Source: a virus | Reading direction: 5' to 3' (one strand) | Length of the DNA stretch: 62,434 nt | Virus record (IMG/VR): IMGVR_UViG_3300036859_000414 | Location: 1 to 62,434 of that record | In this document: positions 1 to 62,434 of the stretch, one piece after another | Position numbering within the stretch: position 1 is the first letter of the stretch | Layout of the letters: each line of letters starts with the position of its first letter | The notes under the pieces: generated by a model | The model's database searches: none | Seen by the model: the letters and a program-made list of their open reading frames with translations, nothing else | What the model was told of the DNA's origin: nothing | Translations under genes and position numbers: made by a program

Positions 1-3000
1 ATGGAACGCCGCCTACTGTCACGATTGGCGGATTTGCCTGCACGAGTGTCGTGGTTGTGGATGCGCACACGATCACGTGTCTTTCGCCTGTGTCGAGCGA
101 GGTTGGCACGTTCGACGTCGTAGTCACAACGATCGGCGGAAGTGCGACAGCGTATCAGGTCTTCACGTTCTATGCGTCCACGATGGCGTCTCTGTCTCCT
201 GCGTACGCGAACATCGCAGGTGGCGTAGACATCACGATCGAAGGGTACAACTTCGTAACGGGTGCCACGATCACCTTCGGCGGAGTCGCAGTCACTTCTT
301 CGACCTTCATCGACAGTGAGCACTACGTCGTTACCATTCCGAGTCACGGACAGGGGTGGGTCGATGTGGTGATGGTGGATCCTGGAGGAGCGTCGAACAC
401 GCTCACACAGGCTTTCCAGTACACTCTCTTCACTCGTGGTGAGGACATTCGGAGACAGCCTGGGATTACGATCCAGGATGCACTAGGAGCTCAACCGAAC
501 ACGTGCGCTGCGACTGTGGACGGAAGGAGTAACATTCCGATCGAAGGTGAGGAGTTCCAGATCACCGACTCGGAAGACGGGAACAGACTGCTCTTCAAGG
601 GCACGGTGCAGAGCGTTCTTACGAGGTACGAAGGTCTCACGAGTCAGCTCGTACACGATGTCACGGCTGTAGACTTTACGTTCACGCTGAACAAGTACCG
701 ACCGTTCGGACGGTACCAGAGCGTCTCGGCTACAGATATCGTCAAAGACCTTCTCGCACGCTACGCTCCGGACTTCGACCGAGAGACCTTCGTCCAGACC
801 AACCTCGTACGAGTGTCCTTCCTGTTCGATGGGAGTCAGGATCTGGCTTCCTGTCTGAGCATGATTGCACAGCAGATCGGAGGCGGGCATTGGTATGTGG
901 ACTATGACCGAAAGGTCCACTTCTTCCACGTCGTGCCTCCAGGCCTTTTCCTTCCTGCGAATCCGCAAAGCGTTGTCAACATCGCAGCAGGGACGGCTCC
1001 GACGGTTGTGCAAGGTGCTGTGATCCAGTCGACGTTCTCGTACCCTCCAGGGTGGTACTTCTTCCAGGTCACGAACGTCTACAGCAACAATCTGGAGAGC
1101 GTCCTCGGCCCTCTGAGCAATCCTGTCTACCTGGACGGGTCGCATAAAATCGACTTCTCGAACGTCGCAGTGGGAGCGACAGTTGGAACCTTCACGGTCT
1201 CGAAGCGTCGCATCTACATGCGACAGATGAGACGGCAGCCTTCCAACCAGCCCTTCGAGACCATTCTCCGATTCGCTCAGGTCGACGACAACGTTACGAC
1301 CAGCTTCACGGTTGATGGGCCTTCTGGAGGGTCCGTACTAAATCCAACGTCAGCAGCGGTCGTGAACATTCCTGGGACGGAGCCGCTTCCGAAGCAGTCC
1401 TTCGCAGCGAGACCTGAGGCTCCTCCTGCGCCAGCTCTGAGCTACACTGCGAGTGGAGGATCGAACGGAGGAGTGTTCGGAGCTCGAGTGGCGTACGTGT
1501 ATCGAGATGGAACGGTCTCGTATGCGAGCTTGCCGTCGAACACCTTGCGGATCTATCTCATTGCAGGGCAGGGAGTAGACCATTTCACGATCACAGGTCT
1601 CGTGCCTGGACCCGATGTGAACGGGACGCCTGTCATTGCACGCTTTATCCAGATCGCCATTGGCAACCCTGGCGTTGTGGCGAGTATGGAGGACGCGAAC
1701 ACGTTCATCTCGACTGGTGAGCCTGATTGGTCTGTGCCGAACGTGGTGTACGTGGTTGGAGACAACACGTCTACGACCTTCTCGACACCGAGTGCGTACG
1801 GAGTGCTGTGGCCTCCACCAGCGTCCGATCCTCTGTGGGCTGTAGGCAGAACGACGAAGTTCTACTACAACGCAGCGCAGCAGGCTGCGATCGAGCCTGA
1901 TCCTGTTCCTGTGTGGCCCAACCCAGACGGACCCTTCCTAGAAGACACAGATACACCTGCCCTCATCGACGACAGCAACGTTCTCCTGCTGAGAGATCCA
2001 CAGCTCGAGATCTTCCGCGACATGTCGCAGTTGCGGAATAGGGTCTTCGTTAAAGGACGAGGAAGTGTCACCACAGCAGCGGTGTCGATCGGAGCGGCGT
2101 CGGTCTTCGTGGCGGATGGCAATGCGTTCTCGCCGAATGGCGGTAAGGTCCTCATCGACAACCTCACTGTGATCGAGTACCTGACGGTCACGGGTGATGA
2201 GACGACGTATCTCCTATCCTTTGCAGAGTCCCTTCCAGTCGCAGTACGCAGTGGCGCTGAGATCTGTAACTTCCTCCAACTGGACGATGTCGAAGCCCAA
2301 AAGTCCCTTGGCAAGATCGAACGAGACTCTAGTGGCAACGTTACGGACGGCGTGCACGAGTACACAGTCGTAGACACGAGTCTGCGCACAGAGTTCCAGC
2401 TTTACATGCGAGCTGCTGCAGAACTCGAACTCTTCGCTCGTCCGATCATAAAGGTACGGTACGCGACACGAGATCCTCTGGCTCGGAGCGGAAAGATTCA
2501 GTCGTTCGATCTGAGCAACCCTCCTCTCAAGGGAGACTTCCTGATCCAGAGTGTCACGATCGATCAGATCCACGATGACTCGGATCAACTGCTCCCGAGA
2601 TATAATGTCGACGCTTCGAGTGTGCGGTACGAGCTCAATGACCTCCTGCTCTCGATCATCGCGAAGGGTCTGATCTCCGGAGGCTCGTCTTCCGTAGGTG
2701 TAGCTGCGACTGCTACTGCGGATGCAGTTAGCAGTCTGCACACGTGGACGACACTCGTTAAGGCGAACGACGAAGGTCGTATCAGTAACACGACACTCGC
2801 GATCGACACAGAGCTCCGGTTCAGCGGTCTGGCTGGCAGACGGTACAGAGTCCGAGGCTCCATGTACGGAACTGCTCCAGGAGCAGCCGACATAAAGTAC
2901 ACGATAGGAGGTCCGACCCTCTCACGGATCATCGCGTACCAGTTGGGTATCACGAACGCTAACGCGTTCTCAGGACCCACCAGTCCGACCGTGTACACGG

Positions 3001-3194
3001 CAAATCCTCACACCACGTACCCAACGGCTGTTGCGATCAACACGTCTACGGACGAGTACATCTGGATGAACATGGACGCTGTGATCGAGCTAGCTGCAGA
3101 CGGCGTAGTCGGTTTCTCGTGGGCTCAGAACACCTCGAACCCTACTGCAACGACCGTAGCACGAGGATCGTACCTTGAATACATAGAGTTCTAG
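1..3194 (+). CDS. Tail hub / tip protein with N-terminal IPT/TIG domains, C-terminal part
   Basis: Continuation of the frame that starts at 62284; bases 1-2 complete a split codon and TAG ends it at 3194. Two IPT/TIG domains fill roughly the first 170 residues of the joined protein. A hub-like region follows (FKGTVQSVLTRYEG, then a segment around HWYVDYDRKVHFFHV) resembling baseplate-hub or tail-associated proteins that take up a tail tip. A long beta-rich middle leads to a C-terminal domain typical of exposed structural ends. It sits after the tape measure and one small tail protein and before lysis genes, the usual place of the tip or receptor-binding complex. IPT/TIG domains often bind surface sugars. 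A host-recognition role is inferred from position and domains; no enzymatic motif was seen. Confidence 0.75.
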   Translation, partial: GTPPTVTIGGFACTSVVVVDAHTITCLSPVSSEVGTFDVVVTTIGGSATAYQVFTFYASTMASLSPAYANIAGGVDITIEGYNFVTGATITFGGVAVTSSTFIDSEHYVVTIPSHGQGWVDVVMVDPGGASNTLTQAFQYTLFTRGEDIRRQPGITIQDALGAQPNTCAATVDGRSNIPIEGEEFQITDSEDGNRLLFKGTVQSVLTRYEGLTSQLVHDVTAVDFTFTLNKYRPFGRYQSVSATDIVKDLLARYAPDFDRETFVQTNLVRVSFLFDGSQDLASCLSMIAQQIGGGHWYVDYDRKVHFFHVVPPGLFLPANPQSVVNIAAGTAPTVVQGAVIQSTFSYPPGWYFFQVTNVYSNNLESVLGPLSNPVYLDGSHKIDFSNVAVGATVGTFTVSKRRIYMRQMRRQPSNQPFETILRFAQVDDNVTTSFTVDGPSGGSVLNPTSAAVVNIPGTEPLPKQSFAARPEAPPAPALSYTASGGSNGGVFGARVAYVYRDGTVSYASLPSNTLRIYLIAGQGVDHFTITGLVPGPDVNGTPVIARFIQIAIGNPGVVASMEDANTFISTGEPDWSVPNVVYVVGDNTSTTFSTPSAYGVLWPPPASDPLWAVGRTTKFYYNAAQQAAIEPDPVPVWPNPDGPFLEDTDTPALIDDSNVLLLRDPQLEIFRDMSQLRNRVFVKGRGSVTTAAVSIGAASVFVADGNAFSPNGGKVLIDNLTVIEYLTVTGDETTYLLSFAESLPVAVRSGAEICNFLQLDDVEAQKSLGKIERDSSGNVTDGVHEYTVVDTSLRTEFQLYMRAAAELELFARPIIKVRYATRDPLARSGKIQSFDLSNPPLKGDFLIQSVTIDQIHDDSDQLLPRYNVDASSVRYELNDLLLSIIAKGLISGGSSSVGVAATATADAVSSLHTWTTLVKANDEGRISNTTLAIDTELRFSGLAGRRYRVRGSMYGTAPGAADIKYTIGGPTLSRIIAYQLGITNANAFSGPTSPTVYTANPHTTYPTAVAINTSTDEYIWMNMDAVIELAADGVVGFSWAQNTSNPTATTVARGSYLEYIEF

Positions 3195-3196
3195 CT

Positions 3197-3721
3197 ATGT
3201 CTGACCACCTCATTCCGCAACGCAGATCCGGAGACCAGGACCGAATGCTCCACGACCGGTTGAGCCATCTCGAGCGGGATCTCGCAGAGCTTAAAGTCAC
3301 GATCGGAGAGCTCCAGAATGGGTTGAGTCTTGTGAAGGTTGAGCAAGGGCATGCGAAGGAGCTGGTGTCGTCGAGGCTTAGCCTGATCGACAAGAGCATA
3401 GAGCTCCTAGGCTCGAAACTCGAGTCCTTGAGCCGAGACATCCTCACGATGGCGTCCGATGCGGACAAGACGCCTGCAGGTAGATCGCTTCTGTCCATCG
3501 TAAACCAGACCAACGCACTCTCTGCTGAGAACGCAGACACGATCGAGGCGAACGCACAGAAGACCGTTACTGCTGTGAACGAGCAGCAGGACCAGATCGA
3601 CGAGCTCAAGACCTGGAAGAACAACATTGAGGGAGTGGTCTACTTTCTCAAGTGGCTAGGTGCAGCAGGCGCCATTGCACTACTAGCTACGATTCTCAGA
3701 GCGCTGAAGATAATCCCATGA
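3197..3721 (+). CDS. Coiled-coil protein with C-terminal membrane segment (holin/XhlA-like)
   Basis: 174 residues, starting two bases after the hub stop. Residues about 15-80 form heptad-rich coiled coil (RLSHLERDLAELKVTIGELQ) and about 105-140 a second coil. One hydrophobic helix lies near the C-terminus (VVYFLKWLGAAGAIALLATI), followed by a short basic tail. Coil plus single C-terminal membrane helix resembles XhlA-type hemolysin/holin accessory proteins. It overlaps the endolysin start by ATGA, so a lysis role is likely. A virion attachment role cannot be excluded. Confidence 0.55.
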   Translation: MSDHLIPQRRSGDQDRMLHDRLSHLERDLAELKVTIGELQNGLSLVKVEQGHAKELVSSRLSLIDKSIELLGSKLESLSRDILTMASDADKTPAGRSLLSIVNQTNALSAENADTIEANAQKTVTAVNEQQDQIDELKTWKNNIEGVVYFLKWLGAAGAIALLATILRALKIIP

Positions 3722-4254
3722 CGTACACAAGTGAGGTGTTAACGACAGCATCGCAGTTCAAGCTTGAGCCGGAGCTCGTTCTGGCACAGGTGTCGGTTGA
3801 GAGTGATGGGAATCCATATGCCTGGAACCCAGAGCCGGTGTATCGATATCTCTGGAACGTCAAGCAAGGAAAGCCGTTTAGACCGCTCACTCCAGCAGAG
3901 ATCCTGTCGGAGAGGCCTCCGAAGGACTTTCCGTGCTTGGTAGGGGATCCGGACCAGGAGTTCTGGGCACAGCAGGCGTCCTGGGGTCTCATGCAGGTGA
4001 TGGGTGCGGTTGCGAGAGAGCGTGGGTTCACAGAGTCGTATCTGACAGAGCTCACAGTTCCTACCCTCAACCTCAGCGTCGGATGCAGCCTCCTCGCACA
4101 TCTGCTGCGCTGGAGCAAGAACAATAAGATCCAAGCACTTGCCGCCTACAACGGTGGGAAAGGCGGCAACTCGACTCCACCCTATCGCAACACGTCGTAT
4201 GCGCTCAAGGTCCAAAGCAAGTACCACGAACTCACGGGGAGGTTGTTCGTATGA
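3718..4254 (+). CDS. Endolysin, lytic transglycosylase (SLT/lysozyme-like fold)
   Basis: 178 residues; ATG at 3718 overlaps the upstream TGA (ATGA). Motifs of the soluble lytic transglycosylase superfamily appear in order: catalytic Glu28 in QVSVESDGNP, the SWGLMQVM motif near residue 85, the AAYNGG motif near 142 and a closing aromatic region (NTSYALKVQ). It would cut the glycan strands of peptidoglycan for host lysis. No signal peptide is visible, so it probably needs the preceding membrane protein or another holin. A virion-associated entry role is the alternative, but its place after the tail genes favours lysis. Confidence 0.85.
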   Translation: MTYTSEVLTTASQFKLEPELVLAQVSVESDGNPYAWNPEPVYRYLWNVKQGKPFRPLTPAEILSERPPKDFPCLVGDPDQEFWAQQASWGLMQVMGAVARERGFTESYLTELTVPTLNLSVGCSLLAHLLRWSKNNKIQALAAYNGGKGGNSTPPYRNTSYALKVQSKYHELTGRLFV

Positions 4255-4990
4255 AGGCAACACTGACATTGTTTGTTCTACTGCTGAGCGTGGGAAGCGC
4301 TTCGGCTCAACTCCGTCCGACTGTTGTTCTAGGAGACACGGAGAAGTTCGCATGGACAGCGTCACCTGACAACGACACAACGGTTGGCAGTCCTGCTGTA
4401 CCAGTCGTCTCGTCGTACAAAGTCCAGTTCTTCCTCAGGACAGACGTCGTGAACCAGACGACCATCCCTGTCCCGAGTCCAACCGCGGTTCCTCAGTTCA
4501 CGGTCGACGTCGGCAAGCCTCCAAAGGACGGAACAGGAACTCAACTGAGCACTCCCGTCAAGCCAATGCTCGGCACGAACGTGAACAAAGAGTACGTTGC
4601 GTTCATCGTCACGAGCGGTCCAGCAGGAGACTCACCAAGGAGTGAAGCTTCCGACCCTTTCGTCTTGCTGGGTCCGCCCCGACCTGTGGTGGGTCCAGTT
4701 CGAACCCGGCCGTAACAATACAGGTCGAGACGTGGAACACACCTGTCGCGATTGGGACGAGAGGGAAGGTCCTTTTCAAGCTCATCGCGCCGCAGAACAT
4801 CATAAAGATCGAAGTGCTGTTCTCCGTACAGGTGGTAGGAGAGGTGAGGGGAGAGGATCTTCGAGACTCGGCAGGGCTGTACTTTAGCGTTCCGAGAACT
4901 CCAGGCGATTACTCTCTGTACGTACGTGCGACAACAGTGGATGGCTGCACCACGCAGACAACTGCGGCCAGGATAGTGAGGGTGCAGTGA
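4251..4990 (+). CDS. Secreted Fn3/Ig-like protein, interrupted by a frameshift
   Basis: Starts by ATGA overlap with the endolysin. The first frame (4251-4715) has a clear signal peptide (TLFVLLLSVGSASAQ) and a fibronectin-type domain ending DPFVLLGPP. It then degenerates into Arg/Pro-rich residues and stops. A second frame (to TGA at 4988-4990) encodes a clean beta-sandwich tail ending TTAARIVRVQ but has no usable start near its beginning. The frames join if one C is added to the CCCC run at 4677-4680. I read this as one exported protein of about 245 residues broken by an indel or by a -1 shift. Function is unknown; it may sit at the cell surface or in the periplasm around lysis. Confidence 0.6.
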
Positions 4991-5451
4991 AGCTCGAAGC
5001 ACAAGTGCACGTCCACATTCACAAGCACAAGCCGCCGAAGAAGAAGCACAAGGTGGCAGTCATCCTCTGGACGTTTGGTCCCGTCCAGGAACAAGGAGCA
5101 TCAGGACCTTCTGTTGTGAGGAGAACAAAACCCATGAACCAGCTGACCGAAACTCAGTTCGTCGAAGGCGTCGTCGTTCCGAAGACCAAGAAGGGAAATC
5201 CCGCGGAGGTGCAGGATCCCGTCTTCTCGTCCTCGAACGATGCCGTCATCGCCGTCACGACCGACCCTGCCAACCCGCTTGGCGTGAAGGTGAGTGCCGT
5301 TGCGCCTGGCGCAGCACAGGTCCTTCTGTCGTTCGATGCGGATCTCGGGGATGGAGTCGAGACCGTGAACCTTGCGGCTGACTTCACCGTCATCGCCGGC
5401 AAGGCCGTCACGGCCGACTTCAACTTCGGCGCGCCGCAGGAGCAGCCGTAG
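4987..5451 (+). CDS. Small Ig-like (BIG2-type) protein, strongly codon-biased
   Basis: GTG at 4987 overlaps the upstream TGA, giving 154 residues with a His/Lys-rich N-terminus. An ATG at 5134 has a better Shine-Dalgarno (GAGGAG, ten bases upstream), giving 105 residues that hold the recognisable domain: alternating beta strands ending with a short Pro/Gln tail, like bacterial Ig-like domain 2. From 5134 the codon use turns to G/C third positions, as in the capsid genes, suggesting heavy expression. A perfect hairpin follows the stop. Probably a structural or decoration protein; the true start is uncertain. Confidence 0.6.
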   Translation: MKLEAQVHVHIHKHKPPKKKHKVAVILWTFGPVQEQGASGPSVVRRTKPMNQLTETQFVEGVVVPKTKKGNPAEVQDPVFSSSNDAVIAVTTDPANPLGVKVSAVAPGAAQVLLSFDADLGDGVETVNLAADFTVIAGKAVTADFNFGAPQEQP

Positions 5452-5463
5452 GCACAAAGGAAG

Positions 5464-5497
5464 AGCCCCTAGAGCTGGTGAGTGCTCTAGGGGCTCG
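5464..5497 (+). terminator. Terminator-like hairpin
   Basis: Thirteen-base-pair perfect stem (GAGCCCCTAGAGC / GCTCTAGGGGCTC) with an eight-base loop, 12 bases after the preceding stop. No T-run follows, so it may be a 3' stabilising or partial terminator rather than a strong intrinsic one. Confidence 0.65.
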
Positions 5498-5517
5498 ACC
5501 TGTATAGGAGGGTTGAT

Positions 5518-5716
5518 ATGAAGATGATGCTCTGGCGGTTGATCTATGCCGTCCTCGTGTTCGCACTGGTGGTTCGTGCTCCTGCCACCTGTGCTGGACA
5601 TACTGGGACTGCAGAACCTGATGGCAGGGAGTGCGTTAGCCTTGATCAGGCTTGTGTCTGGAGTCCTCGCACTGCTGTTCATTGTGTGGGGACCGGAGGT
5701 AAAGACGCTCTTCTAA
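5518..5716 (+). CDS. Small two-helix membrane protein (holin candidate), apparent frameshift
   Basis: ATG at 5518 follows a strong AGGAGGG site. The start frame gives one membrane helix (LWRLIYAVLVFALVV) and then turns Cys/Gly/Arg-rich and overruns the opposing gene. The +1 frame from about 5580 encodes a second helix (LALIRLVSGVLALLFIVWG) and stops at 5716, abutting the convergent gene. Joined near 5580 they make a holin-sized protein of about 65 residues. An independent start at 5546 in the second frame is possible but lacks a ribosome site. It is the last gene of the rightward arm, next to lysis genes. Confidence 0.5.
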
Positions 5717-6400
5717 GGCGTCGGCCAGGTCTCGGCGAGGCTGAGAGCATAGTCACGTCGGGTGCTAGGAGAGAGGTAGTCGATCTGCACAATCCCAACG
5801 CCGGGTGCAAGCCAGTAGTCCATCGTCCAGATGCTCTGGCCGGTTGGATAGGAGCATCCGGCGTTCGCGCACCAGGACTGGAAGATGTGGAGCTTGACGA
5901 CGTTGCTGAAGACGAGGCCTGCGTCGGTCGTGAACGAAGAGTAGAACGCGCTGAACGTGATCTGCTGAGTCCCGTAGTTCCAGTAGCCAGAAGACACACC
6001 TGTTGAAGCTGAGACATCCACTTGCAGTGAGCGACTGACGACGTCGTAGAGGTTCATCACGCCGCCCCACTGGATTTCCTTCCCAACGACATAAACCTTG
6101 TGCACGGAGCCGTTCCAGGTTCCGACCCTCGAGGATCTGAGAGCCGTCGTCACGATACTCCCATGCGTCCAGCCAGCCGCTACTCGAGTATTCGTCGAGG
6201 CGCGTTACTGCGTTACCACGGACAGTCCCACGAAGCACGTAGCGTCGAAGGATCGTCTTTGTCGGAGAGCCGTAGGCCGATGTATGGTCCTGAGCGATAA
6301 GCTGCTCGGTAGTAGGCAGAGGCCAGTAGTCTCGAAGATCGACAGTCTGAGCCTCTGCGCTCGAAGCCAGTAAGAGCAAGAGCAGTAGTGTTGCTTTCAT
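5713..6400 (-). CDS. Exported protein of unknown function, apparent frameshift
   Basis: The 6400-start frame begins with a signal peptide (MKATLLLLLLLASSAEAQ) and reads well to GSQILEG, then becomes Arg-rich. The neighbouring frame picks up at about 6120 with VGTWNGSVHKVYVVG and continues to a stop at 5713 as a well-composed beta-rich, Trp/Tyr-rich domain. One base gained or lost near 6120 reconnects them into about 228 residues. It is the last gene of the leftward arm, and its stop overlaps that of the convergent gene. Function unknown; presumably exported or surface associated. Confidence 0.55.
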
Positions 6401-6597
6401 CGCTTAGGAACCTCTCCTCGTAGGAACAGCTCGAAGTAGGTCTGGATCGTGTCTTCCAGGAGCTGAAGCTGGATCACGAGTGCGAGCGACGTGTTCGCTT
6501 GGTCCTGTGCGTGTCGAATCTCAGTTCTGTCGTCTGTGGAACGCTCTTTCAGTTGATCGCGATACACTTCGAGTGCTTGTCGGTCCTTGGATTCCAT
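6397..6597 (-). CDS. Small coiled-coil protein
   Basis: 66 residues, mostly charged helix (QALEVYRDQLKERSTDDRTE). Its stop overlaps the next gene's ATG by ATGA, which supports translation. The upstream membrane gene overlaps its 5' end by 77 bases in another frame, more than usual here. Function unknown. Confidence 0.55.
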   Translation of the reverse strand: MESKDRQALEVYRDQLKERSTDDRTEIRHAQDQANTSLALVIQLQLLEDTIQTYFELFLRGEVPKR

Positions 6598-6919
6598 CTA
6601 CGAACCTCACATTCAGTTCCGGCACACGGTAGTGCACGTATGACTCAGCCGGCCGGTACGACTGTGTCAGCGGAAGCGTCTCGTCCCTCCGTCCAACGGA
6701 CACGCTTCGTTGCTCTGGCAGCCGTGTAAGCGACCAGACGTTCGTACGGTTTAGCTCGCTCCGAGATCTGAGCAGAATCTCTACCGCTTTCTGGGGAGAA
6801 TTCTCCTGTGCCTCCGCTCGATAGCTAAGTGCGAACAGGATGAACAACACTCCCAAGAGTACTACGATCAAGAGCTTGACGTACGACGTGCCGAGCGAGT
6901 CGTCATCTTCGTCTTCCAT
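6521..6919 (-). CDS. Membrane-anchored small protein
   Basis: 132 residues: an acidic N-terminus (MEDEDDD), one membrane helix (LLIVVLLGVLFILFALSY) and a mixed charged tail. The last 25 residues are Arg/Ser-rich and overlap the following gene, so the tail may be a shadow created by an indel near 6600. The start overlaps the preceding gene. Probably an inner-membrane anchored early protein; function unknown. Confidence 0.55.
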   Translation of the reverse strand: MEDEDDDSLGTSYVKLLIVVLLGVLFILFALSYRAEAQENSPQKAVEILLRSRSELNRTNVWSLTRLPEQRSVSVGRRDETLPLTQSYRPAESYVHYRVPELNVRFVDGIQGPTSTRSVSRSTERAFHRRQN

Positions 6920-7178
6920 ACTTCAGCCCTCCCACAGGCTTCGAAGCTTCTACAGCCTCCGGCGGGAAGATGATCCCTTCCTCCCGCTTCCACTCCCACG
7001 CAATGCTATCACCCTTGTCGGTGATGATGACACGCACGGTTGTTCCGAACTGAGCGCCGACGGACGTGCTGTAGTGGATCGCTGCGTCCACAGCTTCCTT
7101 CGCAGTCACGTTCCGTCGGACGTATTCGTACTGCTCGTCTACGAAGAACTGACACACATCGTAGAGATCGTCAGGCAC
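6903..7178 (-). CDS. Hypothetical protein, 91 residues
   Basis: GTG start; compact alpha/beta composition with a segment (VRVIITDKGDSIAWEWK) and a basic C-terminus. It overlaps the next gene by 17 bases. A 96-base gap separates it from the ligase gene upstream. I do not recognise the family. Confidence 0.6.
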   Translation of the reverse strand: MPDDLYDVCQFFVDEQYEYVRRNVTAKEAVDAAIHYSTSVGAQFGTTVRVIITDKGDSIAWEWKREEGIIFPPEAVEASKPVGGLKYGRRR

Positions 7179-7274
7179 TCTTTACTCTCCTTCTACGCCT
7201 TCTAGGTGCGAAGTGAGTAGGCATGGGCGAGAGGTCTAGTCTCATCACCCATCGCCAGAACCTCCTCCACCGAC

Positions 7275-8216
7275 CTAAGTTGCGCTGTCCCAATGGTCCC
7301 ACCGTGGGTGTCGGTACGACCCGTCGGGTGTGCGGCTCTGGTACTCGATCCAGAGCTTCCGGCCGACGGAGGGATGGTTCGTACGGTACTTCACCTTGCG
7401 AGCTCCGAGCTTCACTTCTGCGTATTGAGCTTCGCCCTTGACCATCTTACTCTGCAGGTTGAGCTGCGTGAGCTCGAAGTCGTTCAGCGTCTTCACGACG
7501 GTCACGAACCCTTCAGGGTCTTCGACTACGGCGCATGCGAACTCGCCACGGTCCATGATCTCGCCTTGCGTAGGAGTGAAGCCGATGACGGTCATGCACT
7601 CGCTCTGAAGCTCTTTCACTTTGAGCCACGTCTTGCGCCGCTTGCCAGGTTCGTAACGAGAGCTGATCTCCTTGAGGATGATCCCTTCGCCGCCTTGATC
7701 CCAGATCGCTCCGACCATCTCTGTCACGTGGTCCCAGTCGCGTACGGTCATGTACGTCGAGAGTCGAACAGCACTCTCGGGAGAGACACGACCGTCGGTG
7801 AAGAGCTTCTCGAGCATCATCCTCCTCTCCTGCCACGGGTGCATGATGACAGAATCCTCGTGCCGTTCGACCACGTCGAACGCGATGTAGTGGAGGAGCT
7901 TCTCGTTCGAGAGGTCCGTGACGTTCGAACTGTAGCCTCGTGGTACGACGAGCTCTCCGTCATAGAGTGCCGGTGGCAGCATAGAGAGGATCTCGATGAG
8001 ATGCTTCGGCAGATTGCGATAGTTGCCAAGACGACTCCACGCCAGCACGTTGAGCTGGTTGGAGGAGTATGTCTTGCCTTCTACCCTCGGATGCACTCGC
8101 ACGAGCATTCGATGCCCGTCGAACTTCTCTTCTGCGACCCACTTACCCTTTGGGAGCTTGTCGGTCGCGGTTGCGAGCATTGGTTGTAGTAAGCCGTTCA
8201 CGTTCTCTCCCTTCAA
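7275..8216 (-). CDS. ATP-dependent DNA ligase
   Basis: 313 residues, the size of a minimal viral ligase. The N-terminus has LQPMLA typical of the family, then motif I with the adenylated Lys31 (AEEKFDGHRM), motif III (LHYIAFDVV), motif IV (GGEGIILKE) and motif V (KTWLKVKE). The OB-fold part follows to the C-terminus. It seals nicks during phage replication and repair. The first residues overlap the preceding small gene by 74 bases; no downstream start would keep the LQPMLA motif. Confidence 0.93.
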   Translation of the reverse strand: MKGENVNGLLQPMLATATDKLPKGKWVAEEKFDGHRMLVRVHPRVEGKTYSSNQLNVLAWSRLGNYRNLPKHLIEILSMLPPALYDGELVVPRGYSSNVTDLSNEKLLHYIAFDVVERHEDSVIMHPWQERRMMLEKLFTDGRVSPESAVRLSTYMTVRDWDHVTEMVGAIWDQGGEGIILKEISSRYEPGKRRKTWLKVKELQSECMTVIGFTPTQGEIMDRGEFACAVVEDPEGFVTVVKTLNDFELTQLNLQSKMVKGEAQYAEVKLGARKVKYRTNHPSVGRKLWIEYQSRTPDGSYRHPRWDHWDSAT

Positions 8217-8343
8217 GCTGCTCGAGACCTTCTCGGAGCTTACGCTGCGCGTTCAGTTGTGATGGTGTTAGAGGACTGTGCGACGCTCGTTCGTCGAGCG
8301 CCGACAGTGCTCCTTCGATCTGGCTGCGTGTGAGTTTCCTCAT
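8143..8343 (-). CDS. Small basic helical protein
   Basis: 66 residues, ATG at 8343 overlapping the stop of the metallopeptidase-like gene (ATGA). Helical and charged (RSQIEGALSALDER), with an Arg/Thr-rich tail lying inside the ligase start region. Function unknown; the tail may be non-essential overlap. Confidence 0.5.
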   Translation of the reverse strand: MRKLTRSQIEGALSALDERASHSPLTPSQLNAQRKLREGLEQLEGRERERLTTTNARNRDRQAPKG

Positions 8344-8870
8344 GACAGTATCTTCTTGGCGAAGCGCCGAAGTGCATCTGGGTCGCTTCGAGCCTTGAGC
8401 GCTCGTTCGGTCTTGATACGCTGAGACGCTCTGATGTAGATGTCGATGCCGAGCCGTTGTGCCTTTTGCTCGTAGGACCGAAGGCCGTGCAGCTTGACAT
8501 GCTCCATCTCGTTGTTCCACTCGAGTGCGTTCGCTTCTGCCCACTCCCAAGCTGAGCGCTCACGAAGCACTTCGAGCCGGTCGAACTCATCCTGATCCGA
8601 CGTCTGCATAATCCCAAGTGGGTGCAGATGATGTCCGAGCTCGTGCAACGCGATTGCGTACGTCGCGTGGTTTGTGATCGGTGCGACAGCGATACCTCGA
8701 ACCTTCACAGGACGGATCTCTCCTGTGATGAGGTTCTGAGCCATCATCTCTACGTCGACCGCCATTGCTGCTTCGGCCGAGACCTTCTGTCCTGCAACTT
8801 CGAAGAGCAGTTGGATCTGGAAGGCCTTGCCGAGCGCTTCGATATGTGCCGAGAGTTGGTCGATGGTCAT
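8340..8870 (-). CDS. Putative zinc metallopeptidase-like protein (HExxH)
   Basis: 176 residues from ATG 8870, chosen because it couples to the preceding stop. HELGHH at residues 76-81 is the zincin signature; the rest is helical with no signal peptide or membrane segment, so it acts in the cytoplasm. The third metal ligand is not obvious, though several Glu/His follow within 50 residues. Either an active protease acting on host or phage proteins, or a degenerate zincin fold. Neighbours give no direct clue. Confidence 0.65.
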   Translation of the reverse strand: MTIDQLSAHIEALGKAFQIQLLFEVAGQKVSAEAAMAVDVEMMAQNLITGEIRPVKVRGIAVAPITNHATYAIALHELGHHLHPLGIMQTSDQDEFDRLEVLRERSAWEWAEANALEWNNEMEHVKLHGLRSYEQKAQRLGIDIYIRASQRIKTERALKARSDPDALRRFAKKILS

Positions 8871-8998
8871 CTCTTCACCGAGTGCACCACTCGCACTCCG
8901 CACGAGCAGTACGAGACGAGCACAGGATGGCCATTCTCCACACCAGCGACTGGCTCAGGTAGTTCCTTCTGACACTCAGGGCATTTTAGTGCTGGCAT
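8867..8998 (-). CDS. 43-residue zinc-ribbon protein
   Basis: ATG at 8998; CPECQKE near the start and CSCGV near the end form a CxxC...CxC ribbon. It overlaps its neighbours by 4 bases (downstream) and 23 bases (upstream). One of many tiny zinc-binding proteins in this arm; function unknown. Confidence 0.6.
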   Translation of the reverse strand: MPALKCPECQKELPEPVAGVENGHPVLVSYCSCGVRVVHSVKR

Positions 8999-9437
8999 CT
9001 TGTCCTCCTGTGTTGTAGATCTCGACGAGTACTTCTGCCGCTTTGCGTCGTGTAGAGCGCTCACCGAAGTTCTCTCCCTTCATGGTCTTCCACTTCCACT
9101 GCTGCTGTGTGCACCAGATGTAGCCGATTGGAGTGCCGCTCTTCATGCGCACGAGGAAGCCACCTCCGATCTCACCATCGATGTCAACTGTGTGGTCGTG
9201 GAGCGTGTATGGCAGATCGCTCTTCTGAGCTGACATAACTGGTCCACGGTTCATCGACTCGATGCGAGTCAAAAGGCCGTCTGTCTTGGCGGACTCAACA
9301 ACAACCTTTTGGTTCTTCGCTCTCCGCTCTGGTGAGGGAGGTGGAGGAGCTGGTTCAGGAGGAGGTGTGTATGGCACCTTCTCCTTCACCGTGTCGTCCT
9401 TCAAGAGCTTGCCGACGAGGTCGCGAACGTTGGCCAC
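8976..9437 (-). CDS. Hypothetical protein with proline-rich linker
   Basis: 153 residues: a helical N-terminus, a Pro/Glu linker (PPPEPAPPPPSPE) around residue 25-40 and a C-terminal alpha/beta domain with a Trp/Lys cluster (CTQQQWKWKTMKGE). It overlaps the vWA gene by one base (TAATG-like junction). Function unknown; co-translated with the vWA protein, so a partner is plausible. Confidence 0.65.
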   Translation of the reverse strand: MANVRDLVGKLLKDDTVKEKVPYTPPPEPAPPPPSPERRAKNQKVVVESAKTDGLLTRIESMNRGPVMSAQKSDLPYTLHDHTVDIDGEIGGGFLVRMKSGTPIGYIWCTQQQWKWKTMKGENFGERSTRRKAAEVLVEIYNTGGQDASTKMP

Positions 9438-10048
9438 TAGTCGTCGTCCTCGTCGTCTGAGTCCTTGCCGTCGGTCAGGAGAGCTACGACTCCACGTGTG
9501 AGTTGTTTCGGCTCGGAGAGGTCGCCAGTGAACGACTCACCGCCAGTGCTCATGGCCAAGCGCTTCAAGAACTCTTCGCCAGGGTCGCCAGGATCTCCTA
9601 CGAACACGACGTCGATCCTTCCGCCGAAGCGAACTGCGGCATCGAGGTGCTGCTGTTGAGGGTAGTCAGGCTGTCCGTCCGAGATCACGATGCACCGCGA
9701 GCACTCGAGCTTGCGTGCAAGGTCGATGGCTTGGCCGAGAGGAGTTCCACCTGATGGGTTGGGAATCGAATCGACGATCACGCTCGGCTCCGGATCCTGT
9801 CCGAACTGGATCATCGACATCCGCTTCTCCGTCTGGATGCCATCGACAGCTTCGCGAAGGCCCTGGATGCGCGACTTGCCGTTCTTCATCCTCGTGCTCA
9901 TCGAACCGCTGCAGTCCAGTAAGAGCCAGATGTTCTGTGCCTTCTGCACACGCACAAGGTCATCGAGCCCACCGATCTGAAGGCTCTTGTTGAGCTGCTT
10001 GGCGATGCTGCCTCCACGGACAGCGAGTGACTTGGTTTCGTCGGACAT
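9437..10048 (-). CDS. von Willebrand factor A (vWA) domain protein
   Basis: 203 residues. The MIDAS metal site is clear: DCSGSMS near residue 45, a Thr in GGTPLGQAID near 120 and an Asp in VISDGQPDY near 140. The C-terminus is acidic (DSDDEDDD). vWA domains of this type bind Mg and partner proteins, often next to AAA ATPases; no MoxR-like ATPase is adjacent. Cytoplasmic, no signal peptide. It sits between a helix-turn-helix-like gene and the Pro-rich protein in one operon. Confidence 0.8.
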   Translation of the reverse strand: MSDETKSLAVRGGSIAKQLNKSLQIGGLDDLVRVQKAQNIWLLLDCSGSMSTRMKNGKSRIQGLREAVDGIQTEKRMSMIQFGQDPEPSVIVDSIPNPSGGTPLGQAIDLARKLECSRCIVISDGQPDYPQQQHLDAAVRFGGRIDVVFVGDPGDPGEEFLKRLAMSTGGESFTGDLSEPKQLTRGVVALLTDGKDSDDEDDD

Positions 10049-10058
10049 AAAGAGCCTC

Positions 10059-10502
10059 CTAGAAGATGAGCTTCACGAGTGAGATAACTGCCTGGCGGAG
10101 AGCGTTCTGCTCTTCACCCTTCGTCTGAGCGCCCAGTGCGAGCGCTTTGATCTTCTGATACCGGTTGAACCCATCACGCATCAGAGGCGTGATGCCGTTC
10201 TTCGTGGCTCGAATGACAAGTGCGTTCTCGAGAGCCGTGAGGGCATGTAGAGCTGCCTCATCAGGATCGAGCGTCGTGGGATCGACTGCGTCACCGAGGC
10301 GCTTGATCAGACCTGCTCGACGCAGCTCAGAAAGATAGAACCATACTCGCTGCTTCGGCAGATTGGTCTTCGTGCAGATGTCGATACGGTCGATGCCTTC
10401 TGCACCTGCTGCTTTGATCGCGTTGTACGTTTGCGCCTTCTGTGTCTTGTCCCACGAGTCGAATGGTGAGCGCACGGTTGTGCACGCGTAGAGTTTAGCC
10501 AC
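10059..10502 (-). CDS. Winged-helix-like DNA-binding protein
   Basis: 147 residues. Residues about 35-70 (GIDRIDICTKTNLPKQRVWF, then a SELRRAGLIKRLG segment) look like a winged helix with recognition helix and wing. The remainder is helical. Second gene of the unit that begins at the promoter near 10.83 kb, so it may regulate early transcription or replication. Not recognised at family level. Confidence 0.6.
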   Translation of the reverse strand: MAKLYACTTVRSPFDSWDKTQKAQTYNAIKAAGAEGIDRIDICTKTNLPKQRVWFYLSELRRAGLIKRLGDAVDPTTLDPDEAALHALTALENALVIRATKNGITPLMRDGFNRYQKIKALALGAQTKGEEQNALRQAVISLVKLIF

Positions 10503-10767
10503 GTGGCACTCCGGCGTCGAGCTTGAGGAGATTGTACGCGTCCTCGTCTCGAAGGTTGGCTTCTGGCGCTCCGAACTTCACGTCAGCAGGAACGTTCGTT
10601 CGGTCGAACACGTCTAGCTCGATCGTCGAGCCTTCGTGGCCGTATGTGCTCAGGAAGTCGAGGAGACGCTTGGCGCCGTTCGTTCCAGCTCGACCTCCTG
10701 TCTGCCAGTAGGTCTCGCCATCGACGGACATAATAGTGAGGACGTAGTGCGTAGCGTTGTAAGGCAC
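10495..10767 (-). CDS. Hypothetical protein, first gene of a leftward unit
   Basis: 90 residues, GTG start at 10767 with AAGGAG nine bases upstream and a GAAA-capped hairpin just ahead of it. Mixed alpha/beta (THYVLTIMSVDGETYWQT). Overlaps the next gene by 8 bases. Function unknown. Confidence 0.6.
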   Translation of the reverse strand: MPYNATHYVLTIMSVDGETYWQTGGRAGTNGAKRLLDFLSTYGHEGSTIELDVFDRTNVPADVKFGAPEANLRDEDAYNLLKLDAGVPRG

Positions 10768-10780
10768 GTGGTTGCTCCTT

Positions 10781-10792
10781 GCGCTTTCGCGC
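10781..10792 (-). promoter_or_regulatory. Leader hairpin GCGC-GAAA-GCGC before the ribosome site
   Basis: On the minus strand the order is CTCAAC, GCGC, GAAA, GCGC, AAGGAG. The same flanks surround the hairpin at 12004-12015 with a different loop, so the stem plus flanks appear conserved. A GNRA tetraloop suggests an RNA-stability or translation element. Confidence 0.5.
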
Positions 10793-10822
10793 GTTGAGTG
10801 TTTCTGCGCAGATTACTCGGAG

Positions 10823-10851
10823 ATTCTACTTCAAAACACTACAGAAATCAA
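10823..10851 (-). promoter_or_regulatory. Sigma70-like promoter, leftward
   Basis: Minus strand TTGATT (10851-10846), 17-base spacer, TAGAAT (10828-10823). Start of transcription would lie near 10816, giving a leader of about 50 bases with the GCGC hairpin before the GTG at 10767. Confidence 0.6.
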
Positions 10852-11148
10852 CGATTTTCGTCCTGCAGATCAGACTGCGTAGCATTTCCTGCGGCGTGTT
10901 TCGTGTGCGGATTCTAGCGTGTGAGACCTCCTGGAATGGTAAGGTGCCAGGCGCTTTACGATCGACGTTCTACGACGATCCTACGCAGCCTAGACACGTG
11001 TGTAGAATGTGGCGTTATTGGCATTCGAAGTCCACGTTTTTCGCACTGTTTATCCACACCTGTTTCACCAGCCGCCACACGCCGGAGTAGCACGTGTGGA
11101 TCTCCAGCAACGTGCCTAGCGGCGTGGGCGGGTAGAACGTGTAGCGAG

Positions 11149-11319
11149 TCAGTGGCTGTCTCCGATCGTGACGCGTACGATGATGTCTTCTGGCTCTTCA
11201 CCAGTGCAGTCTTCGACGGCTGTGTTCACAGCGCTCTCGACCTCGTTGCTGAGAGGGATGAGATCGAGTGAGCGGACCTCTTCTGCCAGCTCGACGACGA
11301 TCGTGAAGGTGAGTCTCAT
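11149..11319 (-). CDS. Small protein, 56 residues
   Basis: ATG at 11319 overlaps the preceding stop. Beta-strand/acidic-helix pattern (MRLTFTIVVELAEEVRSLD) resembling other small proteins of this arm (22090-22293, 30728-30916) that begin with a strand of MR/MK plus hydrophobics. Function unknown. Confidence 0.6.
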   Translation of the reverse strand: MRLTFTIVVELAEEVRSLDLIPLSNEVESAVNTAVEDCTGEEPEDIIVRVTIGDSH

Positions 11320-11990
11320 CACAGCACTCCTGGAACAGGACGGAGTGTTGGAGTGCCTTGCGGCTTGTGCGGCAGGCCCCAGTGCTTGGCACAGATGGGA
11401 CCGTAGCCAACCTCGACCGAGCCTGCGTCTGTGAGTTCGAGGCCACAGAAGGAACAACGGCACTTGAGCGCGGCGTATTCCTTTGCTGCTGTGATCGGGT
11501 CGGACGCGACGGCAGCGAGGCGCTTCTTGAGATCGATGCTCGTGATGAGCGTGCCAGTTGGTGTGCCGTCAGGACGGACTAGACCGATGAACGTGCCGTT
11601 GCGGACCACGCTCAGAGAGCCTGGTGCAGCTCCGTGGACCGTAAGCCCAAGTGCGATCTCTGACTGTCCGTCAGCGTCGAGCACTCGGAGCTTCGGACGT
11701 TTGAGACCTCTGTCCTGTGCATCCTTGAGGAACTGACGGATCGGCTTGAGGTCGATGGCTTCGTGACCAGCAGAGCGCTCCGATGCGAGCTTCGCTGCAA
11801 GCATCTCTTCCTTCGCCGCGTCACAGTCCTTAATGAACTGGTGGCGTGCCGAGCCTCTGTTGTGTCCGACGCCAGGGATGAATGTGATTGGCTGTCCAGC
11901 TTTGATCTTGCCACTGCAAGCCGAGCAGCGACTGTCGAACTTCGCTTCCATGTTGCGTGGTCGTGGTGAACCGTGTGCTCCGTAACCCAT
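11319..11990 (-). CDS. Double zinc-motif protein, DUF6011-like C-terminus
   Basis: 223 residues from ATG 11990, which has AAGGAG and a GCGC hairpin upstream. N-terminal zinc ribbon CSACSGKIKAGQPI; C-terminal CSFCGLELTD...GYGPICAKHWG is typical of DUF6011-type phage proteins. The middle is Lys-rich. Probably DNA- or protein-binding; exact role unknown. Confidence 0.65.
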   Translation of the reverse strand: MGYGAHGSPRPRNMEAKFDSRCSACSGKIKAGQPITFIPGVGHNRGSARHQFIKDCDAAKEEMLAAKLASERSAGHEAIDLKPIRQFLKDAQDRGLKRPKLRVLDADGQSEIALGLTVHGAAPGSLSVVRNGTFIGLVRPDGTPTGTLITSIDLKKRLAAVASDPITAAKEYAALKCRCSFCGLELTDAGSVEVGYGPICAKHWGLPHKPQGTPTLRPVPGVL

Positions 11991-12003
11991 GTCCAATCTC
12001 CTT

Positions 12004-12015
12004 GCGCGTAGGCGC
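12004..12015 (-). promoter_or_regulatory. Leader hairpin GCGC-CTAC-GCGC before the ribosome site
   Basis: Same layout as 10781-10792: CTCAAC, GCGC, four-base loop, GCGC, AAGGAG, then ATG at 11990. Only the loop differs, which points to selection on the stem and the flanks. Confidence 0.5.
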
Positions 12016-12044
12016 GTTGAGGTTGTAAGTACTGAGTACATGAC

Positions 12045-12494
12045 TTAACCGCTCGAGTCCCAGCGTGCTCTCCACACGCTTACATTGCCCTTCTCGTCCT
12101 TGCGGTATGCGGTTGTGCTCATCTCCAGTCTGTGCAGGTCGTCGACCTTCGTAACGATCGGGTGCTTGGGATAGCCGCCGTCGTAGGTGCCTTTCGCGAT
12201 CGACTCGAGGAACTCGTCCCACTTGTACGGTGTGCCCATCTGTTCGAGGCGTTGAAGCTCGTACGGAGTCGGTCCTCTGAACTGGTCGATGATGATCGTG
12301 GTCTCTTCGCCGTGCAGCTCGACACGCATCTTTGCGAGCTGGGCTTCACTAAACGTGCCGTGCGTGCACCACTTGTTGAACAGCTTGACGTGGATCTCGA
12401 CGACGTGTGTGCCTTCGACGAGACCAGGCTTTTGGATACGGAACGCTTCGCCTGGGTGCGTGTTGAGGCCGAACGCGCCTTCGGGGATGCTCAT
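12045..12494 (-). CDS. Hypothetical protein, 149 residues
   Basis: ATG at 12494, ATGA overlap with the upstream gene. Alpha/beta with a Thr/Ile strand (LHGEETTIIIDQF) and a Trp/Arg end. Not recognised. Confidence 0.65.
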   Translation of the reverse strand: MSIPEGAFGLNTHPGEAFRIQKPGLVEGTHVVEIHVKLFNKWCTHGTFSEAQLAKMRVELHGEETTIIIDQFRGPTPYELQRLEQMGTPYKWDEFLESIAKGTYDGGYPKHPIVTKVDDLHRLEMSTTAYRKDEKGNVSVWRARWDSSG

Positions 12495-12697
12495 GAAGTC
12501 CTCCGTATGGACTCTGGCACAATCGTGTACTCGACTGTCTCGTCTACTCCGAGATCGCTGTAGTCGATGAGACGAGCTTCAAGTACGTCTGTCGAGTCGC
12601 GTACTTGTCGGTTGATGTCGTTGAGGAGTTGAAGCACTTCGTCCTTCTCTCCTTTGGGTACCTTGTACGTAGTAGTTCGGATGACTCGGATCTTCAC
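12491..12697 (-). CDS. Small protein, 68 residues
   Basis: GTG at 12697 overlaps the TGA of the HNH gene (GTGA) and the stop overlaps the next ATG. Beta strand, helix, beta strand pattern (RVIRTTTYKVPKGEKDEV). Function unknown. Confidence 0.6.
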   Translation of the reverse strand: MKIRVIRTTTYKVPKGEKDEVLQLLNDINRQVRDSTDVLEARLIDYSDLGVDETVEYTIVPESIRRTS

Positions 12698-13008
12698 GGC
12701 TTCCTGCTCCTTGCAAGGTTCGCTTCCTTGCGGTGGTGGCTCTTGTGGCATGAGGCGTGACAGAGAGCCTTGTTCATCATGTCGTTGTTGCCGTGGTTGC
12801 CGTCGATGTGGTGTATGGAGATGGAGGCGTTGAACTTCGGACCGGTGCTGTTGCCGTGTCGGATGAAGTCCAAGTCGTGCATGAGCTTCTTGCAGAAGTA
12901 GCAACAGAAGTGGCCTGCTGGTGTGTGAGGTGTTGCACCTGCTCCAGCGAGGAGGAAGTGCACGATCTCTCTGAGCTTGTACAGCTCCTTCCTCGACTGA
13001 AGTGTCAT
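12694..13008 (-). CDS. HNH endonuclease-like protein
   Basis: 104 residues from ATG 13008, chosen because it overlaps the upstream stop as ATGA; an ATG two codons earlier is also possible. CCYFCKK forms one zinc half, HHIDGNHGNN the HNH core, and CHASCHKSHH the second zinc half and last His. Free-standing HNH proteins of this size are homing or packaging-associated nucleases. As it lies inside the early operon rather than beside terminase, a homing or repair role is likelier. Confidence 0.8.
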   Translation of the reverse strand: MTLQSRKELYKLREIVHFLLAGAGATPHTPAGHFCCYFCKKLMHDLDFIRHGNSTGPKFNASISIHHIDGNHGNNDMMNKALCHASCHKSHHRKEANLARSRKP

Positions 13009-13133
13009 TGCCATACGTGTGAGTGCTCCTGGTAGAGGTGTGGGTAGCGACGGCTGACCAGATGCCAGTAGAGCGCATCGTAGGCCAGACGACGGAACCA
13101 GTTTGTAAGACCTGTTCGACGACGGTTGATCAC
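13005..13133 (-). CDS. Basic 42-residue protein
   Basis: GTG at 13133 overlaps the upstream TGA (GTGA), with AAGGAGG upstream inside that gene; its own TGA overlaps the HNH start. Sequence is Arg/Trp/Tyr-rich (INRRRTGLTNWFRRLAYDAL). Double translational coupling supports it being real; function unknown. Confidence 0.6.
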   Translation of the reverse strand: MINRRRTGLTNWFRRLAYDALYWHLVSRRYPHLYQEHSHVWQ

Positions 13134-13330
13134 AGCCCTTCCTCCTTCATGACCTTAAGTGCACACGTGGCGCAGTAGCCGTGTGAGACGAGACGTCCTG
13201 TCGCTTGTGCCTCAGCAATGAGCCGATCACGGTCTGGACAGGTCATACAAATGATGATCGGCTCGAGTGTGTCTCGAACCGACTTGATGAGGTCGAAGAT
13301 CCGTTTGTCCTCAGACGGTGGGAGGTTCAT
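13130..13330 (-). CDS. Small cysteine-containing protein
   Basis: 66 residues. CMTCPDRD and CATCALK make two CxxC pairs, a probable zinc-binding site. ATGA overlap upstream, GTGA downstream. Function unknown. Confidence 0.65.
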   Translation of the reverse strand: MNLPPSEDKRIFDLIKSVRDTLEPIIICMTCPDRDRLIAEAQATGRLVSHGYCATCALKVMKEEGL

Positions 13331-13458
13331 CGCTTAATCCCTTGCCGTGTGAGCTCCGCCATCGCAGCGGAGGCCTCCGCCTGGCTGAAGTAGCCAGTGC
13401 GGAAGGCCTCCGTGATGAGCTCGAAGCGCCGATTGTACTCAGCGAGTGTGATCCACAT
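13327..13458 (-). CDS. 43-residue helical protein
   Basis: ATG at 13458, TGA overlapping the next ATG. Helical (WITLAEYNRRFELITEAFR), with G/C-rich third positions as in the two genes upstream. Function unknown. Confidence 0.6.
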   Translation of the reverse strand: MWITLAEYNRRFELITEAFRTGYFSQAEASAAMAELTRQGIKR

Positions 13459-13463
13459 GGCTC

Positions 13464-13709
13464 TTACTTGACGAAGTAGAGCCGCAGGATGCCGTTGTCG
13501 AGCGTGACCTTGTCGGCCATCTCGACCACACGCTTCGTCGCGTCCGACGCCAGTTCCGTCGCACGCTCGATCACAAGCACGATGTGCTTCGGCGTGCGGT
13601 AGCGCCGGTAGGTCGCCTTCACGGTGTTGCCCACCTGGTGAGCGAAGCGCGAACGGCCCTTCAGGATGGAACGAACCTTCGCGTAGTTGGTCGTGGTCTT
13701 GAGAGTCAT
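13464..13709 (-). CDS. Strongly codon-biased small basic protein
   Basis: 81 residues, Lys/Arg-rich (KVRSILKGRSRFAHQVGN), with a leader hairpin and AAAGGAC ribosome site. Third codon positions are mostly G/C, like the capsid gene, suggesting abundant expression. Nucleic-acid binding is plausible from charge alone; no family recognised. Confidence 0.6.
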   Translation of the reverse strand: MTLKTTTNYAKVRSILKGRSRFAHQVGNTVKATYRRYRTPKHIVLVIERATELASDATKRVVEMADKVTLDNGILRLYFVK

Positions 13710-13791
13710 GTTCTTCTGTCCTTTCGATGGGAGCGGTAGTGCTCCAGGAGAAGAGAGGACATCCCTGCCCTCTCCCTCCCTGCAGAACTAC
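13710..13791 (-). repeat. Intergenic leader repeat, copy 1
   Basis: Minus-strand order: GTTCTGCAGGGAG, an imperfect GAGAGG/CCTCTC hairpin, TTCTCCT, then hairpin GGAGC-ACTACC-GCTCC (13745-13730) and AAAGGAC before ATG. The same order recurs at 14167-14242, and its second half at 14372-14412. Confidence 0.65.
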
Positions 13792-14166
13792 CTACTTCGT
13801 GGGCTGGCTGTGCGCCGGCTTCGCAGCAGAAGGGCGAGCACCCTTCGTCGGCGCGTCGGGCAGTTCGACGAACGCGTTGCGCGAACCGACGCTCTGGCTG
13901 ATCTCGTTCCAGCCGTGCTTCTCAGCCGCAGCCTTTACGAGAGTGTCGAAGGCCTTCTGGCCCTTCTCGATGGTGTCGAAGCTCTCGCGAGCGCCCGTCT
14001 GTGCCTTCGGCGCGTCCTCCGTGAGCTGCTTGATCGACGCCTTCAGGTTGAAGCGGTTCTTGCCTTCCTGAAGCGTGATCGTCAGACGCTCCTGTCGGTT
14101 CGGCGAATCGAAACGAGCAGTGCGGAGCTTCTTGCCAGCGACGTAGGTGCTCTTGTTCTTGGCCAT
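13792..14166 (-). CDS. Strongly codon-biased basic protein, 124 residues
   Basis: Lys/Arg-rich protein with a beta-rich first half (RQERLTITLQEGKNRFNLKA) and a low-complexity Pro/Ala/Lys end. Same leader hairpin and codon bias as its neighbours. It may coat or bind nucleic acid; this is inferred only from charge and apparent abundance. Confidence 0.6.
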   Translation of the reverse strand: MAKNKSTYVAGKKLRTARFDSPNRQERLTITLQEGKNRFNLKASIKQLTEDAPKAQTGARESFDTIEKGQKAFDTLVKAAAEKHGWNEISQSVGSRNAFVELPDAPTKGARPSAAKPAHSQPTK

Positions 14167-14242
14167 GTGCGTTGTGTCCTTTCAGTGGGAGCAGAAGTGC
14201 TCCAGGAGAAGGAGGAGTGATGTCCTCCTCTCCCTGTAGAAC
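14167..14242 (-). repeat. Intergenic leader repeat, copy 2
   Basis: GTTCTACAGGGAG, then a GGAGG/CCTCC hairpin around ACATCACT, TTCTCCT, then GGAGCA-CTTC-TGCTCC (14203-14188) and AAAGGAC. Nearly the same plan as 13710-13791. Confidence 0.65.
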
Positions 14243-14371
14243 TTAGTTCCCAACGATCTCGGCGATCTGCGCGTCACGCTTCTGGGCAAGCTCGGTCACG
14301 CCGTTCACCGCCTGGTAGCCTAAGTAGAGTGCCGTGATGACGAATACGAAGAGCACGATGGTCTTGGTCAT
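14243..14371 (-). CDS. 42-residue membrane protein
   Basis: ATG at 14371 behind AAAGGAC and a leader hairpin. One N-terminal membrane helix (TIVLFVFVITALYLGY) and a short charged tail. Codon use matches its two biased neighbours. Probably inner-membrane; function unknown. Confidence 0.65.
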   Translation of the reverse strand: MTKTIVLFVFVITALYLGYQAVNGVTELAQKRDAQIAEIVGN

Positions 14372-14412
14372 GTAAGTGTCCTTTCGGAAGGAGCAGAAGT
14401 GCTCCGTAGAGG
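14372..14412 (-). repeat. Intergenic leader repeat, copy 3 (3' half only)
   Basis: Hairpin GGAGCA-CTTC-TGCTCC (14405-14390) followed by AAAGGACA and ATG. The hairpin is identical to copy 2. Confidence 0.6.
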
Positions 14413-14826
14413 TTGGGAAGGTTTACAAACTGGCCCTGATTTCAAACTGCCTTTCGGCTCGTTCGGAACCGCGTTATTCCTCAACCTCTACGCAGCACTC
14501 CTGCGGGTAGTCGTTCTAGAAGTTCTTGCTGCGCTGTCCGCTTGCGCTTTCGCGCTTTGACATTGCATGACGTCCTGCCGCTGTGAGGTCCCTGAGGCCG
14601 TGCGAGCTTCCCAGCTTCGCGCCCTTCACCATACACCAGCAGGCCCTACTGCGTCCTGCGGACTGTGTGTCGCGGTGGCGGCCGTATTGGTGGCTCGCGA
14701 ACCCGCTCTCCGATATTGTGGCCTACCGTGTTACCGGCCGCTTGCTTTTCAAACCGTGGCTGCAACAACCAACCACCCACATATCATCCCTCTTCCATAG
14801 GTGTCGGGCAACAGGCTCTAAACCAC
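14413..14826. other. Intergenic region, about 410 bases
   Basis: No convincing gene. It contains a CAGTTTG direct repeat around 14425-14450 (minus strand, 15 bases between starts) and a third GCGC-TTTC-GCGC hairpin at 14544-14555 not joined to a ribosome site. A promoter for the codon-biased genes is expected here, but I could not place a convincing -35/-10 pair. Confidence 0.45.
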
Positions 14827-15195
14827 TCATTCTAAAGTGGATACATCCACACCGGGATGCTCCGAAATCCACTGCTGAATTCGCGTGTAGAGTCGCCCTT
14901 CTGACACGCCAAGCCGCGTAGATACAGCAGGAATCCCGTCTTTCGCAATCTCCTTCAAAAGCGCGTTGGTCAGCACGACTTTCACGTTGTTTGCGCCGCC
15001 GCGTTTGCGTAGTGGGATTCCGTAGCGCGCAAGGTGCTTTCGCACTCGGAGCTGCGAAATGTGGAGTCTTTCTGCGAGTTCCTCGAGAGAGACCCCGTCG
15101 ATCTTGTACCACTGCTCGAGGAGGGACTTGTAGTCCGAGAATCCTGCGTGTTTCGCAACGTTCTCGAGTTCGTAGAGGTAGAGCCGGAGAGCCAT
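14827..15195 (-). CDS. Helix-turn-helix DNA-binding protein
   Basis: 122 residues. Two helix-turn-helix candidates: residues about 36-62 (LEELAERLHISQLRVRKHLA) and about 85-108 (GIPAVSTRLGVSEGRLYTRI). Coupled to the ATPase gene upstream by overlap. It precedes the intergenic region with the leader repeats and could regulate it. Confidence 0.7.
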   Translation of the reverse strand: MALRLYLYELENVAKHAGFSDYKSLLEQWYKIDGVSLEELAERLHISQLRVRKHLARYGIPLRKRGGANNVKVVLTNALLKEIAKDGIPAVSTRLGVSEGRLYTRIQQWISEHPGVDVSTLE

Positions 15196-16589
15196 TAGAG
15201 GAGTGCTCTCCCTGCAGGAAGGATGTAGTACTTCTTCTTGTCCTTCGACGCTGCAACCATGCCTGCTTGTATGAGCGTATCGACGGCTTGTTTGAATGAG
15301 ACAGCGTTCATCTTCGACGTGTTCTTACGAAGCCATTCGGAGTGCCCGAGCTCGCCATTCTTCGCGGCTCGAAGTTGACTCAGCAGTCGTAGTTGATCGT
15401 CGCCCATAGCGCTCTGTGCCAGTTGTTCGAATGCCGCTGGGAGGTAGTGCTCGATGTAGTTCAGGATCTTGTCTGCGAGGATGAGCATGTCCACGTCAAG
15501 GTCGAGGACACCTGGGTTCTGTGCTGCGTTGAGGACCATTGCGAGTTGGAGGATGCGGTCTGGCTTTCGTTCGAAGTATCCGGCGAATTGCTTTTCGAGC
15601 ACCGTCTTCGAACGGCCTGTGTACCACAGACGATACCACTTCTCGGCAGTTGGAGTGAGCTTTACCTCTCCGATCACGCGTTGGAGGATGAGGAGCCCAT
15701 CGACGAGCTTCTTGCCAAGAGTTTGATCGAGCGGAGGCGGGAGAGGAAAGGATCTTGGACTATCCTTCTGCACTACGAACAAGAGGCGTGACATAAAGCC
15801 TCCTGCGAACGCGTCCTTCGTGATCGAGCTCTGCATCCAGTCGATCGTTGTAGCAGCTAAGTGTGAGATCGCAACATTAGTGAGTTGAGTCTGTCCTCGC
15901 AGGAGCGTCGAAGACGACCAGACGTCTGGGCAGTCGAACAACGCGGTGAGCATTGGCACCAGCCCTTCTAGGTACTGCTGCTTTCCAAGGAAGACTGCCC
16001 ATTCGGGAGCGTAAATAAGGCCCGTTGCAGTAGGCTGAGTCTTGAAGGACTCGATGAGCGCTTCTGGTGTGACTTTGTCTGCAAGGACGTTTCCTCCTAT
16101 GCGACGGAAGAGGTTGACAGCAAGGTTGCACGCTGTAGTCTTCTTGCACATCCCTGCTGGCGCAACAAGCACAGCACAGATGTTCGGGAAGATGTTCCCA
16201 TTTCCTCGTGGGAAGTAGACTCTTCGAGCAATAGTGGAACCGAGGACCACCAGTCCTGCGAAGAAGTGGAACACTGTCGGCGGTTCGGTCTCTCTCGTGT
16301 ACTCGATGTAGTCACGTAGCCACCCAGTCTTCGGAACGAGAGTATCGAAGTCTACGACGCGGCCTTTACCGCCTCCTTTCACTGCTTGCTCTATGAGCTG
16401 CTCGTCGACGGAAAAGGTCTGTGCGACCTTTTGTACGAAGTCCGTCGGAAGGAACTGCTCAGGGATCCCTTCTGCATAACTGAGGAACTCTGTCAGCCCT
16501 TTGTCGTTCAGTTGAGAGGGCTTCAGAAGCGTGAGCAGCCGTACGAGCTGGTCTACACGCTCGTCAAAATCTAGGTCCTGGAAGCGCAA
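15195..16589 (-). CDS. DUF3987-like replication ATPase
   Basis: 464 residues. Walker A-like APAGMCKKTTAC near residue 150; Walker B candidate LIYAPEWAVF; a C-terminal winged-helix-like domain (SFKQAVDTLIQAGMVA). The architecture resembles DUF3987 phage/plasmid proteins thought to act in replication initiation or as helicases. It lies between the polymerase module and a helix-turn-helix gene, consistent with replication. No separate DnaB-type helicase or primase was recognised, so this may be the phage's replicative ATPase. Confidence 0.65.
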   Translation of the reverse strand: MRFQDLDFDERVDQLVRLLTLLKPSQLNDKGLTEFLSYAEGIPEQFLPTDFVQKVAQTFSVDEQLIEQAVKGGGKGRVVDFDTLVPKTGWLRDYIEYTRETEPPTVFHFFAGLVVLGSTIARRVYFPRGNGNIFPNICAVLVAPAGMCKKTTACNLAVNLFRRIGGNVLADKVTPEALIESFKTQPTATGLIYAPEWAVFLGKQQYLEGLVPMLTALFDCPDVWSSSTLLRGQTQLTNVAISHLAATTIDWMQSSITKDAFAGGFMSRLLFVVQKDSPRSFPLPPPLDQTLGKKLVDGLLILQRVIGEVKLTPTAEKWYRLWYTGRSKTVLEKQFAGYFERKPDRILQLAMVLNAAQNPGVLDLDVDMLILADKILNYIEHYLPAAFEQLAQSAMGDDQLRLLSQLRAAKNGELGHSEWLRKNTSKMNAVSFKQAVDTLIQAGMVAASKDKKKYYILPAGRALL

Positions 16590-16599
16590 CTAGTGCCTC

Positions 16600-16956
16600 C
16601 TACTCGTCATTTGGGTCTTCGTCGTCATCGACTTGCTCGCCCGTCTCGATCTGTTTCATCAGAAGGGCAAGGCCGACGGCGCTCATTTCTTCTCCACTCG
16701 AGACATGCTCTCGCAGAATCTCGAATGCGGACTGTGCTCGCTCGGACCAAAGAGTGCCGATGTTCGCATCGACAGGTCGTTCGTTCTCTTTAGACGCGAG
16801 CGCTCTGATTCGAACGTTGTAGTGACCTGAAGCTACGAATGTGATACGCATAGGTCCAAGTATGTACTGGTCGTTGTGGGTCGTGACATCGATTGTCGAG
16901 CGGCGGCGCTGTGGGTGGATCACTGGAGCTTCGAGCGACACCTCGACGATGATCAC
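16600..16956 (-). CDS. Hypothetical protein, 118 residues
   Basis: GTG at 16956 overlaps the polymerase TGA (GTGA). Beta-rich first half, helical second half and an acidic end (DDDEDPNDE). Acidic tails are common in replication accessory proteins, but no family is recognised. Confidence 0.6.
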   Translation of the reverse strand: MIIVEVSLEAPVIHPQRRRSTIDVTTHNDQYILGPMRITFVASGHYNVRIRALASKENERPVDANIGTLWSERAQSAFEILREHVSSGEEMSAVGLALLMKQIETGEQVDDDEDPNDE

Positions 16957-19433
16957 GCGGCCATTCCTAGATACTTGCGGAGCGCCTTCTCCGTCTGCTT
17001 CTCTTCGTCCGTGTCCGGCTTGCACGCACGCCAGTTGAGTCCGACTGCACCATCACTTGCACATGACCACCCTTGTGGGTAGTAGTGTCGAACGATGTCT
17101 GGATAGCGTGACGCCTGTTCGATCTCAGGGAACCTGCGCTCCATGATATCCCGCATACACTCGTCTGCCTGCTTCGCGACATCCTTGTGCGCCATGACGA
17201 CGCACTCGTCGTGCACGCTCATACGGAGCGTTGCGCCCTTCGGAAGCTGTGCTTCGAGAAGGATGAGTGCGATGTACATCATGTGTGCCGCATTGCCCTG
17301 CATCGGGAAGTTGAATGCTTCAGGGAGCTGTTGGTTCGTGAACCACCAACGCCTACGACCCCAGGCTGTTGGGTAGTAGTGGTTCTTCAGCACATAGCTC
17401 TTGATCGAGTCTCGGAACTCGAAGTACTGTTTCAACTCGCGTTTCAGGTTCGCGACATAAAGATCGACGCGATCGAGGGGGATGTACGTGTCTGGCTGTC
17501 CTGCGCGTCCTTCCGAGACGCTCTTGTTGCTACGACCGTAGAGAAGACCGTAGTTGATTGCTTTTGCCTCGAAGCGTTCGCGCTTCGTGACTTCCTCATA
17601 GGCCTTTTGGAATGCTTTGGACCACGCGTCGCTGTGAGGATCTCTTCCACGAATGATCGCGTCGAGCCCTGTCTCATCTCCTGCAAGGGTCATTGCAATA
17701 CGCCACTCGATGCCCGACCAGTCACGAGAGATGATCACGTGGTCTGGAGTGTCTGGGACGATGATCTCTCGGACTTCGTTCGGCCAGTTCTGTAGGTTCG
17801 GACCCATGCTGTTCAGACGGCCTGTGGCTGCTTTCGCGCTGCCGAATGTCGAGTGTACGAAGTAGTTCTCGTCTTGAGGACAGCACACGAAGGTACTATC
17901 CCATTTGCGCAGCGTCCGTATGGACCTTACGAGCTTGAAGATCGGGCTGAGAGCTTTCATCGACGGATCGGTGCTCTGATCCATGATGAGCGCGAGAGCG
18001 TCTAGAGCATCTGCGTCGACAGATGGGCGCATTCCGAACTGTCTGTCTGTCACGTACTGGACGGGCAGGCCCATCTGGTCGTACAGGAGATGCTTGAGCT
18101 GCTTCGGCGAGTCTACGTTGAACGAGGCGTCACCAAGACCTCTCTTCAGCTTAATCTCGTACTCATCCGCTTTGCGATTGAGGATGATGTGCCACCCTGC
18201 TGCACGCTGTTGGTCTTTTTTCACTCCCCTCTGTCGCATGTGTCGCAGGACAGGCTGCAACGGCATAATCTGGTTGAAGTACAGAGCAGTCTGTCCCAAC
18301 TGCTCCATTTCTTTGTACTCGTCTTCGAAACCGCGCACCGTTGCGTGCACGTCCTTGCAGCAGCCGATCTGGAGGGCATCCTCTCCAGACTTGTACATCG
18401 AGTCGTCTTTCCAGTACTTCTCGTCCGTGACCGAAGCGCCGATGAAGCCCAAGTCTTTCGGGAGTGCAGAGTTGAGCAGATGCCATCCGATCATCGTGTC
18501 GAACGTCGGTCCGTTGAACGTGAAGCCTTTGGCCTCTTGGAACGGGATGTCGAACGCTTCGCTGTTCTGTCCGACAGTCAACAGGTCTGGATCCGCATGA
18601 AGCTTCGCGACGAAGGCTTTGACATCCGGCGTCATATCAAAGCAGAAGATCTCGTCTGCGTCTGCTGCGATGCCGATGCAACGGAACGCGTCCACTTTCG
18701 GGTCGAGACCTGTAGTCTCCAAGTCGTGTCCGTAGTACCTCAGTCCGCCGACTCGTGGCGTGCGAATGCGTCGCTCGAGATACTCACCTACTTGATCGAG
18801 CTGAGCGTGGATCGTATACTTCCAGGGACGTCGGCGGATGTCCTCGTAAGCACTTTCTGCCTTTGCACGCGCGAGATCGAACACAGCAGCCGGCCACAAG
18901 TGCTGCTGCCTCATAATCCCTGCTGGGTGGAACGTTCCGACGACCTTGTATCTCTCTGGACCTGTGCCTTCTGGTCCTCTGCGCTTCGGACCTTCTGTCG
19001 GAACTGATCGAACCTGCAGAATGCCTTTCTTCGTCCCAGTGATGGTCTGGTGCGCAATGTTCCCAAGAGTGAGGATGACGTTCGGCTTGACTGTATTCAG
19101 CTCCTTCAAGAGGAACGGAGCACAGCACCGTATCTCCGTCTCGGTCGGTGTCCTATTGACAATCTTGCCATTCGCACCACGCGCTGTCGGACGACACTTC
19201 ACGACGTTCGTCAGAAAGATCTTCTTGCGTTCGATCCCTGCGTGGATGAACTGAGCGTTGAGGACTCGACCACTTCCTCCTTGAAACGGCTTGAGAGAGA
19301 CACCTTCGTCCTCTCCTGGCGCTTCTCCGACAGCGAAGATCGTAGCGTCCTTCGGTCCTTCACCCCACACGATCCCTTCGGTAGAGGTGTACAACGGACA
19401 CACTTTGCACGAGTCAGGTTTCGGATTGCTCAT
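16953..19433 (-). CDS. DNA polymerase I-type with N-terminal family-4-like uracil-DNA glycosylase domain
   Basis: 826 residues. Residues about 1-190: UDG superfamily, with CKVC near residue 9, VGEAPGEDE, VVKCRPT and RCCAPFL, i.e. the four cysteines expected for an Fe-S family-4 enzyme. About 220-390: DnaQ-like 3'-5' exonuclease starting HDLETTGLDP (near 237). About 400-826: family-A polymerase with motif A SRDWSGIEWR (near 568), motif B KAINYGLLYG (near 623) and motif C SVHDECVV (near 739). It replicates phage DNA with proofreading; the UDG part could detect or remove uracil. SPO1 polymerase is a known precedent for a UDG-like N-terminus. ATG at 19433 overlaps the next gene by ATGA. Confidence 0.93.
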   Translation of the reverse strand: MSNPKPDSCKVCPLYTSTEGIVWGEGPKDATIFAVGEAPGEDEGVSLKPFQGGSGRVLNAQFIHAGIERKKIFLTNVVKCRPTARGANGKIVNRTPTETEIRCCAPFLLKELNTVKPNVILTLGNIAHQTITGTKKGILQVRSVPTEGPKRRGPEGTGPERYKVVGTFHPAGIMRQQHLWPAAVFDLARAKAESAYEDIRRRPWKYTIHAQLDQVGEYLERRIRTPRVGGLRYYGHDLETTGLDPKVDAFRCIGIAADADEIFCFDMTPDVKAFVAKLHADPDLLTVGQNSEAFDIPFQEAKGFTFNGPTFDTMIGWHLLNSALPKDLGFIGASVTDEKYWKDDSMYKSGEDALQIGCCKDVHATVRGFEDEYKEMEQLGQTALYFNQIMPLQPVLRHMRQRGVKKDQQRAAGWHIILNRKADEYEIKLKRGLGDASFNVDSPKQLKHLLYDQMGLPVQYVTDRQFGMRPSVDADALDALALIMDQSTDPSMKALSPIFKLVRSIRTLRKWDSTFVCCPQDENYFVHSTFGSAKAATGRLNSMGPNLQNWPNEVREIIVPDTPDHVIISRDWSGIEWRIAMTLAGDETGLDAIIRGRDPHSDAWSKAFQKAYEEVTKRERFEAKAINYGLLYGRSNKSVSEGRAGQPDTYIPLDRVDLYVANLKRELKQYFEFRDSIKSYVLKNHYYPTAWGRRRWWFTNQQLPEAFNFPMQGNAAHMMYIALILLEAQLPKGATLRMSVHDECVVMAHKDVAKQADECMRDIMERRFPEIEQASRYPDIVRHYYPQGWSCASDGAVGLNWRACKPDTDEEKQTEKALRKYLGMAA

Positions 19434-19870
19434 TTTGTGATGACGTGGAAACGATCGTCGAGTAGTGGGCTAAGAACGGGTTCGACTTGCTCCCATAAGA
19501 GCTGGCCGTTACCGCATCCAGGACGTGGAAGAACAATCGTAGAGTCGTTCGACATGTAGAACGAGTCGATCAGTGCAACGAGCTCAGTAGCACTCCGCTT
19601 GATGAGCTCAAGGTCTGCAGGCTCTCGCCAATGGTGCTTTACGGGAAACGTGAAGAGCTTCGTCGGACCGAACGTGATGTAGTGACAGTGGTTTCCAAAA
19701 CCTCGAATCGTAGAGCCGATACGGTACTCGATTCCAGGATAGCGCGTCTTCGCTTCCAAAGCGCATCCTCTTCCCATTACCGCTCCACCGTTCTGACGGA
19801 CTGCTCCGTTCGTCGTGATAACACGATAGTGAGCTGGATAGGTCCAGAGGTCACCGAAGACGACTCTCAC
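19430..19870 (-). CDS. Macro-domain protein (ADP-ribose binding/hydrolase-like)
   Basis: 146 residues from a GTG at 19870, one base after the preceding stop. Features of macro domains in order: VVFGDLW, the ribose/ADP loop TTNGAVRQNGGAVMGRG, a middle strand HYITFG, and LPRPGCGNGQLLWE, the second binding loop as in ADP-ribose-1''-phosphatase types. It may remove ADP-ribose from proteins or nucleic acids, or process NAD by-products. Directly upstream of the polymerase in the same operon. Confidence 0.75.
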   Translation of the reverse strand: MRVVFGDLWTYPAHYRVITTNGAVRQNGGAVMGRGCALEAKTRYPGIEYRIGSTIRGFGNHCHYITFGPTKLFTFPVKHHWREPADLELIKRSATELVALIDSFYMSNDSTIVLPRPGCGNGQLLWEQVEPVLSPLLDDRFHVITK

Positions 19871-19871
19871 G

Positions 19872-20009
19872 TTAGTGACTGCTCCACAGGTTCGTTGACC
19901 ACCAGACACCTGCACAGAATCCGACTACGAGTCCGACGATCCCTCCAATGACGAAGAGGAGTCCTCCTCCACCGCTATCCTGTCGACGGTCGAGTGTTTG
20001 GGCTTCCAT
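19872..20009 (-). CDS. 45-residue membrane protein
   Basis: ATG at 20009. Short polar N-terminus, Gly run, then one helix (LLFVIGGIVGLVVGFCAGVW). The stop is one base from the macro-domain start. Function unknown. Confidence 0.6.
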   Translation of the reverse strand: MEAQTLDRRQDSGGGGLLFVIGGIVGLVVGFCAGVWWSTNLWSSH

Positions 20010-20631
20010 GACGTTCTTCCTCCAGTTCGTAGAACATTCGAGGTGAGTCTTCCGTAGCCCACTTGTCGCCTTTGTTCTCGACAGAGTAGAGCTGGTAGTT
20101 CGTTTGGTAGTCGGGACGTTCGAGCATTGGTACGGTGATGAAGGACGGTTCATACCAGCGCAGCCGGTTGTTCGGCTGAGCACAAAATGTTCCGTTGTTC
20201 AGACGGATCACGTGTGCACACTTGTGACCGCCTTCTCCGGGGTTGTCAGCGAGAGACGAGTTGTGCCAGTCGAGGGTGAAGAGGTAGATGCCCTGTTCGA
20301 CCTGGTGGTTCTTGAGGATCACGTCGACTCGAAGGCCTTTTAGGAACGAGTACTCGTTGCACACAATGTCTGAGGACAGACAGTCCCACAGCTCGAGAAG
20401 ATCGAGCGCCATGACAGGTGCGTCCGGCTTATGGACGAAGGCACTGATGGGCATTCGGTGGATCAGTGCACCGTTGTGAAGCATGCAGTGGAAGCCGATT
20501 GCTCGGCTTTGGACGCTCGAGGCGCCGAAGATCGCACACGGGATAAACTCTCCGTGGTGCGCTTCGAGGTTATAGAGATACTCGCTGCGTAGTGCGCAGT
20601 AGACGATCGGAGTATCGACGTTCAGTTCCAC
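19975..20631 (-). CDS. Conserved-looking hypothetical protein, 218 residues
   Basis: Alpha/beta protein with many His/Cys/Trp (HHGEFIPCAIFGASS, FHCMLHNGALIHRMP) and a late Asn/Arg/Trp cluster (CAQPNNRLRWYEPSF). Cytoplasmic, no signal. The composition looks like a folded enzyme or binding protein, but I cannot assign a family. Its last 35 bases overlap the small membrane gene. Confidence 0.7.
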   Translation of the reverse strand: MELNVDTPIVYCALRSEYLYNLEAHHGEFIPCAIFGASSVQSRAIGFHCMLHNGALIHRMPISAFVHKPDAPVMALDLLELWDCLSSDIVCNEYSFLKGLRVDVILKNHQVEQGIYLFTLDWHNSSLADNPGEGGHKCAHVIRLNNGTFCAQPNNRLRWYEPSFITVPMLERPDYQTNYQLYSVENKGDKWATEDSPRMFYELEEERHGSPNTRPSTG

Positions 20632-20633
20632 TC

Positions 20634-21134
20634 TCAGCCCTCCGACGATTCGAACTCCAGCAGACAGCCGTTCTCATTATCCTCGAGTACTTCGACCATC
20701 ACACGACGAAACAGACCGTCCGGACGTCGCATTGACTCCCCAGCGTACTCTGCTCGAGCGTGTGTGCCAATCACCTGTGCAATGTGCTCGCAGGAGGACG
20801 AGAGGTCCCACTGTGTCGTCTTGCAACGATGCTCGAGCCACTTGCGCAGCAGGATGTACTCGACATCCCGCTCGTTGTGGAACTGTTCGACATAAAGCAC
20901 GATGTGGAAGATGTGGCGATGTGGGTGTCGAAGGAATGAGACTGCTTCTGGTGCGTCGGGATAGTGATGGATCCCTTCCATCGTGTACTTCACTTGCGCC
21001 CAACGGATGATCTTGTTCACGACTCCTATCCCTCCATGGAAAGGACATACGTCCGTCCCTTCAACTGATCGAAGATGCTGGTGACACTTCTCTCCACAGC
21101 ACGGTGTTCGCTTGTGAGGCGTGCAGTAGCACAT
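20634..21134 (-). CDS. Cys-rich N-terminus plus possible T-fold (PTPS-like) domain
   Basis: 166 residues. The first 35 are Cys/His-rich (CYCTPHKRTPCCGEKC), a probable zinc site. The rest (RHPHRHIFHIVLYVEQFHNE, then SSCEHIAQVIG) faintly resembles 6-pyruvoyl-tetrahydropterin-synthase-type T-folds, where a His pair sits on a strand and a short Ser-x-x-Glu helix follows. If so it would be a second pterin-type enzyme near the queuosine-like genes. The resemblance is weak. Confidence 0.45.
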   Translation of the reverse strand: MCYCTPHKRTPCCGEKCHQHLRSVEGTDVCPFHGGIGVVNKIIRWAQVKYTMEGIHHYPDAPEAVSFLRHPHRHIFHIVLYVEQFHNERDVEYILLRKWLEHRCKTTQWDLSSSCEHIAQVIGTHARAEYAGESMRRPDGLFRRVMVEVLEDNENGCLLEFESSEG

Positions 21135-21451
21135 CAGCTAAGAGCCTTTCGAACCTTGTTGTTCCACTCCTCCGCTTCACAGTTGCACTTTCCAGGTATC
21201 CGATCTGGGTTGGCACTGCTAAGCTCTCCGTGATCTGGGTGGACACAAGCGCCGCAGCAATACCACGAGTCGTCGCAGTGGTAGTGCTCTCGAGGCTGTA
21301 ACAGGTCCAGCGCAGGCTTGAGAAACGTCACGATGATCGCTGCGAGACGGCTTTGCGAGACTGTCCTGTCCGTCGAGTACACTTCGTCCTGAATCTGCCT
21401 CGCAGCTTTCGCTGCCCAGTCCTCGACCGTGCCTTTCTCCTTCTTCGCCAT
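21134..21451 (-). CDS. Hypothetical zinc-site protein, 105 residues
   Basis: ATG at 21451 behind AGGAGG. Helical N-terminal half, then a Cys/His segment (HYHCDDSWYCCGACVHPDHG, plus CNCEAEE) with five cysteines. Function unknown. The 90 bases upstream contain only the tail of FolE and the ribosome site. Confidence 0.65.
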   Translation of the reverse strand: MAKKEKGTVEDWAAKAARQIQDEVYSTDRTVSQSRLAAIIVTFLKPALDLLQPREHYHCDDSWYCCGACVHPDHGELSSANPDRIPGKCNCEAEEWNNKVRKALS

Positions 21452-21541
21452 CCCACAACCTCCTGAACTCTGTTGGAGAAACGCTCCCTCCAGCGGAGAT
21501 GTGTCCTCGAAGCCAGAACCTTGCCTCCCACGAGCCAGGCT

Positions 21542-22093
21542 TCATGGTCTTCCGATCGTCGAGTCGAGTTCCTCTCGTGCTGCGGGTGAGTGGAGGAAGA
21601 GGCCTCGGAGACAGCGTGTCACGACGTCGCCAGTGGTCTCAATACCTCGGTAGCGCATACACCCATGCGAGCCTGAGAGGATCACTGCGACGCCTTGAGG
21701 TTGAAGAGCGTCCATGAGCGAATCGGCAGTCTTCTCTCCCAGCTCTTCTTGCATAATCGGCTCGGTGAGGTGCTGCTCGACTACTCGTGCGAGCTTTGAG
21801 AGCCCAAGAACCTTGTCGCCGGTGATGTACGCGACATGCGCTTTGAGCTCTACGGGCAAGAGATGGTGCGGACAGAGCGCGAAGACCGTGTGGTTCCGTA
21901 GGACGATCATGCCCTTTGTCGGAGACGGGAACGTGCGCCAGTTGTTCTCTTGTGGAGTGAGGAGCTGTGCGTACATTCGTGCGACCCGTTTTGGAGTATC
22001 TTTGAAGTTCGAGTCCTTCAGGTCGACACCCATGCCTTGCAGGAGAGTCAGAGCTCCTTTCTCGAGGAGCTTCATGTTCAGTTTCGGGTTCAC
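21542..22093 (-). CDS. folE: GTP cyclohydrolase I
   Basis: 183 residues from GTG 22093, which overlaps the upstream TGA (GTGA). Zinc/catalytic motifs CPHHLLPVE and GSHGCMRYRG, with the conserved GLSKLARVVE and the DTPKRVARMY helix, are all present. It converts GTP to 7,8-dihydroneopterin triphosphate, the first step toward folate or 7-deazaguanine. With QueD, QueE and a DpdA-like gene nearby it serves DNA modification. Length is close to the core enzyme. Confidence 0.93.
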   Translation of the reverse strand: MNPKLNMKLLEKGALTLLQGMGVDLKDSNFKDTPKRVARMYAQLLTPQENNWRTFPSPTKGMIVLRNHTVFALCPHHLLPVELKAHVAYITGDKVLGLSKLARVVEQHLTEPIMQEELGEKTADSLMDALQPQGVAVILSGSHGCMRYRGIETTGDVVTRCLRGLFLHSPAAREELDSTIGRP

Positions 22094-22293
22094 TTCGGAT
22101 CTCCTTCGTTCCACGAGCTCTTGGTGTTTGTTCTTCGACCACCAGTACCTCGGTGCTCGTACACAGTAACCTTCGACACGTACACTCCACCAACGTCGTC
22201 GAGAGTGGTCCTATCGAGAAGCTTCGCAAGAGCTTTTGCGATCTCCTCGCACGTTCCTTTCTCCGTCTGGAGTGAGATATAGACGGTCTTCAC
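22090..22293 (-). CDS. Small protein, 67 residues
   Basis: ATG at 22293 overlapped with the preceding stop. Strand-helix-strand pattern (KTVYISLQTEKGTCEEIAKA). It lies inside the deazaguanine cluster; function unknown. Confidence 0.6.
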   Translation of the reverse strand: MKTVYISLQTEKGTCEEIAKALAKLLDRTTLDDVGGVYVSKVTVYEHRGTGGRRTNTKSSWNEGDPK

Positions 22294-23075
22294 AGCACCC
22301 TCCTCAGAACACCAACGTTGTACCGAAAGAGCATTTCCTGCTGCGGCGTGATCTCTTCTGCCTTCAATGTAAGGAGCTGTTGAGAGGCGACGGACGGTTC
22401 GCCTTTCGAGGTCGTGTCTTCGCTGCTACGGAGTGACTTGAGCTCGTCGAGCTTTCGACCCTTCATCGCCCACTTGAGCGCTTTCCCAGTATCCACACTC
22501 CACTTGATCGTTCGACCTTCGATGTGGAAGAGGTGCTTCGCAAGGAAGGTCCACTCCTGTAGCTCTTTGAGCGAGTCGACGCCAAGAAGATGGACGCGTG
22601 AGAAATGCGAAGCACGTTCACTATCGATGAAGTACTGCAGTCGGTCCTTCAGCTTGAAGGTGCAGCACAGCATGTCTGCGTCAGTGACGTGAGACAGAAA
22701 CGCTTCGCGCTCTTGCCACGACGCTCGATCCTGGAAGCCTGTCCACACTACTGCGATCTTGTAGCCCTTCACGTTCGCTCGGAGGTGCTTGTACGACTCG
22801 ATCGTGAAGTCGACGTCGTTCACATTATCCGGCGAGATGATGTAGTCGGCGCGGCAACGCTGAGCTGCTTCGACGAGGTCCTTCGAAGAGAGTGCGTAGC
22901 CGAGCTCGTGATAGGAGTTGTCGAGAATAAGCTCTCGTCCAGCAGGCCTGTTCGCGAAGTGCTGCGCATAATCCTTCTCTGCGAGGACCGTGTGAGCGAG
23001 GATAAAGTCCAGATCCGCAAGCTCGGTCCACTCTGCGAGCTTCGACGTTGGCAGTTCCATTGCGAGTTGAATCAA
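22290..23075 (-). CDS. DpdA-like transglycosylase (7-deazaguanine insertion into DNA)
   Basis: 261 residues; a TTG at 23075 overlaps the upstream TGA, and an ATG five codons later is the alternative. It has the barrel-type landmarks of the TGT/DpdA family: ILDNSYHEL (Asp52 the likely nucleophile region), DYIISPDNVND, HLLGVDSLKEL and SVDTGKALKWA. Bacterial TGT exchanges guanine in tRNA; phage DpdA members do so in DNA. The enclosing FolE, QueE and QueD genes make the DNA role likely. The classical TGT zinc site is not visible, as in other short DpdA forms. Confidence 0.7.
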   Translation of the reverse strand: MIQLAMELPTSKLAEWTELADLDFILAHTVLAEKDYAQHFANRPAGRELILDNSYHELGYALSSKDLVEAAQRCRADYIISPDNVNDVDFTIESYKHLRANVKGYKIAVVWTGFQDRASWQEREAFLSHVTDADMLCCTFKLKDRLQYFIDSERASHFSRVHLLGVDSLKELQEWTFLAKHLFHIEGRTIKWSVDTGKALKWAMKGRKLDELKSLRSSEDTTSKGEPSVASQQLLTLKAEEITPQQEMLFRYNVGVLRRVL

Positions 23076-23245
23076 GCTTCTACCTCCTGTATTCTACGGC
23101 GTTGGATATGTCCGCACTGGACACACTCTCGCTGCTGTCTGTCTCCTTCTGTCGTACCGAGAGGACCGAAGAGCCGCTCACGTACTACGTGCCACTTTGT
23201 GAACTCTGGATGCAGGCACGTGAACCGTCGGAACCATGCGAACAT
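23072..23245 (-). CDS. Small zinc-motif protein, 57 residues
   Basis: ATG at 23245. CVQCGH near the end pairs with an earlier Cys/His (RFTCLHPEF), making a small zinc knuckle. TTGA overlap with the DpdA-like gene. Function unknown. Confidence 0.6.
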   Translation of the reverse strand: MFAWFRRFTCLHPEFTKWHVVRERLFGPLGTTEGDRQQRECVQCGHIQRRRIQEVEA

Positions 23246-23247
23246 CG

Positions 23248-23613
23248 TTACACTCCTCTGATCTCCTTTGGCTTCGCCTGGTGTTTGAGTCGGATCTTCT
23301 CGATCACTTGCCAGCACCGAGCAAGCTCCGTTGTGGCTGCCAGGAACATGTCGACACCGAGCGACCCTTCGCACAAGGCTGCAAGAGTGACCATCACTCC
23401 GCCTACTTCTTGTGAAGGTCGCCCTGTGGGTCTTCGGTAGACGTACTGCACGACAGCTGCAACTTCTTCAAGCGTGAGATCGCAGGACTGAGCCAGCTCT
23501 ACTGCCTCTTCAAGGAAGCGCATGGAGCGCTCTTTCCTGTCCGTTGCACCTTCTACTCCGAAGCAGTCGACGGCCCATTCGTGCACGTCGGATTGATACG
23601 TCTCATCGTTCAT
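23248..23613 (-). CDS. MazG-like nucleotide pyrophosphohydrolase
   Basis: 121 residues, all-alpha. RFLEEAVELAQ carries the ExxE half of the MazG metal site, and PSQEVGGVMVTLAAL corresponds to the second ExxD-type helix. It probably hydrolyses (d)NTPs or signalling nucleotides. It lies inside the deazaguanine cluster, so it may act on a modified or unwanted nucleotide. Confidence 0.7.
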   Translation of the reverse strand: MNDETYQSDVHEWAVDCFGVEGATDRKERSMRFLEEAVELAQSCDLTLEEVAAVVQYVYRRPTGRPSQEVGGVMVTLAALCEGSLGVDMFLAATTELARCWQVIEKIRLKHQAKPKEIRGV

Positions 23614-23813
23614 CTCACCACATCTCCTGACATCACGACTGGAATAGTCACAACCTTCACTTCCTTGATCCCTGGCATTCCTTGCACCACAGTCCCTACT
23701 GCTTTCGCCATCGTGCCAGGAAGCTGGGGCGTGACATTCGGCAGATTCGCTCCGAACTGCGTCACGAGGAACTGTGGGTCCATGTCGATCTCAACGAACA
23801 ATCGAAGCCTCAT
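23610..23813 (-). CDS. Small protein, 67 residues
   Basis: ATG at 23813 with overlaps at both ends (ATGA). Strand-rich N-terminus (RLRLFVEIDMD) and hydrophobic C-terminus. Function unknown. Confidence 0.55.
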   Translation of the reverse strand: MRLRLFVEIDMDPQFLVTQFGANLPNVTPQLPGTMAKAVGTVVQGMPGIKEVKVVTIPVVMSGDVVR

Positions 23814-23983
23814 GTCGTAACCGCCTTCACTGCTGCTTTCGCTCCGAAGATCAGAGCGACCATCGCGTACCACAGACCGAAGCTGTCCCACGTCCATGCT
23901 GGCGCTCCTAACCAGTGGTAGAACGTTGCTGCGAAGGCCCAGATCTGCAGGATAGCGATGAGAAGGGCTGCGACAGCTCTCAC
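23810..23983 (-). CDS. Two-helix small membrane protein, 57 residues
   Basis: GTG at 23983 chosen because it overlaps the upstream TGA (GTGA). Two hydrophobic segments (AALLIAILQIWAFAATF and GLWYAMVALIFGAKAAV). Inner-membrane protein of unknown role. Confidence 0.6.
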   Translation of the reverse strand: MRAVAALLIAILQIWAFAATFYHWLGAPAWTWDSFGLWYAMVALIFGAKAAVKAVTT

Positions 23984-24192
23984 TGTTCCCACCTGCGTTT
24001 GTTCGCCTTCTCTCGTCGCTCAGAAGGCGTTAGAGGCTCTTCGTCCTCACGAGGAGAACGAGTCGAGTCCTTCCCGAAGCGGTTACGTGTCCCTCGGCAC
24101 TTCGGGAAGTTCTTACAACCGTAGAACTCGTACTCCATTCCGACTCGGTGGATCATCGGACCTTCGTCGCAGAGAGGGCAGTCGTAGTCCAT
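23980..24192 (-). CDS. Topoisomerase-type zinc-finger protein, 70 residues
   Basis: ATG at 24192. CPLCDEG...EFYGCKNFPKCRGTRN is the four-Cys finger seen at the C-terminus of topoisomerase I. The remainder is basic and charged. Likely nucleic-acid binding. A relative lies at 29752-30093. Confidence 0.7.
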   Translation of the reverse strand: MDYDCPLCDEGPMIHRVGMEYEFYGCKNFPKCRGTRNRFGKDSTRSPREDEEPLTPSERREKANKRRWEQ

Positions 24193-24356
24193 TATTGTCC
24201 TCCTCCCAACCGCATCCCACACCACGGACAGTAGATGATTGGGATCTCGTACTCATCGTTCACGTCGATCACCCACACACCGTGCTTGTTCAGACGGATA
24301 GGTGGGTCTGGAAGGACCCAAGTTTGGGGACGAGGAACGATACAGAGATGCGTCAT
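24192..24356 (-). CDS. 54-residue protein with CxxC
   Basis: ATG at 24356 overlaps the QueE stop; its TAA touches the next ATG (TAATG). Pro-rich start, then CPWCG near the end. Composition and overlaps support a real gene; function unknown. Confidence 0.6.
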   Translation of the reverse strand: MTHLCIVPRPQTWVLPDPPIRLNKHGVWVIDVNDEYEIPIIYCPWCGMRLGGGQ

Positions 24357-25093
24357 TGGACTTTGAGGATCTTGTGCATCTGGGTAGATAGATTGAGCTC
24401 CGGATGCTCCTTCAGCACGTCGAGGCAGTACATCAAGTTCTGCTTCTCGATCTCGAACTTGCCGTTTCTCGGCTGGATGAAGACCTTCTTGCCTTCATTC
24501 GCCCAGCGGATTGCGTCAGAGAGGTCAGGCCATTTCTTGAGTTCGCCGTTCTGCGACTCGTTCGCAGTCTTGTAGCCTTCTGGTAAGACTCTCCAATGAG
24601 TCGAGTCGCTGCGGTTGATCTCTCCAAGCCCTGGCACAATAACTTTCACTTCGTGTGCCTTAAAGATCATCTCTTCGAGGAAGCCTGGCTTCGGTGATAC
24701 ACAGAGCCACACAGCGCCTGAGTACGCTCGAACAAAATCGGGCGAGAGTGTAGCTTCGCCAAGCATCTTAGTACCGCTCGTCTCGATGTGGATCATCGGC
24801 GGGTGCGCCAGCTTGTTGAATGCTCGGAAGAGAGGGTCAAGCTCTTGGTCGAGAGGCTCGCCACCTGTGAGACATACGTGCCTGTACGGCTCGGTCCAGG
24901 TAGCCAACTCTAACTCTCCCAGCTCTCCACCGCCTCTCCAACCGGGTCCGACTTTGTCGAAATCCGTGTCGCAGTGCTGGCAGATTCTCTTGCCAACAGA
25001 GCACCCGACGAAGCGGATGAAGGCCATAGGAGTGCCTGTGTAGACGCCTTCGCCCTGCAGCGACTTAAACCGTTCAGCGATCTTGTACTTCAT
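24353..25093 (-). CDS. queE: 7-carboxy-7-deazaguanine synthase (radical SAM)
   Basis: 246 residues. LQGEGVYTGTP at the N-terminus, then the Fe-S cysteines Cys31, Cys38 and Cys41 (GCSVGKRICQHCDTDF), then the SAM motif TGGEPL and SPKPG, all typical of QueE. Spacing CX6CX2C is longer than the usual CX3CX2C. It converts 6-carboxytetrahydropterin to 7-carboxy-7-deazaguanine (CDG). It shares the cluster with QueD and FolE. Confidence 0.92.
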   Translation of the reverse strand: MKYKIAERFKSLQGEGVYTGTPMAFIRFVGCSVGKRICQHCDTDFDKVGPGWRGGGELGELELATWTEPYRHVCLTGGEPLDQELDPLFRAFNKLAHPPMIHIETSGTKMLGEATLSPDFVRAYSGAVWLCVSPKPGFLEEMIFKAHEVKVIVPGLGEINRSDSTHWRVLPEGYKTANESQNGELKKWPDLSDAIRWANEGKKVFIQPRNGKFEIEKQNLMYCLDVLKEHPELNLSTQMHKILKVQ

Positions 25094-25392
25094 CAGTACA
25101 CCTTGACCCTTCCGACGACTTCCTTGATAAGCTTGTCGAGTGCTTCGGCCGTGAGATGCTTCTGAATCGCTAGGTCGATCTCGAGCATCTTCTCTCCGAG
25201 CAGTTGCTGTGTCAGCCGCACGACTTCCTGCTCGATGATCTTTTTCACAGGATGGTCGTATTGCTTCGTGATGTTGGCGACATACTCGTTAACCATCTTG
25301 ACGAGTGTCTCACCGAGAACGCTATGCAAGACAGCTTCTGCGATGGCTCGATTGATGTCTTCTGCTTTCAGCTCGACTCGGATTTCGCTCAT
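25093..25392 (-). CDS. Helical protein, 99 residues
   Basis: ATG at 25392, overlapping QueD's stop. Almost entirely amphipathic helix (SEIRVELKAEDINRAIAEAV and later segments), likely coiled-coil or oligomeric. It sits between queD and queE; function unknown. Confidence 0.6.
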   Translation of the reverse strand: MSEIRVELKAEDINRAIAEAVLHSVLGETLVKMVNEYVANITKQYDHPVKKIIEQEVVRLTQQLLGEKMLEIDLAIQKHLTAEALDKLIKEVVGRVKVY

Positions 25393-25796
25393 CGCACCCT
25401 CTCGATCCTCTGGTCCTGTCTCTCTGCAATAGCCGCGTACTTCGCAGTCTCGTGCACGACGACCTTCTCGACGTTGTAGTCTCGGTCGAGTACTTGGTTG
25501 AAGATCAGGGTCGCGATGTTCTCTGTCGTCGGCTCGACGTTCAGAACTACGACTCGAAAGTGCATAGCGTCGAGCGTGTCGATGAGAGGGTCCTCTTCGT
25601 AGAGTACCATCGCATGATCTAGATCCTCTAAGAGGCTCCACAACATGTCATCGGCTCTCTTGAAGTCGATGAACTCACCCATGGTGTGGATGTGTACTTC
25701 GACCGTCACGTTATGCCCATGCGGAGACGAGCAGATGCCGTCATAAGACGGAAGGCGATGGCCCATCGAGATCGTGCGTTGGATCTTGATCTTCAC
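25389..25796 (-). CDS. queD: 6-carboxy-tetrahydropterin synthase
   Basis: 135 residues. Zinc ligands His13, His26 and His28 with the catalytic Cys22 (MGHRLPSYDG then CSSPHGHN), then LDHAMVL, EPTTENIA and the final VHET motif. It converts dihydroneopterin triphosphate to 6-carboxy-5,6,7,8-tetrahydropterin, the QueE substrate. ATGA overlap with both neighbours. Confidence 0.92.
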   Translation of the reverse strand: MKIKIQRTISMGHRLPSYDGICSSPHGHNVTVEVHIHTMGEFIDFKRADDMLWSLLEDLDHAMVLYEEDPLIDTLDAMHFRVVVLNVEPTTENIATLIFNQVLDRDYNVEKVVVHETAKYAAIAERQDQRIERVR

Positions 25797-25975
25797 TTCG
25801 GCTCTCCTTGTGGGAAGAGACGCTCCACGCAGTTCTGTCGAACGACAGAGTCATCTGCGTTGATCACACAGAGCTCGAGGTCCTTGAGCTGGGGGATCGT
25901 GAGCTTGACGGTCTTCTGGCCACAGGCAAGACTCAGCGCTGTGACGAGAAGGACGAGCCTGAGTAGGTCTCGCAT
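25793..25975 (-). CDS. Small putative lipoprotein
   Basis: 60 residues. Hydrophobic signal with lipobox LSLAC (RDLLRLVLLVTALSLACG), then a short polar domain with one more Cys pair. Predicted to be anchored at a membrane. Phage small lipoproteins may act in superinfection exclusion or as spanin parts; no evidence selects one. Confidence 0.6.
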   Translation of the reverse strand: MRDLLRLVLLVTALSLACGQKTVKLTIPQLKDLELCVINADDSVVRQNCVERLFPQGEPK

Positions 25976-25983
25976 GGGTCCTC

Positions 25984-26316
25984 CTAGAACGGGATGTCGG
26001 TGTCTGGAACGGGTAGTGCTTCTTCGATGAGAGGCGATCGGACTCTTTCGAAGTTCGGCACAAAGAGCCTCGAGATCAACGGTCCGAAGGCCGCGTTGCC
26101 TGTCACGAGTGCGACTGGCTTCGAGTAGCGCTCTCGACTTCCTTCGTACTGTTTCGTTGCGTATGTCGTACCCGTCTGCGGCGTGACGACAATCAGTTCG
26201 TGGCTACACGAACAGAGGCCTGGAAGGCATTGGATCGGATTCTCGCCTTTCGGATCGCAGTAGGCGCAGTACCGCCACGTCTTCGCCATCAGTTCGAAGT
26301 TCCTCAGATCAGCCAT
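25984..26316 (-). CDS. Cys-rich hypothetical protein, 110 residues
   Basis: CAYCDPK, then CLPGLCSCSHE: five Cys and a His suited to zinc. The C-terminal half is strand-rich and Pro-rich. Overlaps the kinase gene by 13 bases. Function unknown. Confidence 0.6.
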   Translation of the reverse strand: MADLRNFELMAKTWRYCAYCDPKGENPIQCLPGLCSCSHELIVVTPQTGTTYATKQYEGSRERYSKPVALVTGNAAFGPLISRLFVPNFERVRSPLIEEALPVPDTDIPF

Positions 26317-26831
26317 GGTCCTACCTTCCTTTCGACGCTCGTCATCAGTGAGACAAGAGCGTCCTGGTCATTGCGTACGATCTCATCTGGTGCGACGTAC
26401 TGCAGACCACCCTCAGCAGGATGGTTCTCGTCTCGGTCACCTTTGACATAAACCGTCCCGTCTCGGTTGAACCGTTCGACCCTGAGGATCTTTCCGCCTA
26501 CAGCTCGGATCATGTCTGCTTCTTCGGGAAAGCGGACACCTGCGATCACAGCGATCGGAGGTTGGTGATCGACCATCGCCCAGTAGACACAATCTACCCA
26601 GACTGAAGGTGTAGTAGCTCGAAGAGCCATTCCTACCTTCTGTAGAGTGCTCGGATCTCTATGGAGCATCACGCCCTGTATCCGTGCGTAGGAAGCTATC
26701 GCATCGCTGAACGTGTAGCGGCGAACGTCTCGGTGGAGCCACGAGATCATCCTCGCGACTTCATCCTTCCCGTGTCCAGCTCGGCCTGTGATGCCAATCA
26801 CTTTCGTGTTGCCGATAGGAGAGTACGTCAC
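26304..26831 (-). CDS. Deoxynucleoside monophosphate kinase
   Basis: 175 residues. P-loop GITGRAGHGKDEV at the N-terminus, a lid-like segment, and IAVIAGVRFPEEADMIRAVG, a pattern shared with phage dNMP kinases. It phosphorylates dNMPs for replication, and possibly the modified nucleotide pool. ATGA overlap with the upstream gene. Confidence 0.75.
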   Translation of the reverse strand: MTYSPIGNTKVIGITGRAGHGKDEVARMISWLHRDVRRYTFSDAIASYARIQGVMLHRDPSTLQKVGMALRATTPSVWVDCVYWAMVDHQPPIAVIAGVRFPEEADMIRAVGGKILRVERFNRDGTVYVKGDRDENHPAEGGLQYVAPDEIVRNDQDALVSLMTSVERKVGPWLI

Positions 26832-27205
26832 GCTGCCTCCTTGAGCATGAGGATCTTGCGAAGGCAGAGGGCGTGCTCGATAAGGCTCTTCTGGGCTTCG
26901 AGGATGAACGCATAATCTGCTGCGTCGATGCTCGATTCGAAGATGATGCCTTCTCCGTACGCTATCGCATCGAGGATCTCTTCGTACTGGTCACGTACGA
27001 ACGATCTGCCGTTGAACGGTTGCAGAGGCTGACCGTAGCGTTGAATGCCGAGCTGGAGACGAGCCTGCAGATCTAGAGCAACCGCATCTGTAAGTTCATT
27101 AATCTGCCACAGCCGACGAAGTCGAATGGTCGCTTGTACATGACACACTCGACCGTCTGTGCTGTTTGGAAGAGGCTGATCTCCGTCTCGCTCTTTCAGG
27201 CTCAC
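26828..27205 (-). CDS. MazG/dUTPase-like all-alpha protein
   Basis: 125 residues. RLQLGIQRYGQPLQPFNGR then DQYEEILDAIAYG is the pattern of phage MazG-like proteins in which an ExxD helix binds metal. The C-terminus is helical. Probably a nucleotide pyrophosphohydrolase; adjacent to the dNMP kinase. Confidence 0.6.
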   Translation of the reverse strand: MSLKERDGDQPLPNSTDGRVCHVQATIRLRRLWQINELTDAVALDLQARLQLGIQRYGQPLQPFNGRSFVRDQYEEILDAIAYGEGIIFESSIDAADYAFILEAQKSLIEHALCLRKILMLKEAA

Positions 27206-27393
27206 TCTACTCCCTCCAGTTCCTTCATCAAACGATCAATGGTCCTCTGCGCAGAGTCTCGATGGTGAATCGCCATTTCGAGCACTGTTCGCTTCGCTCG
27301 GATCTCATCGACCGTGTACGTCTTCGTAGTCTGCAGCGGAGAGGCTACAGGCACGAGTGTGATGATCCTCTGATTGAACTGTCTTTCGTTCAT
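27202..27393 (-). CDS. Small protein, 63 residues
   Basis: ATG at 27393 with ribosome site GAGGTGGGAAG. Helical second half (EIRAKRTVLEMAIHHRDSAQ). The frame stays open upstream to an ATG at 27519, which would add 42 residues (LYELVGSGLGDPYPAMG) that look protein-like but lack a ribosome site. The longer form is possible. Confidence 0.55.
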   Translation of the reverse strand: MNERQFNQRIITLVPVASPLQTTKTYTVDEIRAKRTVLEMAIHHRDSAQRTIDRLMKELEGVE

Positions 27394-27707
27394 CTTCCCA
27401 CCTCTACGAGCCTGTCGACAGTGATCGCGAGAGTGCGTAACGCTCTCACACCCCATTGCTGGGTAAGGGTCTCCCAACCCACTACCGACAAGCTCGTACA
27501 GATGCCCCGAATATCGCATCGGGGCCACCGCGAGAGGTCTTACTTTGCTCCTACCCGGATCAGCAGTTCATCGAGAGTCCTAGAAAAGCTTTGAACGGAT
27601 TCTCGATCCATCCCTCCTCGGATCATGGGAGCAGCGCCTTTCCTCATTGGCTCTTCGCGACTAGACTCATCAAACAGTGTACTCAGCAACAGCAGTAGAC
27701 GTTCTTC
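27394..27707. other. Intergenic region with hairpin and micro-ORF
   Basis: 314 bases. A GCCCCGA/TCGGGGC hairpin (27503-27524) lies downstream of the DUF669-like gene and may end its transcript. A 28-codon frame at 27540-27626 on the minus strand (ATG after AGGAAAGG) is a low-confidence micro-gene. Nothing else was seen. Confidence 0.45.
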
Positions 27708-28106
27708 TTACACGAGCGCAATGTGCTTCTTCACCTCGTTCTTGTCGGGATAGCCTCCCGTTCCCTTCTGGATCACGACCGCGGCACCGAACTCGAGACC
27801 GACCAACTGGTCCGAATCCGTCACACGGAAGTCGTCGGGATGCCCCGTGATCTTCAGCATCTCGCGAAGACGGAAAGATCCATCTCCCGTCAGCGAGTAG
27901 TTCTGAAAGACGTACCGTCCCAGCTCCTTGATGTCGCCGGGACCCGTGACGATGAGCTGGGCCTTGATGTACGGGCCTTTCGCGTCCTGGCTCTTCGGCG
28001 TCGCCACGTACTCCGCCTTGTGCACGCGGAGGTTGTACGTTGCTTCGGGGATGGTGGAAAGGCCTTCGGACATTTCGCCCACAGCAGGTGCGTTCGGAAT
28101 AAGCAT
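27708..28106 (-). CDS. DUF669-like / single-strand-binding-like replication protein
   Basis: 132 residues, beta-rich with conserved-looking LTGDGSFRLREMLKITGHPD and VGLEFGAAVVIQKG, like DUF669-type proteins that travel with phage recombination ATPases. Third codon positions are mostly G/C, as in the capsid gene, suggesting an abundant protein. No OB-fold SSB was recognised elsewhere, so this may fill that role. It follows the AAA ATPase gene directly. Confidence 0.6.
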   Translation of the reverse strand: MLIPNAPAVGEMSEGLSTIPEATYNLRVHKAEYVATPKSQDAKGPYIKAQLIVTGPGDIKELGRYVFQNYSLTGDGSFRLREMLKITGHPDDFRVTDSDQLVGLEFGAAVVIQKGTGGYPDKNEVKKHIALV

Positions 28107-28121
28107 GACTTCTCTTCTCTC

Positions 28122-29027
28122 CTAGGGTTTTGCCGGCTGAACTGCCGGCGTTGTGGTTCGTGCAGCCGCAGCGATTTGCTGAGGCGTCTTGGCGACTTCG
28201 GGTGCTGTCACCGTGAGCTGAGGAATGAGATGGTACTCTCCCTGCAGCACACGGAGAATCAGTCCGAGGTCAGGCTTGCAGTACTTCGGAACGCGTGCCC
28301 CTTCCTTCAAACGGACACGTGCGACAATATCACCCTCGTTCTCGGTCACGAACTGTCGCACGCCGTTGATCATGCGAAGACGCATTGTGGCTTCAGGCCA
28401 CCCAGGAAGCTCTTTCGGGAGTTTTGCTCCTGGCAGTTCAGGTCCTGGATACTCCTTCTGGTTCGGAACCTGTCCTTCTGTGATACTCTGCTCCCGACAC
28501 GTTAGGATGAGAGGGACGGGAAGGCTCATAAGGTCTCTGACGACCTTCCGTCCTCTCTCAGCGATGTAGGGATACGCTGTTCTCGGGTCTTTGTGACCTC
28601 CGCTCTTCGCATCCCAGATCATGTCCCAGCCCTTCATCGCGATTGCAGCAGCTTCGAGCATGGGACCTACGCCTGTGAGAGAGTCGACCGCCAGACAACG
28701 GAACGGTCCGTGTGCCTGATAGTACAGCTCTCCAGGTTTCGCTCTTGCCTTCAACTCTGCAGTCACAGCGACTAGCTGGTTCAAGAAGTCGATCGGGACG
28801 GCACCGAGGCGCAAGTCGCCCAACGTGCTCATCCCTTTCGTGTTCCCGTCCTCTGTGGCTAGGACGAGAGGGTCTAAGTGCTTCAGAGTCCGCAACGCGT
28901 TCGTCTTCCCTGCGCCAGCAATGGCGTAGTAGAAGATCGTCGGCCACATCCGACGACCGTCCATCTCGTCTGTGAAGAACAGAGCAGGAAGAGATGAACG
29001 TACTGCTGGTGCGGGAGGTGTGCCCAT
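28122..29027 (-). CDS. RecA-fold/AAA ATPase, Sak4-like recombination protein
   Basis: 301 residues. Walker A AIAGAGKTNAL near residue 37, Walker B-type CLAVDSLTG near 110, and a sensor region LILTCREQS near 175. This order fits phage nucleotide-binding proteins of the AAA_24/Sak4 group involved in single-strand annealing or recombination. It is followed by a DUF669-like protein and preceded further upstream by a PD-(D/E)XK nuclease, a typical recombination trio. Confidence 0.75.
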   Translation of the reverse strand: MGTPPAPAVRSSLPALFFTDEMDGRRMWPTIFYYAIAGAGKTNALRTLKHLDPLVLATEDGNTKGMSTLGDLRLGAVPIDFLNQLVAVTAELKARAKPGELYYQAHGPFRCLAVDSLTGVGPMLEAAAIAMKGWDMIWDAKSGGHKDPRTAYPYIAERGRKVVRDLMSLPVPLILTCREQSITEGQVPNQKEYPGPELPGAKLPKELPGWPEATMRLRMINGVRQFVTENEGDIVARVRLKEGARVPKYCKPDLGLILRVLQGEYHLIPQLTVTAPEVAKTPQQIAAAARTTTPAVQPAKP

Positions 29028-29213
29028 CTAACCCTTTGCGGAAGCCGCTTCTTCCTCGTCTGCCTCGTCCTGGACTTCGTCGAGGGAATCTGCGATCCCA
29101 GGAATCGTGGTCTCGACGATCGCATCGACCTCTTCGGCCATGAGCTCGCGGTTCTCGGGATACGCTTCCCGGATACCGTTTGCGATCTCGAGGATCAGTT
29201 CGTCACGTGTCAT
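29028..29213 (-). CDS. Acidic 61-residue protein
   Basis: Helical and very acidic (ADSLDEVQDEADEEEAAS). The stop abuts the ATPase start. Possibly a DNA-mimic or accessory protein, inferred only from charge. Confidence 0.6.
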   Translation of the reverse strand: MTRDELILEIANGIREAYPENRELMAEEVDAIVETTIPGIADSLDEVQDEADEEEAASAKG

Positions 29214-29297
29214 CTGTCTACTCCGCTTTGAGATGGCCGCTACATTGTCGGCCGGTTTACGCTCAATGTGGTCGCTAAGGCGTTCCCACGAATGTCG

Positions 29298-29741
29298 TTA
29301 GTGATCCTGTCGTTCTTTGAGCTTCTCGACGAGCCACGGCTCTCCGTGCAGGTAGAGGTTCTCTGAGTCCGACGGAAGCTCGGTCTTCTCTTCCGGAAGC
29401 TTGTGTAAGAGGTCCCAGTAGAGCTGTTTCACTCTCGGTCCGAAGTGCTTCACGATCTCGTCGATGTTCGGTTGAGCACCTTCGTACCAGGACATCTCAG
29501 GCGGACGGTTCGCAAGAATGTCTTCGACGACCTCGAGGCCCTGCTTCTGGTACTCAGGCGGTGGCTCGGTACTCGTCTTCGGAGGTCGTGCAAGCGCAAC
29601 TGCGCCAGCGATTTCCGGATGTCCAGCGATGGTCGCAACGGTCGCGATCACTTCTGGATGATCCGAGACGTACTTCGCGCCGAGGATGAGGCCTTTACCG
29701 GCTGTCGCCAGACCCTTACCAAGCTTGCTCATAAAGCTCAT
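29298..29741 (-). CDS. Hypothetical protein, 147 residues
   Basis: N-terminal half hydrophobic and Gly/Ala-rich (LGKGLATAGKGLILGAKY), the second half acidic with a Trp/Leu cluster (VKQLYWDLLHKLPEEKTE). A membrane-interacting N-terminus is possible. The 84 bases downstream hold a GGCC...GGCC inverted repeat and no gene. Function unknown. Confidence 0.6.
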   Translation of the reverse strand: MSFMSKLGKGLATAGKGLILGAKYVSDHPEVIATVATIAGHPEIAGAVALARPPKTSTEPPPEYQKQGLEVVEDILANRPPEMSWYEGAQPNIDEIVKHFGPRVKQLYWDLLHKLPEEKTELPSDSENLYLHGEPWLVEKLKERQDH

Positions 29742-29751
29742 ACGGACTCCT

Positions 29752-30093
29752 TCACTTCTTCTTCACCGTCAAGATGTACGCTCTGTCCGAGGCAAGGTCA
29801 TCGAGGTGAAGTTCGTAGTCCTCTGCCTTGTGAAGATCGTCGTAGGAGAATGTGATGCACTCATCCTCACTGCGTAACACGGCAGCAACGAGCATCATCC
29901 ACTGACGGTTCTGTCGCTGTGGAGAGATTCTCGAGTCGTTGCCATCGATGTCTCTCGTACCCGTGCACGACGGAAAGTCTAGACAGCCCTGAAACCAATT
30001 CAGCGTGCGACGATTCTGCTTCCACTGCATCGGTCCGTTGCAAGAGGGACACAGTCCTACTGCCTTCGTGGGTTGAGGTGGTCCTGGCATCAC
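29752..30093 (-). CDS. Topoisomerase-type zinc finger fused to a small conserved domain
   Basis: 113 residues. CPSCNGP...FQGCLDFPSCTGTRD is a four-Cys topoisomerase-like finger. The C-terminal 50 residues, ending YILTVKKK, match in pattern the product of 32723-32938, which ends TVLTVKQK. Likely nucleic-acid binding. Confidence 0.65.
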   Translation of the reverse strand: MMPGPPQPTKAVGLCPSCNGPMQWKQNRRTLNWFQGCLDFPSCTGTRDIDGNDSRISPQRQNRQWMMLVAAVLRSEDECITFSYDDLHKAEDYELHLDDLASDRAYILTVKKK

Positions 30094-30362
30094 TGCACGC
30101 TCTTCGGAATCACAATAAGCCTTTCTGGATCATCGGTCCTCTGCAACTGGTACGCGCCAGGAGGCAGTGGAACACCGAGTGCATCTACGAGGTCTTCAAC
30201 GTAGAACGCGTATCCATCTGTCCGCGTGTAGCCCTGTCCGATGATCGTTCCGCTCTCATCGTAGACGACTACACGCTGCTGCACTCCTACCGAGATGGCT
30301 GGAAGGGCAGGTGCCTTTCGGTTCTTGGCCTTCTTAATCGTCACTTTCCTCGAAAGATCCAT
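30090..30362 (-). CDS. Small basic protein
   Basis: 90 residues from ATG 30362 (AAAGG upstream); a GTG at 30377 with GGAG upstream is the alternative. Basic N-terminus (SRKVTIKKAKNRKAP), then a beta-rich domain (QQRVVVYDESGTIIGQGY). Function unknown. Confidence 0.55.
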   Translation of the reverse strand: MDLSRKVTIKKAKNRKAPALPAISVGVQQRVVVYDESGTIIGQGYTRTDGYAFYVEDLVDALGVPLPPGAYQLQRTDDPERLIVIPKSVQ

Positions 30363-30727
30363 CGCCACCTTTGCCACCAGTGCTCCATCGTCGGCACGAC
30401 TTCGTTCCAGCCGTTTATCCGAATGAGCTTACCATCGTCGTCGAAGACCAGTTCAACCGTGCCGTTTCGATCAATTCGGCTAAACGGATCTCGTGTCCCG
30501 TTGATGAAGTACCGACACGAGTCTCTCGTCAGCACGATGTTGTATCTGAAGTTCTCGTTCGCTAAGAGCTCTTGCAGTACTTCTCGTGAGGTCGTGCCCA
30601 CTTCGAGATATGCTCTATCCGCCTTGAACGGACAGAACCGCTTCAGCATATCCACGATCGCAACCTTGCGAAGCGGATCTTCCGTCACTGCATCGACGAA
30701 CTCCTGCATCCAGTTCGAGGTGTACAT
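30341..30727 (-). CDS. Hypothetical protein, 128 residues
   Basis: Helix-rich N-terminal half (VAIVDMLKRFCPFKAD), beta-rich end with Trp/Arg cluster (EHWWQRWRWIFRG). Not recognised. Confidence 0.65.
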   Translation of the reverse strand: MYTSNWMQEFVDAVTEDPLRKVAIVDMLKRFCPFKADRAYLEVGTTSREVLQELLANENFRYNIVLTRDSCRYFINGTRDPFSRIDRNGTVELVFDDDGKLIRINGWNEVVPTMEHWWQRWRWIFRGK

Positions 30728-30916
30728 CTAGTCCTCGACGTGTGAGGAGACTACAGAGACGTCCGCTTCGACGCCTAAGGCATCAAGGAAGTCCTGTTTG
30801 ACTTGCTCTGCAAGCTCTTTAGGACTCGGCAGGACCGTCGAGACCTTCGCCTCCGGGTCCACGTCCTTCAGTTGGTCCTCCTCCACCGTCACTCTCAACG
30901 TCACTTCGTATCTCAT
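30728..30916 (-). CDS. Small protein, 62 residues
   Basis: ATG at 30916. Starts with a strand (RYEVTLRVTVEEDQLKDV), then a helix, then a short strand. The start lies inside the 3' end of the nuclease gene in another frame (98-base overlap). Function unknown. Confidence 0.55.
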   Translation of the reverse strand: MRYEVTLRVTVEEDQLKDVDPEAKVSTVLPSPKELAEQVKQDFLDALGVEADVSVVSSHVED

Positions 30917-32036
30917 TGAGTGTCCTCCCAGCAGCGTCGTCTACGTAATCATTCCCGCGTTTCACGAAGATCATCCTTCGTGTCTCGTTGTCCTTCACGC
31001 AGAGGTCTCTGTGCGAGCACGTCCCGTACTGGAAACATTGCTGCGTGTTCTTCGGGAACGTGATCTTCCAACCGCCTTGGCGTCCTAGCTGGTACATTCG
31101 ATCCGCGTAGTAGTTGTACTTCGCACGGTCGTCGTCTACGATAGCGTGCTTCGCAGCGATCTCCCACGCCTTCATGCAGAACTCGAGCTCGAACTCTCTC
31201 AGATCATCGATCGTGCGAGTATAGATCTCTCTGTGGAACTGAGGCACTTGGGTCTTCACCATCCCGTCGATGATCGCACCTCGGATCATCACAGGCTTGG
31301 CGCCACGTGCAAGAGCGTCGATGCTCAATTGCTTCGTGCCGCCGTAGATGTAAGCTGTCAGCTGTATGTCGATCTCGAACTGGAGAAAGTTGCGCATGTC
31401 CATCTTCTTCATCGTCTTATAATCGACGATGTAGAGTCCGTTCATGAACGTGACGAGATTATCCAGACGACCGACGAGGTAGACGCCTGTCTGTTCTCCC
31501 ACCTCCACACAAAAGGCAAGCTCCATACCGAGCGGCTTCCAGAGCTGGCCACGTCCTGCGTAGTGGGCACGATACGCTGGTAGGAGACGTCGAACAGTAT
31601 CCAGATTCTCTGTAAGCTCTTCTTCATCCTCGACGCCTTTCATGAGAGACTGAGGCGTTTCGCGTCGGATGCTTTCCTCTGCGATCTTCAGACCTTCGGC
31701 AAAGGCTTCTGGTGTTCCTCCACCTTCATGCGCGACGACTTGTGCAGCATGGACAGCAGTCCCGACCTTGAAGTGCTTCTTCACTCGCTCTGGTGCGAGC
31801 ATCTCGATATTCCACCAGCCGTAGTATCGGTCGCACGTCTGATAGCTCTTCCAACGTGATTGGTTGAGGAAGAACTTCGGTGGTGCTTCGATAAAAACGG
31901 CTTGAGGGTTCTCGCGTTTGAGGCTTTCGATGTGCGAACGGACGTTGAGATGGTTATAGTCATGCTCTTTCAAGAAGAGCAGAGCAGATTCGATGTCGTG
32001 TCCGAGATCTAGAGCCTTTTGCGGATCGGCTGTCAT
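30819..32036 (-). CDS. PD-(D/E)XK nuclease, Cas4/AddB-type with Fe-S cysteines
   Basis: 405 residues; ATG at 32036 overlaps the small upstream gene by ATGA. VGRLDNLV and LYIVDYKTM supply the catalytic Asp...Asp-x-Lys core. One Cys in YQTCDRYY near residue 70 and three in CFQYGTCSHRDLC near the end match the split Fe-S cluster of Cas4/AddB nucleases. It probably processes DNA ends in recombination with the ATPase at 28122-29027. The last 30 residues are Gly/Glu-rich and overlap the next gene. Confidence 0.8.
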   Translation of the reverse strand: MTADPQKALDLGHDIESALLFLKEHDYNHLNVRSHIESLKRENPQAVFIEAPPKFFLNQSRWKSYQTCDRYYGWWNIEMLAPERVKKHFKVGTAVHAAQVVAHEGGGTPEAFAEGLKIAEESIRRETPQSLMKGVEDEEELTENLDTVRRLLPAYRAHYAGRGQLWKPLGMELAFCVEVGEQTGVYLVGRLDNLVTFMNGLYIVDYKTMKKMDMRNFLQFEIDIQLTAYIYGGTKQLSIDALARGAKPVMIRGAIIDGMVKTQVPQFHREIYTRTIDDLREFELEFCMKAWEIAAKHAIVDDDRAKYNYYADRMYQLGRQGGWKITFPKNTQQCFQYGTCSHRDLCVKDNETRRMIFVKRGNDYVDDAAGRTLNEIRSDVESDGGGGPTEGRGPGGEGLDGPAES

Positions 32037-32197
32037 CTCACACCTGGCGCTCTCGGAACAGGAATGGTCTGCGGACAGATTGGAAAGAGTATGTAGCCTC
32101 TCTTCAAGCAGTCGTTCGAGTACCATGCCACGTTGTACACGAACCACAAGCAGAAGGAAGCTGCGAGCACGATCACAAGAGCGTCTTTGAATCGCAT
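32033..32197 (-). CDS. 54-residue membrane protein
   Basis: ATG at 32197, TGA overlapping the nuclease ATG. N-terminal hydrophobic helix (DALVIVLAASFCLWFVYNVA), then two Cys in a short periplasmic or cytoplasmic tail. Unknown role. Confidence 0.6.
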   Translation of the reverse strand: MRFKDALVIVLAASFCLWFVYNVAWYSNDCLKRGYILFPICPQTIPVPRAPGVR

Positions 32198-32198
32198 G

Positions 32199-32726
32199 TT
32201 AGACACCTGGTCCTGTGCACGTATCGAGCTGGTTGTTCAGAGCGAGTTGCACCTTGCGCTTCTGACACTTGAGACAGATGTCCGACATGCCAAAGACGTG
32301 CTTTGTGCCAAGGACACTGTCTTCTTCTCTCCGCAGGAGCATCAGCAGTCCGTAGGACAGAGCTTTCATGTCCTCCTGGACGCGAGTCACCGCTGCGACG
32401 AGATCGATATCCTCAACGTCTCGCTCCATAATCTCTTCGAGACGAACGAGCAGCTCAGCCTCGGCTGTGCTTGTACTTCGAAGTGCCATGGTCTGCCTTA
32501 TCGCTTGGACAGCTTGCTGTCCAAACTGGAGAAACGAGTTCTGTAGTTGCTCGAGCTCTTTCGAGAGCTCCGTTGCTGCATCTGCAATGGCTCTTAAGCC
32601 TTCTTCCGTCGAGTGCACTGCGCAAAAGAGCTCGTCGACCGTTCCGTCCTTTGAGACCGTAGTGCAACATCCACACACGAAGTTGTACTGGACGCCAGCT
32701 CGATAGTCGACTCCTGTCCCTTTCAC
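32199..32726 (-). CDS. Coiled-coil protein with N-terminal and C-terminal Cys pairs
   Basis: 175 residues. CGCCTT at the start and CLKCQKR near the end flank a long helical region (ELSKELEQLQNSFLQFGQQA). Possibly zinc-linked dimer; function unknown. Confidence 0.65.
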   Translation of the reverse strand: MKGTGVDYRAGVQYNFVCGCCTTVSKDGTVDELFCAVHSTEEGLRAIADAATELSKELEQLQNSFLQFGQQAVQAIRQTMALRSTSTAEAELLVRLEEIMERDVEDIDLVAAVTRVQEDMKALSYGLLMLLRREEDSVLGTKHVFGMSDICLKCQKRKVQLALNNQLDTCTGPGV

Positions 32727-32938
32727 TTCTGTTTTACCGTGAGAACGGTCGCTCCGTCCTCTGGAATCACGGTCGTGACGAGTGTGTAACCTTCTGCTCC
32801 GACGAGATCCGCTTCTGTGACGATGATCGCTTCGTCCTCCTCATGCTGCATGTGAAGAATCACGCCTATAAGAAGCTTCTGCAGCTCTCTCGGCGTCCCT
32901 CCTGCCAGAAGCTGTGCTGCGAGCGGGATCTGAGCCAT
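32723..32938 (-). CDS. Small protein, paralogue of the 29752-30093 C-terminal domain
   Basis: 71 residues from ATG 32938. LLIGVILHMQHEEDEAIIV and the ending TVLTVKQK mirror the C-terminal domain of 29752-30093. Function unknown. Confidence 0.6.
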   Translation of the reverse strand: MAQIPLAAQLLAGGTPRELQKLLIGVILHMQHEEDEAIIVTEADLVGAEGYTLVTTVIPEDGATVLTVKQK

Positions 32939-32939
32939 G

Positions 32940-33281
32940 TCACCCTCTGAGAAGAGCAGTGGTCTTCGAAACGCGCCCTTGTAGGTCGTAGGTCTCTGTA
33001 AGTTCGCGTTCAGAGGGCCTTTTACGTTGAGCCATGACGGACTGAACGAAACGGACGATATCCCTATCGGAGGAGGCGCCAACTGCGTATAGGAGATAGG
33101 TCTCGATGTCGTCCAGCCTACGAATCTCTTCCAGAGCGTACTCAATCGCAGAGATCTCCTTCCGCTGCTTGGTGACATCTTTCTTCCTTTCGAGCTTCAA
33201 GACTACACGCTCTCGCAGCATGAGAGAACGAGCTTCGAGTCGTTCTCGACGCGCCTTCACTCTTGATGCGAAACGTCTCAT
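32940..33281 (-). CDS. Basic helical protein, 113 residues
   Basis: Arg/Lys-rich helices (RRFASRVKARRERLEARSL) in the first 70 residues and mixed later. Possible nucleic-acid binding. ATGA overlap with the membrane gene upstream. Confidence 0.6.
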   Translation of the reverse strand: MRRFASRVKARRERLEARSLMLRERVVLKLERKKDVTKQRKEISAIEYALEEIRRLDDIETYLLYAVGASSDRDIVRFVQSVMAQRKRPSERELTETYDLQGRVSKTTALLRG

Positions 33282-33436
33282 AGTCCCATCCGAACGACGA
33301 GGATCGATAGCAAGATAGCCACAGCCGTGAAGAGGATACCGTTCCGAGGGCTCAGTCGGTGTACTACAGCATCACGACAGAACTCCTGCAGCGTGAGTGC
33401 AACTATGATCGCTATGACTTCCGTCCAGAAGGGCAT
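33278..33436 (-). CDS. 52-residue two-helix membrane protein
   Basis: ATG at 33436 (the base next to the preceding stop), TGA overlapping the next ATG. Two hydrophobic segments (VIAIIVALTLQEF and GILFTAVAILLSILVVRMG) with a basic loop between. Inner-membrane; function unknown. Confidence 0.6.
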   Translation of the reverse strand: MPFWTEVIAIIVALTLQEFCRDAVVHRLSPRNGILFTAVAILLSILVVRMGL

Positions 33437-33688
33437 CTAGCTTTTCTCCTCTTCTCTCTTCGCGTCGAGACGACCCAGAAGTACGACTCCGAACTTCTCG
33501 TACATTCGTTGCTTCGTGCGATTGATCCCTCTAAACTTCTTGCACGAGCACTTCTTGCCGTTGCAACTGCCTGTGCCGTTCCAGTTATGGGCTCCGTTCA
33601 CGTGTCCACACAAGCACTGTGTGAATTCTGGTCCAGAAGAGAACTCGATCGCTACTTCTCGCAGAAGAGCGAACGTCTTCTCGTCCAC
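33437..33688 (-). CDS. Cys-rich zinc-site protein, 83 residues
   Basis: CLCGHVNGAHNW...GSCNGKKCSCKKF: five Cys and two His in 30 residues. The rest is basic. Coupled by one-base overlap to the upstream gene. Function unknown. Confidence 0.65.
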   Translation of the reverse strand: MDEKTFALLREVAIEFSSGPEFTQCLCGHVNGAHNWNGTGSCNGKKCSCKKFRGINRTKQRMYEKFGVVLLGRLDAKREEEKS

Positions 33689-34158
33689 TATTTCTCCTCT
33701 AAGAGGGACATAATGTGCGCCGCCAGAGCTTCGAAGTTCGAACCTCGATGCGTGTGTCGAAGGACGTCTAGCACTCTCTGTCTTACTTCGTACGACGTAT
33801 ACTTGCTAAGTAGCCAGTCGATGTAGTCCTGTGTGTCTTTGTCGGACCAGGAGACCGACTTGCTGCTGAGAGAGTACATGCCGTGCGGGAGTGTGTTCGT
33901 GATCTTGAGTGCGAGAGCATACTCCTTCGTATCTTGCTGGACTCTTTTCCTTCCTTGGCACTCTATGCACTTGTAGACGATGCCGTATCCCTTTCCCGAA
34001 TCCTCCTCTGTCTCACCTACTCCATCGCACGTCTCGCACTTCTTCCACTCACCTGCGATCTTTCGCACCCAGACGCCTTGGTGTCTCACCCAGAGGTCTG
34101 GCCGCTCTGCGAGATGTTCTTCGAGCTCCTGGACCTCCGAGCGAGACAGTATCTTCAT
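33688..34158 (-). CDS. DnaJ-like zinc-finger protein
   Basis: 156 residues. CETCDGVGETEE...YKCIECQGRKR is one CxxCxGxG pair of DnaJ type. N-terminal helix-rich part and C-terminal helical domain. No J domain (no HPD), so it is not a full co-chaperone. Function unknown. Confidence 0.65.
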   Translation of the reverse strand: MKILSRSEVQELEEHLAERPDLWVRHQGVWVRKIAGEWKKCETCDGVGETEEDSGKGYGIVYKCIECQGRKRVQQDTKEYALALKITNTLPHGMYSLSSKSVSWSDKDTQDYIDWLLSKYTSYEVRQRVLDVLRHTHRGSNFEALAAHIMSLLEEK

Positions 34159-34167
34159 CGTGTTCTC

Positions 34168-34395
34168 CTACGATGCCCTTCGTGCAAGTTGTAGACGCTT
34201 TCTCTTCCTTTCGAGATATGCAGGAGGAGTAAGGCCCAAGACGCGCAGCATCTTCTGCTCCATGAGCCAATTGGCAGAGACACCATGCGCTCTCGCCGCA
34301 AGCTTGATCCCTTCCTTGACAGAGTGCGGAAAGGCGCAGTAGACCCTCTCACGCACTTTGCCACTTCTCAGCTTCGGAGCGATTTCGCGAGACAT
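34168..34395 (-). CDS. Ribbon-helix-helix-like basic protein
   Basis: 75 residues. A strand region (RVYCAFPHSVKEGIKLAARA) followed by HGVSANWLMEQKML resembles Arc/MetJ-type DNA binding, with a basic tail. Possibly an early regulator. Confidence 0.55.
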   Translation of the reverse strand: MSREIAPKLRSGKVRERVYCAFPHSVKEGIKLAARAHGVSANWLMEQKMLRVLGLTPPAYLERKRKRLQLARRAS

Positions 34396-34397
34396 GA

Positions 34398-34613
34398 TCA
34401 GAGTGCCTTGAGGAAGACGCGAAGCACGTTGCCTTCCTGCTCGATCTCAGCGATCCGGACCTTCGCTCCGATCTTCGCGAGTTCGATCAGCTTGGCTCTC
34501 GGCGTCTTCTTCAGAAGGTAGTCGATACGCTGCGTTTTCGACGTTCTCTTCGCTTCCCGTGCCATCTTGGCTCGAGTCTTCGCAGCTTTCTTCGACATCG
34601 CCTTCACCTTCAT
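34398..34613 (-). CDS. Basic small protein, 71 residues
   Basis: Lys/Arg-rich N-terminus (MSKKAAKTRAKMAREAKRTS) and a short alpha/beta end. ATGA overlap with the micro-gene upstream. Probably nucleic-acid binding. Confidence 0.6.
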   Translation of the reverse strand: MKVKAMSKKAAKTRAKMAREAKRTSKTQRIDYLLKKTPRAKLIELAKIGAKVRIAEIEQEGNVLRVFLKAL

Positions 34614-34660
34614 TCGGGACGCTGTGTCCAGTGCACTGCCATCTTCTCATCCTTCTTCAT
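34610..34660 (-). CDS. 16-residue micro-gene (MKKDEKMAVHWTQRPE)
   Basis: ATG at 34660 overlaps the upstream TGA (ATGA) and its own TGA overlaps the next ATG (ATGA), with GAAGGAAGG upstream. Coupling on both sides argues that it is translated. It may act as a peptide or only carry ribosomes between its neighbours. Confidence 0.5.
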   Translation of the reverse strand: MKKDEKMAVHWTQRPE

Positions 34661-34893
34661 GACCTTCGTCCTTCCTTCAAGAGGCCTCGATCTCTCGCCG
34701 CACGGAGAACTGCGCTGTCACGCGCTTTCTCAGCCGCGCTGGCAGAAATCGCCTCGACGTCGAGCGTGATCTTCGGAGTGAGCGTCCCAGTGATATTCAC
34801 CACATGAGACGTAGTCTGAGCGTGCTGTTCAGCCTTCTCTAACGCACCGCTAGAGAAGCCGCACTTACAGGCGTAGAAGAGCGTAATCGCCAT
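34657..34893 (-). CDS. C2H2-like zinc-finger protein, 78 residues
   Basis: YACKCGFSSGALEKAEQHAQTTSH fits a single Cys2-His2-like finger; the rest is helical. Ribosome site AAAGGAC upstream. Function unknown. Confidence 0.65.
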   Translation of the reverse strand: MAITLFYACKCGFSSGALEKAEQHAQTTSHVVNITGTLTPKITLDVEAISASAAEKARDSAVLRAARDRGLLKEGRRS

Positions 34894-34908
34894 GACGCCA
34901 AGTCCTTT

Positions 34909-35091
34909 CTAGCGCCGTGACGATGAACTTACGAGCTCAGGTCTCCGAGGAGGTGGGCGTCGTGCAGTGTCGTTTTCGTACGACGATGGAGAGCCGTAGA
35001 AGACGCCTCCATGTCTGCGACACAACCCGTTTGAAGGAAGGTGACGTGCTCTGCGGACTTTCTGGCACGTCTTACAGAAGAACCGTTTCAT
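34909..35091 (-). CDS. Zinc-motif protein, 60 residues
   Basis: FFCKTCQKVRRARHL...CRRHGG: a CxxC plus later Cys/His. Basic, with a Pro/Arg/Ser-rich end. Ribosome site AAAGGACG upstream. Function unknown. Confidence 0.6.
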   Translation of the reverse strand: MKRFFCKTCQKVRRARHLPSNGLCRRHGGVFYGSPSSYENDTARRPPPRRPELVSSSSRR

Positions 35092-35786
35092 AGCCTCGTC
35101 CTTTCGGAGCTAGAGGTGTTACGTTAACAGTAAAGGACCGTCGAGACTCCAATGGTATCTGCACCTACCTCGCCTCGACGGGAGACATCGAAGGAATGCA
35201 GCCCTCGATGAATAACGTGAGCCTCTTAGAGAGCCACTCAGGTTGATAAGACCTTTCGTGCCTTTCTAGCTCGTCTCCGACTTGGTTATCAGCCGCCTCT
35301 TCGACGCGTTGATTCTTTTTCTCGACCCAGGGCTCACAGCAAGGTCATGTGGGTCTTCTCGTGGTTTCGGAAGGGCTGTTCGACACAGTTCCCATCACTC
35401 GCCTTACCAACCTAGACCATCATCGCATCAGGGCCGCACCTGTGGATCCGAGTTACAGTCCAACTCTTCCTCACTCTGTAAACCCTGGAGTGACTTATGT
35501 CATCGGCTCTATACGCGAGACGACTTCGTTCCCTTCTGCTCTTACGAACCTGGCACCCACTGCCATCGTCGGGGATGTCCCCGATCTTTCGAGCTCTCGT
35601 ACGCTCAATAGACCTCTCCAAGCCCTCCCGCCGTGCCAGGACGGAATGTCCCAGGACAGCAGCCCGAAGAGGTCCACTCAACGTACGAGAGACGGAAAGC
35701 CGAATGGAGTGACTCATTCGAACCTTCCGTCTCCCAACCCCGTATTCGTCGCGTATCGTTCCGCGAGACTTGCCGAGGAGGCCTTT
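35092..35786. other. Long non-coding stretch, about 695 bases
   Basis: Open frames on both strands are Ser/Arg/Pro-rich, lack ribosome sites and overlap one another, so I call no gene. It contains a TCGGGGATGTCCCCGA inverted repeat near 35570 and a GGCCT/AGGCC hairpin (35780-35793) straddling the stop of the next gene. I looked for tRNA arms and found none complete. It could be a structured RNA, a degraded gene, or an origin/packaging-related spacer. Confidence 0.4.
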
Positions 35787-36050
35787 CTAGGCCGTGACAG
35801 CCGCCGGAGCCGCTTCCGTGCTCTCGGCAGGAATGAGACCCTTCTGCTTCGCCAGCGCGAGAATCGCGGCATTGGTCTTGCGCCGCTTCGCTTCACGCTC
35901 ACGCATCTTCGCCTTCGCCTCGGGCGTCTGCCGCTGCTTCGCGCGATCGCGAGCCGCCGCGTTCCTCGCCTGAATCTCCAGTGCGGCCTTCGCGAGGTCC
36001 TCGTCGCTGAGCTGGCCGACTTCCGATGCAATCTCGTCGAGCATGTTCAT
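35787..36050 (-). CDS. Strongly codon-biased helical protein, 87 residues
   Basis: Ala/Lys/Arg/Glu-rich continuous helix (RDRAKQRQTPEAKAKMRERE). Third positions mostly G/C; preceded by its own promoter-like sequence. Looks like an abundant nucleic-acid-binding or host-takeover protein. No family recognised. Confidence 0.6.
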   Translation of the reverse strand: MNMLDEIASEVGQLSDEDLAKAALEIQARNAAARDRAKQRQTPEAKAKMREREAKRRKTNAAILALAKQKGLIPAESTEAAPAAVTA

Positions 36051-36109
36051 GTTGTGTAACTCCTCTTGAGGTTGTGCTCTCCCACGAACTTGTGGTCCAG
36101 ACGAAAGTG

Positions 36110-36138
36110 ATTGTCCTTCCTTTCAAAACGAAAGTCAA
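36110..36138 (-). promoter_or_regulatory. Sigma70-like promoter candidate, leftward
   Basis: Minus strand TTGACT (36138-36133), 17-base spacer, GACAAT (36115-36110). Lies at the 3' end of the upstream gene and would drive the codon-biased gene at 36050. Confidence 0.5.
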
Positions 36139-36929
36139 GCGTTTTCTTCAGAAATTTCGTTCTCAACCTCCTCGGGGAGGGCTACTCTGTTTGGCAAACC
36201 GAGGACTGCATCGCGTGCCTGTTTGAGCGCCTCTTCCATCTCGACACCGCCAACGGTATGAAGGAGTTCGGCCTGAGAGAGGATCTTCTTCATCACGTCG
36301 GGATCGGACAGAAGTTGTGCGAGCTTGTCGTCGATGTCCGTGATACGAGGAAAGAGGATCTGCTTCGCAAGCGCTTCTACTTCCTCGGGTGGGAGCGAGT
36401 CCTTTGCGCTTCTCAGAACCTGACGACTCTTCGCAGCGCTCTTTCTCGCAGCTTGCTTCCTCTTCTCTCTGTTCACGGGATCGTTGTAGTACCTCTTTCT
36501 ATACTCCACCGTTCCAGCAGGCACGCCATACTTGTTCCTCTTAGTCCTTCCGTCTCCTTCTTCTCTCGCTCCAGGTATCTGGACGAGCATAACGTTCTCG
36601 ATCTTGTTGTGAACTGGATTCCCATCCAGCCACTTCGGCTCAAGGATGAGAGGTAGCAGACCGTAACGAAGCGTCGCAAGCAGAAAGAGTTCAGGAGCAC
36701 ATCTCCCGTCTGACTCTCTCCTACACCACAAGGACCTTCGGTACGGAGATCGATACTTGTACTCCTCGAGCGCAGCGTACGCCGTGAAGCCTTGGGCTCG
36801 AAGAGCTTCATCGAACAGATCGACCTCTTGATGAACAGCGCTCGAGAACGTAGGCTTCCCTTCGTTCGTGAGGAGGTCGATGACTTGTAGTTCCTGCTCG
36901 CCAATCGGGTGGAGGGTGGTGTCAGTCAT
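36135..36929 (-). CDS. Hypothetical protein, 264 residues, weak HNH resemblance
   Basis: A central segment KWLDGNPVHNKIENVMLV recalls the Asn/His tail of HNH nucleases, followed by a basic helix (RKRYYNDPVNREKRKQAARK) and an acidic C-terminus (EEVENEISEENA). Second gene of the leftward arm. Could be a DNA-binding or nuclease early protein; the catalytic first His is not evident. Confidence 0.55.
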   Translation of the reverse strand: MTDTTLHPIGEQELQVIDLLTNEGKPTFSSAVHQEVDLFDEALRAQGFTAYAALEEYKYRSPYRRSLWCRRESDGRCAPELFLLATLRYGLLPLILEPKWLDGNPVHNKIENVMLVQIPGAREEGDGRTKRNKYGVPAGTVEYRKRYYNDPVNREKRKQAARKSAAKSRQVLRSAKDSLPPEEVEALAKQILFPRITDIDDKLAQLLSDPDVMKKILSQAELLHTVGGVEMEEALKQARDAVLGLPNRVALPEEVENEISEENA

Positions 36930-37120
36930 TTGAAAGCGATTTTACATGATTCCACTGCGGAAATCAACTCGATTAGTTCTCTATGATCAACCCGACGAGG
37001 ATTCTTGTTCGTCGAGAGGACACCTATCTTTCTGCGAAAGCACGGAGAGTTGCAGGACGCCTTACTACGAAGCAGTTCGAACAAAGTTCTCTCGTTCTCT
37101 GCCGTTAGATCATAGAGCAC
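36926..37120 (-). CDS. First leftward gene, 64 residues
   Basis: ATGA overlap with the next gene. Helical with basic middle (NSPCFRRKIGVLSTNKNPRR). First early gene after the divergent region; function unknown. Confidence 0.5.
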   Translation of the reverse strand: MLYDLTAENERTLFELLRSKASCNSPCFRRKIGVLSTNKNPRRVDHRELIELISAVESCKIAFK

Positions 37121-37261
37121 AAAGTCCTCCTGGGTCGATCAACTTCCGTCGAATAACCCGCGTAAAATGCGGCGATTTTTCACGTTTCGCAACTTTCGAA
37201 AGTATGCTCTACCGAGGACGCGAGGACGCCTAGTGCTTCTATCGAAGTTCTCGCGCCTTTA

Positions 37262-37298
37262 GGTCTAGATATAGATAAATATATTTATATATACCTAT
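37262..37298. other. AT-rich tract (possible unwinding element)
   Basis: About 37 bases almost wholly A/T in an otherwise GC-rich genome, located in the divergent region. Typical of a replication-origin unwinding element or a strong promoter; function is inferred. Confidence 0.45.
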
Positions 37299-37389
37299 TC
37301 TTCGTTCGACGTGGGAATTATCTCTCACGGGCACACGGGACGTCCTCGATCCTTCGGGTGGTAAACATTAGAAGTTTGCCCAACCCGTA

Positions 37390-37405
37390 AAATCCGTACG
37401 GATTT
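37390..37405. promoter_or_regulatory. Perfect palindrome AAATCCGTACGGATTT
   Basis: Sixteen-base exact palindrome between the arms, about 110 bases upstream of the late promoter. Suits a dimeric repressor or initiator protein. No second full copy was seen. Confidence 0.5.
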
Positions 37406-37517
37406 CATCGATTTTGGCGTGAAAGTTCCCAACCCAGCGTCGAACATTCATCTCGTTCTCTAACAATTGAGCACAGAGAATCCTTCGGAAAGATGATCGA
37501 GCTACCACTGCGGACGG

Positions 37518-37546
37518 TTGACCTTTTGGCCCAGACCCTGTATAAT
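37518..37546 (+). promoter_or_regulatory. Near-consensus sigma70 promoter, rightward
   Basis: TTGACC (37518-37523), exact 17-base spacer, TATAAT (37541-37546). Transcription should begin near 37553, one base before the ATG of the first gene, so that message would be leaderless. Confidence 0.8.
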
Positions 37547-37553
37547 GTGTATC

Positions 37554-37979
37554 ATGAGTCGAGGTGTAGTCCAGAGTTACGTTGACAGGCTCCTTCGAAG
37601 GAGCAAGAGAGTCGGCTTCGCTGTGTACTTCGTAGTGCAGAGCGAGCAGGTGATCTACGTAGGATGCACTTCGAGTCTCACTCAAAGGACTCGAGCCCAT
37701 CGGAAGCGATGGGGAGCTGCTGTAGACGTTCGAACACAGTGCGTCGTCGAGACTCAAGCTGAAGGAGAACGACTCGAGTGGGAACTGGTGCAGAAGCTAC
37801 GAGGTCGAGGAGTGTTCCTTTGGAATGACGTTATTCCACGAGGCGGTAGATCTCCAAATGCAGCTGGTGGGAGACGGCTTGTAGACGGTCATCTGCGTAG
37901 AGTACAAACGGCAGAGGATCGTGCTGCAGTTCGACGAGGCATAGAAGGCGGAGCCATGATGGCTCTGATAGACAAATGA
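37554..37979 (+). CDS. GIY-YIG endonuclease-like protein
   Basis: 141 residues from ATG 37554. VYFVVQSEQVIYVGCTSSL holds the GIY/YIG pair in variant form (VYF...IYVG), then TQRTRAHRKR with the expected Arg/His; Glu follows near 75. A basic tail follows. It is the first gene of the rightward arm and lies just before terminase-linked genes. Free-standing homing or packaging-related nuclease are both possible. Confidence 0.75.
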   Translation: MSRGVVQSYVDRLLRRSKRVGFAVYFVVQSEQVIYVGCTSSLTQRTRAHRKRWGAAVDVRTQCVVETQAEGERLEWELVQKLRGRGVFLWNDVIPRGGRSPNAAGGRRLVDGHLRRVQTAEDRAAVRRGIEGGAMMALIDK

Positions 37980-38284
37980 CTTCCTTTGACAAACTCTCCG
38001 ACGTGCATGTGGTTGCGAGAGAAAGAGCGAGAGAGGACTTCGCGTACTTTGCGAATCACGTGATGGGCGCTGGTCTTCCGGACGAGGCCTGTGTGGTCGT
38101 GCAGAAGTGTATCGAAAGAGGATCGGTCTCCTCGATCATCCAGTTCGACCTGCCAAAGCACAAGCTCAATGCCCTTCAGAACGCAGCGCATGGATGGGCA
38201 TCTCTGATCGAGAGAGACCTGCCGACGGACTACTCCTTCCAGCCGTCTTCGACGTACGTCTGGCTTTTCGGAGAAGCAGCATGA
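37976..38284 (+). CDS. Hypothetical protein upstream of terminase, 102 residues
   Basis: ATGA overlaps on both sides. Mostly helical (RERAREDFAYFANHVMG) with a Trp-rich end. Position in front of the terminase genes suggests a packaging role, but no motif supports it. Confidence 0.55.
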   Translation: MTSFDKLSDVHVVARERAREDFAYFANHVMGAGLPDEACVVVQKCIERGSVSSIIQFDLPKHKLNALQNAAHGWASLIERDLPTDYSFQPSSTYVWLFGEAA

Positions 38285-38682
38285 GCGAGCCGTTCTATTC
38301 TCTGAAAGGTGGAGCGACGGCTCTCACGCGCGGAGAGGGTCAGGCCTTCGCGCGTAGCATCCTGAACTCTCAGGCCTATCGCGACGACTTGAAGCTTCGC
38401 GCGTCGCAGGGAAAGCTCGCTCCTGCTGTGGAAGTGATGCTGTGGCACTATGGTTACGGGAAGCCCGTTGAGCAGGTGAACATCAACGTCACTCCGGGCA
38501 CCGAAGACCTTGCATCTCTTCCCATCGACGAACTACACCGCAGAGCTCTCGAGCTCGAACGGTATCTCGCAGAGGCAGTGCAACTGGCTGAAGCGATTCC
38601 GGCAGAGATCCTGTACGGGACTGCACCAGGAGCTGCTTCTGCGAACTACGACTCGAAAGACACTACAAACGTCACTCACTAG
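38281..38682 (+). CDS. Putative small terminase subunit-like protein
   Basis: 133 residues; ATG at 38281 couples to the previous stop. Helical: RSILNSQAYRDDLKLRASQG, then EVMLWHYGYGKPV, a pattern often seen in the gene directly ahead of phage large terminases. No clear helix-turn-helix. Assigned mainly by position. Confidence 0.5.
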   Translation: MSEPFYSLKGGATALTRGEGQAFARSILNSQAYRDDLKLRASQGKLAPAVEVMLWHYGYGKPVEQVNINVTPGTEDLASLPIDELHRRALELERYLAEAVQLAEAIPAEILYGTAPGAASANYDSKDTTNVTH

Positions 38683-38685
38683 TCG

Positions 38686-40362
38686 TTGCTGACTCAAACG
38701 TCTCCCTCCCTCTTCGAGTCACTCGACCCGGCCCGCAAGAAACTCGCTTACGAGCGAGCAGCGGAACGGGTCCGAGAGATCCTTTCTTCCGCACCTCCTC
38801 TGCTCGCCGCTTACCAGCTCGAGATGCGGAGGAGAAGGTGGTTCGATGATCCAGGTCTCTGGGCCAAAGAGCGGTTAGGAGACGTGCTCTGGTCTGGTCA
38901 GCTGAAGATCATCCAGTCCGTTCACGATCATCGAAAGACTGCAGCGCCCACCTGCCATGAGATCGGAAAGAGTTACGGCGCTTCTATCGTAGCCGGTTGG
39001 TGGCTAGACGTCCACAATCCCGGTGACGCATTCGTCGTCACTACAGCACCCACAAACCCACAGGTCCGAGTCATTCTCTGGAAGGAGATCGGACGAGTCC
39101 ACTCTCGCGGCAACCTCAAAGGCCGTGTCAACCAGACAGAGTGGAAGATGGACGTACGAGATCCGAAGACAGGTCTCGTGAAGGAAGAGACTGTTGCGAT
39201 GGGCAGGAAGCCCAACGACTACTCTCCTACGTCCTTTCAGGGCATTCATGCGCCCTTTGTTCTTGTCATCGTGGATGAAGCGAATGGCGTACGAGGTTTG
39301 TGGGAAGCTCTGGACAGTGTGATCGCGAACGACAACTCGAAGCTCCTCGCCATCGGCAACCCCGACGATCCTTCCGGCGAGTTCTACGAAGCCTGTAAAC
39401 CGAACAGCGGCTACAACGTCGTGTCCATCTCTGCCTTCGACTCTCCGAACTTTACAGGAGAGCCGATGCCGAAGGCGGTACTCGACCAGCTCGTAGGAAA
39501 GAAGTATGTCGAAGAGAAGAGGGCGAAGTGGGCTCCCTCTTGGACTTGGACCCCAGACGGACGGAGGTGTGTGCCTCCTGCCGATGGTAAGCTCGAGGAT
39601 ACCCATCCCTTCTGGCAGAGCAAGGTCCTGGGCCAATTCCCTGTACAGTCCTCAGTCGGGTCTCTCATCCCCTTGTCGTGGATTCGCCTCGCTCAGGAGA
39701 GGGATCTTGTCCCTTCCGGGCCGAATGTGCTCAGCCTCGACGTGGGAGCTTCTGAAGGCGGAGATCCTTCCTGCTGTGGGCTCAATCAGAACGGACACTT
39801 CCGTATCCTCTATGAGGAAAGGGAGCCCGATACGATGAAGACCACGGGGCGCTTCATCCGTACGTTCGCAGATCCTCGCTACTCTGCTGCGCTTGCGAAA
39901 GTCGACTACATCGGTGTGGGAAGAGGCGTAGTGGATCGGGCCAGAGAACAGAACCTCCCAGTCTTTCCCGTGCAGGTCGGAGAGGGCTCTACGATCGTGC
40001 GCTGCTTGGTCTGCAAGCACGAGTGGGACCACGCTGAGTACTACTCGATGAAGCGGCAGCAGAACAAAGAGCGGTGTCCGCAGTGCGCGAGTGACCTGTT
40101 GATGAAGGTCTTTGCGGATCTTCTCTCACAGATCTGGTGGAAGGTGAGAGAGGAGTTCGAGGCTGGGCGTATCGATCTCGATCCTACAGACGAAGACCTT
40201 GCGGAGCAACTGCTCACCGTGTCTTGGGCGCCAAACTCCAAAGGACAGATCAAGGTCTCGTACGGGACAGGTCCTTCTCCCAACAGGGCGGATGCGCTTA
40301 TGATCTCCTACGCGCCGCAGAATACCTTGGCGCAGATGGACGATGGGATGGTCTCGTGGTAA
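38686..40362 (+). CDS. Terminase large subunit with zinc-finger insertion
   Basis: 558 residues; TTG at 38686 is the only early start, and no ribosome site is evident. ATPase part: Walker A-like CHEIGKSYGA near residue 90, Walker B LVIVDEANG near 200. Nuclease part: LSLDVGASEGGD near 350 with later acidic residues. Cys440-x2-Cys443 and Cys464-x2-Cys467 form a zinc finger inside the nuclease half. It cuts and pumps phage DNA into the procapsid through the portal encoded next but one. Confidence 0.88.
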   Translation: MLTQTSPSLFESLDPARKKLAYERAAERVREILSSAPPLLAAYQLEMRRRRWFDDPGLWAKERLGDVLWSGQLKIIQSVHDHRKTAAPTCHEIGKSYGASIVAGWWLDVHNPGDAFVVTTAPTNPQVRVILWKEIGRVHSRGNLKGRVNQTEWKMDVRDPKTGLVKEETVAMGRKPNDYSPTSFQGIHAPFVLVIVDEANGVRGLWEALDSVIANDNSKLLAIGNPDDPSGEFYEACKPNSGYNVVSISAFDSPNFTGEPMPKAVLDQLVGKKYVEEKRAKWAPSWTWTPDGRRCVPPADGKLEDTHPFWQSKVLGQFPVQSSVGSLIPLSWIRLAQERDLVPSGPNVLSLDVGASEGGDPSCCGLNQNGHFRILYEEREPDTMKTTGRFIRTFADPRYSAALAKVDYIGVGRGVVDRAREQNLPVFPVQVGEGSTIVRCLVCKHEWDHAEYYSMKRQQNKERCPQCASDLLMKVFADLLSQIWWKVREEFEAGRIDLDPTDEDLAEQLLTVSWAPNSKGQIKVSYGTGPSPNRADALMISYAPQNTLAQMDDGMVSW

Positions 40363-40673
40363 CACCTGTGGTAGGTCGAGCTCGTGCACATCAAGAGATG
40401 TGGGAAGACTCTGTGCAAGCCGGAGACTTCTGCATCAACGAGAACGGCACGTACATCCTGTGCGTCTGTCCTTGTGGGTGTGCAGGCATGATGAACCTGA
40501 AGATCTATCCCGAAGGGACTGAAACGGTCTCGCATCCTGCTTGGTCCTGGGACGGGAACAGAGAGCATCCGACTCTCAAGCCGAGCATCCGCGACCTGAG
40601 CAGTTGTCGCTTTCACGGCTTCCTTACACAGGGCACCTGGACGTTCGAAGGCGATAGTGGAGTGAAGAGCTGA
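40356..40673 (+). CDS. DUF6527-like protein
   Basis: 105 residues; GTG at 40356 overlaps the terminase stop, and GTG 40368 is an alternative. CVCPCGCAGMMNL, then AWSWDGNREHPTLKPSI and CRFHGF match the layout of DUF6527 proteins, with Cys/His likely binding zinc. Sits between terminase and portal; role unknown. Confidence 0.65.
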   Translation: MVTPVVGRARAHQEMWEDSVQAGDFCINENGTYILCVCPCGCAGMMNLKIYPEGTETVSHPAWSWDGNREHPTLKPSIRDLSSCRFHGFLTQGTWTFEGDSGVKS

Positions 40674-42469
40674 TGGACCCATATCTCCAGAGCGTCATCG
40701 ACGCAGGTAGGATTCGAGCTGCTTCGCAAGCGGCACCGAGTCCTTCTGCGCCTTCGCCTACTCCGAACCGAGACATCCTCGAAGCCCTTCAGTCCGACAA
40801 CCATGAGATCCGTGCAGCGGCGAGTGTCGTACTCGACCGTATCATGTTTCTCAGGCAGGCTGGCATCACGTTCAATGGTGCGAGAGACCTCTACGCCGTA
40901 CTAGGGTACGATCGGCTCATCACGACTCGGCAGTACAGAGATCGCTATGCTCGAGGTGGCATCGCAGGTCGGATCATCGACACGCCAGTGAATGCGACGT
41001 GGCGTGGTGTGATGGAGGTTGTCGAGGACAAGAACGATAAGAACGATACCGAGTTCGAGAAGGCGTGGAAGACTGCGAATCAACGTCTTCAGATCCAGGC
41101 CAAGCTTCAAAGAGCTGATCGTCTTGCAGGCCTCTCGACGTACAGCGTGATCCTCCTCGGCGTGAGGGGACAAGGCGTTCAGGGAGAGGACATCCTCTCT
41201 CAAGAGCTGCCGAAAGGCCGTCCTGAAGACCTGATGTACCTCGCGCCCTTCCTCGGTGGTGGAGGTCCTGGAGGGGATACACGTTCTCGCGCAGCAGCGG
41301 TTGATGCGGACTGCACGATCATGGAGTACGAGACCGATGTCTCTTCTCCTCGGTTCGGACTGCCGAAGCTCTACCAGCTCAGACGGACGGACATCTCGAG
41401 TCCAGCCTTTCAACGCCCAGTCCACTGGTCGCGAATCATCCACGTCGCTGAAGGCATCTTGGACAACGAGGTCTACGGCCTTCCTGCTCTCGAGCGCGTG
41501 TGGAACCTCCTCGATGATCTTGACAAGGTGACAGGTGGAGGTGCCGAGGCCTTCTGGCTTCGTGCGAACCAGGGCCTCCACATGAACATTGACAAGGACA
41601 TGGCACTGCCTGTTGCAGCAGGACAGACGGCGGCACAAGCTGCTGCGGCGCAGGTCGAATCCTTGAAACAACAGAGTGAGGAATACAAGCATCAACTCAC
41701 TCGGTGGCTGCGTACGCGTGGCGTCGAAGTCAACACACTCGGAAGTGATACAGCGGACTTCGCCAATCCAGCCGATGCCATTCTCACCCAGATCGCTGGT
41801 AGCAAGGCCATTCCGAAGCGCATTCTCACTGGGAGTGAGATGGGCGAGCTTGCGTCCTCTCAGGACCGAGACAACTGGAAGGATCAGGTTAACGGGAGAC
41901 AGACGCAGTACGCTGGGCCTTACATCGTACGCCAGTTGGTCGATCGGCTCATCGACTACGGGTATCTTCCACCTCCCTCCAAAGGACAGCACGAGTATAC
42001 CGTCAAGTGGCCGAACGTGCAGACGCTCACAGAGGAAGAGAAAGCACAAGGTGCGAAGCAGTGGGCGTCTACGAACGCGACACAGGGCATGACGGTCTTC
42101 ACCGAAGAAGAGATCCGCGACAAGTGGTATGGGATGGAGCCGCTGAAGCCTGAACTCAAAGTGCCCGTCAAAGGCAGGATGAGCACGCCGCAGCCGGAGG
42201 ATGGTGGAGAAGAGCCTCCGCAGCCTCGTACACTCGAAGAGGGCACTCTTCTGCGTCAGCTCGAAAGTGCTCTCGAAGAGAACGACTTCGAAGCAGTCGG
42301 ACGCCTCATAGGAGGAAGGGCATCTTCCACTCAGAACATCGAGGTCCATGTTCCTGCTCCGGTCGTGAACGTCAAGGTCGATCAGGGGTCCAGAAGGACC
42401 ACAGTCACAAAGCGCGACAGAGATAGCGGCGCGATCATCGAGACGGTGTCGGAGGGCGTAGGTGCTTAA
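40673..42469 (+). CDS. Portal protein, DUF1073 type
   Basis: 598 residues. YDRLITTRQYRDRYARGGIA, the acidic clip region, HWSRIIHVAEG, ALERVWNLLDDL and IPKRILTGSEMGELASSQD follow the DUF1073/phage portal order. The Pro-rich C-terminal third (PQPEDGGEEPPQPRT) is a tail variable among portals. It forms the dodecameric ring for DNA packaging and for joining head to tail. ATG overlaps the preceding stop (TGATG). Confidence 0.85.
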   Translation: MDPYLQSVIDAGRIRAASQAAPSPSAPSPTPNRDILEALQSDNHEIRAAASVVLDRIMFLRQAGITFNGARDLYAVLGYDRLITTRQYRDRYARGGIAGRIIDTPVNATWRGVMEVVEDKNDKNDTEFEKAWKTANQRLQIQAKLQRADRLAGLSTYSVILLGVRGQGVQGEDILSQELPKGRPEDLMYLAPFLGGGGPGGDTRSRAAAVDADCTIMEYETDVSSPRFGLPKLYQLRRTDISSPAFQRPVHWSRIIHVAEGILDNEVYGLPALERVWNLLDDLDKVTGGGAEAFWLRANQGLHMNIDKDMALPVAAGQTAAQAAAAQVESLKQQSEEYKHQLTRWLRTRGVEVNTLGSDTADFANPADAILTQIAGSKAIPKRILTGSEMGELASSQDRDNWKDQVNGRQTQYAGPYIVRQLVDRLIDYGYLPPPSKGQHEYTVKWPNVQTLTEEEKAQGAKQWASTNATQGMTVFTEEEIRDKWYGMEPLKPELKVPVKGRMSTPQPEDGGEEPPQPRTLEEGTLLRQLESALEENDFEAVGRLIGGRASSTQNIEVHVPAPVVNVKVDQGSRRTTVTKRDRDSGAIIETVSEGVGA

Positions 42470-42863
42470 CACAAAGCTCTCTGTTGCATGCGCGAACGCG
42501 AGTGTCGACGCTCAGACTGCCCTTCTGAACGGCGGAGAAATGCGGCTTTACACAGCACCTCAACCTGCGGATGCGGACACTGCGATCACGACTCAGACCC
42601 TCCTCGCCACCTTCACCTTCGGCACTCCTGCTTTCGCAGCAGCGATGAGCCGAGTCGCACTGGCGAATACGATGGGCTCGGATCTTGACGCACCTGCAAC
42701 AGGAGACGCTGCTTGGTTTCGTCTTAGGACCTCTGGTGGCGCTTCTGTGATGGACGGCTCGGTTGGGACTGTCGACGCGAACTTCATCATGAACGATCCT
42801 CACGTCGTTCAGCACGCTCGTGTAGACGCAGACGCATTCGCAATAACGGCACCTCTTGGCTGA
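42462..42863 (+). CDS. Small virion protein, 133 residues
   Basis: GTG at 42462 overlaps the portal stop. Beta-rich with LLNGGEMRLYTAPQPADADT and WFRLRTSGGASVMDGSVG, a pattern recurring in phage structural-module proteins. Likely a head or tail structural protein; exact place unknown. Confidence 0.6.
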   Translation: MLNTKLSVACANASVDAQTALLNGGEMRLYTAPQPADADTAITTQTLLATFTFGTPAFAAAMSRVALANTMGSDLDAPATGDAAWFRLRTSGGASVMDGSVGTVDANFIMNDPHVVQHARVDADAFAITAPLG

Positions 42864-43739
42864 TTCGAAGATCTCTGCGCTTGTCGACGAGCCAGCACCG
42901 GCTCAGGACGCTCTGGTCGTGATTGTCAACGACCCAGCGGGGAGTCCTGTCAACCGGAAGAGCACCTTAAGGCATCTGTACGACTCCTTCGTCTCGTGGT
43001 TGGACAGCGTAGGCCTCGCAGCCATCCGCATCATCGGAGGAAGCACTCCTTCGACTCCTGCGGCGGGAGAGCTCAAGCTCTTCGTCGATGCAAGTGGGAA
43101 CCTCTCGGTCGTAGATGCGAACGGGGATGTCACGAAGATCGTACCTCTAGGCCTTACAGCTGGACGTGTGCCCTTCAGGGGAGCGGCTAGGATCTTAGAC
43201 GATGACGCAGAGCTGAACTGGGATGATACGCAGAAGGCTCTGATCGTTGGTACGGGGACTCCCGTCTCGAAGTTCCAAGTCAACGGCAATGCAAGGTTCG
43301 GTTTTGGTCTGCCGGTCTCGTACCAGACGACGATCAGCATCATAGGCGGGATCAGCGCTGGAGATACGACAATCGCAGTCGTGTCTACAACTGGCTTCCC
43401 GACGATGGGAGTCGTCAAGTGCCAGGGTGAGCTGATCACGTATACGGGAAAGACGGGCACTTCTTTTACAGGCTGTGTTCGAGGCCGGTTCAATACCACG
43501 GCTGCGACGTTGCTCCTCAGCTGGTTGCGCCGCCTAGCTTCAGTGGAGTAGGACGGGTTGCTACGCAGATCGTTGCAACGGGAGTCGGCAGGACGATCTC
43601 GCCACGAAGCGGTGTTGGGTGGATGAGCACGAGAGGAACGACTACGAGGGGAGAAGGACGTGTGGTTCTTTCGCGTCCTCGTCGCACCACTTCCATTCGA
43701 TTCGACGAACTTCTTGAAGACGCGGAGCTGTTTTCATGA
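42856..43739 (+). CDS. Structural protein with fibre-like N-terminus, apparent frameshift
   Basis: TTG start overlapping the previous gene. The N-terminus (MADSKISALVDEPAPAQDAL) resembles phage fibre/structural starts. The first frame ends at 43551 in Leu/Arg-rich residues after GCVRGRFNTTAAT. The -1 frame continues cleanly (VAPQLVAPPSFSGVGRVATQ) to TGA at 43739, which overlaps the next ATG. One base gained near 43510 joins them into about 294 residues. No slippery site is present, so indel or decay is likelier than programmed shifting. Confidence 0.6.
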
Positions 43740-43882
43740 CACGCAGTGAGCTGTGGGCGGCGTGGATCTCAGACAAGAAGGTCACCTTCACGCCTGAGGA
43801 GCGAGAGCAGTTGCAGCAGATGTTGGTGGAGCGAGAGCTTAGAGTGCTCAAGCTCATGAAGGACCGAAGAGACGCAGCGTGA
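43736..43882 (+). CDS. 48-residue helical protein
   Basis: ATG at 43736 and TGA at 43882, both overlapping neighbours. Charged helix (TPEEREQLQQMLVERELRVL). Unknown function. Confidence 0.65.
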   Translation: MTRSELWAAWISDKKVTFTPEEREQLQQMLVERELRVLKLMKDRRDAA

Positions 43883-45243
43883 CGAAGTATCACCGAGAGC
43901 TGATGCTGAAAGGCCTCGTCGTGAGTGCCGAGCGTCGCTCTCTGCTCGAAGTCCTGGAGGCTCATGCGTATTCGTCGACGCAAGTGCAGTTGCCACAATA
44001 TCTTGCGAGTGCGATCAAGGGTATTCAAGACCTCGTTCCGGAAGAGGACTTGGCGGAGGATGGGAAAGAGAGTGACTACCACATCACCGTGAAGTACGGG
44101 CTTCATACGAACGAGTGGATGGAAGTTGCGGAGGCACTGTCGGACGAGTCGGATCCGATCGAGTTCACCTTCGGGGAGCTCGCACTCTTTACAACAGTAG
44201 AGAAATACGATGTCCTCATCGTGCGGGTGCAGAGTGAGTGCCTCCATCGTCTCAATAAGAAGCTTTCTGAGAGGCTTGACGTAACAGATACACATCCGGT
44301 CTACTTCCCACATGCTACGGTCGCGTACATCAAGAAGGGCAGAGGCGTCCTGCTCAATGGGCGCCAGGACCTGAATGGACAGTCGGGCACCGTGTACGGT
44401 ATTCGCTTCTTTTCGAAGGGTGGAACGAACACGGACATCTTGACGGCTTCGCCGAAGGCTCTTACGGCGCGTCCTGAAAGCGAACTCGTCATGCAAGCAG
44501 CGGCTGATGAGCACCTCAAGAAGCTCGTGAAGTTGTACGAATATGCCTTCAAAATGGGCCGCCTTGGTGTTGATCGAGGAGCACTTGAGACGGCGATTCT
44601 CGCTAGGAGTGAAGAGAGCGTTCTTGCAGCGATGGCTAACGCGCCTGGCGCTGTGGGTGCTGCGATGGAGGAGTTCCTTGAAGGTGTGATCCTCAAAGCC
44701 CTAAAGGCTGGAGGGGACGCAGGTATCCGACTTCTCAAGAAGAGGATGCGCGCCGCCTCGAGCCTTCGTAGTGCTGCAGGAGAAGACGACTTCCTCACGA
44801 TGGCCTTCGACGTCTCGAATAAGAACGCTGTTGCTTGGGCGAAGAAGTACGCCGCACAGGAAGTCACGAACATTACGGAGTCAACAAGAAAGAAGATCAA
44901 GGACGTAGTCGTCAAGGCTTTGAAGGGCGAGGAAGGACCACGCGAGCTCTACAAGAGCATCCTGGAGTCTATCGGCAACAAGGATCGAGCACAGGCCATC
45001 TCGCGCTTCGAGCTGATGCAAGCGTCCAACGAAGGACAACGACAAGGCTGGTCTCAGGCGGTCGACAAAGGTCTTCTGAACGGAGATGAGAAGCGCGTCT
45101 GGATTGCGACAGAAGGCGCATGCTCTCTGTGCGAAGGGCTCGACGGACAGACCGCTCCGCTTGGCGAGGAATATCCAAACGACGGAGGAGACGGGCCTCC
45201 TCTTCACGTAGGTTGTCGGTGCACGGAAGGGCTGACAGCATGA
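43879..45243 (+). CDS. MuF-type head morphogenesis protein with N-terminal 2H phosphoesterase (Acb1-like)
   Basis: 454 residues; GTG overlaps the previous TGA. Residues about 60-190: 2H fold with His68-x-Thr70 (SDYHITVKYGL) and His145-x-Thr147 (FPHATVAYIKKG), the catalytic pair of 2H phosphoesterases such as phage Acb1, which cleaves CBASS cyclic nucleotides. About 330-454: MuF domain ending WIATEGACSLCEGLDGQ and LHVGCRCTEG. MuF proteins sit in the procapsid and can be delivered with the DNA. Fusion therefore suggests a packaged anti-CBASS activity; a structural or RNA-processing role is the alternative. Confidence 0.8.
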   Translation: MTKYHRELMLKGLVVSAERRSLLEVLEAHAYSSTQVQLPQYLASAIKGIQDLVPEEDLAEDGKESDYHITVKYGLHTNEWMEVAEALSDESDPIEFTFGELALFTTVEKYDVLIVRVQSECLHRLNKKLSERLDVTDTHPVYFPHATVAYIKKGRGVLLNGRQDLNGQSGTVYGIRFFSKGGTNTDILTASPKALTARPESELVMQAAADEHLKKLVKLYEYAFKMGRLGVDRGALETAILARSEESVLAAMANAPGAVGAAMEEFLEGVILKALKAGGDAGIRLLKKRMRAASSLRSAAGEDDFLTMAFDVSNKNAVAWAKKYAAQEVTNITESTRKKIKDVVVKALKGEEGPRELYKSILESIGNKDRAQAISRFELMQASNEGQRQGWSQAVDKGLLNGDEKRVWIATEGACSLCEGLDGQTAPLGEEYPNDGGDGPPLHVGCRCTEGLTA

Positions 45244-47636
45244 TCAAGAAGGTCGGAGAGAAGTGGGTACTCTTCACAAAGGACGGCTCGAAGCGTCTTG
45301 GCACCCACGACACTCGAGAAGAAGCAGTCGCACAAGAGCGTGCGATCGAGATCTCCAAACACAGGAGTGCTGAGATGAATCCTGAGCTGAGAGAGTACAT
45401 CCTCATCGGCGCGACAGGAAAGGTCGAGACCAAGCAGTACAATGGTCGAGACTTCTACGTCGTGCCGGTAGTGGCCTTGATGGAAGGAGTCATCCATGCC
45501 GTCAATGCTGAGACGCCTGAGTTCGTCTCCGAAGAGTGCCTTGCAGCAGCGGCACATACTTGGAACGGACGGCCTCTGGTCATAAACCATCCGACGAAGG
45601 ATGGTGTGCAGATCAGTGCGAACAATCCGACCGTGCTCGAGCAGCAGGGGATTGGACACATTTTCGAGAGCCGCATGAACGGGAAGAGACTGGGCATGCA
45701 GGCTTGGGTCGATCCGACGAGGCTTGAGACCCTAGGGCATCATGACCTTCTGAAGCGGATCAAGGAAGGCAAGAAGATCGAAGTCAGTGTAGGCGCTTTC
45801 GTCCGTACGATGGCCGAAGACGGCGAGCACAACAAGAAGAAGTACAAGGCAAAGTGGGCCGTCGCAGCTGGTGACCATCTTGCTATCCTTCCGAATTCGC
45901 GTGGTGCGTGCTCGGTCGAGATGGGGTGTGGACTTCATCGGCATGCGGAGGCCTTCGAGCTCACGGACGAGGGCATGAGGAGCTTGGGTGGGCCGGGAAG
46001 TGGCTGGTCTGCCGAAGGTGGACACGTCCCAGGCTCTCAGGGCGGAGGCTCTTCAAGCGGCGGAAAGGGTGGAAAGCTCGACGCCATGCAGAGCGAGCTC
46101 CACCACAAGGACGCAGCGAAGGCCTATCAAGACGCAGCGTCTGCTGTAGACCATCTTGCGTACTCCACCGAGCCTACGAAAGAGGTCATCAAGGGAGCCA
46201 AGGACGCCGTCAAGAAGGCGATCGCTGCAACGAAGAAGACTGGCGCTCAGCCGTACGCGATGCAAGCCGCTCAGGCGTACCTTCGGATGGCGGACAAAGC
46301 CAAGGATTCGGAGACGCGCGAGAAGCATCTGAAGGAAGCCCAGAAGATGCTCAACCAGGCTGCGTCGTGGCACAAGAGCGCTGCGAAGACGGTGATGAAG
46401 GAACCTCCTGTCGAACACAAGCCGAAAGAGAGTCCTTCGGAGTTCCAGAAGCGTCTCGAGAAAGAAGCGAACTGGGGACCTCGTCCAAAGGCGCTTCCCT
46501 CCGACTGGGGCACTCTTCCTGGCGGCCAGAGAGTGAAAGGATCGAAGAAGATGCGAGGCTATGCTGAGAACTTCCGTGCAGGTCTTCTGCGCCTGCTGGG
46601 AGAGCAGGAAGAGGACACGATCGTCTTTCTCACTCTCGCAGAGGCTTCTCTTGACGATCGCATCTCTGCGGTGAACGAAGCTGTAAGAGCGATGTACGCG
46701 GACGACAAGGAGAACAAGTACGCGTACGCTCGCTGCGTCTACGACGACTACGTCATCATTTCCTGCGACGGAAAGCTGTGGAGGATGGCGTACGAAGTGG
46801 ACGAGACGAACAAGGTCACGCTCACGGGTGAGAAGACCGAAGTTCGTCAACTCCCACCAAAATTCGTCCCCGTCGACTACGAAGAGGATGACGACGAGGA
46901 CTACGATCTCGAAGACCTCGAGAGGTTCGTGGCCGCCGCCGGCGCACGACACTCGGCGTCTGACCGAAAGGCTCTTCAGACCATCCACGACAACGTGGTT
47001 GAGCTGGGTGCCGAGTGTAAGGAGATGAAAGCAGCGGCGGCAAACCCTGGATGCAAGTGTGGCGGGCATCGCTCCGCCGAAGGAGGAGACAACATGGACC
47101 GTATTGCCCGTATCAAGGCCTTGACGGAGAACAAGCACAACCCCGTCAAGGTGCTGAAGGCGCTGGAGGCGATGAGCGACGAGGAGCTCACTGCTCTCGA
47201 GACGCACTGCACCACAGTCGAGAAGGCCGAGAAGGACAGCACCGAAAAGGTGACTGCTCTCACGACCGAGGTCGAGACGTTGAAGGCTGCTGCAGCCAAG
47301 ACGCCGACCGACGAGGAGTATCTGAAGACGGCTCCTCCGGCGATCAAGACGCTTGTCGAGACTGCGAGAGCGGCCGAGACGAAGCGAAAGGACGAGCTCG
47401 TCGAGGTGCTGAAGACAGCACAGAGCCTGCACAAGGAAGAGGCTCTGAAGACCTTCGACCTTGCTCGTCTCGAGGAGATCGCGGCCCTCGTCGGCGCGAA
47501 GCCGGCTGTCGACTACAGCGGTGCGAGACTGGTTCCTCGCGCGGCTGGAGAGAACGATCCGTACCTCAACCCGCCGAACCCGTATGGAGACGAGGCGCTC
47601 AAGGCGTACGCGTCGCGCACGGGCATCGCTCACTAG
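45240..47636 (+). CDS. Prohead protease/scaffold fusion, DUF2213 type, with long insert
   Basis: 798 residues; ATG at 45240 overlaps the previous stop. N-terminal short Lys-rich domain; then about 45-240, DUF2213-like (EYILIGATGKVETKQYNGRD, later NGRPLVINHPTKDG and IEVSVGAF), which in other phages is a maturation-protease-like module. Residues about 255-280 hold a Gly/Ser linker, and then helical and acidic inserts run to 600. The C-terminal 180 residues are scaffold-like coiled coil (EKAEKDSTEKVTALTTEVET) with a shift to G/C-rich codons. It should drive capsid assembly. Confidence 0.7.
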   Translation: MIKKVGEKWVLFTKDGSKRLGTHDTREEAVAQERAIEISKHRSAEMNPELREYILIGATGKVETKQYNGRDFYVVPVVALMEGVIHAVNAETPEFVSEECLAAAAHTWNGRPLVINHPTKDGVQISANNPTVLEQQGIGHIFESRMNGKRLGMQAWVDPTRLETLGHHDLLKRIKEGKKIEVSVGAFVRTMAEDGEHNKKKYKAKWAVAAGDHLAILPNSRGACSVEMGCGLHRHAEAFELTDEGMRSLGGPGSGWSAEGGHVPGSQGGGSSSGGKGGKLDAMQSELHHKDAAKAYQDAASAVDHLAYSTEPTKEVIKGAKDAVKKAIAATKKTGAQPYAMQAAQAYLRMADKAKDSETREKHLKEAQKMLNQAASWHKSAAKTVMKEPPVEHKPKESPSEFQKRLEKEANWGPRPKALPSDWGTLPGGQRVKGSKKMRGYAENFRAGLLRLLGEQEEDTIVFLTLAEASLDDRISAVNEAVRAMYADDKENKYAYARCVYDDYVIISCDGKLWRMAYEVDETNKVTLTGEKTEVRQLPPKFVPVDYEEDDDEDYDLEDLERFVAAAGARHSASDRKALQTIHDNVVELGAECKEMKAAAANPGCKCGGHRSAEGGDNMDRIARIKALTENKHNPVKVLKALEAMSDEELTALETHCTTVEKAEKDSTEKVTALTTEVETLKAAAAKTPTDEEYLKTAPPAIKTLVETARAAETKRKDELVEVLKTAQSLHKEEALKTFDLARLEEIAALVGAKPAVDYSGARLVPRAAGENDPYLNPPNPYGDEALKAYASRTGIAH

Positions 47637-47682
47637 GCCAGTTCGACGGCGCCTATGAGCGCTGTCAGAAGGAGTAGCACAC

Positions 47683-48120
47683 ATGGCAGTCACACAGAAG
47701 GATCCCAACACGATCTGGTTGGGTGGGCCGAGGACGGAGATCGGAGATCTTGCGGCCGAAGAGGCGATCACTCCTGGTCACCTCGTCGAACGTCACGTCA
47801 GCGCTGGCGTGATCCGCTGGAGGAAGCACGCTACCGCAGCCGTTGCGACCGCACGCGCAGTGGCGACCGAACAGTCGATGCTCAACCAGGGTGTCGATGA
47901 CGCCTACGCCGCTGGAGACCTCATGGAGGTGTCCGAAGGCGCCGGCGGTTCGACGTTCTGGATGCTGATCGCGTCTGGTCAGACCATCGTCGCAGGCGAC
48001 AAGCTCGAGAGCGCGGGTAACGGTACGCTGCGCGTTCTCGCATCGGGCGTCGCTCTGTTCTCGGCTCTCGAAGCCAAAACCGCAACCGCTCTGACGCGCA
48101 TCCGCGTCGAAGTCGTCTAG
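47683..48120 (+). CDS. Head decoration-like protein
   Basis: 145 residues, ribosome site AAGGAG. Gly/Ala/Val-rich beta fold (EEAITPGHLVERHVSAG, DDAYAAGDLMEVSEGAGG), the pattern of decoration or DUF2190-like proteins directly upstream of major capsid genes. Strong G/C third-position bias suggests a high-copy virion protein. Confidence 0.7.
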   Translation: MAVTQKDPNTIWLGGPRTEIGDLAAEEAITPGHLVERHVSAGVIRWRKHATAAVATARAVATEQSMLNQGVDDAYAAGDLMEVSEGAGGSTFWMLIASGQTIVAGDKLESAGNGTLRVLASGVALFSALEAKTATALTRIRVEVV

Positions 48121-48153
48121 CATCGACGCCACATAGCGTCAGGAGGAATCTAC

Positions 48154-49200
48154 ATGTTCGATCAGATGCGTTGGACAGCCGGCAACGGCAAGAGCCCGAT
48201 CGCAGGAGCGCTTCTCCGGTCTCTCGGAGAACAGGGGGAACTGTCCATTCCCGCCTTGCGCGCTCTGTCGCCGTTGAGCGACAAGGCACAGGTCATGGTG
48301 GACAAGGCTGTCGTCGAGGTGGGTCTCGAACGGCTGGTGTTCGCGGCGGACCTGATGGCGGAAGGGCTGACGTACAGTCTCCCCGATCCTCTCAGCGTGA
48401 CACAGCTCGAGTGGGACCAGGGGAACAAGATCGGCACTGCCCAGAGGACGATGAGTCCTGCGGCTCGTGGAGAGAACCAGCTCCAGGATCGCAAGCACAA
48501 GCGGTTGCCGATCTACCTCACCACGGATGACTTCTCGCTCGGCATCAGAACACTGAAGATGTCCGAGAGGGTCGGTCAGCCGCTGGACACGGCGATGATC
48601 AAGCAGTCGGTTCGTCGGGTGAACGAGAGCATCGAGGACGCCGCCATCAACGGTGCCACGACTCTCGACGGCCAGGCGTTGACCGTTGCGGGTTACGGTG
48701 CGCCGGGTCTCCTGAACGCGCCGAATGCCAACACGCAGGCTCTGAGCGTCGACTGGACGGCAGCGAACGTCGTGGGCACCACGGGTCCTGCGATGATCAA
48801 CGACGTTCTTGCGATGATCGCGAAGGCTCAGGCGGACCTGAAGTACGGGCCTTACAACCTGTACATCGGGACGACGGCTGGGACGGTCATCGAAGGCGAC
48901 TTCAAGGTCAACACGACCGACACCATTCGGGAGCGTCTCGAGCGCATCCAGGTTGGTGGTCGGCCGCTGCGGATCAGGATCGCCGACAGGATGCCGAACA
49001 GCGCGACGGGGACCCAGATCGCGCTCGTGCAGATGACCAGCGACGTGGTCGAGATGGTGAACGGACAGCCGCCGACGGTGATTCCGTGGACCTCGCTCGA
49101 CGGGTTCACGTTGTACTGGCTGATCATGGCCATCATGGTCCCGCGCGTACGCGACGACTACGACGGCAACTCGGGCGTCGTGCTCGGAGTCAAGAGCTAG
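48154..49200 (+). CDS. Major capsid protein
   Basis: 348 residues, AGGAGG site, preceded by a GACGC/GCGTC hairpin. Long N-terminal arm, then the DUF2184/encapsulin-like core (TALTVAGYGAPGLLNAPN segment, IRERLERIQVGGRP, FTLYWLIMAIMVPRVRDDYD). Strongest codon bias in the window and position after protease-scaffold and decoration support the call. It should form the HK97-fold shell. Confidence 0.85.
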   Translation: MFDQMRWTAGNGKSPIAGALLRSLGEQGELSIPALRALSPLSDKAQVMVDKAVVEVGLERLVFAADLMAEGLTYSLPDPLSVTQLEWDQGNKIGTAQRTMSPAARGENQLQDRKHKRLPIYLTTDDFSLGIRTLKMSERVGQPLDTAMIKQSVRRVNESIEDAAINGATTLDGQALTVAGYGAPGLLNAPNANTQALSVDWTAANVVGTTGPAMINDVLAMIAKAQADLKYGPYNLYIGTTAGTVIEGDFKVNTTDTIRERLERIQVGGRPLRIRIADRMPNSATGTQIALVQMTSDVVEMVNGQPPTVIPWTSLDGFTLYWLIMAIMVPRVRDDYDGNSGVVLGVKS

Positions 49201-49209
49201 TAGGGACGA

Positions 49210-49240
49210 GGGTTGGAGGAGAGTAGGTCTCCTCCAGCCC
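49210..49240 (+). terminator. Hairpin after the capsid gene
   Basis: GGGTTGGAGGAG pairs with CTCCTCCAGCCC (12 pairs, one G-U), loop AGTAGGT, 9 bases after the capsid stop. No T-run, so a partial terminator or 3' stabiliser that lets capsid message exceed downstream genes. Confidence 0.6.
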
Positions 49241-49266
49241 GTACTTCACAGCCTTGGGAGGGCAAA

Positions 49267-49539
49267 ATGAGTACACCAACACCACCAGTACCGCCGACAC
49301 CACCAACGCCTGCAAAGCCGTTCGTGTCTGACTTCGTCTTCACAGGACTACCAGGCACACCGTTCAACATCGAGCGTAAGGCAGGAGGGTTCGGCAAGCC
49401 TGGAAGCGTGAGCGTCGGAGGCACGATCGTCTCACTCTCTTCGTGGACGGATCAGAAGATCAAGGGTGAGATTCCCAAGAGCGCCAAGATGGGTCCTGTC
49501 GTCGTGACTACGGAAGACGGCGTGACCTTCAAAGGATAG
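49267..49539 (+). CDS. Pro-rich protein with one IPT/TIG-like domain
   Basis: 90 residues from ATG 49267. Pro/Thr repeat (PTPPVPPTPPTPAKP) then a single Ig-like domain with SVSVGGTIVSLSSWTD and GPVVVTTEDGVT, as in the tail hub IPT domains. Probably decorates the capsid or connector. Confidence 0.6.
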   Translation: MSTPTPPVPPTPPTPAKPFVSDFVFTGLPGTPFNIERKAGGFGKPGSVSVGGTIVSLSSWTDQKIKGEIPKSAKMGPVVVTTEDGVTFKG

Positions 49540-49542
49540 ACG

Positions 49543-50154
49543 ATGCCAACCATTGACGCCGCAGTTGGTGGTGCGAGTTCGAACTCGTACGAGACGCACG
49601 CAGAAGCGAACACGTACTTCGACGAGAGGCTCCCTCTTAATCCTCCGTGGGTGACGAGCGGACAGGAAGCCGTGTTGATCATGGCGACGAGGCTATTGGA
49701 CGCGCTCGCACAGCCGTTCAAGACCTTCTTCCCAGCCATGAATGGCTCTCCTGCGTACTACCGAGTGCGGCGTCAGTGGACTGGTAGTCCCGCCACAGCG
49801 ACCCAAAGGCTCGCATGGCCTCGCGTCGGAATGTATGACTCGAACGGCAATGCAATTGCGAGCAACGTTATTCCCATCGAGCTCAAGTGGGCAGAGAGTG
49901 AGCTTGCGGGACAGCTTCTCAAGGCCGATAGGACTCTCGACAACGATGTGATCGTGCAGGGCGTTACGAGTGTGAAGGCTGGGAGCGTTGCTCTGACCTT
50001 CAAGGAGAACATCATCCCGCAGGTGATACCGGATGCCGTGTACAACCTGCTGCCACAGAGCTGGTTGACCGACGAGCTCTACGTGATGGCCAACTCCGCA
50101 CAGTTCGACGTCGTGAGTGAAAGGCCTCCGGTGCTCGGAGAGGAGTCACTATGA
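49543..50154 (+). CDS. Head-tail connector / head completion protein (DnaT-like)
   Basis: 203 residues. ANTYFDERLPLNPPW, an all-helical core with RLAWPRVGMYDSNGNAI, then WAESELAGQLL and a late strand region: the pattern of connector adaptor proteins often annotated DnaT-like. It should sit on the portal. ATGA overlap with the next gene. Confidence 0.7.
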   Translation: MPTIDAAVGGASSNSYETHAEANTYFDERLPLNPPWVTSGQEAVLIMATRLLDALAQPFKTFFPAMNGSPAYYRVRRQWTGSPATATQRLAWPRVGMYDSNGNAIASNVIPIELKWAESELAGQLLKADRTLDNDVIVQGVTSVKAGSVALTFKENIIPQVIPDAVYNLLPQSWLTDELYVMANSAQFDVVSERPPVLGEESL

Positions 50155-50534
50155 GCCTCTTGGACGTCGTGAGAGCTGGTGTGGCTCTTGCGAATACGAT
50201 CACACAGCCTTTGCAGGCTACGGTCGTGTACGAGAGACGTCTTACGTCTGATGATCAGGGGACTGGCGCCTTCGCCGCTCCAGTGAACCTCAAGGCCATC
50301 GTCGACTGGAAGCAGAAGCAGATCAGAACGCCGACTGGCGAGCTGTCTGTGAGTCGATCATACGTGATGTTCCTCGACATCGTTGCACTTGTTGCAGCTA
50401 CCGGCGGAGAAGGCATCAACGACCAGGACCTGATCACTCTGCCAGACGGGACTACGGGACCGATCTTGGACATGAGTGGGTTCATTGATGCAGGGACAGG
50501 ACACCCCGTGGCGACCGAACTGTGGCTGGGATGA
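50151..50534 (+). CDS. Head closure / stopper protein
   Basis: 127 residues. Long helix plus beta core (ATVVYERRLTSDDQGTGAF, then SYVMFLDIVALVA), consistent with head-tail stopper proteins by size and order. It is the last head gene before the glycosyltransferase cassette. Confidence 0.6.
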   Translation: MSLLDVVRAGVALANTITQPLQATVVYERRLTSDDQGTGAFAAPVNLKAIVDWKQKQIRTPTGELSVSRSYVMFLDIVALVAATGGEGINDQDLITLPDGTTGPILDMSGFIDAGTGHPVATELWLG

Positions 50535-51298
50535 TCACCATTTGCATGACCTACTTCAAGAGTCTCCAGCTTGCAAACCTCGAAGCTGCTCTCTACTCGG
50601 TAGGGAGGCAGAGGCTGGATCACGTGCAGGAGATCATCCTGCTGGACAACAACACGGAGGACACGTACGAGGATGTGAAGTGGGCCGTTGAGCATGCGAA
50701 GGTTCCGAAGCCTGTCAGTATCATACAGGCGAAGCATGGGGATAGGACTAAGACGCACGCGTGGTCGAGCAATAGAGTCATCGGACAAGCGAAGACGCCT
50801 TGGGTCTTCTTCACGCGAGCAGATTACATCCTGGACTTCAGGCTCCTGGACAAGTGCATGATGGTCATAGAGCAGTATCCGAGAGACGACTGGGACGGGT
50901 TCATCACTGGACACGTCTATCATCTCGGAGTCGACATCGGCGTCGTGAATCACGCAGCGTGGCGGCAAGAAGGCCCACAGGTTCTGAAGGGCCTGCCTGG
51001 CGTGGAGAACGACTATACGAGTATCGATTCTGGCGTCTGGATGGGACGGAGAGCGTCTTGGGAGAGGGTCGGAGGACTCGACGAGCGGCTTACGGCATGG
51101 GGGCATGCTCAGACAGACTTCCAGCACCGACTCTACGAGACTGGGACTGAGTTCGTGAAGATCCACGAGGCTCTGTTCTACCACCCTCAGCACAGCGCGG
51201 AGCGCGATATAAACGCAGCACACGAGCAGTTGAAGGCACAGGGTAGAGACATTCGTGAGATGTGGAAGAGATACGACGGAAAGAAGCCTTACTCATGA
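50531..51298 (+). CDS. GT2-like glycosyltransferase, first gene of inserted cassette
   Basis: 255 residues; ATG at 50531 overlaps the stopper stop. ITICMTYFKSLQLANLEAAL and EIILLDNNTEDTY form the GT-A nucleotide-binding start; WVFFTRADYIL is the DxD-like site (RAD); WMGRRASWERVGGLDERLTA near the end is typical of galactosyltransferase-like GT2. Cytoplasmic, soluble. It likely adds a sugar to a virion protein or to another cassette product. Confidence 0.75.
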   Translation: MITICMTYFKSLQLANLEAALYSVGRQRLDHVQEIILLDNNTEDTYEDVKWAVEHAKVPKPVSIIQAKHGDRTKTHAWSSNRVIGQAKTPWVFFTRADYILDFRLLDKCMMVIEQYPRDDWDGFITGHVYHLGVDIGVVNHAAWRQEGPQVLKGLPGVENDYTSIDSGVWMGRRASWERVGGLDERLTAWGHAQTDFQHRLYETGTEFVKIHEALFYHPQHSAERDINAAHEQLKAQGRDIREMWKRYDGKKPYS

Positions 51299-52011
51299 GA
51301 CCTTACAACCGCTCGCTCCACCCTGACGACTACGCCTTTCTCGCGAAGTGGGATACGGAGCTCCATGCGTTTCTGGATACGATGGTGAGGAGAAAGGTGC
51401 CGCATCGTGAGTGGCACCCACATCGGTTCTGGGAGTACGCGTCGATGATGCAGCAGATGGAGGAGCTCGGAATGAAGAGCGACATCGAGCTCATCGATGT
51501 GGGAGCAGGAGCGTCTTTCTTCGATCCGTTCTGCGCCTTCTACTATCCTCGTCTGTGCTGCACCGACTCCATGAAGTACGGAGACGTGACCCCGATGGTC
51601 GAGGCGCAGAGAAGAGCGTATGACGTTGCTCTTCCCCTCTACGACCTGATGCTCGAGGACATGAGTCCGAAGTGGGAAATTGGCTGGGGCGGAGCGACGA
51701 ACAAGTTCGATGTGACGATGTGCATCTCGACCATCGAGCATGTAGACGGGCACGACCAAGCGATGAAAGAGCTGATCAGGATCACGAAGCCAGGCGGTTA
51801 CATCTTCATCACCAGTGACTACTTCAGGGACCACGCTCAGTGGGAGGCCTCTCCGTCCAGGCATCTTCAAGTCACACCCTACATGCAAGAGAGCGTTGAA
51901 GCACTTCCTGCAAAGTTCGGCCTCGAGTTCGTAGGTCCCACGGACTTCGGGTATAAGGGAGACTTCGTTCACACGTACTCGTTCTGCAACCTCTGTCTTC
52001 GTAAACCATGA
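51295..52011 (+). CDS. SAM-dependent methyltransferase (class I)
   Basis: 238 residues, ATGA overlap. ELIDVGAGASFFDPF is motif I; TMCISTIEHVDGHDQAM and ELIRITKPGGYIF are motifs IV/V of methyltransferase type 11. A short N-terminal extension contains His/Arg residues. Could methylate sugars, peptide or small-molecule products of this cassette. Confidence 0.78.
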   Translation: MRPYNRSLHPDDYAFLAKWDTELHAFLDTMVRRKVPHREWHPHRFWEYASMMQQMEELGMKSDIELIDVGAGASFFDPFCAFYYPRLCCTDSMKYGDVTPMVEAQRRAYDVALPLYDLMLEDMSPKWEIGWGGATNKFDVTMCISTIEHVDGHDQAMKELIRITKPGGYIFITSDYFRDHAQWEASPSRHLQVTPYMQESVEALPAKFGLEFVGPTDFGYKGDFVHTYSFCNLCLRKP

Positions 52012-52061
52012 CCAGTATCCACTTGGCTCTTCGGAGCCATGACAACGGAAAAGGCCAATGA
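52008..52061 (+). CDS. 17-residue micro-gene (MTSIHLALRSHDNGKGQ)
   Basis: ATGA overlaps with both neighbours, like 34610-34660. Without it the methyltransferase and radical SAM genes would be 46 bases apart. It may serve coupling rather than encode a useful peptide. Confidence 0.45.
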   Translation: MTSIHLALRSHDNGKGQ

Positions 52062-53662
52062 GCAAAATCATACCTGTCTCGTCTCTCAACTCCGCTTACC
52101 AGATGAGCGGAGAGGGAAGCTGTTCGACTGTCACAACTTCGGGCCTTCCGATCAGGAAGATCCCACGCAAGAAGATTCACTGCATCCTGCCGTCGAGCCC
52201 GTGGCTGGCAGACTCGAAGACCAACGTGCCACTCGGTGTGCTGTACATCGCAGGCCTCCTGCGCGAGCAAGGACACGACGTACGAGTGACGTCGATGCTC
52301 GACAAGCGCTATGAGGGCAATATCCACCTGCCGGAAGAGGTGATGGACAGTGACGTTCACATGTTCGGGTTCTGCACGCCACAGTTCGGAGAGGCGCTCG
52401 AGCTCGCGGCGTACATCAAAGACAGGTGTCCTGAAGCGCTGCTGGTTGCTGGTGGTCCTCATCCGTCGTACGAGCCGAAAGAGGTCTACGAGGCAGGGAG
52501 ACAGGAGCATTACCATTACAAGGGTGTGCTGGCTCAGAGGAGAGACTATCGCGCGGCTGACGGACGCAGACTGTTCGACTCTGTCGTTGTGATGGAAGGA
52601 GAGGTCGCTGTGCTCCAGCTCCTGTCGGACTGGGATGCTGGAAAGCTCCAGCCGTACTACTACGGCGATAAGGCCGATGCGATGGACCTCGACGCCATTC
52701 CATTTCCGGCCTGGGATCTTCTGCCGAAGGACCACATCTACAACGACGGCGTCGCGGTCATGAAGAAGAGGTACTTCCCGTCCGATATCCATCCGGATGC
52801 GAGCGGTGCTGTCATGAGCCTCATCGGCACACGCGGATGTCCTTACAAGTGCACGTACTGCAGCACGCCGTGGATCGGACAGAAGCCACGCTATCGCTCG
52901 CCACACAACATCATCACTGAGATGAGCCTTGTCATGGACAAGGGCGTCCGGATGTTCAAGTTCCAGGACGACACCTACACGCTGCACAAGACCAAGCTGA
53001 GGGAGTTGGCCGATGCCATCGACAGTGCCTTTGGACGAGACGCTTTCGCTGCGAGAATCCATACACGAGTCAACACTATGGATGATCATGTCGCTGAGTC
53101 TCTCAAGCGCATGTCCTGCAAGGTTACGTGCTTTGGCATCGAGAGCGGATCACAGCGAGTTCTTGACGCGAATCAGAAGGGAACGAAGGTCGCGCAGAAC
53201 ACGGCTGCGATCATCAAGGCTAAGGAGCACGGCTTCTACACCATCGCGTTCCTCGTGATCGGCATGGCTGGAGAGACGCTGGAGACGATGAAGGAGACAC
53301 AGCAGTGGCTTCTCAGCGTCAAGCCCTACCTCGACTCGTGCAACCTCGCTGTCGGCATCCCGTATCCTGGCTCGAGGTGGTGGACCCATCCGCAAGAGAG
53401 CGGCATCGACATTAGGGATTACAACTACGACAACCAGTGGATCGTCGGGTTCTCGGCACGAGACGAGATCCTCGTTCGGCCACACGGAGCGACGGTCGAC
53501 GACATGTTCAAGATCAAGCGCGAGATGTTCGACTTCCTCGTGTATCACGGCTGGGCGAAGGCCGAGTGGGACGAGGATGTCAGAATCCGTAAGCAGCAAG
53601 AGCAGGCTGCTCTCGAAGGCACTCTGACGGCTGCGTCTGGCCTGACGTACGCGGGGCACTGA
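52058..53662 (+). CDS. B12-binding-type radical SAM enzyme
   Basis: 534 residues. About 40-190: Rossmann-like cobalamin-binding-type domain (VPLGVLYIAGLLREQGHDVR, FGFCTPQFGEALELA, VAGGPHPSYEP). About 250-460: radical SAM core with CPYKCTYC (CX3CX2C), GIESGSQRVLD and IAFLVIGMAGETL. A C-terminal 70-residue tail follows. Such enzymes do methyl transfer to unreactive carbons or rearrangements. The classical DxHxxG cobalamin motif is not evident. More G/C-biased codons than its neighbours. Its substrate is unknown; context suggests a sugar or peptide. Confidence 0.82.
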   Translation: MSKIIPVSSLNSAYQMSGEGSCSTVTTSGLPIRKIPRKKIHCILPSSPWLADSKTNVPLGVLYIAGLLREQGHDVRVTSMLDKRYEGNIHLPEEVMDSDVHMFGFCTPQFGEALELAAYIKDRCPEALLVAGGPHPSYEPKEVYEAGRQEHYHYKGVLAQRRDYRAADGRRLFDSVVVMEGEVAVLQLLSDWDAGKLQPYYYGDKADAMDLDAIPFPAWDLLPKDHIYNDGVAVMKKRYFPSDIHPDASGAVMSLIGTRGCPYKCTYCSTPWIGQKPRYRSPHNIITEMSLVMDKGVRMFKFQDDTYTLHKTKLRELADAIDSAFGRDAFAARIHTRVNTMDDHVAESLKRMSCKVTCFGIESGSQRVLDANQKGTKVAQNTAAIIKAKEHGFYTIAFLVIGMAGETLETMKETQQWLLSVKPYLDSCNLAVGIPYPGSRWWTHPQESGIDIRDYNYDNQWIVGFSARDEILVRPHGATVDDMFKIKREMFDFLVYHGWAKAEWDEDVRIRKQQEQAALEGTLTAASGLTYAGH

Positions 53663-54327
53663 TGGCTTTCAGCAGAGTCAGTGTCTTGATCCCGACACGC
53701 AAGCGTCTTGATCGCCTCGGCAGGATGTTGGAGTCCTACGAGGCGACCACGAGAGGCGTAGAGGACAAGTCCGAGCTGGTCTTCCGAGCGGATGAGGATG
53801 ATCCAGAGACTGTCGAGTTCCTGAAGAGCAGAGGGTACTGGGTGGGAGTCGGACCGAGAGAGAACGGCTATCGGAGCCTCCCACTCTTCTTCAACCAGCT
53901 GCTCTCAGGAGCGACGGGCGATGTGCTCATGTGTGGGAACGATGACATGGTCTTCGTCACTCCAGGCTGGGCACCGAAGCTCTTGGCGACAGCGGATCTG
54001 TTCGTGGACGGAGTGTTCGATCTTGGAGTGCGCACACATAACGAGACACACTTTCCGTTCGCATGTGTCTCACGGCGTGTCGCAGACCAGATCGGCTTCC
54101 TCTTCGATCCTCGGATCTTCTGGGGAGACATCTATCTGCGAGACGTGATGGCGCACTTCGGACGGTGCGTCTACGTCCCGGATGTGCAGATCGATCATGA
54201 ATGGATGGGTCACGCACCTGATCCGACATTCCTCGAAGGCGAGAAGGCACGACGCGACTCGCACATGCAGTACCATGCGATTGCAGTGGACGAAGCAGTC
54301 CAGAAAGTGAGGGAGTTACTCCAATGA
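53662..54327 (+). CDS. GT2-like glycosyltransferase
   Basis: 221 residues. RVSVLIPTRKRLDRLGRMLE is the GT-A start; DVLMCGNDDMVFVTPGW carries the DDM metal site. The C-terminus has IDHEWMGHAPDPT with a His typical of an acceptor pocket. TGATG junction upstream, ATGA downstream. Confidence 0.75.
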   Translation: MAFSRVSVLIPTRKRLDRLGRMLESYEATTRGVEDKSELVFRADEDDPETVEFLKSRGYWVGVGPRENGYRSLPLFFNQLLSGATGDVLMCGNDDMVFVTPGWAPKLLATADLFVDGVFDLGVRTHNETHFPFACVSRRVADQIGFLFDPRIFWGDIYLRDVMAHFGRCVYVPDVQIDHEWMGHAPDPTFLEGEKARRDSHMQYHAIAVDEAVQKVRELLQ

Positions 54328-54959
54328 TCCCGGTGTGTGTTCCTGTTCTGAACAGGCACGATCTCTTCGAGCGGCTTCGAGATTCTCTCGAGGCAGGAGA
54401 GGTCAAGCCTCCGCAGATCATCGTCATTGACAATGGTCAGAAGTGGTCGTGGAGACCAAAGGAGGGAACGATTCCGGTCGAGGTCTTTACACCCATGAGA
54501 CCGATGGGTGTGGCTGAGAGCTGGAACTGGTTCATCGATAGAGCGGATAGTGACGTGCTGCTCGCGAACGACGACATCGTCTTCGGACCTCAGTCCTACG
54601 GGACGCTGATCGCACAGCCGTCCTGCTTCGTGAGCTGCCACTACGGGTTCTCGTGCTTTGTGCTCAGGCGTGAGTGCGTGGAGAAAGTCGGACGATTCGA
54701 CGAGACCATCTCTCCCGGCTACGCCTACTACGAGGACCGAGACTACTACAACAGAATGCAGGTTGCGAGGATTCAGGACATCGTCGTGGAGTGTGGAGTC
54801 CTGCACGAGCACAGTGCAACCTTGCAGGTCTACACGCCCTTGCAGATGGAGGAGCATCATAGAAAGTTCGCGATCGCGCACAAGAACTTCTTGAAGAAGT
54901 GGGGAGAGTCGGAGTGGTCACCTTCATTGTCCCGACCGTCGGCCGTCGAAGCCTCGTGA
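54324..54959 (+). CDS. GT2-like glycosyltransferase
   Basis: 211 residues. MIPVCVPVLNRHDLFERLRD start; SDVLLANDDIVFGP carries the DD site; GYAYYEDRDYYNRM is an acceptor-side ED motif. The last 15-20 residues overlap the next gene. Same strand and codon style as the cassette. Confidence 0.75.
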   Translation: MIPVCVPVLNRHDLFERLRDSLEAGEVKPPQIIVIDNGQKWSWRPKEGTIPVEVFTPMRPMGVAESWNWFIDRADSDVLLANDDIVFGPQSYGTLIAQPSCFVSCHYGFSCFVLRRECVEKVGRFDETISPGYAYYEDRDYYNRMQVARIQDIVVECGVLHEHSATLQVYTPLQMEEHHRKFAIAHKNFLKKWGESEWSPSLSRPSAVEAS

Positions 54960-55480
54960 GGACACTCGAGAGCATTGAGTGCTGGCCAGGAGATGAGATT
55001 CTCCTTGTGGGAGATGGTGTCTACTCCAACGATCATCGGTGTCGGCATATCCTCGTGAACAGAGGGAACGACTGGGGACACTCGGAACGGAACCATGCGA
55101 TGAAGTTCGTACGAACTCCGTACATGGCCCATATCGACGACGATGACTGGTACGTGCCTGGGTCGAGGGCAGTGATCCAGGATGCCATTCACAAGATGGA
55201 GAAGCCTGCACCCATCCTGTTCCGTATGCAGTTCCCGTGCGGAATCGTGCTCTGGCAGGATAAGGATGTGCGGTGTGGCAACGTCGGGACACCGATGATG
55301 ATCATGCCGAACGAGCAGGAGAAGCTCGGGAAGTTCCTTCCGTTTGTGGGAGGGGACTGGGCCTTTCTCAGCGACTCAAAGTGGAACAAGGAGGACATCG
55401 TCTGGAGAGAAGAAGTCATAGCGCTCTTGGATCATGATCCAGGAGCACCGTCAAGTGCATATGCGTCTGGGAGGGCGTGA
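54914..55480 (+). CDS. GT2-like glycosyltransferase
   Basis: 188 residues from GTG 54914 (GTG 54899 also possible). VTFIVPTVGRRSLVRTLESI start; YMAHIDDDDWYVPGSRA holds the DDDD metal site. Shorter than the others; likely a minimal GT-A catalytic domain. Confidence 0.75.
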   Translation: MVTFIVPTVGRRSLVRTLESIECWPGDEILLVGDGVYSNDHRCRHILVNRGNDWGHSERNHAMKFVRTPYMAHIDDDDWYVPGSRAVIQDAIHKMEKPAPILFRMQFPCGIVLWQDKDVRCGNVGTPMMIMPNEQEKLGKFLPFVGGDWAFLSDSKWNKEDIVWREEVIALLDHDPGAPSSAYASGRA

Positions 55481-55481
55481 T

Positions 55482-56651
55482 ATGAGAAAGAAACTGCTGT
55501 GGGTGGGAGACGCAGGAGTCCCAAGTGGGTTCGCGAAAGCGACTCACAATATCCTGCACTACGTGATGCGAGAGTACGACGTGACGGTCCTCGGGATCAA
55601 CTACCGAGGAGACCCACATGCGTACCCGTACGACATCTTCGCTGCGGCGCCAGGTGGAGACTTTCTGGGAGTCGGACGGCTTATTTGGATGTGTGATGCG
55701 GTCAAGCCGGACGTGGTCGTCATCCAGAACGATCCATGGCTCCTACCGCTGTACCTCAAGAAGCTGAAGAGCATCAAGGAGTACGCGAAGATCCCCGTCG
55801 TCGCTGCGTGTGCTGTCGATGGGAAAGGTCTCGAGTTCAAGCCGATGAACGGATTCGACCTTGCGATCTTCTGGACCCAGTTCGGCCTCGATGAGAGCAG
55901 AGCTGGAGGCTACGAGGGTGCGGCCTGTGTCATTCCGCTTGGTGTCGATACGAAGGTCTTCCACCCGATGGACAAAAAGGAAGCCAAGAACAAGAGGCTT
56001 CCAACCCTCGTCGACAACTTCATCGTTGGCAACGTGAACCGTAACCAAAGCAGGAAGCGCTTAGATCTTACGATAAAGTGCTTCTGCGAGTGGGTGAAGG
56101 ACACGAGGAACCATGATGCGCAGCTCTATCTGCACGTTGCGCCGACGGGTGATACGGGTGTCGATGTCGTCCGGCTTATGCGGTACTACGGGCTGCTCGA
56201 TCGACTTGCTCTTGTGCAGCCGGACACGTGGTACGGTATCACGGAAGAGGAGATGTGCCTCACGTACAACTGCTTCGATCTGCAGGTCACGACGTCGATC
56301 GGAGAAGGCTTCGGCCTTACGACGTTCGAAGGAGCAGCGTGCGAGGTCGCACAGATCCTTCCGAAGCACTCGGCTCTGCTGGAGTACTTCGAAGGCGCGG
56401 CGTGGCTTGTGGACTGCTCGTCCACGATGGTCCTCGATCCGAACAGCGCGATCGGAGGAGTGATCGACGAGCACAAGTTCATGAGCGCACTGGACGCCAT
56501 GTACAAGAATCCACGGTACATCGAGAACAATGGACAGGCTGCCAGAGAGCGTGCTGCTCAGACACGCTTTACCTGGGAGCACGTTGGTCAGATGTACCTC
56601 GACGCGCTGAAAGGCGTGTTCGAGCGAAAGGAAGAGGTCGTAGGAGCCTAA
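55482..56651 (+). CDS. GT4-like glycosyltransferase (GT-B fold)
   Basis: 389 residues from ATG 55482. N-terminal Rossmann half begins KKLLWVGDAGVPSGFAKATH; the linker reads VIPLGVDTKVFHP; FIVGNVNRNQSRKRLDLTIK is the GT4 landmark; SIGEGFGLTTFEGAACE is the E-x7-E nucleotide-sugar motif. Retaining GT-B enzyme, last of the cassette, directly before the tail-joining genes. Confidence 0.82.
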   Translation: MRKKLLWVGDAGVPSGFAKATHNILHYVMREYDVTVLGINYRGDPHAYPYDIFAAAPGGDFLGVGRLIWMCDAVKPDVVVIQNDPWLLPLYLKKLKSIKEYAKIPVVAACAVDGKGLEFKPMNGFDLAIFWTQFGLDESRAGGYEGAACVIPLGVDTKVFHPMDKKEAKNKRLPTLVDNFIVGNVNRNQSRKRLDLTIKCFCEWVKDTRNHDAQLYLHVAPTGDTGVDVVRLMRYYGLLDRLALVQPDTWYGITEEEMCLTYNCFDLQVTTSIGEGFGLTTFEGAACEVAQILPKHSALLEYFEGAAWLVDCSSTMVLDPNSAIGGVIDEHKFMSALDAMYKNPRYIENNGQAARERAAQTRFTWEHVGQMYLDALKGVFERKEEVVGA

Positions 56652-56652
56652 G

Positions 56653-57069
56653 ATGATCAAGGGGTCGATGGGCGGCGCAGACCAGGTAGTCTCGACGATC
56701 AAAAAGATCGCTGGCAAGTTTCCTGACCGAGTGGCGAAAGCCATCTATCAGGAAGCCCAGATCGAGATGACGGAAGCCAAGCGTCGTACCCCTGTCTCTC
56801 CTACTCCTGCACCGAAGGGAGTCGTTCCTGGTGCTCTACGAGCAAGTGGTACTGTGCATGAACCTCGACGCTCTGGGAACGACATTCACGTGCAGATGTC
56901 CTTCGGAAACTCTTCTATCGACTACGCAATCGTGCAGCACGAGAATCTGGACTACCATCACACCACAGGACAAGCAAAGTACCTCGAGAGCGTACTGAAC
57001 GAGTCCAGACCACACATGGCAGCACGAATCGCAAAACGCATCTCTCTCAACAATCCGGACGCGAAGTAA
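56653..57069 (+). CDS. HK97 gp10-like head-tail joining protein
   Basis: 138 residues. VAKAIYQEAQIEMTEAKRRT, then PVSPTPAPKGVVPGALRAS and DYAIVQHENLDYHH are hallmarks of the gp10/neck family. It resumes the structural order broken by the cassette. Confidence 0.8.
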   Translation: MIKGSMGGADQVVSTIKKIAGKFPDRVAKAIYQEAQIEMTEAKRRTPVSPTPAPKGVVPGALRASGTVHEPRRSGNDIHVQMSFGNSSIDYAIVQHENLDYHHTTGQAKYLESVLNESRPHMAARIAKRISLNNPDAK

Positions 57070-57474
57070 ATGCCTATCCTCGACGAGATCAAAGCAAGGC
57101 TGGTTGCGCAAGCTGTGCTTCCTGACGCCTCGATCCTGAAGACGGGGAGAGCCGTGATCCCTCCAGGCGATGGTCCGTACATCAGTCTGGTAGAGACAGG
57201 CGGGACAGGCGCTGCAAGGACACAGAACGACACAGCGACCGAGCGTCCATCGGTGTCCATAACTTCTCGAGCGAAGACTGCTCAGGCCGCTCGAGCTGCT
57301 CTCAAAGCTGCGTACGATGCCTTGGGAGGTGCTAACGGGCTGACGAATGTCACACTGAGCGGAACGTTCTATCTGAGCATCACAGCAACACAAAACATCA
57401 CCGACATCGGAGAAGACGCGGCAGGAAGATTGATGTACGTCTTCAACATCGGTACGGAGAAGCAACCTTCGTAG
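57070..57474 (+). CDS. Tail completion / minor capsid-like protein
   Basis: 134 residues directly after the gp10-like gene (TAAATG). PDASILKTGRAVIPPGDGPY, beta core, late LMYVFNIGTE: the pattern of tail terminator-like proteins of DUF4128 type. Confidence 0.7.
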   Translation: MPILDEIKARLVAQAVLPDASILKTGRAVIPPGDGPYISLVETGGTGAARTQNDTATERPSVSITSRAKTAQAARAALKAAYDALGGANGLTNVTLSGTFYLSITATQNITDIGEDAAGRLMYVFNIGTEKQPS

Positions 57475-57489
57475 AGGAGAGACACAGAC

Positions 57490-57933
57490 ATGACAATCGC
57501 AATCAGTTCACACGGAACAAAGGTTTCTCGAGCTCCGAGTGCTACTCCGACCACGTTCACGGAGATCGCTGAGCTGGGAGACTTGAAGCTACCCGAGCTC
57601 ATGCGCAATGAGTTCGACGCGTCGGTGCACAACAGGAACATCGACGACTACGTGCTGGGGATCATGAGAAGGAATGCCTTCTCCTTTCCCTTGAACTTCT
57701 TGCCGACGAACGCCACGCACGACCATCTGACTGGTCTGTACAAGGCGCTCATCGACAACTCGATCGACGGCTACAAAATCGTCTTTCCGGACGTGGCGCT
57801 GACGGAATGGATCCTCAGCGGCCAGGTCCAGACGATCGCACCGACAGCACCAGTGGATGGGAAGCTGAGTGCGGATGTCACCATTCGCTTCAGCGGTCCG
57901 ATGGTCGTCGGAGGTGTGGTGGTCGGTCTCTAG
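57490..57933 (+). CDS. Major tail protein
   Basis: 147 residues. AISSHGTKVSRAPSATPTTF, FTEIAELGDLKLPEL, and a beta tail ending SADVTIRFSGPM match lambda-type tail-tube subunits. Placed before the chaperone and tape measure genes, as in siphophages. Confidence 0.8.
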   Translation: MTIAISSHGTKVSRAPSATPTTFTEIAELGDLKLPELMRNEFDASVHNRNIDDYVLGIMRRNAFSFPLNFLPTNATHDHLTGLYKALIDNSIDGYKIVFPDVALTEWILSGQVQTIAPTAPVDGKLSADVTIRFSGPMVVGGVVVGL

Positions 57934-57939
57934 AGCTGC

Positions 57940-58030
57940 CCTCCCACAGCAGCCAGGAGAGGTAGGTCTGCCGGTCTCAGACCTCTTCTGGGCACGATTC
58001 GTGAGACCGGCGCATTCACTCTGTGGGAGG
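57940..58030 (+). promoter_or_regulatory. Structured leader covering the tail-chaperone ribosome site
   Basis: Outer stem CCTCCCACAG (57940-57949) pairs exactly with CTGTGGGAGG (58021-58030), which includes part of the Shine-Dalgarno of the gene at 58040. Inside it GCCGGTCTCA (57970-57979) pairs exactly with TGAGACCGGC (58002-58011). A competing hairpin AGGTCTG/CAGACCT (57964-57970, 57978-57984) uses the same bases. Suggests translational control; inferred from sequence only. Confidence 0.6.
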
Positions 58031-58039
58031 AGAAGAGAG

Positions 58040-58444
58040 ATGACAACGACGTTGAATGAGGTGCCTGTGGTTGCGAAGTCCAAGGTAGTCAGCCGGAACG
58101 AGTTCCTCGCGGAGGATACCACGTTCTACAAGAAGATTCCTGGCTTCAAGCCGGACACGCTCTTCTGTCTGAGGAGTGTCTCTGCCGGTGCGATCATCGA
58201 GTGGCAGGAGGCGAACGAGGAGGCGAAGAGGACTGCAGGGCTTCGTCTGATCATTGCTGCGCTGGTTGATGGAGAGCCGGGTGTGGACGAGGGTGCGAGC
58301 GGCATGCCTCTCCTGACCGACAAGGATCTGCCGATGCTGCGGAGCAAGGCGCACAAGATCACCGAGGGCATCGTGAAGGAGATCATCGACATGAACGCCA
58401 TGCAGGTCGTCGGCGCGAAGAAGGAGGAGTCAAAAAACTCCTAA
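58040..58444 (+). CDS. Tail assembly chaperone, short (gpG-like) form
   Basis: 134 residues from ATG 58040. Helical with KPDTLFCLRSVSAGAIIEWQ and a Lys/Glu-rich end. The slippery site near its 3' end lets some ribosomes shift to the frame of the next gene, the classical gpG/gpGT arrangement. Confidence 0.8.
   Translation: MTTTLNEVPVVAKSKVVSRNEFLAEDTTFYKKIPGFKPDTLFCLRSVSAGAIIEWQEANEEAKRTAGLRLIIAALVDGEPGVDEGASGMPLLTDKDLPMLRSKAHKITEGIVKEIIDMNAMQVVGAKKEESKNS
58432..58438 (+). promoter_or_regulatory. -1 programmed ribosomal frameshift site A AAA AAC
   Basis: Zero-frame codons TCA AAA AAC TCC TAA. A -1 slip at the heptamer continues as LLRRSPLRRLAHRLAEMAGE in frame with the gene at 58486. Matches the X XXY YYZ rule for tail-chaperone slippage. 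Confidence 0.85.
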
Positions 58445-58485
58445 GGCGGAGTCCTTTACGACGTCTCGCTCACCGGCTTGCTGAA

Positions 58486-58824
58486 ATGGCGGGTGAGTGG
58501 GACGTCGATGGGATGCTCCGCCAAATGCCGATGCAGAAGCTCTTGAGCTGGATGGCGTACTGGGAACTACAGGAGGAAGAGCAAGGGACTCCAGAGTCGT
58601 TGAGAGCGGATTACCGCGCTGCTTCGATTCGAAAGACCATTGCGGATGTCTTCCGAGGCCAGAACAAGGCGCCGTATCCGCTGGAGAACTTTCGGCTGAA
58701 GTTTGACAAGGAAGTAGAGGCGAAGACTCCTCTCACTCCAGAGGAGAAGGTTAGTCAGAACGTTGCGATAGCCCACATCATCGCGATGGCACATAATACC
58801 AGTCTGAAAGAGACGGTGCACTAG
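58486..58824 (+). CDS. Tail assembly chaperone, T part
   Basis: 112 residues if read from ATG 58486, but mainly expected as the C-terminal extension of 58040-58444 through the -1 frameshift. GEWDVDGMLRQMPMQKLLSW is the typical motif of this fusion. It coats the tape measure during tail assembly. Confidence 0.8.
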   Translation: MAGEWDVDGMLRQMPMQKLLSWMAYWELQEEEQGTPESLRADYRAASIRKTIADVFRGQNKAPYPLENFRLKFDKEVEAKTPLTPEEKVSQNVAIAHIIAMAHNTSLKETVH

Positions 58825-61706
58825 TGGATATCGGAACCCTTACAGGCCACATTGCCATCGAGGATCAGCTTACTGGCAAGCTGACTCAGATGGCCTTTCA
58901 GGTCAAGCAGTTCGCCCATGATGTCGATGGAGCCTTTGGCGCCATGGCTATTGGCGCGACTGCTGTCGTTGCTGCCTTCGCGAGTGTGGCGACTGGCATT
59001 GTGGCACTGGGCAGTAAGGGTTCTACGATCCTCGGAGTAGAGAATGCATTCAATCGACTGGCGAAAGCTGCTGGGTCGACAGGGGATGCGCTCATAGAGG
59101 GATTGGACAAAGGTCTGCGAAGCACCGTCGACTCCATGGAGGAGATGCAGGCAGTTTCGAATGCCATGACTGCGGGAGTGAGACTCTCTGCGGATGACCT
59201 CGAGCTGATGGGTAAGGCTGCGAGAGAGATGGGAAAGGCGACAGGCACCGATGCCACGCAAGGCTTGGAGACCTTGTCGACAGCGTTGACGACGGGAAGG
59301 ACACGAGCTCTTGCCATGGCAGGAATCGTAGTCGACCTGTCCACAGCAGAGCAGGACTACGCAGACAGTTTGGGCATCTCGGCTTCGCAGCTCACGGAGA
59401 ACCAGAAGCTCGAAGCGAAGAGAATTCAGATTCTCCAGGCGACTCAGGAGTACGTCGATCGGCTCGGTGATTCCCAGCTCTCGTTGAAGGAACGAGTGCA
59501 ACAGGTCGGAGTCGCTATCGGCAACTGGTTCGATGATCTAGCGAAAGGCATCGCACAGAGCCCTGCTGTCATTGAGGCCTTCGATACCATTCGAGATGCA
59601 ATGCAGGAGACCTTTGGAGAGTCGTCTCAGAGCCTCCTGAAGACCATCCTCGGCTGGGTGGACCAGTTCGCGAATGCCGTTACGGCGTACGGACCGACGG
59701 TTATAAAAGTCTTTGGTGGCATCTACGACTCCATTCGAGGGATCTGGACCACGGTAACCGAAGCCTGGAACACAATACCGGACTGGCTTAAGGCGATTGG
59801 ACGAGACGCTATCCTCGCAGGAGGAGCTCTACTCGTCGCAGGAAAGTCTCTAGGCACTCTCACCACTGTCATGGAGAAAGTGACAGGAGAGGAGATGACT
59901 GGAGGAGTGCGGAGTCTCGTAGGAGACTGGGGAGGTCTATCTTCCGCATTGGCTACTACTACTACTACGATCAGGAATCTGCCTGATGCCTTCGCGAAGG
60001 TAGGGGAAGGTATTTCGACTGCTCGAAAGAGCATCAACGCTCTTGCTGACGGTTTCGTAGCTGCGGCAGGTTCTTCTGCAACTTTCTTCGCACAGTTGGG
60101 AACCGGACTCGTAGTAGCTGCGTCTGTTGTAGCCGTGGGCACGGCAGGATACCAAGCGTGGAAGCTGTGGGGAGAGAGTGCTGAGAGAGCTGCAGCGGCT
60201 GAGCGTCAGGTCGAGTACGACACGGCGAATCTTGCACGCATCAACGAGAAGCTTGGCACGACGTACAACAACCTCGACGACGCAGTCGTTGCTGCAAGAG
60301 AGAAGCTTGGCGAGATGCAGGCAGAGACCGTGCAGCTTACCGAGGCTGAGAAGGCTGCCATGGAGGCTGCGAGACAGCACGAAGAAGCTGTTTCGAAGCT
60401 CTACGGTTCGTACGCGGATGCTGCTGCGAAGGTGGACCTTACTACAGAGGTCTTCGAGCGTCTCACAGGCGTCCAGAAGCTGAACTACGACGTACAGAAG
60501 CAGCTCATCGCTGCCTTTGACGAGCGGATCGAACGAGGCGGGCAGCTCACGGAGAAGGAGAAGGACTACTACGAAGCAGTGCTCATCAGCAACAAGAACC
60601 TCGACGACTCGCGCGTGAAGATGCTCGAGAAGAATAAGGTTACGCTCGAGCACATCCAATCCTTGAAGGCGATGGGCTTCTCGGAAGCCGAGATCGCGAT
60701 GAAGCTTGGCACGACAACGAAGGCTCTCAAGGACTACGAGTCTCAGCTCTCCTCGCTCGACAGGCTCCAGAAGCAGTACAACGACCAGCAAGCGAAGCTG
60801 AGCATGACGTCGCACGAGTACGCTGTGCGAGGGTATCAGCTTGAGTACGAGGAAGCCGTGAAGGCCCTCGACAAGACCTCTCTGTACTACCAGCAAACAG
60901 CAGACAAGCTCGCTGCGATCCGCAACGCGAAGATCGCTGCAGAAGGCTCCTCGTGGTCTACGATCGCAGAGCAGTCGAGAGAAGCCTTGCAGGCTCAGGC
61001 TGACGCAGCTCTCGAGGACTACAAGCGGATGCAGTACAGCGGTCTCACGTTCATGCACGAAGTGCTCGACGCGCAGCTCAAGAAGTACAGAGACCTCCAG
61101 GAGGCGACTCAGAACTGGGGCGGCGAGACCGAGAAGAAGGTCGAGGACATCACACAAAAAGTCACGATCCTCACTGGTGCCTGGGCGTCCTACAACAGCG
61201 GTCTGAATGAGTCCATCACCAAGGTCCAGACGTTGCACGGTGAGATCATCAGCCTTGCAGAAGCAGAGAGACGTCGTACCAGTGGCGGCTCGATGACGTA
61301 TGATCTTTCGACCGAACAGGGGATTCAAGAGTACTTCCAGCAGAACACGGCGGCACGCACGAACCTGACCAACCAGCAGATCATGGCAAGGGTAGAGAAG
61401 GGAGCCACTCTCGAAGACCTCGTAAAGTCTGGAGCCATCAATCCTTACGGTGGGTTCGGCAGTGGTTTGAACATCCCTGGTGCTGCATCGGGTGGTCTCG
61501 TTCGTGTAGGAGAGGACGGTCCCGAGATCGTCCAACTGCCTGGAGGTGCACAGGTCTATCCGACAGGCACCGGTCCTGGTGGTGGAGGTCCGACTGTCGT
61601 TGTGAACATCGGGCCTGTGAATGGAACAGCAGACCAGCTGGTCCAGGTAGTGAAATCTCGTCTGATGCGAGAGCTGAAGACGATCCGTCAATTCCCGTCG
61701 TCGTAG
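58824..61706 (+). CDS. Tape measure protein
   Basis: 960 residues; GTG overlaps the previous TAG by one base. Helix-rich, with hydrophobic segments near 30-65 (AIGATAVVAAFASVATGIVA) and near 425-450 (LGTGLVVAASVVAVGTAGYQ) and long coiled-coil stretches between. C-terminal AASGGLVRVGEDGPEIVQLP is a tail-exit motif common to tape measures. At 1.5 angstrom per residue it implies a tail of about 140 nm. Confidence 0.9.
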   Translation: MDIGTLTGHIAIEDQLTGKLTQMAFQVKQFAHDVDGAFGAMAIGATAVVAAFASVATGIVALGSKGSTILGVENAFNRLAKAAGSTGDALIEGLDKGLRSTVDSMEEMQAVSNAMTAGVRLSADDLELMGKAAREMGKATGTDATQGLETLSTALTTGRTRALAMAGIVVDLSTAEQDYADSLGISASQLTENQKLEAKRIQILQATQEYVDRLGDSQLSLKERVQQVGVAIGNWFDDLAKGIAQSPAVIEAFDTIRDAMQETFGESSQSLLKTILGWVDQFANAVTAYGPTVIKVFGGIYDSIRGIWTTVTEAWNTIPDWLKAIGRDAILAGGALLVAGKSLGTLTTVMEKVTGEEMTGGVRSLVGDWGGLSSALATTTTTIRNLPDAFAKVGEGISTARKSINALADGFVAAAGSSATFFAQLGTGLVVAASVVAVGTAGYQAWKLWGESAERAAAAERQVEYDTANLARINEKLGTTYNNLDDAVVAAREKLGEMQAETVQLTEAEKAAMEAARQHEEAVSKLYGSYADAAAKVDLTTEVFERLTGVQKLNYDVQKQLIAAFDERIERGGQLTEKEKDYYEAVLISNKNLDDSRVKMLEKNKVTLEHIQSLKAMGFSEAEIAMKLGTTTKALKDYESQLSSLDRLQKQYNDQQAKLSMTSHEYAVRGYQLEYEEAVKALDKTSLYYQQTADKLAAIRNAKIAAEGSSWSTIAEQSREALQAQADAALEDYKRMQYSGLTFMHEVLDAQLKKYRDLQEATQNWGGETEKKVEDITQKVTILTGAWASYNSGLNESITKVQTLHGEIISLAEAERRRTSGGSMTYDLSTEQGIQEYFQQNTAARTNLTNQQIMARVEKGATLEDLVKSGAINPYGGFGSGLNIPGAASGGLVRVGEDGPEIVQLPGGAQVYPTGTGPGGGGPTVVVNIGPVNGTADQLVQVVKSRLMRELKTIRQFPSS

Positions 61707-61715
61707 GAGGATGAC

Positions 61716-62270
61716 ATGAGTCTTCAGTCTTGGCAGGAAACCCTCATCAGTACACAGGTTGATGGCAGTGCGCTTACAGCAGCTGCAGCGGCCACGTGCA
61801 TTCCGGCAGCAGCGAAGTACACCTTCCCTGCGAACTACTTCTCTATCGGCAAGCAACTACTCATCAAGGCTCATGGCAGGATCTCGAGCGTCATCACGAC
61901 GCCTGGTACAGCGAGGTACGATCTGAGGCTCGGTGGCACGGTGGTGTTCGATAGCCTCGCTATCCTCTTGGACACCGCAGCAGGTGCCACGAACGTGAAC
62001 TGGTACCTCGAGATGCTCTTGACCTGCAGAGCGATCGGTGCAGCAGCGAACTTCATGGGAGCAGGTACGTGGACGGCGTACAATATCCTCGGAACACCTG
62101 CCACGCCGCCGAAGGGCTCTCTCACTGCGAACCTTCCGTGGAACAGTGCTCCTGCCGTCGGCAGCAACGTCGACAGCACGACTTCTCTCCAGCTCGACAT
62201 GTTCTTCACGCAGACTGTGGCGACGGGCTCTATGACGCTGCACCAGTACAGCGTCTGGTCGTTGAACTAG
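61716..62270 (+). CDS. Distal tail structural protein
   Basis: 184 residues, AGGAGG site. Beta-rich with few charged residues (STTSLQLDMFFTQTVATGSM), resembling the C-terminal domain of the tail hub in composition. Lies between tape measure and hub, so likely a tail-tip or side-fibre subunit. Confidence 0.65.
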   Translation: MSLQSWQETLISTQVDGSALTAAAAATCIPAAAKYTFPANYFSIGKQLLIKAHGRISSVITTPGTARYDLRLGGTVVFDSLAILLDTAAGATNVNWYLEMLLTCRAIGAAANFMGAGTWTAYNILGTPATPPKGSLTANLPWNSAPAVGSNVDSTTSLQLDMFFTQTVATGSMTLHQYSVWSLN

Positions 62271-62283
62271 AGTAGGAGCCGCC

Positions 62284-62434
62284 GTGCCTTCAGGAGCTTT
62301 TAACAAAGGTCCTCTCGAGTTCGGACCAGGTCGACGTCCGGTTCTCGTCGATACGAGGCCGCAGATCAAGTCTGTCACTCCGTCCATCGCGAGGTCTACT
62401 GGAGGCACGGCTCTTACTATCACTGGCTACGAGT
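62284..62434 (+). CDS. Tail hub protein with IPT/TIG domains, N-terminal part (continues at base 1)
   Basis: GTG start at 62284 behind AGTAGGAG. Fifty codons and one base fit before the window ends; that base plus bases 1-2 makes TAT (Tyr) and the reading frame continues to 3194, for a joined protein of about 1114 residues. The first IPT/TIG immunoglobulin-like domain begins here (SVTPSIARSTGGTALTITGY) and its next strands (TPPTVTIGGFACTSV) are encoded at the start of the window. This in-phase joint is the main evidence that the sequence is circular. The function is described under the 1..3194 entry. Confidence 0.85.
   Translation, partial: MPSGAFNKGPLEFGPGRRPVLVDTRPQIKSVTPSIARSTGGTALTITGYE

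Follow-up and report, generated by a model that had tools for sequence, protein, structure and literature searches.

In the virus record IMGVR_UViG_3300036859_000414 of IMG/VR (62,434 nucleotides, referred to here as the window), seven open reading frames, all on the plus strand, are bordered by a head-tail connector gene on one side and a gp10-like gene on the other. A first-pass annotation had described positions 50531-56651 as a cassette that encodes a class I methyltransferase, a B12-type radical SAM enzyme and five glycosyltransferases, of which four are of type GT-A and one is of type GT-B. All seven frames are present, and Pfam and PHROG profiles matched each of these enzyme types. The genes and their borders are:

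50151..50534, plus strand: head-tail connector (head stopper) gene, which bounds the slot on the left (phrog_3881, E=2e-5; orthologues in the empty-slot phages L129-L131)
50531..51298, plus strand: GTa1, GT-A glycosyltransferase (PF00535, 2.6e-6, and PF02709, 1.7e-6, both above the cut-offs)
51295..52011, plus strand: MT, class I SAM-dependent methyltransferase (PF08241, 1.8e-7, above the cut-off)
52058..53662, plus strand: rSAM, radical SAM enzyme with a B12-binding domain (PF04055, E=9e-19; PF02310, E=8e-11)
53662..54327, plus strand: GTa2, GT-A glycosyltransferase (phage glycosyltransferase profile phrog_14945, 6e-13; PF00535 sub-threshold; conserved GNDDM motif)
54324..54959, plus strand: GTa3, GT-A glycosyltransferase (phage glycosyltransferase profile phrog_29879, 3e-22; PF00535 sub-threshold)
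54899..55480, plus strand, start uncertain: GTa4, GT-A glycosyltransferase (PF00535, 1.1e-5, above the cut-off)
55482..56651, plus strand: GTb, GT-B (GT4-like) glycosyltransferase (phrog_2170, 1e-30; PF20706, 6e-8, above the cut-off)
56653..57069, plus strand: gp10-like (neck-1) protein gene, which bounds the slot on the right (PF04883, E=0.06, marginal alone)

A match to phrog_5 ('tail completion or Neck1', 9e-6) was obtained with an orthologue of the gp10-like protein. GTa1 has a weak local match to chondroitin synthase. The GTb reading frame itself opens at 55434, and its start is most likely the ATG at 55482; its nearest solved structure is chlorovirus NY-2A B736L (E=4e-15). The genes had been said to be coupled almost throughout by overlaps. 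ATGA overlaps do join the connector gene to GTa1 (50531), GTa1 to MT (51295) and GTa2 to GTa3 (54324), a TGATG overlap joins rSAM to GTa2 (53662), and GTa3 and GTa4 share about 60 bases, but MT and rSAM are separated by a gap of 46 bases. In G+C content the block does not differ from the remaining genome.

Dozens of distinct phage contigs show this same gene order, so a chance arrangement can be dismissed. The interval between the connector and gp10-like genes is a cargo slot whose contents vary among related phages, and relatives without the block at exactly this place were found, as the annotation had proposed to check. The slot is empty in four related phages (L129-L131 and L117) and contains GTb alone in about nine (including L052, L095 and L132); many relatives carry the full set, and partial sets occur in others. 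In the closest relative by capsid protein (L052/L118, MCP 85% identical) the sole slot gene is GTb, which is also the most widespread of these genes. Further cargo comprises a DegT aminotransferase, a SPASM radical SAM protein, a PhyH oxygenase and methyltransferases, all of them sugar-tailoring or plausibly so. A tree of the tube protein from 47 phages requires at least 10 changes in the rSAM state, seven of them forced by strongly supported branches. The cassette also recurs within the head-tail blocks of phages that have an unrelated TerL / protease-MCP / portal module; this persistence in the morphogenesis block upholds the proposed tie to virion assembly. GTa2-GTa4 are found again in L211, adjoining capsid-like and connector-like genes, and on the 116-kb contig L025 rSAM, MT and GTa1 loosely adjoin a terminase-like gene outside the neck region. 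The collection of isolated phages held no such cassette: GTa1 had no match there, and GTa2 matched at only 24-25% identity. A bacterial source was considered for the one close genomic match, a contig of 54 kb binned with Sulfuricaulis, and was rejected; this contig is probably viral, because the same phage genes occur in the 21.6 kb retrieved from it.

Phage-encoded glycosyltransferases (five genes) embedded among virion structural genes are what a virion-glycosylation system would contain, and the acceptor would then be a virion protein. No single candidate acceptor tracks the cassette. Only some of the phages with the cassette encode the Pro/Thr-rich IPT protein, and its role as an obligatory acceptor is not supported: in L003 and L034 the cassette occurs but such a stretch does not. 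The several glycosyltransferases could instead serve to change the host envelope (its O-antigen, capsule or teichoic glycan) so as to block superinfection, a common role of such phage enzymes, with the late-operon location being incidental. We consider this quite unlikely. Because no transmembrane segment was predicted in any of the seven proteins, an envelope-modification module is disfavoured. The cassette proteins also had no match to a flippase or polyprenyl-phosphate enzyme in Pfam or PHROG profile searches, nor to a membrane-bound flippase or polyprenyl glucosyltransferase of the kind that marks a GtrABC-type O-antigen/envelope module; wherever the context of the cassette is clear, it lies within the morphogenesis block. 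The window also encodes QueD-like and QueE-like proteins of 7-deazaguanine synthesis. These could point to glycosylation of phage DNA or of a modified base by the cassette, a reading to which we give hardly any credence: the cassette is bound to the neck gene slot, also in phages with unrelated heads, and none of its proteins matched DNA glucosyltransferases in the Pfam and PHROG searches.

Phage virion glycosylation is a recent and little-explored fact. In mycobacteriophage Che8 and its relatives the capsid protein bears a covalently bound glycan (Freeman et al. 2023, cited in PMC11256854), and the glycosyltransferases are phage-encoded, as they are here. The corresponding genes of the related phage Maravista are located close to the genome's 3' end, whereas the present ones occupy a head-tail slot (PMC11256854). 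Another parallel is the head-block genes gp014-gp016 of cyanophage S-CBS4, which encode a galactosyltransferase, a SAM methyltransferase and a GT4 enzyme with 34% identity to GTb; this set differs in having three genes and no rSAM, and in its position between the portal and head protease genes. B736L, the nearest structure to GTb, is a giant-virus glycosyltransferase whose acceptor is not established (PMC9614988). Chloroviruses such as PBCV-1 and NY-2A make their own virion glycan with methylated sugars, but they are eukaryotic giant viruses that place N-glycans on the capsid protein. We know of no cobalamin rSAM in chloroviruses, and of no radical SAM enzyme or sugar C-methyltransferase in mycobacteriophage glycosylation. 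Our literature search found no paper that links an rSAM to glycosylation of phage structural proteins.

The phage rSAM carries the motif CPYKCTYC at residues 261-268, in which C261, C265 and C268 are invariant, giving the CxxxCxxC of a radical SAM core. Its PF02310 match, above the cut-off, identifies an N-terminal B12-binding domain, an assignment that indicates the fold and not bound B12. A DVHMFG sequence at residue 99 was rejected as the canonical B12 motif DxHxxG from its spacing, as it stands just 28 residues before GG and not at the usual place. Comparison by fold returned AprD4 (with paromamine) as the best match and MgmA as the second, along with TsrM, TokK and CysS; AprD4, which shares 16-17% identity with rSAM, was also the top PDB match by profile. 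The protein scored 63 bits against a cut-off of 500 for the AprD4 equivalog NF033070 and was far below all curated cut-offs for the named B12 rSAM families (PhpK, BchE, HpnJ, HpnR and others). An rSAM of phage SF3 was rejected as a close relative (26% identity across just 42% of the protein); its gene adjoins one for thymidylate kinase.

Since AprD4, the nearest solved structure, is a sugar diol dehydratase that acts on an aminosugar, sugar-tailoring chemistry other than methylation is possible. The island could thus glycosylate virions while its rSAM carries out an AprD4-like radical diol dehydration or some other non-methylating step of sugar tailoring (deoxygenation, epimerisation). The histidine of the canonical DxHxxG being absent from its usual place would fit such an enzyme, and AprD4 is not known to need B12. 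We nevertheless find this version rather unlikely, for the B12-binding Pfam domain is clear and the gene that substitutes for rSAM in other cassettes encodes a C-methyltransferase. Moreover, AprD4 carries out dehydration together with a separate reductase, AprD3 (PMC5461906), and the cassette has no reductase. GenK and GenD1, class B rSAM C-methylases of sugars in gentamicin synthesis (PMC5461906), belong to the same B12-domain radical SAM class and exemplify the reaction type proposed for the phage enzyme. They act on antibiotic sugars in actinomycetes and were absent among the rSAM matches, so the comparison is one of function only (PMC5461906).

The substitution bears directly on the role of rSAM. 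Among the 34 distinct cassettes that could be resolved at the position between MT and GTa2, 28 have rSAM, six have a sugar 3-C-methyltransferase and none has both. The substitute (in L072 and others) combines the PF08421 Zn-binding N domain, the PF13489 methyltransferase and the PF08484 C-terminal domain, all above cut-off, as in the TylC3/TcaB9 sugar 3-C-methyltransferases; its full-length matches include D-mycarose 3-C-methyltransferase (4e-38) and TcaB9 (5e-34). TylC3 and TcaB9 are classical SAM methyltransferases unrelated to rSAM in fold and chemistry. Because relatives of these enzymes occupy the exact position of rSAM in sister cassettes, and never accompany it, the mutual exclusion points to sugar C-methylation as the job of rSAM. 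We regard rSAM as a probable sugar C-methyltransferase or other sugar-tailoring radical SAM enzyme. The earlier guess of a C-methylated decoration is strengthened to that extent, although AprD4-like dehydration retains some probability, and the annotation's interpretation as a whole is partly supported. The substrates of TylC3-type enzymes are 4-keto nucleotide sugars, and that of rSAM might differ, so the swap may reflect alternative sugars and not the same reaction.

rSAM is the most conserved protein of the block, with a median identity of 81% as against 56% for MCP. Its synonymous sites are near saturation and it is under purifying selection; recent horizontal spread was rejected as the cause of this conservation because four-fold synonymous sites match at 0.36, close to the 0.29 expected by chance. 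Its close relatives are essentially viral. This conservation and the exchange with a 3-C-methyltransferase are both new findings. So strong a conservation would also fit an enzyme with a conserved protein substrate, and with MgmA as the second fold match rSAM might methylate a residue of a virion protein directly, as MgmA does on glutamine, the glycosyltransferases being a separate neighbour. We think this very unlikely: virion proteins vary where rSAM does not, and every full cassette has the rSAM gene flanked by glycosyltransferase genes, at a position that a sugar C-methyltransferase takes over in other cassettes.

The reading that we favour, with confidence somewhat above even, is that the block is a virion-glycosylation island in a dedicated late-operon slot, in which rSAM most likely C-methylates a sugar. 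The cassette would be expressed along with the neck and tail genes, and its soluble glycosyltransferases would build a short glycan on a structural protein from host nucleotide sugars; no gene for nucleotide-sugar synthesis was recognised in the scanned parts of the window. GTb may take a GDP-sugar as donor, and MT would methylate the glycan or a sugar. rSAM would modify one sugar, most likely by transferring a methyl group to an unactivated carbon by radical chemistry based on cobalamin and [4Fe-4S]/SAM, in the manner of GenK and GenD1 with gentamicin sugars. Gene content and order, slot behaviour, recurrence, the mutual exclusion and purifying selection were observed; a virion protein as acceptor, the sugars used and the reactions of rSAM and MT are inferred. 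A broader proposal, to which we give a little less than an even chance, is that a virus-specific cobalamin rSAM family makes C-methyl-branched sugars on particles, interchangeably with an unrelated classical sugar C-methyltransferase, and that the coat thus depends on host vitamin B12.

That dozens of related phages carry the set at the same place, with rSAM sometimes swapped for a sugar C-methylating enzyme, suggests that these phages coat their own particles with an unusual methyl-branched sugar. If rSAM is a sugar C-methylase, phages would, like antibiotic producers, use cobalamin radical chemistry to make methyl-branched sugars, and the TylC3-type swap that occurs in nature would offer a ready functional control. 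This family of uncultured phages keeps a fixed neck-region slot with repeatedly changing sugar-tailoring cargo, resembling the variable part of an antigen locus, and the conserved rSAM is a good marker for finding such phages.

In this 62.4-kb virus record the cassette and its neighbors are arranged as follows (GTa1 to GTa4, GT-A glycosyltransferases; GTb, GT-B glycosyltransferase; MT, class I methyltransferase; rSAM, radical SAM enzyme).

48154: major capsid gene, upstream of the cassette
Upstream of the cassette: IPT protein, head-tail adaptor (phrog_477), connector (phrog_3881)
50531-56651, + strand: seven-gene cassette, in the order GTa1, MT, rSAM, GTa2, GTa3, GTa4, GTb
Downstream of the cassette: gp10-like/neck-1 gene, connector/terminator gene (phrog_2595), tail tube (phrog_158), tape measure

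Five of the seven cassette proteins exceed Pfam cut-offs, and GTa2 and GTa3 are clearly glycosyltransferases from PHROGs. The genes are joined by ATGA, TGATG or long overlaps except at MT/rSAM (gap of 46 bases) and GTa4/GTb (1 base). The cassette does not differ in base composition from the remaining genome, and its seven proteins are soluble, none showing a transmembrane segment.

The first-pass annotation had described this block as inserted between the connector and gp10-like genes, an interval referred to here as the slot, and had suggested testing whether related phages lack it exactly there. Relatives were gathered using rSAM, tube, capsid, GTa2 and C-methyltransferase as baits and annotated with profiles made from the window's own genes. 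The slot is empty in L131, L130, L129 and L117, and in L131 the connector and gp10-like ORFs overlap by 8 bases. Some relatives carry only GTb, some GTb plus a methyltransferase and some GTa3-GTa4-GTb. In further ones the slot holds an aminotransferase, an oxygenase, methyltransferases or a radical SAM enzyme of the SPASM type, and many have the full cassette. L052/L118, the relative whose capsid protein is closest among those collected (capsid 85%, tube 74% identical), contains only GTb. In a tree of tube proteins from 47 distinct phages, rSAM presence or absence changes at least 10 times, with seven changes forced by strongly supported branches. The empty and partial slots and these repeated changes favor insertion exactly here. 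The SPASM-domain radical SAM enzyme at L084:5556-6629, with copies in L083 and L085-L087, lies beside GTa3 and a methyltransferase. In L021 (15619-20197) the gp10-like and terminator genes are separated by an insert of ~4.6 kb that includes a 1157-residue ORF, marking a second insertion point in the neck region.

The cassette tracks virion genes rather than one lineage. About a dozen contigs whose head module (terminase, fused protease-capsid, portal, collagen-like protein) is not homologous to the window's carry GTa1-(MT)-rSAM-GTa2-GTa4 between head and tail genes. It is placed between terminase and capsid in L019, and in L211 GTa2-GTa4 adjoins genes that we read from sequence as capsid-like and connector-like. 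The head block of cyanophage S-CBS4 contains a GT4/galactosyltransferase/methyltransferase trio. In the second head lineage a collagen-like repeat protein, a possible glycan acceptor, is encoded immediately upstream of the cassette (L011:6196-7116; also L012, L027, L028, L031).

The position between MT and GTa2 is occupied by rSAM in 28 distinct cassettes, by another enzyme in six, by both in none and by neither in two; two further cassettes are cut. The alternative enzyme has the three domains that characterize NDP-sugar C-methyltransferases, and its full length aligns with D-mycarose 3-C-methyltransferase (4e-38) and with TcaB9 (5e-34). At least two changes are needed to explain the swap on the GTa2 tree, only one of them forced by strong branches. 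That two unrelated enzymes occupy this position in cassettes otherwise homologous to each other argues for a shared or equivalent step, namely C-methylation of a sugar or at least its tailoring.

rSAM contains a CxxxCxxC motif together with a B12-binding domain. Across 14 phages its median identity is 81%, versus 56% for capsid, 62% for MT and ~50% for the glycosyltransferases, whereas four-fold synonymous sites match at close to the chance rate (0.36 versus 0.29). rSAM is therefore under strong purifying selection; the synonymous match rules out recent exchange as the source of its conservation. It was located in viral contigs and one genome contig of viral appearance; bacterial and archaeal matches share 20-30% identity, some with glycosyltransferase or methyltransferase genes close by. 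Among PDB structures, AprD4 with paromamine matches its moderate AlphaFold model (pLDDT 72.6) best, followed by MgmA, TsrM, OxsB, TokK and CysS, so the fold cannot separate methylation from dehydration. The swap favors methylation, and the cassette contains no AprD3-like reductase, which is consistent with this. In L031 (9992-12850) rSAM spans 952 residues in one ORF, including ~420 residues inserted in frame, an apparent intein sited exactly in the catalytic motif: it begins CFVQGTLI and ends HN directly before the third cysteine (C268). PT-HINT scores above cut-off and Pfam Intein_splicing below (2e-5). A stop codon near residue 72 breaks the rSAM frame at L020:9100-10704, either a sequencing error or decay.

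Composition, coupling, slot, recurrence, swap, conservation and protein solubility are observed; the mechanism itself is inferred. The cassette would be transcribed together with neck and tail genes, and the five glycosyltransferases would transfer sugars stepwise from host nucleotide sugars. GTb may use a GDP-sugar, since its nearest solved structure, chlorovirus B736L, binds GDP-mannose best (PMC9614988, PMC4691112). MT would contribute a methylation step and rSAM a C-methylation, for which GenK and GenD1 are precedents (PMC5461906). The IPT proteins of the window, L002 and L010, which have Pro/Thr-rich stretches, are plausible acceptors, but not generally across cassette-bearing phages.

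Phage glycosyltransferase and methyltransferase genes close to head genes have precedents. Capsid glycosylation is established in mycobacteriophages (Freeman et al. 2023, as cited in PMC11256854). In the part of the literature searched, neither a radical SAM enzyme within a phage gene set of this kind, nor its replacement by a sugar C-methyltransferase, nor the connector-gp10 slot was found described.

Other features of the window were noted.

24353-25093 and 25389-25796, both - strand: QueE-like and QueD-like proteins, below curated cut-offs
16953-19433, - strand: uracil-DNA glycosylase domain and family A DNA polymerase fused in one ORF

The former pair suggests 7-deazaguanine synthesis, which may serve DNA modification or host tRNA interference. 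Reading at the window's end (61716-62434) enters an IPT/TIG-like domain, while at the other end (1-3194) the first ORF starts inside such a domain, as would be seen if a permuted or circular genome had been cut within one tail protein.
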